Positions 1 to 25,994 of a stretch of DNA of 25,994 nt are shown in pieces. The stretch is from a virus, in IMG/VR virus record IMGVR_UViG_3300020438_000237, positions 1 to 25,994 of that record; one strand, written 5' to 3'. Positions within the stretch are counted from its first letter, which is position 1, and each line of letters opens with the position of its first letter. A program made the translations under genes and the position numbers. Below the pieces are notes generated by a model, which worked only from the letters and a program-made list of their open reading frames with translations, was not told the origin of the DNA and ran no database searches.

Positions 1-87
1 ATCAAGGATCGTATAGCTTTCAGATCTGCTTTGCATAGATCATCAGGCTTCCCGACTTATATAAATCATACTATAAACACTAAATAA
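1..87 (+). CDS. Possible C-terminal end of an upstream gene (partial)
   Basis: Frame 1 is open from the window edge for 28 codons to a TAA at 85-87, while the other two plus frames stop within 36 bases. The fragment ends INHTINTK and matches no family I recognise. It could be the end of a gene running in from the left, or chance, since 28 codons is short for AT-rich DNA. The non-coding repeat region starts just after it, which fits a gene boundary here. Confidence 0.3.
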   Translation: MKDRIAFRSALHRSSGFPTYINHTINTK

Positions 88-99
88 AGACAAAAAAAT

Positions 100-164
100 A
101 AGTACCCGATTATCTTTGAACAGGGACTAGATCTAGCTAGTGTGCCAACAGACTCTTGGTACTT
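100..164. repeat. Structured repeat unit, copy 1 of 3
   Basis: This is the most diverged of three tandem units. The outer helix is AAGTACC (100-106) with GGTACTT (158-164), 7 bp. The inner helix is ACTAG (126-130) with CTAGT (137-141), closing a 6-base loop. Between the helices lie TTATCTTTGAACAGGG on the left and GTGCCAACAGAC on the right, which align with the same segments in copies 2 and 3. The helix sequences differ from the other copies but pairing is kept. Whether it acts as RNA or DNA, and on which strand, is unknown. Confidence 0.6.
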
Positions 165-167
165 CAA

Positions 168-231
168 AAACAAAGGATCATCTTCGAGCAGAGATTGAAT
201 CGAGCCAATATGCCTACAGCTTCCTTTGTTT
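168..231. repeat. Structured repeat unit, copy 2 of 3
   Basis: The outer helix is AAACAAAGGA (168-177) with TCCTTTGTTT (222-231), 10 bp. The inner helix is ATTG (194-197) with CAAT (206-209), with one extra mismatched pair and a larger loop than the other copies. The left core TCATCTTCGAGCAGAG (178-193) and right core ATGCCTACAGCT (210-221) are nearly identical to copy 3. No open reading frame of note runs through the unit. Confidence 0.65.
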
Positions 232-302
232 ATTAAGCAAAGGATCATCTTCGGTCAGAGGTTAAATTTAATTAACTTGCCTACAGCTTCCTTTACTTAA
301 TA
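231..302. repeat. Structured repeat unit, copy 3 of 3
   Basis: The outer helix is AAAGGA (239-244) with TCCTTT (289-294). It extends past one mismatch into TATTAAG (231-237) with CTTAATA (296-302). The inner helix is GTTAA (261-265) with TTAAC (272-276), closing a 6-base loop. The left core is TCATCTTCGGTCAGAG (245-260) and the right core TTGCCTACAGCT (277-288). It differs from copy 2 mainly in the inner helix, where changes on both sides keep pairing. Confidence 0.65.
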
Positions 303-330
303 TTTATTATACATTAAATTTCAAATCTGG

Positions 331-360
331 TACTGTGCCAATTTTATTAGTGGCACACTA
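331..360. promoter_or_regulatory. Hairpin between the repeat array and the first plus-strand gene
   Basis: TGTGCCA (334-340) pairs with TGGCACA (351-357) around the 10-base loop ATTTTATTAG; two further pairs, TA/TA, follow a C-C mismatch. No T-run follows on either side, so it is not a typical Rho-independent terminator. It contains GTGCCA, which also appears in copy 1 of the repeat array, so it may be a remnant or an end-cap of that array. Confidence 0.35.
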
Positions 361-386
361 AGTTCCTATTGTTTATTAGTCCGGTT

Positions 387-392
387 TATAAT
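387..392 (+). promoter_or_regulatory. Candidate -10 promoter element (TATAAT)
   Basis: A perfect TATAAT lies upstream of the leader ORF at 404, but I see no convincing -35 hexamer 16-19 bases upstream. If it is used, transcription would begin near 398-400. The hairpin CCGATG-GAGG-CATCGG (401-416) would then sit at the very 5' end of the message, where it could stabilise it. Such a start would leave out the AAGGA ribosome-binding candidate at 393-397. Confidence 0.3.
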
Positions 393-403
393 AAGGATAA
401 CCG

Positions 404-445
404 ATGGAGGCATCGGCTAATTTGCAACTCGACAATTTAAAATGA
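404..445 (+). CDS. Candidate 13-codon leader peptide overlapping the next start
   Basis: ATG at 404 opens a 13-residue ORF, MEASANLQLDNLK, whose TGA stop (443-445) overlaps the ATG of the next gene (442-444) as ATGA. AAGGA at 393-397 is spaced 6 bases from the ATG, a good ribosome-binding site, whereas the downstream gene has no visible Shine-Dalgarno sequence of its own. The arrangement suggests translational coupling. The start codon lies in the left arm of the 401-416 hairpin. The peptide matches nothing I know and may matter only for coupling. Confidence 0.35.
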   Translation: MEASANLQLDNLK

Positions 446-861
446 TTAAATTCACAAAGTTGGAGATCGAAACTATTATCGATCGTCCGGAAGATTGTAT
501 TATTCAGAATCTATGTGATTTCTACACAGATGAGATGATACAAAAGTATGGTGACAGAAATACAACTTCTGAACCCATTACTGAAATATGGGAAGGGCAT
601 GAACGGATTGTTCAACCAGAACAAAAAACCGATTATGCAATTAACGACCTATATGTACATCTTGAAGATTTCAAATCTTTGCCAGAACATTTAACTGAAC
701 TGGATAAAGAAATTCTTGATAATTGCATATCTTGCGGTACTTGGGATAGAGCGTCTGACGTTAGTCCACAATTTTACGGACAAGTTAAACGTGCTGTTAA
801 AAGTATTGCTAACAAGTTTGACAAGCTTGGAATCAAAATTAGTTGGCTAAGTTTTGCTTAG
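442..861 (+). CDS. Unrecognised 139-aa phage protein
   Basis: I do not recognise this protein. It is soluble and mildly acidic, with no signal peptide or membrane segment. The first 90 residues are rich in Asp, Glu and Ile; the last 40 form a likely basic helix (PQFYGQVKRAVKSIANKFDKLGIK) before the end SWLSFA. Three cysteines, including the close pair NCISCG near residue 93, give no clear metal site. The ATG at 442 lacks a Shine-Dalgarno sequence and overlaps the stop of a 13-codon leader ORF, so coupling is likely. It is the first gene of a short plus-strand unit with the peptidase-like gene at 911, read away from the repeat array. An accessory or early phage role is the default guess. Confidence 0.7.
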   Translation: MIKFTKLEIETIIDRPEDCIIQNLCDFYTDEMIQKYGDRNTTSEPITEIWEGHERIVQPEQKTDYAINDLYVHLEDFKSLPEHLTELDKEILDNCISCGTWDRASDVSPQFYGQVKRAVKSIANKFDKLGIKISWLSFA

Positions 862-867
862 TTTATC

Positions 868-883
868 GCCCTCTTCGGAGGGC
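868..883 (+). promoter_or_regulatory. Intergenic hairpin with a cUUCGg tetraloop
   Basis: GCCCTC (868-873) pairs with GAGGGC (878-883) around TTCG, giving the exceptionally stable C-UUCG-G loop in RNA. It starts 7 bases after the upstream stop and ends 27 bases before the next ATG. What follows (ATTACATCTTACATTTT) is T-rich but lacks a proper T-run, so it would be a leaky terminator, an RNase barrier or an mRNA stabiliser between the two genes. Confidence 0.55.
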
Positions 884-910
884 ATTACATCTTACATTTT
901 GCACTTTATT

Positions 911-1357
911 ATGGAATTTAATTTTAATGACGGCGGCAGAGCCGATGCTGGTTACAAAGGTCGTACAGGAGACTGTGTTACTAGGGCCGTAGCAATCGCA
1001 GCAGAGTTACCTTATCAAGAAGTCTACAATCGACTTGCAGAAGGTAACGCTAATCAGCGAGTTACTAAGCGCAGTAGAAAAACTACTGCTAGGCAAAAAA
1101 CAGCCAGCCACGGTATTAGCACTACTCGCAAGTGGTTTAAAGACTACATGATCTCATTAGGTTTTAAATGGGTTTCTACTATGGGTATTGGAACAGGATG
1201 TAAAGTCCATCTTAAGTCAGATGAACTTCCATCAGGCCGAGTCATTGCTAGAGTTACTCGTCATTATTGTGCAGTTATAGATGGCGTTATAAACGACACC
1301 TATAATCCAAGCAGAGATGAAACCAGATGCGTTTATGGTTACTGGATAAAGCAGTAA
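911..1357 (+). CDS. Papain-like cysteine peptidase family phage protein
   Basis: The 148-aa product has the hallmarks of small phage proteins with a papain-like fold. There is a conserved GRTGDCVTRAVAIA block near the N-terminus with candidate nucleophile Cys22, and HYCAVIDGVINDTYNP near the C-terminus with candidate His118 followed by Asp129 or Asn132. A basic, Lys/Arg-rich stretch (residues 48-63) separates the two halves. The substrate is unknown and activity is inferred only from residue placement; some relatives may be non-catalytic. I chose the ATG at 911 because the upstream TTG at 854 would add 19 unconserved residues encoded across the UUCG hairpin. No clear Shine-Dalgarno sequence is seen. 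The gene ends just before a strong terminator, so it is the last gene of its unit. Confidence 0.65.
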   Translation: MEFNFNDGGRADAGYKGRTGDCVTRAVAIAAELPYQEVYNRLAEGNANQRVTKRSRKTTARQKTASHGISTTRKWFKDYMISLGFKWVSTMGIGTGCKVHLKSDELPSGRVIARVTRHYCAVIDGVINDTYNPSRDETRCVYGYWIKQ

Positions 1358-1364
1358 TAACACC

Positions 1365-1389
1365 GCCCCCGAACAGGGGGCTTTTTTTT
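1365..1389 (+). terminator. Rho-independent terminator
   Basis: GCCCCC (1365-1370) pairs with GGGGGC (1376-1381) around GAACA and is followed directly by eight T residues (1382-1389). It starts 8 bases after the stop of the peptidase-like gene and ends the first plus-strand unit. Confidence 0.9.
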
Positions 1390-1497
1390 ATGCTAATCTA
1401 TCGGCGTGTGTGGGGTCTTGTATGTAACTAGTGGAAACTAGGCTACACTAGATATCTGCAAGAACTAGACCTCTATTACTAGAGGTCTTTTTTTTTT
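1390..1497 (+). ncRNA. Possible small RNA between two terminators
   Basis: About 80 bases without a gene lie between the terminators at 1365 and 1467. A small hairpin can form (CTAG at 1427-1430 with CTAG at 1437-1440, extended by TGTA/TACA), and TGCTAATCT at 1391-1399 resembles an extended -10 element. A transcript starting near 1405 and ending at the second terminator would be about 90 nt. This is speculative: there is no recognised family, and the second terminator may serve only as a backup. Confidence 0.2.
1467..1497 (+). terminator. Rho-independent terminator, second in tandem
   Basis: AGACCTCT (1467-1474) pairs with AGAGGTCT (1481-1488) around ATTACT, followed by about ten T residues to 1497. 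On the minus strand the same stem is followed only by AGTTCTT, so it may also weakly end the minus-strand gene whose stop codon is at 1496-1498. Confidence 0.85.
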
Positions 1498-1726
1498 ATC
1501 TTCTTGGTTTTATTTCTACTACTGCTAGTTCTACTTCCTTGAGGCGATGAAACACTTCTTTCATATCATCATGCATATCATCTATTTTTGTTGATAATAA
1601 TTCTATTGCGGTTGTATTACGAACAAGGTCATCTCGTGATTGTCTACCGCGATAAGAAACAGAGCCAACAGAGACGAAGCAAGCTGTCATCAAAGCTCCA
1701 CCGACTGCTGCAATTACTTCAACCAC
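1496..1726 (-). CDS. Small membrane/coiled-coil protein, 76 aa
   Basis: The product has one hydrophobic segment near its N-terminus (IAAVGGALMTACFVSVGSV, residues 5-23), then a charged helical tail with heptad-like spacing (STKIDDMHDDMKEVFHRLKE). This is the plan of many small phage lysis or envelope proteins, but no specific family is clear. I chose the GTG start at 1726 because a GAGGA ribosome-binding site lies 8 bases upstream of it. The longer ATG versions (from 1771 or 1849) add a Cys/Phe-rich stretch with no ribosome-binding site, overlapping the start of the plus-strand gene at 1770. CATAAT on the minus strand near 1754-1749 could be its -10 element. It is divergent from the export cassette and convergent with the 911 unit. 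Confidence 0.6.
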   Translation of the reverse strand: MVEVIAAVGGALMTACFVSVGSVSYRGRQSRDDLVRNTTAIELLSTKIDDMHDDMKEVFHRLKEVELAVVEIKPRR

Positions 1727-1769
1727 TTTACGATTCCTCAATATATTACTATTATGACAGAAAACAGCC

Positions 1770-2129
1770 ATGACAGAACAAAAAAAGAAAAACGCATTCC
1801 AAAAACTTAAAGATGGTTTGGATGATAAAGAAGAACAACTAGCTATCATCAGTCTTTTCGTAAGATTGGGCGTTGTGGTTTGGAGCGGTTTTATCGTAAC
1901 TTTAAACTACATAACAATACCTGGCTATAGTTCTGACCCTAAAGACATAACTTTCCCGGCTAGTTTATTAACAGGTGCGCTTGCTACTTTTGGATTGGAA
2001 GGATCTAAAAAACGTAGTGATAAAGACCTCAAAGTTGCAGAAAACCAAGGTATGGTGCAGACTATAAGGGTAGAAACACCTATTAAAATTGAAGGTGCAG
2101 AAGTAATCGACCCTAAATCTAAAAAATGA
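1770..2129 (+). CDS. Holin-like small membrane protein, 119 aa
   Basis: A charged N-terminus (about 25 residues, Lys-rich) is followed by two hydrophobic segments: about residues 25-46 (IISLFVRLGVVVWSGFIVTL) and 60-77 (TFPASLLTGALATFGLEG). A hydrophilic tail follows. Size, two membrane spans and charged ends fit holins or holin-like proteins, and similar proteins occur in marine cyanophages. The function is inferred, not shown by a family signature. The gene leads a plus-strand cassette: its stop overlaps the start of the first secreted protein by 4 bases. A 9-base repeat of the start region (ATGACAGAA at 1754 and 1770) leaves the true start slightly uncertain; the ATG at 1754 reads only a short 18-codon frame. 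Confidence 0.6.
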   Translation: MTEQKKKNAFQKLKDGLDDKEEQLAIISLFVRLGVVVWSGFIVTLNYITIPGYSSDPKDITFPASLLTGALATFGLEGSKKRSDKDLKVAENQGMVQTIRVETPIKIEGAEVIDPKSKK

Positions 2130-2611
2130 AAAAACTTTTTCCGTTTATTTTTGCTCTTGCAGCATCTTCCCCTGTTTATGCTGATATAACTTCGTCTATC
2201 AGTTCATCTGTAAAATTAGAAGTTTCTGCGGCAGCGACAGCAGCAGATCGTATTGGAAACTCATATAGTGTTTCTGGAACTGGAGTTACCACAACAGATG
2301 GAACTACTGCTGGAAGTGTTGGAGGATTAGGTGCTGCAACTAATGGTGTAAACGCTTATACGCCAATCACAGCTAGTCAGTTAACAGATGGCGAGAGCTT
2401 CAATTACACGGTTTCACATACTACTGGAGATACCATAGGCACAAGTCTTACCACAGGTGAAGTAAGTGCCTTTGGTGATATAACAAGTACATCTGGAGGA
2501 ACAGCAACGAACCTAGCTGGTACTGTAGATAATCATGTTATTACACTTACAGCCGGATCTCAAGGCACAACTGCTACTGGACAATATGTAACCACAGTAA
2601 CGGTAGACTAA
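2126..2611 (+). CDS. Secreted Ser/Thr/Gly-rich protein A of the export cassette
   Basis: The 161-aa product begins with a classic Sec signal peptide: MKK, a hydrophobic core to about residue 14, and likely cleavage after VYA (residue 19). The mature part is low in charge, has no cysteine, and is rich in Thr, Ser and Gly, suggesting an exported beta-rich structural protein. It shares blocks with the next gene: SYSVSGTGVTTTDG against EYTVTGTGISHDGG, and DGESFNYTVSHTTG against SGNSFQFTETYHGPG, in the same order. The two are therefore diverged duplicates. The start overlaps the holin-like gene (ATGA), implying coupled translation. I do not recognise the family; a host-envelope or extracellular role is inferred only from the signal peptide. 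Confidence 0.7.
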   Translation: MKKLFPFIFALAASSPVYADITSSISSSVKLEVSAAATAADRIGNSYSVSGTGVTTTDGTTAGSVGGLGAATNGVNAYTPITASQLTDGESFNYTVSHTTGDTIGTSLTTGEVSAFGDITSTSGGTATNLAGTVDNHVITLTAGSQGTTATGQYVTTVTVD

Positions 2612-2617
2612 TGAGTC

Positions 2618-3046
2618 ATGCGAAAGCTTTTATTACTATTATTTTTATATGTTTTACCAGCTAATGCCAATATTGTTCCTAATTTTACTACCGGGACAAT
2701 GTCTAGTACAACCTCTACAACTTCTACTCTCTCAGAATCGATTACTAGCAAAGATTTTTCAACAGGTTACGAATATACAGTTACAGGCACAGGAATATCA
2801 CATGATGGAGGAAATATGGCAGCAACCGCAGTTGAAGTTAATGGAACTGTAGGAGGTACTACTTATAAATGGACAGGATTAGATATGACAATAAAACCAA
2901 ACTGGACACAAACGAATCCGACATCAGGAAATTCTTTTCAGTTTACAGAAACATATCATGGGCCTGGTTTACAGAACATAACCACAATCCAAAGAGATAT
3001 AACAACAGAGTCCGTTACTACTACTACCTCTGTGTTCTCGCAATAA
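2618..3046 (+). CDS. Secreted Thr-rich protein B, paralogue of protein A
   Basis: The 142-aa product starts with a short Sec signal peptide (MRKLLLLLFLYVLPANA, cleavage likely after residue 17). The mature chain is rich in Thr and Ser, with TMSSTTSTTSTLSES near the N-terminus and ESVTTTTSVFSQ at the end. It repeats the order of motifs of the preceding gene (YTVTGTGISHDGG, then NSFQFTETYHGPG), which supports common ancestry. It has no cysteine. It follows protein A by only 6 bases. Its last 178 bases overlap the long version of the next ORF in another frame, so its C-terminal DNA may code in two frames, or the next gene's start is not yet understood. Confidence 0.7.
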   Translation: MRKLLLLLFLYVLPANANIVPNFTTGTMSSTTSTTSTLSESITSKDFSTGYEYTVTGTGISHDGGNMAATAVEVNGTVGGTTYKWTGLDMTIKPNWTQTNPTSGNSFQFTETYHGPGLQNITTIQRDITTESVTTTTSVFSQ

Positions 3047-3678
3047 TCTTAAGCCCTATAAAAGTTTTAGCTAATGCTGTTAGCCAAAGTAATAGCGGAT
3101 CAGTAACTAATCAGAACTGGAATGTAAACAACGGTAGTTTTCATACAAATCAATATGGCGGAGGGATTGTATGTCAGGGAGCAATGATGACCATAACTCC
3201 ATTTACTACTTTTAATTCAAATTTCAGAAAACCTTATAGAGATTTTTATGAAACTCCTGTTTACGATCAAACAGATATAGTTGGAGATTTTGATGATAGT
3301 GGTAATGCTATAGGAGATGGCACACCTGACAACCCTGGTGTAGTTCTTTATAATCAATTAAATTATTCTGGAACAAATAAAGATAGCTATGCACTTGGAA
3401 CAGGAATAACTCTAAACTTTTCTATTCCATTAGATAGAGGATTGCAGAAACAATGTAAAGAAGCTGCTGCAACTCAAACTAATATACAAAAACAAACCCT
3501 CAAGAACCTTGAACTTGATTGGCATTTTGCAAGATTAAAGCATTGCGGTGAAAAAAAGATTGCTGGAATACGTTTTGCAAAGGATAGCCCTTATTATGAT
3601 TTATGTAGCGATATTGAGATAACGCCTCAAGCAAATCAAGTCTTGCCACATAATCATAAAATTATCAAAAAACCATAA
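2869..3678 (+). CDS. Exported protein C with internal signal-like segment; start uncertain
   Basis: From about 3020 the frame reads a signal-like segment (YYYYLCVLAIILSPIKVLA, then NAVSQ), after which a mature-like chain runs to 3678. No ATG, GTG or TTG lies near that segment. The nearest ATG is at 2869, with AGGAGG 12 bases upstream at 2851-2856. It gives 269 aa with 50 extra N-terminal residues and a 178-base overlap with protein B. The mature part starts Asn/Gly/Ser-rich (SVTNQNWNVNNGSFHTNQYG), contains IVCQGAMMTITPFTTF, and ends in a helical Lys/Gln-rich region with three cysteines (QKQC, KHCGEKK, DLCSD). Alternatives are a frameshift fusion with protein B or a base error in the assembly. 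I do not recognise the family. Confidence 0.6.
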   Translation: MDRIRYDNKTKLDTNESDIRKFFSVYRNISWAWFTEHNHNPKRYNNRVRYYYYLCVLAIILSPIKVLANAVSQSNSGSVTNQNWNVNNGSFHTNQYGGGIVCQGAMMTITPFTTFNSNFRKPYRDFYETPVYDQTDIVGDFDDSGNAIGDGTPDNPGVVLYNQLNYSGTNKDSYALGTGITLNFSIPLDRGLQKQCKEAAATQTNIQKQTLKNLELDWHFARLKHCGEKKIAGIRFAKDSPYYDLCSDIEITPQANQVLPHNHKIIKKP

Positions 3679-3754
3679 AAAATGCCCCTTCAGATTGACC
3701 TGTAAAGGGCTTGTAAAAAAGCTTGCTTATGTTTATACCTTGCAAAAATGGAAT

Positions 3755-3816
3755 TTTTGGCGGCAGACAAGTACGGTAAGACTTGTCTACCTAGACACCC
3801 TATTCTTCGCCAAAAT
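3755..3816. other. Nested inverted repeat at a convergent gene junction
   Basis: TTTTGGCG (3755-3762) pairs with CGCCAAAA (3808-3815). Inside lies a second hairpin, AGACAAG (3765-3771) with CTTGTCT (3782-3788), loop 10 bases. It fills the gap between the converging exported protein C and the 213-aa minus-strand gene. A T-run on the plus strand follows at 3825-3830 but is 9 bases away, so it is not a textbook terminator. A weak GCCC/GGGC pair at 3683-3709 is the only other structure in the 151-base gap. Confidence 0.45.
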
Positions 3817-3829
3817 AAATAAGGTTTTT

Positions 3830-4471
3830 TTATTCTATCTTATCTTTCTTCTTTGTAAGCTTTTTAACAATATTTTTTACTAGCGGTTTGATGATATTAA
3901 GAAGAAGTGGACTACTGGCAGCGACCAGGCCAATAACAGCAGTAGATACAATAGTAGAAACCTCTGGAATGTACTGATCTTTAAACGGAACGTCTTCATA
4001 GATAGTTATACATCTAGTACCATCTTCGCTTTTTTTATGGCCGACAACACGCTCTAATCGTGAACTGTTACGAAAGTCATTTATGCGCTGATCTTTAGGG
4101 CCAGGGCAAGGAACTATTTTTATTTCTTTTTTTTCTTTCGGTATATCTGGTTTTACTTCTTCTTGTATTGGTGTCTCAGTATTTTCTACTCTTTTTTCTT
4201 GTTCTTTATTTTCAACAATTTCAATCTTTCTTCTGTCATATAACATGGGTTCAAATGTAGGCATAGAACCATAGGGACAAGAAATCATTGTTCCTGTTGG
4301 ATCATCATTATATAACGCAGTATTCTTAGCACTTGCATCTCTATGATATTTTACGCAACTTGGTAATTTTATAGATGGTGGTGGTACGTTTAATACTTGA
4401 TATGGAATATGTAATGGTATATCTATTTTTATTTCTGGAATTGAAATATTAGGAATATCAATCGTAGGCAT
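3830..4471 (-). CDS. Proline-rich protein with C-terminal membrane anchor, 213 aa
   Basis: I do not recognise a named family. The N-terminal 35 residues are an unusual run of Ile/Pro dipeptides (PTIDIPNISIPEIKIDIPLH). A central domain holds four cysteines (PSCVKYHRDAS, MISCPYGSMP, IVPCPGPKD, TRCITIY), separated by a Glu/Lys-rich, probably disordered stretch. Near the end comes a hydrophobic segment (STAVIGLVAASSPLLLNII, about residues 175-193) and a strongly basic tail (KNIVKKLTKKKDK). This plan suggests a tail-anchored protein, or one inserted with the basic end in the cytoplasm. It overlaps the mini zinc-ribbon gene by 14 bases and is the last gene of the long minus-strand series, next to the convergent export cassette. 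Confidence 0.65.
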   Translation of the reverse strand: MPTIDIPNISIPEIKIDIPLHIPYQVLNVPPPSIKLPSCVKYHRDASAKNTALYNDDPTGTMISCPYGSMPTFEPMLYDRRKIEIVENKEQEKRVENTETPIQEEVKPDIPKEKKEIKIVPCPGPKDQRINDFRNSSRLERVVGHKKSEDGTRCITIYEDVPFKDQYIPEVSTIVSTAVIGLVAASSPLLLNIIKPLVKNIVKKLTKKKDKIE

Positions 4472-4625
4472 ATTTACGTTTATATACTTCTACATAAGAA
4501 TTACATTTTGGACAAGATAAATTAGTTACCATAGAATATTCTTCTGCAAGAACAGGCTGAAAATCTTGATCTATATCAGCATCAGCACCCCAAATCAATT
4601 CAGTTTTACAATGCCAGCAGTTCAT
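4458..4625 (-). CDS. Mini zinc-ribbon protein, 55 aa
   Basis: This small gene encodes MNCWHCKTELIWGADADID at its start and LSCPKCNSYVEVY near its end: two CxxC knuckles (Cys3/Cys6 and Cys38/Cys41), the plan of a zinc ribbon. Similar very short proteins with CWHC...TELIWG and NLSCPKC blocks are familiar to me from marine cyanophages, without a known function. The middle is acidic. Its ATG overlaps the stop of the upstream 78-aa gene as TAATG, and its 3' end overlaps the downstream gene by 14 bases, which fits translational coupling. DNA, RNA or protein binding are all possible. Confidence 0.75.
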   Translation of the reverse strand: MNCWHCKTELIWGADADIDQDFQPVLAEEYSMVTNLSCPKCNSYVEVYKRKYAYD

Positions 4626-4861
4626 TAAAACTTAGGTAAAGATTTTGTTGGTAAAGGTAATGCTGGACTTGTCATTTCTGGTAACTCTTGATCTAAAACT
4701 TTTGGCATAAGTCCTTGTACATTACCAAGAACTTCGTTCATTAATTTTGTCTTAAATTGTTCTGATGTTACATATTTATATCCAAAGTACCCTCCACCGA
4801 TAACAGAAGTTACCATTAGAAAAGATACAATACTCAAGACGTTAGCTATTTTTTGAAACAT
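4625..4861 (-). CDS. Small single-pass membrane protein, 78 aa
   Basis: Residues 8-29 (VLSIVSFLMVTSVIGGGYFG) form one transmembrane helix after a short N-terminus. A polar helical part follows (TSEQFKTKLMNEVLGNVQGL) and the protein ends in a Pro/Leu-rich tail. This small membrane protein type occurs in marine phages without assigned function. The stop overlaps the start of the zinc-ribbon gene (TAATG). The start codon overlaps, in CATG, the start of a plus-strand 43-codon ORF. No strong ribosome-binding site is visible upstream. Confidence 0.65.
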   Translation of the reverse strand: MFQKIANVLSIVSFLMVTSVIGGGYFGYKYVTSEQFKTKLMNEVLGNVQGLMPKVLDQELPEMTSPALPLPTKSLPKF

Positions 4862-4991
4862 GATTAAAGAAGCACTAATTAAGGCAAGTGTACCAATAAC
4901 ATTTATGGTACTTTTCTTGATTATAGGATTAGCACCGCTTTATGTCATGTATGGAATTATTGACAGAAATATTCCTGTAAAAACTAAATAA
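4860..4991 (+). CDS. Possible 43-aa membrane peptide on the opposite strand
   Basis: This ORF fills the only gap in the minus-strand series here. It starts within the CATG shared with the 78-aa gene and ends 8 bases inside the oxygenase gene's 3' end. The product has a strong hydrophobic helix (VPITFMVLFLIIGLAPLYVMYG, residues 11-32) with a basic end (NIPVKTK), like small phage membrane peptides. No minus frame reads through the gap. Against it: no visible ribosome-binding site, and it would need its own plus-strand transcript. It could be real, or a chance product of AT-rich DNA. Confidence 0.4.
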   Translation: MIKEALIKASVPITFMVLFLIIGLAPLYVMYGIIDRNIPVKTK

Positions 4992-5493
4992 AATTAAAAT
5001 TAATTACAACTCTTCTTTTTTTATCTGTGCAAGGAACACCAGCATGACGCAAAGATGAATTAAAAATAACAACTCTGTTTTCTTTACTTTCTACTTTTGT
5101 ACCATCTTCAAATAATGTATAACCATTATTTGTATTTATATAAGCTATTGCTGTAGTGCATGGCACATCAAAGTCGGTGTGTAACTCTCTAGTTATATGT
5201 TCTTTTGTTGCTACGTTTAAGTTTGCTTTTATACGCATAAGCGATGTTGGATTCATCCTATCTCCATAAGGTTTAATTATATCTAACCATTTAGGATAAT
5301 CTGTTACTACACCAGATAAAGGATCATAAAAAAGGTGTACAAATTGAAATTCATCTGGGTCTGCAAGTCCTACTTCTTTGGTGACAGAATCATTCCACAT
5401 CCAAGGAAACCCATAATCAAGTATTAAAGATTGAGCTAATCTAAATTGTTGTTCTGATAGGAAATTATCTATTACTTGTATTTTTTTTAGCAT
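4984..5493 (-). CDS. 2OG-Fe(II) oxygenase, prolyl-4-hydroxylase-like
   Basis: The 169-aa product matches the small 2-oxoglutarate/Fe(II) dioxygenase fold common in marine phages. The iron triad is visible as His105 and Asp107 in ELHTDFD and His150 in SSLRHAGVP; Arg160 or Arg161 in KKRRVVINFNF would bind 2-oxoglutarate. The N-terminal part (KIQVIDNFLSEQQF) is the usual start of this family. The reaction would be hydroxylation of a protein or small-molecule substrate with release of succinate and CO2. The substrate is unknown; fiber or capsid proteins made nearby, or host factors, are candidates. It overlaps the upstream coiled-coil gene by 29 bases and so is co-expressed with the fiber genes. 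Confidence 0.85.
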   Translation of the reverse strand: MLKKIQVIDNFLSEQQFRLAQSLILDYGFPWMWNDSVTKEVGLADPDEFQFVHLFYDPLSGVVTDYPKWLDIIKPYGDRMNPTSLMRIKANLNVATKEHITRELHTDFDVPCTTAIAYINTNNGYTLFEDGTKVESKENRVVIFNSSLRHAGVPCTDKKRRVVINFNFI

Positions 5494-5695
5494 CTGATGG
5501 TTTTATTTCTTCCTGTTGATTTTCTGTAGATAATAATTGTGCCTGTGCATCTTTAACACCTAATATTGCACCTTGATACCTGTCTTCATTTTTACAGGCA
5601 ACATCATAAGCATTTTTTGCTTCTTCTTTTTGCTTTTGTATTAATACGAGTTGCTCCTCGTATTTTTTAATTAATTCATCTAATGGATTTGTCAT
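5465..5695 (-). CDS. Small coiled-coil protein, 76 aa
   Basis: Nearly the whole product is predicted helix with charged heptads (LDELIKKYEEQLVLIQKQKEEAKNAY at residues 5-30), then an acidic and Lys-rich tail. The sequence resembles small coiled-coil proteins found next to tail genes in marine cyanophages, of unknown role; a chaperone or scaffold for neighbouring proteins is possible. It lies between the LamG-like fiber gene (7 bases) and the oxygenase gene (29-base overlap). Confidence 0.65.
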   Translation of the reverse strand: MTNPLDELIKKYEEQLVLIQKQKEEAKNAYDVACKNEDRYQGAILGVKDAQAQLLSTENQQEEIKPSDAKKNTSNR

Positions 5696-5702
5696 TGTTT
5701 TT

Positions 5703-6701
5703 TTAAATACTAAACTTAGCTTTTGCGTAAGTTGAAAACCTTGCTAGTTCAGCATCAGCAACCCTAATACCTTTATAGTATGCAATTTCAGCTATAGTTC
5801 CACTCCACTCATGGTTAGTAGATGTAGTGTTATGAAAATTACCAATACCTAATCTTGTATAACCACTTGTAGGTAAACTTGAAGGCGCACTACTTGCAGT
5901 CGCTACATTTGTAAAAGTACTTTGTCCTGATTCTTGCCATTTATATTCTGAACTCGCACCATTCGCATCCATACGGAAACAAAAAATACCTTTTTTTGTA
6001 CTAGATGAATAATCATGGTTGTCATATCCACTAATGCCTCCAACTTGTTCTCCATATGAGTTACTCCAAGTATGATCTCCAGCTAAATCTACTGACCATG
6101 AGCCATCTGTAGTATTGTTATATACTTGAACAAACATACCATCACCAAGACTTGTTCCACTATTGTGATCTGTTTTTTCGATAACCATTATTACACTCCA
6201 AGCTTCGTCAGCACCACCCCAAAAGTCACCAGAAGCGGTCACTAACATTCCAAAATTACTATCAGCACCTTGATTAAAGTCAATAGTTTTTTGGCTATTA
6301 AAACCCGAATCAGATGAATTATAAGTTAAGTGATCTGTATGACCAGCTACAAAACTTGTACCTCCAACTTGTGCGTTCCAAAGAGTTTTTGATTGTATTC
6401 CTTCACTTTTCCACCAATGCGTAGCTGTATTATCAAGATCCCAAGTCTTAGTTTGGTTTATTGTATTCCAATTAGTACCATCCCAAAACTCTAATTCACC
6501 TAACGTAGTGTTATAACGAAGAGAATAATTTGGAGGTGAACTATCTCTTTGTGCAGTTGTTCCGGCTGGTATTACAACGTGTTTATTAGAACCTAAAGTC
6601 AACTCATTTGGAACGGCAACCGTACCATCTGAATTTAGGGTAACTCCATCACCAGAAGCTCCTGTATGCCTAATACTGTTAACAATTAATCTGCTGCTCA
6701 T
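5703..6701 (-). CDS. Tail fiber with LamG/concanavalin-like domain, 332 aa
   Basis: Three parts are visible. Residues 1-40 are an N-terminal module (SSRLIVNSIRHTGASGDGV) shared with the 189-aa fiber at 9033. Residues 45-81 are a small GTTAQRD...LRYNTTLGELEFWDGTNW module shared with two other fibers. Residues about 90-330 look like a laminin-G/concanavalin-type beta-sandwich (GMLVTASGDFWGGADEAWSV, TRLGIGNFHNTTSTNHEWSG, IAEIAYYKGIRVADAE), typical of carbohydrate-binding phage fibers. It is the last of the fiber series before the small-gene block. Host-surface glycan binding is inferred from the domain type. Confidence 0.75.
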   Translation of the reverse strand: MSSRLIVNSIRHTGASGDGVTLNSDGTVAVPNELTLGSNKHVVIPAGTTAQRDSSPPNYSLRYNTTLGELEFWDGTNWNTINQTKTWDLDNTATHWWKSEGIQSKTLWNAQVGGTSFVAGHTDHLTYNSSDSGFNSQKTIDFNQGADSNFGMLVTASGDFWGGADEAWSVIMVIEKTDHNSGTSLGDGMFVQVYNNTTDGSWSVDLAGDHTWSNSYGEQVGGISGYDNHDYSSSTKKGIFCFRMDANGASSEYKWQESGQSTFTNVATASSAPSSLPTSGYTRLGIGNFHNTTSTNHEWSGTIAEIAYYKGIRVADAELARFSTYAKAKFSI

Positions 6702-6704
6702 AAT

Positions 6705-7046
6705 TTATGGTTTTGGATATTTGTCCTTAGTAGCTTTGATTGCAGTTGCAAAAGCACCCGATGTAGTTACTGTACCAGCAACAATATCTTTATACAGAGC
6801 ATCTAGCTGATCTCCGATTGTTGGGTAGATAGTATCTGTTGTACCATCAGCACCAGTTCTTTGAGACTTGTAGGCTATCGCTGCTGCGGCTGTGTCAAGG
6901 CTCGCCCTAGCTGCTGCTATTTTGGTACTGTCTAAAGAAACTGCATTACCATCAGCGTCAAACGCTCCAGCAGAGTCGTCTATAGAAACAACAGGTTTTG
7001 TTTCTGATTTGTAAGCTTCATATATAGCTTCATGGTCAAGAGACAT
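6705..7046 (-). CDS. Fiber-associated protein, possible tail assembly chaperone, 113 aa
   Basis: The C-terminal half carries IYPTIGDQLDALYKD and ends IKATKDKYPKP, the same plan as the 87-aa gene at 7162 (NYPSIPEQLDLLWHAID, IKAVKDANPKP). The YPxIxxQLDxL block is frequent in small proteins next to fiber genes of marine phages. A chaperone or adaptor role is inferred from position and size only. The N-terminal part differs from its paralogue and is Ala- and Asp-rich (DSAGAFDADGNAVSLDS). It lies 3 bases upstream of the LamG-like fiber gene. Confidence 0.6.
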   Translation of the reverse strand: MSLDHEAIYEAYKSETKPVVSIDDSAGAFDADGNAVSLDSTKIAAARASLDTAAAAIAYKSQRTGADGTTDTIYPTIGDQLDALYKDIVAGTVTTSGAFATAIKATKDKYPKP

Positions 7047-7048
7047 AA

Positions 7049-7165
7049 TTAAGTAGGTTCAGTAGGAAAAGTAACAGATGTTATATCTAGATTACCATCA
7101 GAATCAAGAGTTGGGGAGCTACTAGCTGGTAAATCTCTTATTACTCCGACTTTTAATGTACTCAA
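7049..7165 (-). pseudogene. Remnant of a tail assembly chaperone gene, or 38-aa micro-gene
   Basis: This frame reads MSTLKVGVIRDLPASSS and then LDITSVTFPTEPT before its TAA. The RDLPA and VTFPTEP blocks match the end of the chaperone gene at 10213 (RDLPANTADPNNVTYPTKP), so it looks like the C-terminal end of a lost Phage_tail_APC-type gene. Its only possible start is a TTG that overlaps the stop of the 87-aa gene (TTGA); the frame is closed by a TAA a few codons further upstream. The first residues, MSTLKVGVI, also resemble the start of phage fiber proteins, so a recombinant micro-gene is the alternative. Confidence 0.45.
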
Positions 7166-7425
7166 GGTTTTGGATTAGCGTCCTTTACTGCCTTAATAGA
7201 ATTATAGAATGCACTTAACTTTGTTTTTAAGTCTGCGTCAGCATCTATTGCATGCCAAAGTAAATCTAGTTGTTCTGGAATACTTGGATAATTATCCCTT
7301 CTATTCAGTTTGTAACCATTTGCATCTTGGTAACTTTTTACAACAGCTTCCTCTGCATCTCTAGCAGTTTCTTCCTCTGCTGTAAAAGCAACTCTTTCTC
7401 CGTTGATTAAATGAAATCTAGCCAT
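7162..7425 (-). CDS. Fiber-associated protein, paralogue of the 113-aa gene, 87 aa
   Basis: A short N-terminal segment (ARFHLINGERVAFTAEEE) reads like the small beta motif that starts many phage tail chaperones and adaptors. A helical middle follows, then NYPSIPEQLDLLWHAIDADADLK and the end IKAVKDANPKP, shared with the gene at 6705. The two are diverged duplicates with different N-termini, separated only by the chaperone remnant. Its ATG directly abuts the stop of the 234-aa fiber gene. Function as a fiber-assembly chaperone is inferred. Confidence 0.6.
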   Translation of the reverse strand: MARFHLINGERVAFTAEEETARDAEEAVVKSYQDANGYKLNRRDNYPSIPEQLDLLWHAIDADADLKTKLSAFYNSIKAVKDANPKP

Positions 7426-8129
7426 TATCTTTTAAGTCCATAAAGAGTGTAACCATAATTTTTAAAACTTCCTGATGCTGCATATATTATAAATCCATCA
7501 GGATTTACACTTACATTATATGTACCAAAATTAGTTTCTCCTCGGTGTGATGCAGACGAATCATATCTTTGAGCCATAACATAATAGCTATTTCTTGATT
7601 GATTAAAGTCAGAAGATGTTTTAGGAATAATTGTTGCATCTATCATTCTATAACCTTCCCCAGTTTTATCACCAGCACTAAAAGAAAATAATCCAAAAGT
7701 TTCTTCATCTGCATTGTCAAAGTAACTACCACCTCCTGAAACACCTAAATTAGTCCAGTTATATTCATCTGAAGTTTGATCTGTTCCACTAACTCTCCAA
7801 CGAAACCTTAATTCAACAGAACTTTCATCTGTTGGGGTCATATTCATTATTAACTTAAATGCTTGATAAGTTGATGTATCCAAACTATCAAAAGTAAAGT
7901 TAGATACAGTACCGCCTGTAGAATCTTGTACCGATGCAAGTTTTACAAAATCGGCTGTTTCAGACGCAAATGATAAATTTCCCGAACCATCTGTTTTTAA
8001 AACCTGGTTGGCACTTCCATCAGAGCCAGGTAACTTAAATTCAACTTCACTTGAAGAAGGATTTGATGTTGGTACGGCTATCGAAACCGCATTACCACCA
8101 GAATGTACGAGCTTAATCTTTCCTGTCAT
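7425..8129 (-). CDS. Short tail fiber, type-2 N-terminus, 234 aa
   Basis: Residues 1-35 (GKIKLVHSGGNAVSIAVPTSN, ending near KLPGSDG) match the N-terminus of the 203-aa fiber at 9599 (SQIKLLHSGGNGVILAAPSSN), an attachment-type module of marine phage fibers. QVLKTDGSGNLSF is a linker seen in many tail fibers. The C-terminal domain (about 60-234) resembles that of the 199-aa fiber at 10469 in length and layout: a first strand pair FTFDSLDTSTYQAFKLIMNM, aromatic-rich middle, and an end in a short Gly/Tyr strand. So N- and C-terminal modules have different partners. It overlaps the upstream 203-aa fiber by 4 bases (ATGA). Confidence 0.65.
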   Translation of the reverse strand: MTGKIKLVHSGGNAVSIAVPTSNPSSSEVEFKLPGSDGSANQVLKTDGSGNLSFASETADFVKLASVQDSTGGTVSNFTFDSLDTSTYQAFKLIMNMTPTDESSVELRFRWRVSGTDQTSDEYNWTNLGVSGGGSYFDNADEETFGLFSFSAGDKTGEGYRMIDATIIPKTSSDFNQSRNSYYVMAQRYDSSASHRGETNFGTYNVSVNPDGFIIYAASGSFKNYGYTLYGLKR

Positions 8130-8737
8130 GCTGCATACTCCGTTAATGTAAATTCATTACCACCAGCATACTCTGAGATAGAACCTGTACTATCACGACC
8201 TAAATAAATAGCTCCACTGCCTATTCTCCATTGCATTTTGTAAGTTATTGCTGTGCTACCATCCCCACCTGGACTTGCATCTAAATGATGAAAAGCTTGA
8301 TGATAAATTTGATTCGTTGCGTCATTACCACCAACGTAAGAAGTCATACTGCTACTAACACCATCATATCCTGCGGTATCAGCAACAGCTAAATATGTAG
8401 TTGTTCCACTTTTTATTCTTGCGATTCTTACTGATCCACCAGCAATATTATCTGCACCATAAGCATAACTAAATTGTATTAAAACTTTGCTATTTGTTTG
8501 AGGTGTAATATTTAAAGTAATTCCACTTATATCCGCAAAACTTGTTCCAGTATAAGAAGTTGTATCTGTTTTACTAACACTTAAAACTTGTAGTGCTTTA
8601 CCACCAACACCACTTGCTAGTTTCGCAGAAGTAACAGCATTTGAAGCTAAAGAATCTGCGTCTATCGTTCCATCAGGTAAGCCCCCTACTGCAAGTCCTG
8701 TAATTACTCCTGTGTTTCCGTTGATTGATACTGGCAT
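8126..8737 (-). CDS. Short tail fiber, type-3 N-terminus, 203 aa
   Basis: The N-terminal module (NGNTGVITGLAVGGLPDGTI, then DADSLASNAV) matches the 199-aa fiber at 10469 (NGSGTVTGISVGGLPDGII). The C-terminal domain starts KALQVLSVSKTDT and contains FADISGITLNITPQTNSKVLIQ, homologous to the fibers at 9033 and 9599 (KILQVV...YTDVTGxSVSITP). These C-terminal domains end alike in a strand before EYAA, EVGA or EVAA. It is a structural, presumably receptor-facing protein. The start overlaps the upstream stop as TAATG. Confidence 0.7.
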   Translation of the reverse strand: MPVSINGNTGVITGLAVGGLPDGTIDADSLASNAVTSAKLASGVGGKALQVLSVSKTDTTSYTGTSFADISGITLNITPQTNSKVLIQFSYAYGADNIAGGSVRIARIKSGTTTYLAVADTAGYDGVSSSMTSYVGGNDATNQIYHQAFHHLDASPGGDGSTAITYKMQWRIGSGAIYLGRDSTGSISEYAGGNEFTLTEYAA

Positions 8738-9033
8738 TAGACTATAGTGAACACCGATCCAGAGGGTATAGTTAAAGTATAGGTTGCCATTGAGAAAGGG
8801 CCAGCAGCTAAACCATTTTTATTATTACCAATCGTAATATTCCCTGCTGCTGCTATCGGGTTTTGAAATATACCATCAGTTTCACCGCCAGCCGATATTG
8901 CATTAGTAGATGCAGCCGTTATCCTACCCTGTGCATCAACTGTAATTGCTGGTATTGCAGTAGCCGAACCATAACTCCCTGCACTAACAGAAGTATCAGC
9001 AAGTCCAGCAGCTTGTGCTTTAGTTAATCCCAT
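8737..9033 (-). CDS. Small fiber-like protein, 98 aa
   Basis: I chose the ATG at 9033 because it overlaps the upstream stop as TAATG; the longer version would add 11 residues inside the upstream gene. The protein begins GLTKAQAAGLADTSVSAGSY, followed by the fiber-type repeat ITVDAQGRITAAST. It ends YTLTIPSGSVFTIV, almost the same C-terminus as the 683-aa fiber (VTVTIPSGSRYVIV). It looks like a fiber reduced to a linker and a C-terminal cap, perhaps a shaft or trimer-cap component. Confidence 0.65.
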   Translation of the reverse strand: MGLTKAQAAGLADTSVSAGSYGSATAIPAITVDAQGRITAASTNAISAGGETDGIFQNPIAAAGNITIGNNKNGLAAGPFSMATYTLTIPSGSVFTIV

Positions 9034-9602
9034 TATGCTCCTACCTCCATGACTGTAATTGTGCAAGGATATCTTCCTGTATGGGCTGCGTCACCATCAC
9101 TATTTGATCTGCCTACATAAACATTTCCACTTCCTTGATTCTTGCATCTTACTTTGTAATTAAAGGCTGAAGTTGTGTTAGGAGAGTCTAAAAAACTCAT
9201 ACCACATTCTTTAAGATCATTTGTATCGTTAAAATAAGTTGGGCCAAAAGATCCTCTTTGTCTGCTACCACCTCCATCATCTCCTATACAAACAGAAGTA
9301 TTATCTGAAGTTCTAAAAATTTCAAAAAATCCTTGTGTACTATTATCAGTTGCAGCCATTACATTAATTGTAATAAAAATTTTACTTGATGTTGAAGTTG
9401 GTGTTATAGATACTGATAGCCCAGTTACATCTGTATAACTGCTTGAAGATGTTGAAAAGGTACTAGTTTTAGTTGTTGATACTACTTGAAGAATTTTACC
9501 AGCACCTCCGTTAGGAAAAGCTGGTTTGCCTGAGTTATCAAAAGTAATTGCATCTGCTGAAGCAGAAGTGGATCGTATTGCGTTTGTTATAAGCCTACTC
9601 AT
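9033..9602 (-). CDS. Short tail fiber, type-1 N-terminus, 189 aa
   Basis: The N-terminal module (SRLITNAIRSTSASADAITF) matches the 332-aa LamG-like fiber. The C-terminal domain (KILQVVSTTKTSTF, SYTDVTGLSVSITPTSTSSKI, SFLDSPNTTSAFNYKVRC, ending TITVMEVGA) is closely related to the fiber at 9599, which shares SFLDSPNTTSA and TVMEVxA. It is thus a hybrid of modules found separately in two neighbours. The first codons overlap the stop of the upstream fiber (ATGA). Confidence 0.7.
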   Translation of the reverse strand: MSRLITNAIRSTSASADAITFDNSGKPAFPNGGAGKILQVVSTTKTSTFSTSSSSYTDVTGLSVSITPTSTSSKIFITINVMAATDNSTQGFFEIFRTSDNTSVCIGDDGGGSRQRGSFGPTYFNDTNDLKECGMSFLDSPNTTSAFNYKVRCKNQGSGNVYVGRSNSDGDAAHTGRYPCTITVMEVGA

Positions 9603-10210
9603 GCTGCCACCTCCATTACGGTTATTGTTGAAATACCAGTAGCTGTATAACTATTAGATGCTGTACTTGTGGACGTTGGTACGTTAATTGAAATATTTCT
9701 GTTACTATAACCACTAACTTGCAGCTTATAAGTTATAGCAGAAGTCGTATTTGGAGAATCTAAAAAAGAAGTTCCAGTATTTTCTAGTTGATAACTATTT
9801 TCATGTGATAAAGAACCAAGTGTTCCAACTCTTGCACCACCTCCCAAAACACCAGATCCAGTAGGTACTCCTATATGTGTTGAATCTCTAAGTAACCTAA
9901 AAGAAGCATAGTTATTTGCTGTACCACCAACTTGTAGCTCAAAATTAATTAATATTTTGTTTGATGCTGATGCTGGTGTGATGCTTACAGACATTCCAGT
10001 AACATCTGTATAAGCATAAGCTGTGCTAGTAAACTGATCTGTTTTAACTGTTTGTACAACTTGCAAAATTTTACCAGCAGTTGCAGTTGTAGCTATCGTT
10101 CCATCAGCATCACCAGGTAAGGTAAGGGTACGATCAGATGCAGGGTTAGAACTAGGTGCAGCTAATATAACTCCATTTCCACCGCTATGTAATAACTTGA
10201 TTTGGCTCAT
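9599..10210 (-). CDS. Short tail fiber, type-2 N-terminus, 203 aa
   Basis: It combines the N-terminal KLLHSGGNGVILAAPSSNP module, ending in TLTLPGDADGTI, shared with the fiber at 7425, with the C-terminal KILQVV/TDVTGMSVSITP domain shared with the fibers at 9033 and 8126. The TSFLDSPNTTSAITYKLQVSG block is nearly repeated from its neighbour at DNA level too, suggesting fairly recent duplication or gene conversion. The chaperone-like gene at 10213 lies 2 bases upstream of its start codon. Confidence 0.7.
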   Translation of the reverse strand: MSQIKLLHSGGNGVILAAPSSNPASDRTLTLPGDADGTIATTATAGKILQVVQTVKTDQFTSTAYAYTDVTGMSVSITPASASNKILINFELQVGGTANNYASFRLLRDSTHIGVPTGSGVLGGGARVGTLGSLSHENSYQLENTGTSFLDSPNTTSAITYKLQVSGYSNRNISINVPTSTSTASNSYTATGISTITVMEVAA

Positions 10211-10212
10211 GG

Positions 10213-10467
10213 TTAACTAGGTTTTGTTGGGTAAGTGACGTTGTTAGGGTCAGCAGTATTAGCTGGTAAGTCTCTAAGAGCTTGTCTATAAGTTTTCATT
10301 GCATCAGTAAGTGTGTGATCTGCAAGTGCAAGATAATCTGTTTCTGCTAATAAATTATTTCTTGTAGACCTTAAATTAGCAAGTGCTTCTGCATCTGTAG
10401 GCGGTGTATCAGAAATTGTTGTTTCTGTTATTTTGCCTGTTTGTATGTCAAGTGTAGTATTTTTCAT
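10213..10467 (-). CDS. Tail fiber assembly chaperone, Phage_tail_APC-type, 84 aa
   Basis: The C-terminal half has the typical layout of the Phage_tail_APC family: LRSTRNNLLAETDYLALAD, then MKTYRQALRDLPA, a DP-containing stretch and YPTKPS at the end. The first 25 residues form a short beta motif (LDIQTGKITETTISDTPPTD). Such proteins help fold or attach side or tail fibers and usually lie next to the fiber they serve; here it lies between two short fibers. The remnant at 7049 preserves the same C-terminal blocks, so the cassette once held two copies. Confidence 0.75.
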   Translation of the reverse strand: MKNTTLDIQTGKITETTISDTPPTDAEALANLRSTRNNLLAETDYLALADHTLTDAMKTYRQALRDLPANTADPNNVTYPTKPS

Positions 10468-10468
10468 A

Positions 10469-11068
10469 TTAATCTTGATAATAACTTAGTGATGCTGAAC
10501 CATTATCAAATGAGCCAGTATTTAAAAATAATTGTGCTTGTGTAATATTAGCTCCTAAATTTGCATAACCTTGCCCCGAAAAATAAGTTGCATTATTACC
10601 TCTAGTTACATCTGACATTATATTCCATCTATCCGTACCAGCAGTTTTCCAGCATTGAATTTGACCATTAAAAACGTGTTCTGCTCTTCCATAATTCAGA
10701 TTGTATAACATATGCCTACTTGTCCAAGCATCAACTCTTTGATAACTCGTTTCAAGATAAGAAACAATAGCGTTATAACCACTATCTAATAGCCCAGAAG
10801 CAGTACCTAATCTTAATCCTGTATAACTTTCACTACCATTAGAACCTGTATTACTAGATATGTTTAAAAAATTTATACGAAATGCTGTAGTATCAGTTGG
10901 TATTCCTGAGAACGTATAACTTCCACCTGTGCCAATGGAAGTGTAATTTACATGAGTCCATTTTCCAACTGCACCACTTGCTAAATCAGCACTTTGTATT
11001 ATTCCATCAGGTAATCCACCTACGCTTATTCCTGTTACTGTTCCTGATCCGTTTAATCCTATTGGCAT
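10469..11068 (-). CDS. Short tail fiber, type-3 N-terminus, 199 aa
   Basis: The start (PIGLNGSGTVTGISVGGLPD, then GIIQSADLASGAVG) is the module shared with the fiber at 8126. The C-terminal domain (WTHVNYTSIGTGGSYTFSGI, AFRINFLNISSNTGSNGSES, SYYQD at the end) is a beta-rich, aromatic domain whose closest partner here is the 234-aa fiber at 7425. It has one cysteine (QCWKTAG). A distal host-binding domain is inferred from its position in the cassette. It lies 12 bases after the 683-aa fiber gene. Confidence 0.65.
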   Translation of the reverse strand: MPIGLNGSGTVTGISVGGLPDGIIQSADLASGAVGKWTHVNYTSIGTGGSYTFSGIPTDTTAFRINFLNISSNTGSNGSESYTGLRLGTASGLLDSGYNAIVSYLETSYQRVDAWTSRHMLYNLNYGRAEHVFNGQIQCWKTAGTDRWNIMSDVTRGNNATYFSGQGYANLGANITQAQLFLNTGSFDNGSASLSYYQD

Positions 11069-11080
11069 AATTTTGACCCC

Positions 11081-13132
11081 CTAGACAATAACATAACGTG
11101 AACCTGACGGAATGGTAACTGTTACTCCACTTGCTACTATTATATCCCCTGCACTAACTCCTGACTTGTTTGTGGTCATAGTATAATTATTTGAAATTGT
11201 TAGCGAGTTTTCTGTGATACAACCATCAGCTTTTTGTGATGAAACTCCAGTTAATGCAGATCCATCTATAGCTGGTAGGGCAGAAGGAAAACGTGCATCA
11301 GGTATAGTTCCAGAAGCTAAGTTAGAAGCATTTGTAGTATCTGTTGTAGCTGAAGTTGCAAGGCCAGCTATCTTGGAAGCTGCTATCGCTGCACTTGCGT
11401 TTATATCAGCATTAACAATAGTGCCATCAACGATCTTTGCACTTGTTACTGTATTGTCACCAGGAGTTCCAATCGCAATCGTAGCTCCCATATTAATAAT
11501 GAAATATGTTGCACCATTAGGAGGAGCAGAGTCAAAGATAATATCAGTACCACTAATAACATATCCATCTGTCATATCACCCTGTCCAGACCCATCATTG
11601 GGTTGTTGCATCACACCATTAATTGAGACTCGTAAGATTTCTGCATTACTTGGTGTTACTGCTGTACTTGTTCCTTTAGTAACTAGCTTAAATCTATAAG
11701 CAGATCCGTTAAATGTAGCAGAACCTCCACCAGTTCCAGAAGATGATGCAATATCCAATAAATCTGCTGTTCCTGTAGCTGCAACTCCACCAATTTCACC
11801 CCAAGAACTTCCGTTATATCCTTCAAATTCTGAAGTTTGACTATTGAATCTAAACATACCTCCAGAGGGAGATCCTGGTCTTTGAGCAGTCGTGCCAGAA
11901 GCAACATCAATAGCACCTGTTCCTGTCATCAAAATATTGTCACTAACAGTAAATGTGCCAGTAACATCCATATTTCCACTAACACTCAAGCTAGATAGCA
12001 AAGTTCCTGTAGCTGTAGCAGAGTTTGTCTGAACAGCATTACCCATCAACGAATGGGCTGAACATTGGTAATGAATTACCATTGGAGTGGTATCTGCTAT
12101 AACGATTTGCGTATATGCACCACTAGAACCAGGAGTTCCACTTGTCGTTACGTTGGTTGTATAAGCTGTAGTTTTATTTGACTCAAGATAAAAACGAAGA
12201 GGATGACCACTATTACTACCATCTGATTGGTCAAACTTATAAGTACGACCTGGTGTGAGACTTAAAAATGGTGATTCTTTACCATCAATTACATAACCAT
12301 TACCAGATCCACTTCCGTTATATCTATGGGCTGCGGTTTTACTTGCAACTGTAACTGTAAAGGTTTTTAGCGATCCAGTATAAGTTGCATGGTGAGAAGC
12401 AAACCCTCTTATATTTCCATCATTGGTAAGAGTTAATGTTCCTGTAAAACTAGGATCTGCATTTTGACCAGGAGCTACCCAACTAAGAACACCAGAAGCA
12501 TTACTAGATAAGACATATCCACTTACTCCTGTATCAGCAGAAGGTAATGTCCAGACAACATTTGATGAAACTGTAGCTGGAGATTTAAAACCTACATAAT
12601 GTGATGAATCACTATCTAAATATCTAAATTCTTTTTGAGCAGAAACAGAAATATGTTCACTACTTGTCCAAGAATCTGTTGAATCAATCCAGTTAAATGT
12701 TTTATCTGTAGCTCCTTTTAACGTTAATCCACCGCCATCAGCAGTCGTATCAGATGGTGTTGTAACTTTTCCAAGAGTAATATTTTTATCTTCTACATCA
12801 AGATTGGTTGTATTAATCGTGGTTGTCGTACCACTAACAGTTAAATCACCAGGGATTGTGACAAGACCAGCAGAACTGATTGTTAACCTTCCAACTCCAG
12901 CAGTACTAAGGGTTAAAGTATCTGATCCACCACTTATTCCTGTATTTGGATCGGAATTAAAACTAAAAGATGGTGCTGAAGCAGATCCATCAGGTGCTTT
13001 GCTTAGTAAATTTGCATATGTAATCTTATTGTTTGAACCTGTACCACCACCACTTACATCGACAATAGCTAACACATCAGTACTAGCTGGTGCGGTTAAA
13101 GCGGTTAATTCTGATATTTTTTTATTTGTCAT
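11081..13132 (-). CDS. Large tail fiber with cupredoxin-like domain, 683 aa
   Basis: The N-terminus (TNKKISELTALTAPASTDVL, then DVSGG) is a common start of cyanophage fibers. Residues about 50-230 are fiber repeats (FNSDPNTGISGGSDTLTL, TLTVSGTTTTINTTNLDVED). Residues about 255-372 form a compact domain with His310, Cys357, His360 and Met363, spaced like the type-1 copper ligands of plastocyanin except for a shorter His-Met gap. Residues 412-449 are the GTTAQRP...FEGYNGSSWGEI module. A further structural part follows and the protein ends TIPSGSRYVIV, as in the 98-aa gene. It is the largest fiber of the cassette and follows the tail-collar fiber by 2 bases. Confidence 0.8.
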   Translation of the reverse strand: MTNKKISELTALTAPASTDVLAIVDVSGGGTGSNNKITYANLLSKAPDGSASAPSFSFNSDPNTGISGGSDTLTLSTAGVGRLTISSAGLVTIPGDLTVSGTTTTINTTNLDVEDKNITLGKVTTPSDTTADGGGLTLKGATDKTFNWIDSTDSWTSSEHISVSAQKEFRYLDSDSSHYVGFKSPATVSSNVVWTLPSADTGVSGYVLSSNASGVLSWVAPGQNADPSFTGTLTLTNDGNIRGFASHHATYTGSLKTFTVTVASKTAAHRYNGSGSGNGYVIDGKESPFLSLTPGRTYKFDQSDGSNSGHPLRFYLESNKTTAYTTNVTTSGTPGSSGAYTQIVIADTTPMVIHYQCSAHSLMGNAVQTNSATATGTLLSSLSVSGNMDVTGTFTVSDNILMTGTGAIDVASGTTAQRPGSPSGGMFRFNSQTSEFEGYNGSSWGEIGGVAATGTADLLDIASSSGTGGGSATFNGSAYRFKLVTKGTSTAVTPSNAEILRVSINGVMQQPNDGSGQGDMTDGYVISGTDIIFDSAPPNGATYFIINMGATIAIGTPGDNTVTSAKIVDGTIVNADINASAAIAASKIAGLATSATTDTTNASNLASGTIPDARFPSALPAIDGSALTGVSSQKADGCITENSLTISNNYTMTTNKSGVSAGDIIVASGVTVTIPSGSRYVIV

Positions 13133-13134
13133 AA

Positions 13135-14091
13135 TTAGAATTTAATAACATACATAAGGGCTTTGTTTTTTACACGAACCTCAGTTCCACCATCAGAAGC
13201 AATAGTGTGAGTATGAGAAGCATCAAAATTAACTCCTCCACAGACATTGGAGTCAGGACTTCCAGGTGTTCCTCCTAAAGTATTACCCCCAACTTTTGTA
13301 AATACACCACTAGCAGAACCTCCAAAACTTCCAAAAGATTCAGATATTCCATTTATAGCACCAGTTAAACTTGTTGTGGCTGCTGTATGATCGTGAGATT
13401 TGTTTTGATCTGATTGACTAGATGCAAAAGATCTTCCGCTATCTACTCCAGCACTATTATCCCAACCTCTTACAAACTGTCCTCTTAAATCAGGCAGATT
13501 AAATGTAGAAGATCCATCTCCTGTTCCCCATGTTGTTGATATTGAACTAAACAAACTAGCATAAGTTGATCTACTGACAGCAGCACCATTACATTCTAAA
13601 TAACCTGATGGAACAGTAGAAGTAGCAAAGGTAAATACTGACCCTGCTGGCACTCCATTAGCAATCTCTCCCCATCCAGTTCCGTTATAACCTTCAAATT
13701 GCGTAAGGCTAGTATTGAATCTTATATCGCCTGTCGCTGGGGTTGGTCTTTGAGCAGTAGTTCCTGATGGTAACTGTAACGACCCAGTACCAGTTAATAT
13801 CAAATCACCAGCAGAAGTAACAGTTCCAGAAAATGTAGGGGATGCTTTGGTTGCAAGTCCAAGATTATTAGCATCTGTCAAATCACCTAAAGTTAACCAA
13901 CCATTATTTGAACTATTTCTTATTTTTAATAAATTATTAGCAGTATCAGCCCATATCTTATAAGCAACAGTAGTGGTAGGAGCAGAAGAACCACTATTAG
14001 ATGATTGAATATCACCAAGACAAACATTCAAATCTGATCGGAATGTTTGGCCTACGGCATTGGCAATGTCAAAATCATGTCCATTACTCAT
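13135..14091 (-). CDS. Tail fiber with phage tail collar domain, 318 aa
   Basis: The N-terminus (SNGHDFDIANAVGQTFRSDL) and the following WADTANNLLKIRNSSNNGW block are typical of marine cyanophage fibers. Residues 110-144 are the GTTAQRPTPATGDIRFN / FEGYNGTGWGEI module. Residues 147 to about 212 are a clear tail collar domain: PSGYLECNGAAVSRSTYASL, then GDGSSTFNLPDLRGQFVRGWD. The rest has His-rich motifs (SHDHTA, ASHTHTIASDGG) like the metal-binding HxH motifs of some phage fiber tips. It is the first fiber gene after J and lies directly next to it (TAAATG). Confidence 0.88.
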   Translation of the reverse strand: MSNGHDFDIANAVGQTFRSDLNVCLGDIQSSNSGSSAPTTTVAYKIWADTANNLLKIRNSSNNGWLTLGDLTDANNLGLATKASPTFSGTVTSAGDLILTGTGSLQLPSGTTAQRPTPATGDIRFNTSLTQFEGYNGTGWGEIANGVPAGSVFTFATSTVPSGYLECNGAAVSRSTYASLFSSISTTWGTGDGSSTFNLPDLRGQFVRGWDNSAGVDSGRSFASSQSDQNKSHDHTAATTSLTGAINGISESFGSFGGSASGVFTKVGGNTLGGTPGSPDSNVCGGVNFDASHTHTIASDGGTEVRVKNKALMYVIKF

Positions 14092-17000
14092 TTATGTAAC
14101 CTCCTTACCAAAACCTGATGCAGCCCATACAAAAGATCTTGCGACTGCTGCACTACCATTTTTAAATGTCACTTGAAATCCTGTTCTGCTTATATTAGCA
14201 AGTTCAAAGAAATCACCTGTTTGTTGAGTTGTTGGTGTCACTACGACAGTTGGTGTATTTTTAAATGGATTTGTGAAAGATACAGTATATTGTGACGATC
14301 CAGTAGTAATTGGAGTCGAGATAGATTCTGTTCTTCCTTGTAATTCTAGTGTAGCTCCTAATTGAGTTACAGCTATATTTTGGTTTGTGTCACTACTTGT
14401 TAATATTGCCTTAAATTGAAATGCTCTTCCAGTTATCAATACATTACTAAATTCCTTGTAATCACTCCAAGTTGGAGAACCAGATGGATTGTCATTAGTT
14501 GATCTTACATAAACAGCAGCATTACATTTTGTTGCTTCAGTTGTACCTCCAACAGCATCTATATAACCCCAAGTATCAATCAAATCAGTTCTTGAATCCC
14601 ATAAACTATTCAATATAAAATTACTAGCTTTAAGAGTTTTTCTTAAATTTACATCATAGGGTTGTGTTAAATCTACCGAGTTTGCAAAGGCATATTCTCC
14701 TGATGTTGCTGTTGCATTGCTAGTAACTGTTAGCTTTAAAGCATCTATAGAAGAGTCATAAACAGTATTAGTTTTAGATCCTGTAAAGTTTGCAGTATGC
14801 TCATCAACAGTTGATACCACAAGTCTTTCCGTAGGTGCTGGTAAGTTTGTTGTAACTCTAGTATTATTCCAATCTGAGTCATTTGAACCAGGTGCATCAG
14901 ATTGCCTTCCTCCATCATCCTCAAATTTAATTAGATAAGTTCCAGAAAGTAAAGGAACAATTTTTTGAGTCTGGTTTCCAGCAGCAGCAACTACAATTTC
15001 CTGTGCATCTTTCCATTGTGCTAATGATGTTAAAGAAGAATGTCTGATAAGGGTCTTCCCACCCAACAACACGTCCAATTCTGTGGCACGATTCCAACTT
15101 AAGATTGCACTTGATTCGTCTATCGGTAATAAGCTAACACCACTTACATTAGCTGGAACAGCAGTTTTTCCTACAGCTACAAATGGACTAAGTGAGTTAG
15201 GTAATGTAGATCTTAATCCTGATGAGCTAACGCTATAAACTTCAATCGTATAATTACCAGCAATCGTATCTTGTATCTCATAACTTTTAGCACCTTCAAC
15301 AGAACGAGAGGTATAGTTACCATCTTCATATCTCCATCTGACATAAACATTATCAGTAGAAGTTGTCCAACTTACAATAATTTTTACTCTTGCAATCCCA
15401 GTATTTTCATAAATAACTTCCTCTGCTGTAATACCAGTTGGAGCAGATGGAGCTATATCTAAATTTGTTATATCTCTTGTAGGTAAAGTGATACCACTTT
15501 CAACGTGTGCGTATTTACCAGAATTGTATTCACTTGCAGTAATTGTATAAAAAGCTCTATCTTTTTCTTCTATTGATAAAACTCTCCAAGTGCTTGTTTG
15601 AAGTCCTGTTGTTTGATAAATCCAAACACTATTTGTTTGAGGAGCAGAAGTAAAAGCACTTGATACTGAAATAACACTTCCTGATATACCGCTTACAGTT
15701 TTATTTTCAACAGAACCATCAGAAAGAATAACAGATAAAGTAGAACCTACAGAATATGAAAGTCCTGTTGAATCATCTACAGTTATAGCTGTAGTTGTTG
15801 CACTACTAATACGACCACCTCTTCGTTCCCCTGCTCTCATTTCATCTGCAACTTCTATAACTTGACCTGGCCTTACAAGAACTCCAGCATCTATAGCACA
15901 ACTAAATGTAATTACTTCTCTCTCTACATTACTCATATAGAGCATCCACTTCGCTAAACGAGAAGCCTGACCCCTTGATGTGCAAGCAAAACTATCTATA
16001 TTTTTAACAATACTTCCGTACCTAGCTTGGTTAGCGGTATCAATCTGCTCCACATAATTTATATCTCGTAGTTCTAAATCTAAATATTTAGCAATAACAA
16101 CTGTAGGTCTTGCCTTTTGACTCGTGTTTGAATAACTAAAGCCAGGTTGTAATACGTTTGCAAGTGTAAATAAATAGCTAGAATCTTTTGGTGAATCTTG
16201 TGCAATAGTTAATGCACCAGCACTCCAGAATGGCATTGATCTAAAGACACTACACATTTGATTTATGACGTTATAAGCTTCCTGTTGATTTTGAATCGCA
16301 ACATTACAATTAAATCTAGGTTCTGTTGAACCTGTACCAGTTCCATCATCTACCTGTTCAGCACAATAAACAGATGCTTGATAAAAGCTAAATTTATCTA
16401 AGCTTGATTCTTGTAAATGAGAACCCAAACCATACCTGTCAGAAGTTAAGAGATCGTATAAGCACCAAGCTGGATCGCTAGTAAATTGAGCAGCACCAAG
16501 AGTTCCGTTAAAAGTTCCTGAGTAGTTTAAACTTCCGTCTGCATTTACAGAAGTGACATTATGTGGAACTTTTACTTTGATTCCCTTTACTAAATATTTT
16601 CTAGTTGGGATAGAACTAAATTGTTCAGCGTCAACTTTTAATCCAACAAGTGCTGTATTTGGGTATGTTCTTTGGTCATATTTTATTTCTACATAATTAT
16701 TAAATTGAAAAGAATTTACTAATTTACTAGATCCACTATCTGCTGTAATTCTTGTGACTTTAATATTTACAGGAAAAGCCCCATCTAAATTTATTAAATA
16801 ATCACGCAAATATGCGTCAGGTGTTCTTCCTGTAATAGTTCCAGCATTACCAGAAACGACTGTTGAATATGACCCACCACTATATTGTACAGCTATAGCA
16901 AGTTCTACACTTGTTCCAAAAATATCTCCTTCGTCACTAAATTTTTGTAGTTGAGGAACTGTTATCTGTACTGAAACTGCATCAACATTTGAGTCTGTAA

Positions 17001-17346
17001 TCTGTATTATTTTTGGTGATGCCTGTGGAACTGTAGAAAAACCTGTTGCTTTGGTTGTCGCAACATCTCTTGTTATAGGAATGGTTGTTTGATTTGATGT
17101 TCCTGTTCGTGCTTCAAAAGTTACATCTTTAAAATTAAAAGTACCATCAGCAGCTTGTAGTGGTGTGTTGTTCAAAAATATAGATTTTGCACCATCTTCA
17201 AGTCCTTGTATTTCACCTTCTCCAATAAGATCTAAAACTCTAGCAAAACTTTTTGAGTCTAAATTATCTTTTGCCTCGGTAGGAGTACCACCGCCTCCTC
17301 CACCGCCTTTTCCTCCTCCACCGCCAGAGCCAATAATTTTACTCAT
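14092..17346 (-). CDS. J: Tail tip host-specificity protein, lambda J-like, 1084 aa
   Basis: Length (lambda J is 1132 aa), position after the I- and K-like genes, and sequence fit the central tip protein J. A Gly-rich N-terminus is followed by the conserved start DLIGEGEIQGLEDGAKSIFL and LNNTPLQAADGTFNFKDVTF. The middle holds ARYGSIVKNIDSFACTSRGQ, then RLAKWMLYMSNVEREVITFS and VLVRPGQVIEVADEMRAGER, typical of the J hub domains. A fibronectin-III-like stretch follows (SAPTGITAEEVIYENTG, IVSWTTSTDNVYVRWRYEDG). The C-terminal 300 residues are the likely receptor-binding or fiber-docking part. The start overlaps the I-like gene by 4 bases. Confidence 0.92.
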   Translation of the reverse strand: MSKIIGSGGGGGKGGGGGGGTPTEAKDNLDSKSFARVLDLIGEGEIQGLEDGAKSIFLNNTPLQAADGTFNFKDVTFEARTGTSNQTTIPITRDVATTKATGFSTVPQASPKIIQITDSNVDAVSVQITVPQLQKFSDEGDIFGTSVELAIAVQYSGGSYSTVVSGNAGTITGRTPDAYLRDYLINLDGAFPVNIKVTRITADSGSSKLVNSFQFNNYVEIKYDQRTYPNTALVGLKVDAEQFSSIPTRKYLVKGIKVKVPHNVTSVNADGSLNYSGTFNGTLGAAQFTSDPAWCLYDLLTSDRYGLGSHLQESSLDKFSFYQASVYCAEQVDDGTGTGSTEPRFNCNVAIQNQQEAYNVINQMCSVFRSMPFWSAGALTIAQDSPKDSSYLFTLANVLQPGFSYSNTSQKARPTVVIAKYLDLELRDINYVEQIDTANQARYGSIVKNIDSFACTSRGQASRLAKWMLYMSNVEREVITFSCAIDAGVLVRPGQVIEVADEMRAGERRGGRISSATTTAITVDDSTGLSYSVGSTLSVILSDGSVENKTVSGISGSVISVSSAFTSAPQTNSVWIYQTTGLQTSTWRVLSIEEKDRAFYTITASEYNSGKYAHVESGITLPTRDITNLDIAPSAPTGITAEEVIYENTGIARVKIIVSWTTSTDNVYVRWRYEDGNYTSRSVEGAKSYEIQDTIAGNYTIEVYSVSSSGLRSTLPNSLSPFVAVGKTAVPANVSGVSLLPIDESSAILSWNRATELDVLLGGKTLIRHSSLTSLAQWKDAQEIVVAAAGNQTQKIVPLLSGTYLIKFEDDGGRQSDAPGSNDSDWNNTRVTTNLPAPTERLVVSTVDEHTANFTGSKTNTVYDSSIDALKLTVTSNATATSGEYAFANSVDLTQPYDVNLRKTLKASNFILNSLWDSRTDLIDTWGYIDAVGGTTEATKCNAAVYVRSTNDNPSGSPTWSDYKEFSNVLITGRAFQFKAILTSSDTNQNIAVTQLGATLELQGRTESISTPITTGSSQYTVSFTNPFKNTPTVVVTPTTQQTGDFFELANISRTGFQVTFKNGSAAVARSFVWAASGFGKEVT

Positions 17347-18002
17347 ACTTCCACCTGTTCATTTGTGATATTTGCAGAGATCACGACAGATCCAGTCATG
17401 GTACGTCCGTATATCACAGGAACGGCAACACCGGCTTTTGAGGTGTTTTGGATGCCACTAAAATTAAATGACCTTCTAGGGTCTTGGCTACTTTCTGGAA
17501 TAGTTTCCACAGGTGTAAGCATTTGACTTATACCATTCAAAACAAGAGAAGCACCAATCACAGATGTTATTGTTCCTAGTGTAGTCATAGCTGCACTACC
17601 TACTGTAAAACCAGCAGCGATTTGTGCTTGTGTAAGTGTTGTTCCAGCAGCAGCAGATCCTCCAAAACCATAAGTTCCAAACATACCAGCACCAGGAAAC
17701 ATAAAACTAGCTCCAATTAATGCAGCACCTAAAAGTATTCTTCCTGTATTTCCTCCAGCACCTCCAACCACAGGAACAATTTTTATATCATTAGTTCCAC
17801 TAGGATAATGTAATTCTTTCTCCTTAAGTTCCCAATTATCCAAAATAACTTTGTAATGCCTATCAGACATATGTTTTTCTAACTTAGGAAAATTAACGAC
17901 TAAAAATCTTATCGCCTGTGCAGCATTATTAACTTCAGCTTCTAGGTTTTTCTCTCCTAGAAACTTTGCGAGTTCTCCGTATAGCTTAATTTTACGCAGC
18001 AT
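17343..18002 (-). CDS. I: Tail assembly protein, lambda I-like, 219 aa
   Basis: The N-terminal 80 residues ([33 protein letters not shown]) have the ubiquitin-like beta-grasp start of lambda gpI. A Gly/Ala-rich hydrophobic stretch ([40 protein letters not shown]) and a C-terminal block with [19 protein letters not shown] follow, as in the family. Lambda gpI acts in assembly of the tail tip and is probably not kept in the mature particle. The gene overlaps the K-like gene by 11 bases and the J gene by 4. Confidence 0.88.
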
Positions 18003-18693
18003 AACGAATCCTTTTACCTGTGCATTTTAGCAGCCATTCATCTAATAGATCACGACTTGATAATCTATTTTGTAAATGATGCAAAACTGTTTGCTGTCCT
18101 AAGTAAACACCAATATGATTTAATCCGCTACTACTTATTGACATTAATAATAAATCTCCATACCTTAGATCTTCTTCTGGTAACAACTCACGAAAGCCTG
18201 TTTTTGCAAAACAATCTGCAAACATCGGATTTTTTATAAACTCTTCAGATGAATTTGGTCTGATCCAATCTATAAGTTCTATACCTAATTCTTCTTTATA
18301 CCAATCTCTACATAAACTCCAACAATCAGTAACACCCCAAACCCATTGCCTTCCAATTAAAGGAGCTTTATAGCCACAAGGCTCACAATAACCCCATTGT
18401 TTTAGATTAGGTTGGATTATCCACCATTTTAAATTAGATTTTTCACAAGCTACTTTATCAGCTTCGCTTGGATTTGGACTTGTTACAGGATGACTATGAA
18501 CAACACCAATTACTTCTCCTTGATCTTCTGCTTCTATCCAATCTTCTGGTGACAAGATAAATTGATCTGTAGGTTCTGTTGCTAAATTTTGACAAGGAAA
18601 ATATATCTCTTTTCCTTTTTTTACAATTAGCAAACCACAAGATTCTTTTGGATCTGCTTGTATTGCGTGTTCTAGTGCTTCATCTTGCCACAT
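17992..18693 (-). CDS. K: Tail tip assembly peptidase, lambda K-like (JAB plus NlpC/P60)
   Basis: Two domains are visible. Residues about 5-110 are a JAB/JAMM metallopeptidase domain: Glu17 in KESCGLL and [14 protein letters not shown], with His66, His68, Ser76 and Asp79 as the usual zinc-site set. Residues about 115-233 are an NlpC/P60 cysteine peptidase domain, with Cys124 in [11 protein letters not shown] and His193 in LNHIGVYLG; His205 in VLHHLQNRL may be the third residue. This pairing is the plan of lambda gpK, needed for tail-tip assembly and possibly for local cell-wall cleavage. Both active sites look intact. The start overlaps the L-like gene's stop (TAATG). Confidence 0.9.
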
Positions 18694-19316
18694 TAGAAAA
18701 ACGTACCTATACCAGGGAAATCATCGGGTAACACCTGTCGTTTTGGCAATCTAACTCCATGAACGTCAGAACTTGCAGCAAGTTCAAATTCAACTACTGC
18801 TCTATTTTCTCCTGATTTACGATCTATTAAAAATATCTGCTCATCAAAAGTTGCTGTAGGGTCTGGAGTTCCAAACGGATTTATACCTGATTCCATATCT
18901 ATTGCACTACCACTTTCTAATAAAATATTTGAACCATTTTCTAATAAAATTTCACCACCTGTAAAGTTTGTATTATCAATATATCTTTGTAAAGTTCTAA
19001 GTCTTGTAACCTTTGCACCTTCTAATCCTTGAGGAAGTGTAAGTAAAATTGTTGTTATTGTTCCTAAAATATTAGATATTTTTAAAGTAGGTCTTGGTGT
19101 TTGCTTACCATTATACTCAAAACCTTCAGCTTCTATCGGCATCCGAGTATATTCAAGATTATTAAAAATTACATTTTTATCTTCATTTGTATTAGTTCCG
19201 TTATGAAAATAGTAAGTTTGCGAAACTCCATGCATTGTCGTGTTTAGCTCAAGCTGAAAAAGCTCAACAATATTACTTGGATTAGGTTTTTGTAATTCAG
19301 CTACAGGTATTGCCAT
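18693..19316 (-). CDS. L: Minor tail protein, lambda L-like, 207 aa
   Basis: The N-terminal two-thirds match the tail tip protein [47 protein letters not shown], then [12 protein letters not shown] and [19 protein letters not shown]. The protein ends [16 protein letters not shown]. It has no cysteine at all, while lambda gpL (232 aa) carries an iron-sulfur cluster on C-terminal cysteines; here that part is missing. Three imperfect 8-residue repeats, [16 protein letters not shown] and IDMESGIN, are inserted at residues 123-146. Its ATG overlaps the M-like gene's stop (TAATG). Confidence 0.85.
18879..18950 (-). repeat. Three 24-bp in-frame repeats inside the L-like gene
   Basis: The DNA shows TTTCTAATAAAAT twice, 24 bases apart, and a third more diverged unit. 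They encode [16 protein letters not shown] and IDMESGIN. The unit length is a multiple of three, so copy number can change without breaking the gene. The insert lies in what should be a loop of the L-like protein. Confidence 0.7.
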
Positions 19317-19663
19317 TAGGGTTCAAATACTTCTGTAAACGTAACTGTAATTGTTGCAAGGTTTGGGTATGGTATGGTTTTTTTTCTATTCAATGCACGA
19401 TATTTAGAAGTAGATGCTTCATCAGGTGCTTGCCAATTAAAATAATCTCCATCTGCAATTCGAGCATCAAGAAAGGTTTCTATTGTGTCACTTTCTGCTT
19501 CTGTTATATTTTCAAAAGAAAGGTTAAAAACTTTAGGATTTATATTTAATCCAAACTTTATTACTTGCTCATAGCCATCTTGAAATCTTGTTCTAGTAAC
19601 AAAAGGTTCTACAGTTTTACTTACCCCATATACAGGTTCTATCGTTGGGAATGTTTCTGCCAT
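19316..19663 (-). CDS. M: Minor tail protein, lambda M-like, 115 aa
   Basis: The whole product fits the small minor tail protein M family: PVYGVSKTVEPFVTRTRFQD, GYEQVIKFGLNINPKVFNL, FLDARIADGDYFNWQAPDE, then ATITVTFTEVFEP. M joins the tape measure end to the tail tip during assembly. It lies between the tape measure and L-like genes, and both junctions are TAATG overlaps. Length is close to lambda M (109 aa). Confidence 0.9.
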   Translation of the reverse strand: MAETFPTIEPVYGVSKTVEPFVTRTRFQDGYEQVIKFGLNINPKVFNLSFENITEAESDTIETFLDARIADGDYFNWQAPDEASTSKYRALNRKKTIPYPNLATITVTFTEVFEP

Positions 19664-21897
19664 TAACCTAATAACCCTCCTGGTCGTTTTTGTTTTATAA
19701 GTTCTGCTTGTACAACAGCACCTAACATCTTTCCAAGTTCTGCTGATTGTTGTGAATTTCCTTCGACAGAAGACCCAGAAGCATCTACATTTACCACAAT
19801 ATTACCAACTCCTCCAGAACTTTGCACTCCAAGTTTTCCATTAGCACCACGCTTTAATGGGAGTATAGCTTCCGGGCCAGCTTCTCCCATGATGCCAAGG
19901 TTAGATCCTCCGTATTGAAACATAGTAGGAGATCCAACTACGCCACCATTGCGATATGGAACAATACCATTTTTAGCAAATGCATTTCCGACAGCATTTG
20001 GTCCTATTACTGTCTCAACAAATCCTCCACTTGCTATTGTTTGAGCCTCAGCAAGAGAACGCCCTGCACCCATAAAATCTGCAATATTGTCTGCTGGTCC
20101 TTTAGGTGAAAATGGATTTATAAAATTACTTTGAAAACCACTCAAAGCATTAAAAATTTGTTGTCTAACAATCATTCTCGTTAAATCTGCAAGAATGGAT
20201 CTAGCTAAACTAGAGAAACTTAATTTACCTGTTAAAACAAAATTTACTAATGCATCTTCCATACCTTTGAAAGCATTAACTGTTGCGTCTGAAATTTGTT
20301 TGTTTACATCTTTTATAGAATTTGCATATTCCATCATGCCAGATTTCATTGATTGAAGAACATTTGCACTTGTATTCCCTAAGTTTTTTGTAGAATCTTC
20401 TGTGTTATCAACACTTATATTCATTCTGTCTATAGAAGTTTGAATAACTCCAATATCTATATTTAAATCTTTTAATTCTATTCCTAAATTTTTTAACTTA
20501 ATAGTTAACATCTCTGATCTTTTTTGAGCCGTACCAGCATCAAATAATTCGTCTCTTGATATTTTTTCTCCTAATTTTTGTCTTTCTCTTATTGATTTCA
20601 TTAACGCATCATCATTTTCTTTCATTTTTTTAAAACGCGTGATTTCTGTTTGTAAAGCATCTCTTTCAGCCGTTTTATCTGCTAATTTTTGCTTTTCAAA
20701 CTCTTCACCTAATTTTAAAAAGTTCTTGAGTCCAACAACAGCACTATCAATCACTTTAACAATTACAGTAAAAGTATCTTGAAAACTAGCACCAATAGGT
20801 CCAAGAATAGTTCCTAAATTATCTCTTAATTTAGACATTGCAGTTTTTAACCTATCACCAGCAGCAGCAGGGCCACTTGCAAGAATTTTTGCATTCTCTC
20901 CATACTCCTTTGTAAGTTCTTTTGCAAACTTCATAAAGTCATCTAAAGTGACTTTTCCTTGTTCTAAAGCTTTATCTAATTCTTGTGGGGTTTTGTCCAT
21001 AGATTTAGCAAACAAAGTAAACGCGCCAGGTAAGCGTTCGCCCAACTGTTGTCTTAATTCCTCGGCGCTTACCTTGCCTTTTGAGAATACCTGACTTGTT
21101 GCTCTCATGGCAGCTTTCATATCCTCTAGTGTTCCACCAGTACCTCTTATACCAGCAGCTATTGCTTCAAATACTTCCTGTGCATCCTCTGTGGATTTAC
21201 CAGCACCTTTTACGGAAGCAGTTAAAGATGTAAATTGTCTTGTAATAACATCTTGTGGAATAGCTAAACTTTCTGAAGTCTTAGATAAGAATTTTTGAGC
21301 AGCAGTATATTTTTCTGTATCTCCAATAACAAGATTCAAGGCTTCTCTTTGTAGCCTTAATCCAGCAGAGTATGAAGCTGTTTCAGCAATTGACTGTCTT
21401 AACATTCCAACTTGCGCACCAACAGCAGCACCTGTCAAAGCACCTGGCGCTCCTCCTATAATTCCACCAATACCAGCACCTATTGCACCTTCTGGTCCTC
21501 CAAAAATTCCACCAGCAGCAATAGCACCAGCACCTTTTGCAAAACCTTTTAATCTACCCTTAAATCCAGTAGCACCAGTACCAGCTTTACGCATCTGTCG
21601 ATCTAATCTATTGATATCAGCAGTTAACTGTTTAAACTCTAAACCTGTAACATCAGCCTGATCACGCAGCCCCATAAGTGCGTTTTTTTGCGCTCTCATT
21701 GCTTGCAAACTAGTTGCAGAACCTTGCGCCATTTTATTAAATTCGTTTCTTATTTTTTTTATACCTTTATCACTAAGTGTTGTAAAATTTTTTTCTAATG
21801 TTCTTGATTCTCTTCCTATTTTCTTAAATGCAGCAACTACTGCTTGATCTTTCTGAGCTTGAAATGCTATTAATATTTTAGAAGTTTGACTAGCCAT
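19663..21897 (-). CDS. H: Tape measure protein, lambda H-like, 744 aa
   Basis: The N-terminal 100 residues are helical and charged (KNALMGLRDQADVTGLEFKQ). A Gly/Ala-rich hydrophobic stretch follows (GAIAAGGIFGGPEGAIGAGI and on to about residue 165). Next comes the conserved tape measure domain (IPQDVITRQFTSLTASVKGA, GIRGTGGTLEDMKAAMRATS, KGKVSAEELRQQLGERLPGA). A coiled-coil middle leads to the lambda-type C-terminal part (GKLSFSSLARSILADLTRMI, EAGPEAILPLKRG, VVQAELIKQKRPGGLL). It sets tail length and passes through the tube during DNA entry. By comparison with lambda H (853 aa), the tail should be somewhat shorter than lambda's. It directly follows the GT chaperone stop (TAAATG). Confidence 0.92.
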   Translation of the reverse strand: MASQTSKILIAFQAQKDQAVVAAFKKIGRESRTLEKNFTTLSDKGIKKIRNEFNKMAQGSATSLQAMRAQKNALMGLRDQADVTGLEFKQLTADINRLDRQMRKAGTGATGFKGRLKGFAKGAGAIAAGGIFGGPEGAIGAGIGGIIGGAPGALTGAAVGAQVGMLRQSIAETASYSAGLRLQREALNLVIGDTEKYTAAQKFLSKTSESLAIPQDVITRQFTSLTASVKGAGKSTEDAQEVFEAIAAGIRGTGGTLEDMKAAMRATSQVFSKGKVSAEELRQQLGERLPGAFTLFAKSMDKTPQELDKALEQGKVTLDDFMKFAKELTKEYGENAKILASGPAAAGDRLKTAMSKLRDNLGTILGPIGASFQDTFTVIVKVIDSAVVGLKNFLKLGEEFEKQKLADKTAERDALQTEITRFKKMKENDDALMKSIRERQKLGEKISRDELFDAGTAQKRSEMLTIKLKNLGIELKDLNIDIGVIQTSIDRMNISVDNTEDSTKNLGNTSANVLQSMKSGMMEYANSIKDVNKQISDATVNAFKGMEDALVNFVLTGKLSFSSLARSILADLTRMIVRQQIFNALSGFQSNFINPFSPKGPADNIADFMGAGRSLAEAQTIASGGFVETVIGPNAVGNAFAKNGIVPYRNGGVVGSPTMFQYGGSNLGIMGEAGPEAILPLKRGANGKLGVQSSGGVGNIVVNVDASGSSVEGNSQQSAELGKMLGAVVQAELIKQKRPGGLLG

Positions 21898-22577
21898 TTA
21901 TTTTTTATCCTTACTTAGTTCTTTTAAAGCAGCAGCTTCCATAATTTGTAGCTCTTCTAAGATTTTACGCCTATCTGTAATATTGTAAAGGTCAAACATA
22001 CCACCTTGCATTAAAAGAACTTCATATTTTAATCCTACATAACCAGCCATAGATGTTTGCCATTGTGTCTGCATATTACAAAAAATCATAACTGCATCCC
22101 AATTATCATCTAAAATTTCAAAATTTTTATCTTTTTTATCTTTTTTTTCATTCGGCAGTTCTAAACCAAATGCCTTTGCATCTTCTTGAGTTTGATCAAT
22201 AATTTCTTTCCCTCCTCTTAACCAGTAAAGAACTGCCTCTTTTAGTTTTTTATTTTTTCTTCTGTAAAAGATGAAGTATATGCAGCAAGAACAGCATTTA
22301 GCCAATAAGAATCCTCCATCATATCTTTAAGATTTTGGTGATTAAACACAATTTCTTCACCATTTTCTTCTTTCATGTTCTCCCATCCAACAAGCATCAT
22401 TTTTAACATTTCAAATTCAGTTTTAGAATCTACTGCTTTTGAATAATCGCTTCTATTTAATCTTTTAAAAAGAGCGATAAATTCACTTTCCTCAAAAACT
22501 CCAGCATCGTTTTCACTTGGCTCACGAACAACAACAGGCCATTTAAAGTTTTTGTTCTTTTTTCTTACGAAAGTCAT
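21898..22577 (-). CDS. GT: Tail assembly chaperone GT, made by -1 frameshift, about 226 aa
   Basis: The two reading frames 22577-22245 and 22245-21898 join by a minus-one shift at A AAA AAC (22245-22251). The product keeps the G sequence up to KIKN and continues LKEAVLYWLRGGKEI in the second frame, about 111 plus 115 residues. The T part has helical charged stretches and YVGLKYEVLLMQGGMFDLYN. As in lambda, the GT form would bind the tape measure through the T part while G coats it and recruits tube protein. The second frame's own first methionine (22305) gives a Cys-rich stretch inside the G gene that is unlikely to be used. Its stop directly precedes the tape measure ATG. Confidence 0.85.
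22242..22577 (-). CDS. G: Tail assembly chaperone G, 111 aa
   Basis: This is the major, unshifted chaperone product. It starts TFVRKKNKNFKWPVVVREPS, as in many lambda-like G proteins whose N-terminus handles a basic FxWPV stretch. The middle, NDAGVFEESEFIALFKRLNR, is helical, and it ends DSYWLNAVLAAYTSSFTEEK before IKN and a TAA directly after the slippery site. It is needed in excess over GT during tail assembly. A 9-bp hairpin ends two bases before its ATG, leaving no free Shine-Dalgarno sequence. That may lower its translation relative to the tube protein gene before it. Confidence 0.85.
   Translation of the reverse strand: MTFVRKKNKNFKWPVVVREPSENDAGVFEESEFIALFKRLNRSDYSKAVDSKTEFEMLKMMLVGWENMKEENGEEIVFNHQNLKDMMEDSYWLNAVLAAYTSSFTEEKIKN
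22245..22251 (-). promoter_or_regulatory. Slippery heptamer A AAA AAC for -1 frameshifting
   Basis: Read on the minus strand, the zero-frame codons are ATA AAA AAC TAA, so the heptamer A AAA AAC is in the exact phase needed for tandem minus-one slippage and is followed at once by the G stop codon. After the slip the ribosome continues CTA AAA GAG. No strong downstream hairpin is obvious; the AGAAG about 11 bases upstream is a weak Shine-Dalgarno-like stimulator. Confidence 0.8.
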
Positions 22578-22579
22578 AA

Positions 22580-22607
22580 AGTGTAGAAATAAATATACTT
22601 CTACACT
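22580..22607 (-). promoter_or_regulatory. Hairpin just before the G gene
   Basis: AGTGTAGAA (22580-22588) pairs with TTCTACACT (22599-22607), 9 bp with a 10-base loop, in the gap between the tube protein stop and the G start. On the minus strand only TT follows before the ATG, so it is a weak terminator at best. It may act as an attenuator, an RNase barrier after the highly expressed tube gene, or a block on G translation. Confidence 0.55.
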
Positions 22608-22629
22608 CTAGCTCTTAAGTCTTAAAAAG

Positions 22630-23562
22630 TTAAGTATATAAGAAAGTTAGCTCATCATTAGCTGAACTTGGAACTAATGTATATGGAATTTCAAGCATAT
22701 TAACTCCATCCATTTCTCCGTAAGTAACATCACCAATATCAACTTTAGCGCTTGAAAACTTACAAATATTACCAGCAGTTGTGCCGTGTGTAACTTGTAT
22801 GTTACCTAGAGAAGTATCTGTTAGAGCAGCGGCAAAATAATCTTTCTGCGCAATAGTTGGTGCTTCTATTGTTACTGAACCATTTGCTGCTCTATCGGTT
22901 AAAAGGACTTCTTTTGTTCCTCCAACAAGCTCTCTATAGACAATTGAATTACCAATATCAAAACTTAAACTCTGAAGCGCACCAGCATAACTTAGAAGTT
23001 GAAAACTAGTTGTGTTGCCATTTTTAAATATTAATGGAGTTGCTTGATTACCATAAGTAACGGAGGGTAATGCTGTGTCTGTTGGAGCATTGTATATTCC
23101 GGTAAAAGTAAAATCGAGAGTTGGGATCGCGCCAACCTCGGCTGACAATGCAACTGTGCCTCGACACCCGGTAACAATATGCCTTACACCATCTACGTTG
23201 TAATGGATAGTAACAGATGAAAAGTTAGCTGAGATTGGTTCGTAAGTAACGCTGGTTCCGCTGCTAACAGTCTCAGATAAGCCACACGCCTTAAGCGCAC
23301 TTCCATATCGAGGCGCAGTTCCAGCCTGGCCACTTCCGCAAAATTCAACGCTGAATGTACACTCAACTCTGGTGTTTGCTAATAACTGTTGTGATGATCC
23401 AAGATATGGTCTGACAACATCTCTATTAACAACATCACTTGATTGTGGTGTGATACTAAGATCAGTTACTAAAACTACATCTGTAGCCGCCGGAGTAGGA
23501 TCAGTTCCGTATGAGCTTTCTGCTTCAATCAGAATTACTCTCTTCCTTGTCAGTTGTGCCAT
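22630..23562 (-). CDS. V: Major tail tube protein, lambda V-like, 310 aa
   Basis: Position between the U-like and G genes, length, and sequence fit a siphovirus tube subunit: RKRVILIEAESSYGTDPTPA at the start, SVEFCGSGQAGTAPRYGSAL, a GCRGTVALSAEVGAIPTLDF block typical of tube proteins, TFTGIYNAPTDTALPSV, and MLEIPYTLVPSSANDEL at the end. Codons for a beta-rich protein and several GC-richer stretches (23090-23350) set it slightly apart from its AT-rich neighbours, perhaps for high expression. It overlaps the 50-aa gene upstream by 38 bases. Confidence 0.88.
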   Translation of the reverse strand: MAQLTRKRVILIEAESSYGTDPTPAATDVVLVTDLSITPQSSDVVNRDVVRPYLGSSQQLLANTRVECTFSVEFCGSGQAGTAPRYGSALKACGLSETVSSGTSVTYEPISANFSSVTIHYNVDGVRHIVTGCRGTVALSAEVGAIPTLDFTFTGIYNAPTDTALPSVTYGNQATPLIFKNGNTTSFQLLSYAGALQSLSFDIGNSIVYRELVGGTKEVLLTDRAANGSVTIEAPTIAQKDYFAAALTDTSLGNIQVTHGTTAGNICKFSSAKVDIGDVTYGEMDGVNMLEIPYTLVPSSANDELTFLYT

Positions 23563-23677
23563 CTGTAATTACCTCAGTAGGGATTTCTGCTTTTTTTGTT
23601 TGTTGAACTAGCTTTCGCTTGCCAGTTTTAGGGTTCAGAATGTAAGTTCCGCCCTCATTTGGGATTTCATTACTCAT
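23525..23677 (-). CDS. Small hydrophilic protein between U and V genes, 50 aa
   Basis: This short ORF encodes SNEIPNEGGTYILNPKTGKR, then KLVQQTKKAEIPTE, and an acidic Ser/Asp end. GGTYILNPKTGKRKLV resembles the small proteins with a Gly-rich beta hairpin and basic patch that often lie before the tube gene in marine siphoviruses, without known role. It overlaps the tube protein start by 38 bases and lies 41 bases after the U-like gene, so it fills what would otherwise be a 156-base gap. Lambda has no counterpart here. Confidence 0.6.
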   Translation of the reverse strand: MSNEIPNEGGTYILNPKTGKRKLVQQTKKAEIPTEVITDGTTDKEESNSD

Positions 23678-23718
23678 AATAAACAATCAGGGTTGTTAGG
23701 CTTGAGAATACAACAATA

Positions 23719-24147
23719 CTATGTAGTTAAACTATTATATGAAGTTCGATATTCAATATCAAACTCACAAGATACGATCCCTGCTGGTTCATCAGCCTCA
23801 AGAACTTCAAAAGAAGTTGTAGATGGCCTTATGTCTATAGCTAGACCTCCTACAGTTGTATCTGTAAGAATTTTCGTATGTAAACTCTCAATCGTTGGAT
23901 CAGCTACACTATCTGGTACTGCGCCTCTAACAATTACAGAAATACGAATCCTAAATTCCCATGTTACTGAGTTATTAAAACTGCTTGTATCCTGTGGAGT
24001 ATCACTTATTGGCTCAAGAACAATAGCTGGAGTTTCTGCTTTTGCAAAAGCTTCTGGTCTAGATCTATAAATCCTAGTACCAACTCCTGTTGTGTTAGCA
24101 AGATTTGTTTTGGTTGCAGCTAAAATTTGTTCTCGTTTTGTAGCCAT
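23719..24147 (-). CDS. U: Tail terminator protein, lambda U-like, 142 aa
   Basis: The product begins KREQILAATKTNLANTTGVG, then TRIYRSRPEAFAKAETPAIV, the typical start of U-type tail terminators, which cap the tail tube and join it to the head. The middle (WEFRIRISVIVRGAVPDS) and the end (EPAGIVSCEFDIEYRTSYN) are the expected beta strands. Length matches lambda U (131 aa). It follows the FII-like gene by 1 base. No separate Z-like gene is present between them. Confidence 0.85.
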   Translation of the reverse strand: MATKREQILAATKTNLANTTGVGTRIYRSRPEAFAKAETPAIVLEPISDTPQDTSSFNNSVTWEFRIRISVIVRGAVPDSVADPTIESLHTKILTDTTVGGLAIDIRPSTTSFEVLEADEPAGIVSCEFDIEYRTSYNSLTT

Positions 24148-24148
24148 G

Positions 24149-24427
24149 TCATACCTTCATTAGAAAAACAATACATAAAGTACCATCATCAATTTTTTTT
24201 ACATTACGAACCTTATAGTTAACAGAATTAACTGCTACTGTTGCATCAAAAACTAAAGTTCCCAAATCACTTGTTTTTGCTGTCAATTGATAATCAGTTG
24301 TGACTACAAGTCCATCAGCAATCATTTCATCTGGTTGATCTAATATGCCTTTGTAAGTTGTAGAACTATAAACAACAGTATCTGTAAAATCAGCAAAATA
24401 TGTATCTAAGTCTTCAGTAAATGCCAT
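24149..24427 (-). CDS. FII: Head-tail joining protein, lambda FII-like, 92 aa
   Basis: The small beta-rich product contains TDTVVYSSTTYKGILDQPDE, then VVTTDYQLTAKTSDLGTLVF and VNSVNYKVRNVKKIDDGTLC, matching the layout of the Phage_attach family that includes lambda gpFII (117 aa). It would sit at the head-tail interface and receive the finished tail. Its ATG lies 3 bases after the T-run of a terminator-like hairpin, and the only Shine-Dalgarno-like sequence (GAGGG) is inside that stem, so hairpin folding would affect both transcription and translation of this gene. Confidence 0.78.
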   Translation of the reverse strand: MAFTEDLDTYFADFTDTVVYSSTTYKGILDQPDEMIADGLVVTTDYQLTAKTSDLGTLVFDATVAVNSVNYKVRNVKKIDDGTLCIVFLMKV

Positions 24428-24430
24428 AAG

Positions 24431-24453
24431 AAAAAAGCCCTCATTAGAGGGCT
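24431..24453 (-). terminator. Terminator-like hairpin between capsid and connector genes
   Basis: On the minus strand AGCCCTC (24453-24447) pairs with GAGGGCT (24442-24436) around TAAT, and TTTTTT follows to 24431. This is a full Rho-independent terminator inside an operon, after the capsid-side genes. Partial read-through would lower the tail genes relative to the capsid protein. The GAGGG of the 3' arm is 9 bases before the next ATG. Confidence 0.8.
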
Positions 24454-24459
24454 ATATGT

Positions 24460-24843
24460 TTAGCCGTACTTTTTAAGACCAATTAAATTGATACTAAAAG
24501 TAAATGTTGGGGATGATCCACCGATTGTTTGCACAATCCTGATGAAACGCTTACTTGAATCCTTGTTGATTGCAAGTGTTTGCATTGAAGCAGCATCAAC
24601 AACTTGTGTAAAAGTAGCACCAGATAAATCTGTAAATGTACCACCTGTTGCATCTGATTCGGTTAGCTTAATGTCTAATGTTGGAGAAGAACCGCCACCA
24701 GCAGCACTATCCAAAATTAGCATTACATCACCATCGTATTCGAGTAAATCTATTGAGCTTGATGTAGCTGTGCTTGTTACAGCAGCAGTCGCAACACCAG
24801 CAACAACAGTTAACTTCTCTAGGTTCTGTTGGATAACAGACAT
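24460..24843 (-). CDS. Capsid-associated beta-rich protein, 127 aa
   Basis: A helical start (SVIQQNLEKLTVVAGVATAA) is followed by a beta-rich domain: LLEYDGDVMLILDSAAGGGS, SPTLDIKLTESDATGGTFTD, FTQVVDAASMQTLAINKDSS, KRFIRIVQTIGGSSPTFTFS, ending LIGLKKYG. Similar proteins lie near capsid genes of marine phages. A head decoration or stabilising protein is the best inference, since it lies between the capsid gene and the terminator and would be made at capsid level. Lambda's FI gene occupies this place but is unlike it. One base separates it from the next gene upstream. Confidence 0.6.
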   Translation of the reverse strand: MSVIQQNLEKLTVVAGVATAAVTSTATSSSIDLLEYDGDVMLILDSAAGGGSSPTLDIKLTESDATGGTFTDLSGATFTQVVDAASMQTLAINKDSSKRFIRIVQTIGGSSPTFTFSINLIGLKKYG

Positions 24844-24844
24844 T

Positions 24845-25177
24845 TTAAGATTCCTCCATGATTGAGATTGCTTCCTCTAATTCGACAATTAGATCAGCTT
24901 TGTTATGTCGCTTATCAAGTTCAAGTCCTAATTGTCTTCCGTAAACTTCAAGTTGTGCTTTCGTCATTTGAACAAAATCAACTTTGTCTTCAGAAACAGG
25001 CTCTTCCTCAACAAGTGTTTCTACACTAGGTATTGGTGCTTCGCAAGCTTCAACATAAGCTTCAGCTTTGTCAATAGCAACTAGATATTCCCCAGTATGC
25101 TGTTCAACATCAACAATAGAGCCAGAGTCCGTTGGGACTCCAGCGATCATTGTTGCTCTTAGCAGTTTAACCTTCAT
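24845..25177 (-). CDS. Small head protein with SAP/HeH-like domain, 110 aa
   Basis: I chose the ATG at 25177, since the longer version overlaps the capsid gene's end and adds 14 unlikely residues. The N-terminal part (KVKLLRATMIAGVPTDSGSI, then EYLVAIDKAEAYVE) is a small domain seen in phage proteins near the capsid gene. An acidic linker (ETLVEEEPVSEDK) leads to MTKAQLEVYGRQLGLELDKR and HNKADLIVELEEA, a SAP- or HeH-like helix-turn-helix that in other proteins binds DNA. A role in the head, in the place of lambda FI, is inferred. Confidence 0.65.
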   Translation of the reverse strand: MKVKLLRATMIAGVPTDSGSIVDVEQHTGEYLVAIDKAEAYVEACEAPIPSVETLVEEEPVSEDKVDFVQMTKAQLEVYGRQLGLELDKRHNKADLIVELEEAISIMEES

Positions 25178-25181
25178 GTGA

Positions 25182-25994
25182 TTATGTTCCGAAACAGAAC
25201 GCACCAGGCTGTTTAACACCGAAGTCTACATCTTGTAACGCGATTATTCTTACGCTACCAGCAGTTGCATTTGCATAAGGATCTACTGTTAGATCTAAAC
25301 CAGACCACATACCAATAACAAACTGTGAGAAGTCTCCGAAGAGTACATCGTTGTTTGCAAGCTGGTTAGAAACAATAGCTGGATAACCATTGATTGAGTT
25401 GTCCTCAAACACGAACTGTGCTGTGTTTGAAGCTTTTTCTGTTGACTTCAACGCACCTCTAGCAGAAGCATTTATTAGGTAGAACATACTAGCTACATCA
25501 GCGTTAGCTGCTGCAACGTCTGTTTCCATTCCGATGTACTCAGCAAAAGTACCAAATGTACTGATTGTCTGTGTACCTACACCAGTTGTATCTTTAATTC
25601 CAAGAGGCTCGTTAGAACTACCAGAACCATAAATCGCTGCGTTATCAAGCTTAGTAGCAATAACTTTTGCAATATCGTCACGAATCATAGATTCAACGTC
25701 AATGCTTGACTGAAGAAGAAGTCTTCTAGAGTAGTCAACAAAAGCACCAACTGTCTTAGGTGTCATGTTGACCTGATCGAAGGCTTGCTGACTTTCTGTA
25801 GGAGCGCCAGATTCACCAACGAAATACGCAGTCGATGTAGATGTCATCCTGGGTATCGCTACGTTTCCACTTAATCCAGTCAACATAGTTGGGTTTGTTG
25901 CCATTACAGCCATTCTTTTACGAAGAATGTCAATAAATGAACCAGCAAGTAATTCTGTTGGAACTAAGTTACCACCAGCAGTTGCTGTACCTAC
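25182..25994 (-). CDS. Major capsid protein, HK97 fold, 3' part only
   Basis: The minus frame is open to the window edge, so the N-terminal part, with any scaffold domain, is missing. The visible 270 residues read GGNLVPTELLAGSFIDILRK, FVGESGAPTESQQAFDQVNM, KTVGAFVDYSRRLLLQSSID, then IYGSGSSNEPLGI, the Gly-rich NEPLGI block typical of HK97-fold major capsid proteins, and end DVDFGVKQPGAFCFGT. It builds the icosahedral head. The portal, terminase and protease genes are expected to its right. An ATG at 25913 within the frame is internal and not the start. Confidence 0.92.
   Translation of the reverse strand, partial: VGTATAGGNLVPTELLAGSFIDILRKRMAVMATNPTMLTGLSGNVAIPRMTSTSTAYFVGESGAPTESQQAFDQVNMTPKTVGAFVDYSRRLLLQSSIDVESMIRDDIAKVIATKLDNAAIYGSGSSNEPLGIKDTTGVGTQTISTFGTFAEYIGMETDVAAANADVASMFYLINASARGALKSTEKASNTAQFVFEDNSINGYPAIVSNQLANNDVLFGDFSQFVIGMWSGLDLTVDPYANATAGSVRIIALQDVDFGVKQPGAFCFGT

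Follow-up and report, generated by a model that had tools for sequence, protein, structure and literature searches.

Marine cyanophages of three unrelated lineages share a conserved set of genes for exported and membrane proteins of which the three members traced across 14 genomes (DUF6450, G2 and G3) are present or absent together; the set stands behind late-promoter motifs in the T4-like phages and includes one gene, G3, whose start is buried within its neighbour G2. Because a late, envelope-directed set recurs in three unrelated phage types that infect one host group, and has a small membrane protein at the position of the T7 holin, we tentatively read it, at a little short of an even chance, as a conserved late lysis module in which the DUF6450 protein (G0) is a candidate holin and the exported proteins would breach the outer membrane without lipoproteins. 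Cyanophage lysis turns much of the carbon of ocean picocyanobacteria into dissolved form. If the lysis reading is true, the module would represent a cyanophage route across the outer membrane that does without lipoprotein spanins. A defined, late and shared module also provides named targets for deletion, in phages for which genetic tools are available in the form of a recombination and PCR-screen method (PMC8776855).

The gene set and its neighbours

The stretch of DNA analysed here (the window) is a viral contig of 25,994 bases, a fragment of a viral genome. Its virion genes lie on the minus strand, whereas G0 to G3 occupy the plus strand at its left end (Table 1). The four tightly packed open reading frames described there in an earlier note are confirmed, and we regard them as genes because all of them have matches in conserved families of phage proteins. 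The unit is nevertheless larger than the four genes proposed, as it also includes R234 and R414, and it is not private to one phage. Nor is it closed off from the virion genes in the way that was suggested: the converging minus-strand genes R234 and R414 travel with the module, and the supposedly structured junction at 3676–3830 folds no better than shuffled sequence (z = -0.96).

Table 1 Features of the module and its immediate neighbours in the window
Feature	Description	Position	Strand	Evidence
G0	DUF6450 / phrog_2714, 119 aa	1770..2129	+	Pfam PF20048 E=1.9e-24; phrog_2714 E=6e-33; hydropathy
G1	Exported Thr/Ser-rich protein, phrog_564 (T4-GC 237)	2126..2611	+	phrog_564 E=1.2e-45
G2	Exported Thr/Ser-rich protein, DUF6322 / phrog_650 (T4-GC 236)	2618..3046	+	PF19847 E=1.7e-30; phrog_650 E=6.9e-43
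G3 initiation site	Inside G2: AGGAGG 2851-2856, ATG 2869-2871	2851..2871	+	
G3	Exported protein, four invariant Cys, phrog_848 (T4-GC 235)	2869..3678	+	phrog_848 E=2.1e-72; alignment
R234	phrog_570 (T4-GC 234), four Cys, C-terminal membrane span, Lys-rich tail	3830..4471	-	phrog_570 E=3.7e-37; hydropathy
R414	phrog_568 (T4-GC 414), 78 aa, N-terminal membrane span	4625..4861	-	phrog_568 E=2.5e-17
M0	phrog_26178, one membrane span and charged C-terminus	1496..1771	-	phrog_26178 E=6e-12; hydropathy

The possibility that this was a new system holds in part. Databases already list the genes, under DUF6450, DUF6322, T4-GC 234–237 and PHROGs, and a functional description is what has been lacking; a literature search found no paper on DUF6450 or DUF6322. 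The copies of G1, G2, G3 and R234 in the records of S-SSM5, P-SSM2 and S-SM1 are T4-GC 237, 236, 235 and 234, respectively, and these clusters, together with T4-GC 414 (Sullivan 2010, PMC3037559), are the same genes, known only as hypothetical proteins. The present analysis adds the link across three phage lineages (connecting these clusters with DUF6450, with the T7-like phages and with the siphovirus of the window), the late promoters of both T4-like operons, the buried start of G3 and a function that can be tested.

All three of the proteins expected to be exported (G1, G2 and G3) have Sec-type signals, that of G3 lying behind about 50 extra N-terminal residues. The composition attributed to them, rich in Thr, Ser and Asn, fits mature G1 and G2, in which these residues make up 39% and 43%, but not G3, with only 24%. 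The description 'cysteine-poor' is wrong for G3, the mature part of which has four invariant cysteines that would suit the periplasm. Profile comparison (hhalign probability 96%, E=3.7e-9) indicates that G1 and G2 are remote paralogues.

Structural comparison gave leads at most. The model of G2 (pLDDT 76, pTM 0.38) has two Ser/Thr-rich strands of 23 and 24 residues. The model was compared with beta-barrel pore-forming proteins, in particular the stems of aerolysin and of binary-toxin translocases. Foldseek searches of the PDB with this low-pTM model gave best matches at E 0.018 or worse, with several pore stems among them, and VIA-align gave Z values of at most 3.4 at an rmsd of about 8, which is not significant; in a viral structure library the only strong named matches were to marine phage proteins that appear to be related to G2 itself. 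The model of G3 (pLDDT 67, pTM 0.36) has a group of strands and, after them, a helix of 43 residues, and its Foldseek list, in which nothing is significant, also holds ring proteins. We treat the ring- and pore-forming proteins in the lists of the G2 and G3 models as a lead, and not as evidence of a pore. Searches of solved structures with the G1, G2 and G3 profiles gave no significant match.

Among the neighbouring genes, R234 adjoins G3 in nearly all loci. R414 is conserved in long-tailed and T4-like loci but was not seen among the T7-like ones; its database label, 'plasmid stability', is a label only. Between these two genes (4458–4625, minus strand) lies a gene for a protein of 55 residues that has two CxxC pairs and resembles a zinc ribbon. 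M0 is divergent from G0 and stands beside the module only in some siphovirus-type loci. The start codons of M0 (minus strand, 1771) and G0 (plus strand, 1770) overlap in the tetranucleotide CATG at 1769–1772, and any promoter of G0 must therefore sit within the M0 gene. Farther upstream are two terminator-like hairpins with T tails (1365–1381 and 1467–1488) and, at 160–300, imperfect direct repeats, each about 60 bases long and seen by eye, around AAGGATCATCTTCG ... TGCCTACAGCTTCCTTT.

Distribution and co-occurrence in marine cyanophages

Searches with tblastn found relatives of G1 in 169 phage records, of G2 in 402, of G3 in 438 and of G0 in 311; by name these records are essentially all those of marine Synechococcus and Prochlorococcus phages or of unassigned marine viruses. 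The families occur in long-tailed marine cyanophages, to which the window belongs, and in T4-like and T7-like ones, so that the check for co-occurrence in other marine phages proposed in the earlier note came out in favour of the set: it recurs in three unrelated lineages with its order conserved. Siphovirus-type loci have G0-G1-G2-G3 with R234 and R414 converging on them, and the IMG/VR loci close to the window nearly always show G1-G2-G3 and then R234 and R414 in converging orientation, where the contig reaches. T4-like loci have G1-G2-G3, followed on the opposite strand by R234, R414 and G0. In T7-like phages the order is R234-G0-G2-G3 in a single direction (71 of 80 loci).

Linkage alone is insufficient to account for co-occurrence, because the DUF6450 gene of T4-like phages lies kilobases from G1–G3 and on the opposite strand. 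A search with the G2 and G3 profiles and the DUF6450 family, genome by genome across 14 cyanophage genomes, found all three present in eight (P-HM1, Syn1, S-SM2, S-RSM4, P-SSP7, Syn9, P-SSM2 and S-SSM5) and all three absent by profile search from the other six (S-PM2, PSS2, P60, Syn5, Pf-WMP4 and S-CBS1). This contrast between presence and absence is found within the T4-like phages (S-PM2 versus the rest), within the T7-like phages (P60 and Syn5 versus P-SSP7) and among the siphoviruses (PSS2 and S-CBS1 versus the window).

A first scan of genome contigs for cellular relatives found none. A second scan, of a genome collection, returned 15 loci, and the one examined is T4-like cyanophage sequence. 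This locus (L327) is on the Nonlabens xiamenensis contig NZ_RMVE01000006.1 (188,235 bases), which is filed under a Bacteroidota species; its hsp20, G1, G2, G3, R234 and RegA-like genes are arranged as in T4-like cyanophages, and the contig is probably the genome of a cyanophage that was included in a bacterial assembly. The fourteen further loci may be similar, and on the basis of the one examined we take all 15 to be phage contigs in bins, a reading that is not proven for each. On this reading, the scans of genome contigs yielded no relatives of the module outside phage DNA. This bears on the idea that the exported proteins build a channel or scaffold in the envelope by which the host is kept fed or intact, like other host-support genes of these phages, for which the restriction of the set to phages of marine picocyanobacteria and the database label 'OMP1 protein' borne by some copies could be cited. 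Host-support genes are, however, usually host-derived, whereas no cellular relatives were found here, and such genes would be useful in early or middle infection and not under late promoters. We consider this explanation very unlikely.

A probable start of G3 inside G2

In the -1 frame, the Sec signal of G3, YYYYLCVLAIILSPIKVLANA, spans the stop codon of G2, and there is no ATG, GTG or TTG near it in the window or in nearly all relatives. Because the sole start codon of G3 sits within G2, about 50 residues precede the signal. This codon lies 178 bases upstream of the point where G2 ends and is read in the -1 frame relative to it, and the overlap is conserved.

Three features of the alignments support a start of G3 inside G2. 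Among 74 different relatives, the start codon is ATG in 71 and is preceded by GGAGG in 68. The third bases of fourfold-degenerate codons in G2 are frozen near this site, with an entropy of 0.50 over codons 76–94 versus 1.34 over codons 18–75, a difference that was reached by none of 20,000 permutations. Finally, a T that would make a stop codon in the G3 frame never occurs at the fourfold codons of G2 in the overlap (0 of 521), versus 163 of 530 upstream, and other fourfold codons within the same overlap end in T in 628 of 1,927 cases; the rows counted are related sequences and not independent, but the contrast is extreme nonetheless. Judged from this pattern of conservation, translation of G3 most likely starts within G2, which would give the protein about 50 additional residues N-terminal to its signal. 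The same overlap is found in T4-like and T7-like phages, and P-SSP7 has GTG at the start position. As a consequence of the buried start, database entries for G3 have inconsistent N termini and the export signal is hidden.

A programmed -1 frameshift that fuses G2 to G3 was considered because the signal has no start codon nearby. As the main reading it is rejected, given the conserved GGAGG and ATG and the complete avoidance of stop codons. Such a frameshift may occur in a few relatives (L027 and L028), in which the conserved ATG has been lost and the open frame contains no ATG, GTG or TTG.

Late promoters and genome position

The late promoter published for these phages is NATAAATA (PMC2984593). 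Among non-redundant T4-like loci, [CA]TAAATA stands 27–38 bases upstream of G1 in 38 of 47, where shuffled sequences give 0.84 loci, and at the same distance ahead of DUF6450 in 34 of 39, where they give 0.78. The motif is found ahead of R234 in none of 37 T4-like loci and ahead of R414 in 2 of 40, as expected for downstream genes. The motif therefore suggests that both T4-like operons, the one led by G1 and the one with DUF6450, are expressed late. In the first 100 kb of Syn9 it lies directly before head, tail or baseplate, and fibre genes and not before genes 59, 43, 44, 62, regA and dam; the exception among the replication genes is gene 32, which has a CTAAATA 71 bases upstream. Syn9 G1 itself has no [CA]TAAATA within 120 bases upstream, and the motif was not seen in siphovirus-type loci. 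In the window, the virion genes are followed by R414 and R234, which are read in the direction of these genes.

The module of P-SSP7 is flanked by tail-fibre genes on one side and by the small terminase on the other, a place that we take to match that of the T7 holin gene 17.5. The earlier interpretation of the set as an envelope or release system is supported in part: the T4-like late promoters, and the T7-holin-like position in T7-like phages, favour release over an early change to the surface. A late change to the surface of the infected cell, which would block adsorption of progeny to debris or exclude other phages and have no part in lysis, would agree with a set that consists only of exported and membrane proteins, and the non-significant fold list of G3 contains the surface-exclusion lipoprotein TraT. 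Classical exclusion proteins are early, yet both T4-like operons carry late promoters; the all-or-none linkage with DUF6450 would be left without explanation; and there was no convincing PADLOC match, the single one (E=0.012) being at chance level. We regard this alternative as decidedly unlikely.

Late expression would also fit virion proteins, and the late promoters of the module resemble those of virion genes. The exported proteins could accordingly be associated with the virion, either on the particle or in the maturation of fibres or receptor-binding proteins, with signal peptides that serve a periplasmic assembly step, and the module does adjoin tail-fibre genes in P-SSP7 and in the window. 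Sec signal peptides are, however, unexpected on virion proteins of tailed phages. Matches to virion structural proteins had been named in the earlier note as a result that would count against its proposal, and no module protein matches a virion family in PHROGs or Pfam, the strong PHROG matches of G0–G3 being to families of 'unknown function'. In the T4-like phages, moreover, the set sits among replication genes, apart from the blocks of virion genes. A virion role thus seems unlikely to us.

Comparison with known lysis systems

The preferred reading, lysis, assigns the role of holin to G0. This protein, which had been described as having two membrane spans, has one strong span (residues 25–43) and a second, weaker hydrophobic stretch that falls under the threshold used; both are conserved. 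Class II holins such as T7 gp17.5 provide the closest comparison, because the DUF6450 protein is likewise small with charged ends, occupies the corresponding place in T7-like phages and appears to be late-promoted in T4-like phages (judged by motif only, in the 34 loci above). It differs from them in having no match to a holin model and a weak second span.

The absence of spanins from these phages has been reported before. Kongari et al. (2018) found no spanin in P-SSP7, P-HM1, P-SSM2, Syn9, S-SSM5, Syn1, S-SM2 and others; phages of this host group make up 20 of the 91 spanin-less phages in that survey, which offers only a possible fragility of the host membrane as an explanation (PMC6139136). 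The module cannot be the sole answer to this lack, because S-PM2, P60, Syn5 and PSS2 are also listed as spanin-less (PMC6139136) and do not have it. Neither does it belong to the spanin families, as the lipobox [LVI][ASTVI][GAS]C is found in none of the module proteins of the window. In PHROGs and Pfam, no module protein matched a named holin, endolysin or spanin model.

The module nevertheless resembles the lambda Rz/Rz1 and P2-type spanins in comprising small, late, exported or membrane proteins, in the overlap of genes in different frames (conserved in G2/G3, in the -1 frame, although such an overlap is not obligatory in two-component spanins) and in the conserved, disulfide-capable cysteines of one partner, G3. 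It differs in having no lipoprotein, in comprising three proteins rather than two, and in that both G2 and G3 have signals of the cleavable type in place of an inner-membrane anchor and an outer-membrane lipoprotein. The inner-membrane partner of two-component spanins has an N-terminal membrane span and a helical periplasmic part; R414 and M0 have an N-terminal span, and R414 was not seen among the T7-like loci. R234, with its C-terminal membrane span and long N-terminal domain, is reminiscent of the u-spanin of the T1 gp11 type, but it has neither an N-terminal lipobox nor a signal sequence.

We infer a holin role for DUF6450, an outer-membrane target and the formation of a complex. The DUF6450 protein would act as the holin or as another inner-membrane trigger. 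G1/G2 and G3 would be exported through Sec; in the periplasm or outer membrane they would form a complex that breaches the outer membrane and replaces the lipoprotein-based spanins missing from these phages, with R234 and R414 as its membrane-anchored partners. A more specific version, in which Thr/Ser-rich beta-proteins (G1/G2) and a disulfide-bonded G3 composed of strands and a helix form a lipoprotein-free pore or wedge in the outer membrane that is triggered when DUF6450 collapses the inner membrane and has been shared across the three lineages by gene transfer, is in our view doubtful.

The endolysin that would complete such a system is not visible in the window, which is a genome fragment, in agreement with the earlier note. 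Amidase_2 was found in none of 16 genomes, and no endolysin family was recognized when 20 mid-sized proteins from a 55-kb relative were compared with PHROGs and a few more with Pfam. A protein with JAB and NlpC/P60 domains encoded at 17992–18693 (minus strand) of the window is of the lambda gpK tail-protein type and could be mistaken for an endolysin.

What the first reader, a model, noticed from the sequence alone, without database searches (positions are those of the whole stretch)
5703..14091. Combinatorial tail-fiber cassette built from exchanged N- and C-terminal modules
Seen: three N-terminal module types (SRLI(V/T)N(S/A)IR; KL(V/L)HSGGN; NG..G.(V)TG(L/I).VGGLPDG) each occur twice, joined to at least three C-terminal types (LamG-like; KxLQV.../(D)(V/I)(T/S)G.(S/T)(V/L)(S/N)ITP; aromatic beta domain). 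Type-1 N pairs with LamG at 5703 but with the KxLQV domain at 9033. Type-2 pairs with the aromatic domain at 7425 but the KxLQV domain at 9599. Type-3 pairs with the KxLQV domain at 8126 but the aromatic domain at 10469. This is domain swapping within one genome. About eight kb for fibers on a lambda-like tail implies several receptor-binding proteins at once, or a reservoir for host-range change by recombination.
Basis: partly seen in the sequence, partly recalled or inferred. Interest (0 to 1): 0.75.

Follow-up and report, generated by a model that had tools for sequence, protein, structure and literature searches.

The report
Phage fiber sockets with swappable heads
A virus of ocean cyanobacteria carries a row of six short tail-fiber genes whose front ends are fixed, position-specific sockets and whose tips are swapped freely between positions and even between unrelated viruses, which suggests how such viruses keep changing what they stick to.

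Summary
In about 258 related IMG/VR contigs the N-modules are not exchanged. They are position-specific sockets in a fixed order: tip-A-B-C, present twice in the window (s2-A1-B1-C1, then G-A2-B2-C2). An N-module's nearest relative in another phage is in the same slot in 211 of 216 cases. The C-terminal heads move. 18 near-identical head clusters sit on two or more N-types. The shared DNA starts within 14 nt of a GKILQV joint and usually ends at the stop codon. A P-SSP7 (cultured podovirus) A-head sits in a siphovirus C1 socket at 85.8% nt. Heads in a given slot are almost all replaced once J differs by 2.5-10% (1/56 retained). Small companion genes follow the head family, not the slot, and heads with a built-in S74 chaperone have none. 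Every A gene (145/145, against 0/296 B/C genes) follows a protein ending in a ~50-aa tip domain. A Prochlorococcus single cell holds a relative. The two 'aromatic' heads are unrelated by profile. The closest analogue is the Ackermannviridae branched tailspike set. Display in virions and docking on the tip are inferred, not shown.

The parts
11084..11239 (-). Tip domain: C-terminal 52 aa of the s2 fiber (gene 11081-13132), immediately upstream of A1
   Evidence: HMM from s2/G/P-SSP7 gp17 C-termini; 145/145 A genes follow a tip protein, 0/296 B/C genes do
10469..11068 (-). Slot A1: N-module A (about 10967-11068) + head of a small family (with L164 and L284-L287)
10213..10467 (-). Companion of the A1 head, Phage_tail_APC (PF16778) / PHROG tail fiber assembly; travels with this head into a T7-like phage (L284)
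9599..10210 (-). Slot B1: N-module B (about 10076-10210) + KxLQV head (9599-10075), TNF/C1q-like jelly roll
   Evidence: AF2 pLDDT 83, first head strand at residue 48 = ILQVV; Foldseek PDB
9033..9602 (-). Slot C1: N-module C (about 9501-9602) + KxLQV head; overlaps B1 stop by ATGA
8737..9033 (-). G: short linker protein ending in a second tip domain, upstream of A2 (likely start ATG at 9033)
8126..8737 (-). Slot A2: N-module A (about 8603-8737) + KxLQV head
7425..8129 (-). Slot B2: N-module B (about 7995-8129) + 'arom' head family
7162..7425 (-). Companion of the arom head (sub-family s7, MARFHLINGE)
   Evidence: s7 follows only arom heads
6705..7046 (-). Positional companion s0 (DHEAIY), usually between B and the last C
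   Evidence: same gene in P-SSP7 (PSSP7_040)
5703..6701 (-). Slot C2: N-module C (about 6609-6701) + lectin-like head
   Evidence: fold weak
13135..14091 (-). s1: collar-type fiber upstream of the array, with its own replaced patch at about 13192-13398
   Evidence: PF07484; patch
11081..13132 (-). s2: long fiber carrying the first tip domain; proposed base for A1-B1-C1
14092..17346 (-). J: lambda-type central tail protein (phrog_31), used as backbone yardstick

Best explanation
The cassette is a socket-and-head array of short tail fibers in a siphovirus lineage that infects Prochlorococcus. Each short fiber has a 25-45-aa N-module specific to its slot and inherited with the backbone (shown), and a C-terminal head acquired from a pool shared by many marine phages (shown). 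Heads are joined at a fixed seam: a GKILQV joint upstream, which is the first strand of the head, and downstream the stop codon, which carries the Shine-Dalgarno signal and ATGA start of the next gene. Swapping a head therefore leaves the socket, the reading frame and translation of the next gene intact (seam shown, consequence inferred). Heads that need help folding bring a family-specific companion gene; S74 heads carry their own chaperone (association shown, chaperone role inferred). The unit is tip-A-B-C. The likeliest assembly is that A, B and C dock at or near the tip domain of the preceding fiber, so the window's virion would show up to six different heads on two tip complexes (inferred). 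Recombination at short seam homologies, perhaps by a Rad52/ERF-type recombinase, is the likely exchange mechanism (inferred).
For: Fixed gene order A-B-C (145 AB, 126 BC and 33 CA adjacencies, 11 others). N-module nearest neighbour is in the same slot 72/73, 69/70 and 70/73. KxLQV heads occur on A 121, B 98 and C 53; the nearest KxLQV head is in the same slot only 42/136, against 23.6 at random. 18 clusters of heads at >=75% aa span two or three N-types; 20 of 20 measurable blocks start between -14 and +6 nt of the joint and 20 of 22 end within 14 nt of the stop. P-SSP7 A-head against siphovirus L236 C1-head: 85.8% over 486 bp, gene positions 93-578 and 93-575. Head retention by J identity: 17/20 at >=97.5%, 1/56 at 90-97.5%, 4/1221 below. 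Window against L171: 5 of 6 heads replaced while junction islands stay 83-96%. Head-companion mutual information 0.990 bits, within-slot shuffles at most 0.328, 0/2000. S74 heads (PF13884 in both members tested) without companion 8/8. Tip rule 145/145 against 0/296, on s2, T7-type and Mtd_N-type fibers. Codon identity given same residue: joint 0.726 vs 0.539 expected, 3' end 0.725 vs 0.511, interior 0.503 vs 0.486. Close relative in Prochlorococcus single cell AG-418-M08, whose viral contig has an ERF recombinase.
Against: No virion proteomics or cryo-EM: that the short fibers are built in, and dock on the tip, is untested. Gene adjacency of tip and A could reflect co-transcription rather than contact. 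The ERF recombinase was found in the single-cell viral genome only, not in other related contigs. The 3' seam conservation is fully explained by the ribosome-binding site. Most data are metagenome contigs, and loci were retrieved with N-module, tip-gene or J queries.
Confidence: 0.8

Rival explanations
1. Within-genome shuffling: modules are recombined among the six genes of one genome, as a reservoir for phase or host-range variation.
For: Same N-types and the KxLQV family recur within one window.
Against: Window KxLQV heads are only 32-42% alike; closest heads to B1 are in other contigs. N-modules almost never reassort between slots. No convincing inverted repeats and no reverse transcriptase in 7 related records.
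Confidence: 0.07
2. No exchange: heads diverge very fast in place under selection, giving the look of swapped domains.
For: Receptor-binding tips evolve fast; many same-slot heads belong to one family.
Against: Near-identical heads (up to 97.7% aa) sit on non-homologous N-modules with sharp DNA boundaries; about half of same-slot comparisons differ in head family.
Confidence: 0.03
3. Metagenome assembly chimeras create the swaps.
For: Junction islands are conserved and could mislead an assembler; L005 and L171 meet at an exact 127-bp overlap.
Against: Joints are about 20 nt, far below a typical assembly word; the P-SSP7/L236 swap involves a cultured genome; the same architecture is in a single-cell contig and in P-SSP7.
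Confidence: 0.04
4. The array is real but the short fibers are alternates, with only one or a few built into each virion.
For: No proteomic data; ATGA-coupled small genes could be a store of alternates.
Against: Slot-specific sockets in fixed order, with head turnover in every slot, fit simultaneous fixed positions better.
Confidence: 0.2

Closest known systems
Branched tailspike complex of Ackermannviridae (TSP1-TSP4; PMC11414711)
   Same: Several receptor-binding proteins per virion, each with its own conserved N-terminal interaction domain; C-terminal receptor domains exchanged by recombination at conserved 5' ends
   Different: Here sockets are 25-45 aa, heads are small non-enzymatic-looking domains, heads jump between non-homologous sockets at one fixed joint, and head-specific companion genes travel along; backbone is lambda-type or T7-type tails of marine phages
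Tail-fiber gene set of cyanopodovirus P-SSP7 (PSSP7_036-041)
   Same: gp17 ends in the same tip domain, followed by A and B, an extra C-like gene, the s0 companion and C, with KxLQV heads
   Different: Podovirus with a single trio; the window has two trios on a lambda-type siphovirus
Metaviromic islands in marine phages (PMC3909814)
   Same: C1q-like, carbohydrate-binding, XkdW and oxygenase genes under-recruit; the N-terminal end recruits better than the C1q domain
   Different: That work shows population variability in pelagiphages; it does not describe slots, the joint, cross-slot transfers, the tip rule or companion specificity in the passages read
Alteromonas phage A5/V22 shared fiber + chaperone modules (PMC10579305)
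   Same: Fiber and cognate chaperone move together between phages of different morphology
   Different: One fiber with its chaperone, not a multi-slot array with interchangeable heads
TNF/C1q-like lectins (Bc2L-C N-domain, PLTL)
   Same: Predicted fold of the KxLQV head
   Different: Structural similarity only; sequence identity about 10%, no binding data

Membership tests
P-SSP7-type tip-A-B-C fiber array | Long fiber with C-terminal tip domain directly upstream of an A gene | tested here: met
   s2 to A1 and G to A2; P-SSP7 gp17
P-SSP7-type tip-A-B-C fiber array | A-B-C order of N-modules, s0 companion before the last C | tested here: met
Ackermannviridae-type branched tailspike complex | XD/TD (gp10-like) N-terminal interaction domains | tested here: not met
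   No Pfam match in any of the six fibers; N-modules are 25-45 aa
Ackermannviridae-type branched tailspike complex | Several receptor-binding proteins assembled into one branched complex | not testable with these tools
   Needs virion structure
Ackermannviridae-type branched tailspike complex | Conserved N-ends, exchanged receptor-binding ends | tested here: met
Diversity-generating retroelement | Reverse transcriptase | tested here: not met
   PF00078 absent from 7 related records; the window itself is a partial genome
Invertible fiber cassette (shufflon-like) | Inverted repeats flanking exchangeable ends | tested here: not met
   Only 4 weak 18-24-nt pairs
TNF/C1q-like head domain | Jelly-roll fold of the TNF/C1q type | tested here: met
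   AF2 pLDDT 83; Foldseek to Pgp3-CTD, PLTL, Bc2L-C; trimerisation and ligand not tested
LamG / concanavalin-type lectin (5703 head) | Pfam LamG signature or confident fold | tested here: inconclusive
   No Pfam hit; low-confidence model hits lectin folds
Tail fiber assembly chaperone (PF16778) for 10213-10467 | Score above Pfam cut-off | tested here: met
   56.8 bits against cut-off 26.6

The most novel reading that the evidence does not exclude
A standard quick-change tip complex, tip-A-B-C, is shared by lambda-type and T7-type tails in marine phages. Its sockets are fixed by position, any head with the GKILQV joint fits any socket, and each head that needs one brings its own folding helper. 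A virion would display three to six different receptor-binding heads, replaced faster than the rest of the phage changes by a few percent.
Probability: 0.5. Interest if true: 0.78.

Novelty: new variant of a known kind. Interest (0 to 1): 0.62.

Why it matters
Swapping of fiber tips is known, but seldom with the grammar visible: slot-specific sockets, one joint, one seam, matched helpers, and measured turnover. This makes testable how many receptor-binding proteins one marine virion carries, which socket sees the receptor first, and how unrelated viruses of the most abundant photosynthetic cells share a common pool of host-recognition domains. It also gives a practical rule for annotating the many 'hypothetical' short fibers of marine phages and for pairing heads with their chaperones.

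Tried and rejected
Shared 'aromatic' class of 7425 and 10469: rejected at profile level. DGR and invertible cassette: no support. RecT recombinase: not found in 8 records; integrase found in one distant record (L096) and, outside the viral contig, in the single-cell assembly, but not in the six other viral records. ERF protein searched in ten related viral contigs: none. LamG by Pfam at E=10: none. PDB sequence search: only 9efk 'orf22' C-terminus matches the KxLQV head convincingly; no paper for that entry in the library. A consensus A-module query against cultured phages found nothing at E 0.01, although P-SSP7 has the module by eye.

Full report
OBSERVATION. The window is a 25,994-base IMG/VR virus fragment with a lambda-type siphovirus tail module on the - strand: tape measure, M, L, K, I, J (14092-17346). 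After J come a collar fiber (s1, 13135-14091), a long fiber (s2, 11081-13132) and the cassette. Each N-type occurs twice, with same-type scores of 103, 91 and 80 and 0 of 1000 shuffles reaching them, while cross-type pairs equal shuffles. Read in transcription order the N-types are A1 B1 C1, then a 98-aa gene G, then A2 B2 C2: the same order twice. Small companion genes lie at 10213-10467, 7162-7425 and 6705-7046. No Pfam family covers any of the six fibers.

RELATIVES. J, G, the downstream 76-aa gene and the B-type N-end were used to fetch contigs from IMG/VR, giving 278 sequences including the window, or 258 after dropping duplicate loci of one contig. The order A-B-C is near universal: 145 AB, 126 BC and 33 CA adjacencies against 11 others. 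The window's lineage has two trios; other phages have one. L164 is identical to the window over 8.6 kb. A relative (J 87%) is a 41,291-bp contig in the Prochlorococcus single-cell genome AG-418-M08, so the host is most likely Prochlorococcus.

SOCKETS. Comparing only the first 25-38 residues, the nearest N-module in another phage is in the same slot 72/73 (A), 69/70 (B) and 70/73 (C). Mean identity is 0.67-0.69 between phages in the same slot, and 0.50-0.62 between the two trios of one phage. N-modules are therefore inherited by position, and the two trios diverged before these phages did.

HEADS. 436 heads fall into a few families: KxLQV (272; A 121, B 98, C 53), SAEL (77), RLGDT (31), YKEA (15), S74 (8), arom (7) and small ones. 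The nearest KxLQV head is in the same slot in 42/136 cases, against 23.6 at random. 18 clusters of heads at >=75% aa lie on more than one N-type. In 20 of 20 measurable pairs the shared DNA starts -14 to +6 nt from the joint, and in 20 of 22 it ends within 14 nt of the stop; one exception runs 187 nt on into the companion gene. The A-head of cultured podovirus P-SSP7 and the C1-head of siphovirus L236 share 85.8% over 486 bp between non-homologous sockets, which cannot be an assembly artefact of one sample. Heads are retained in 17/20 slot comparisons at J >=97.5%, 1/56 at 90-97.5% and 4/1221 below. L171 comes from the same assembly as L005 and meets it at an exact 127-bp overlap. Across the pair the backbone (J to s2) is 94-96% identical to the window, and five of six heads are different. 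That the two are one phage is an inference from the overlap.

SEAMS. The model of B1 (pLDDT 83) places the first strand of the head at residue 48, directly after the joint. For heads on different N-types with diverged interiors, codon identity at equal residues is 0.726 at the joint (0.539 expected), 0.725 at the 3' end (0.511) and 0.503 inside (0.486). The 3' end reads atGGAGgTaGCAGCATgA: a Shine-Dalgarno sequence and an ATGA overlap (139 of 230 heads; another 82 have TAATG/TGATG). That explains the 3' seam without recombination. The 5' seam has no such explanation and fits short-homology recombination; relaxed recombination by phage Rad52-like proteins is established elsewhere (PMC3945230, listed). 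An ERF protein is in the single-cell viral contig but was not found in other contigs.

COMPANIONS. SAEL heads are followed by sub-family s1 (36/41), RLGDT by s2 (17/29), YKEA by s3 (14/15) and arom by s7 (4/5) (these sub-family labels are unrelated to the fibers s1 and s2). In this table these sub-families follow no other head family. S74 heads have no companion (8/8) and the two tested carry the S74 chaperone domain. After collapsing heads at 80% identity and setting aside the positional s0 gene, head-companion mutual information is 0.990 bits, against at most 0.328 in 2000 within-slot shuffles. Shuffles do not correct for shared ancestry beyond the 80% collapse. The window's A1 head and its companion recur as a unit in L284, whose upstream fiber has a T7 tail-fiber N-domain.

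TIP RULE. A roughly 50-aa C-terminal domain shared by s2, G and P-SSP7 gp17 ends the protein upstream of every A gene tested (145/145) and none upstream of B or C (0/296). The bodies upstream differ: s2 of lambda-type phages, T7-type fibers (PF03906) and Mtd_N-type proteins. The simplest reading is that tip-A-B-C is a structural unit grafted onto different fibers. Physical docking is inferred.

FOLDS. The KxLQV head matches TNF/C1q-like lectins and, by sequence, the C-terminus of 'orf22' in PDB 9efk. The 5703 head is lectin-like only on a low-confidence model.

KNOWN AND NEW. Fixed N-ends with exchanged receptor ends are known from Ackermannviridae tailspikes. Population-level variability of C1q heads with steadier N-ends is known from marine phages, and joint transfer of fiber and chaperone from Alteromonas phages. 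I found no description of the slot grammar, the joint, transfers between sockets, the tip rule or head-specific companions, but the library holds only open-licence papers. Verdict: a new variant of a known kind, with strong comparative evidence for exchange and untested virion architecture.

LIMITS. Gene calls are ATG-only and greedy. Slots are named by position relative to G. Counts include related contigs and are not independent events. No expression, proteomic or structural data exist for this phage here.

Noticed in passing
window 4984-5493: 2OG-Fe(II) oxygenase-like gene is an indel: labelled in window, L164, L165 and L170, absent at the same junction in L171 and not labelled in most other D-bearing loci. 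PHROG calls it endonuclease V while Pfam gives weak oxygenase hits.
   Followed up: partly
window about 13192-13398 and 11278-11482: s1 (collar fiber) and s2 carry their own replaced patches: s1 patch differs in L005, L007 and L085 although flanks are well conserved; s2 patch differs in L085, L209 and L210.
   Followed up: partly
L085, L215, L222, L223: Altered order A C G A B B h C: the first trio lacks B and the second has two.
   Followed up: no
window 2126-3046: Two tandem genes for secreted-looking Ser/Thr-rich proteins on the + strand, facing the cassette; a similar gene follows the array in L287.
   Followed up: no
L023 / L183 (contig 3300020345_000002): J and the cassette end lie at opposite ends of one 42.5-kb contig, suggesting a circularly permuted or circular genome map.
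   Followed up: no
L291 5977-6552: P-SSP7 has an extra C-like fiber (MATLNATNLKH...) between B and the s0 companion; a similar N-end is at L290 348-932.
   Followed up: no
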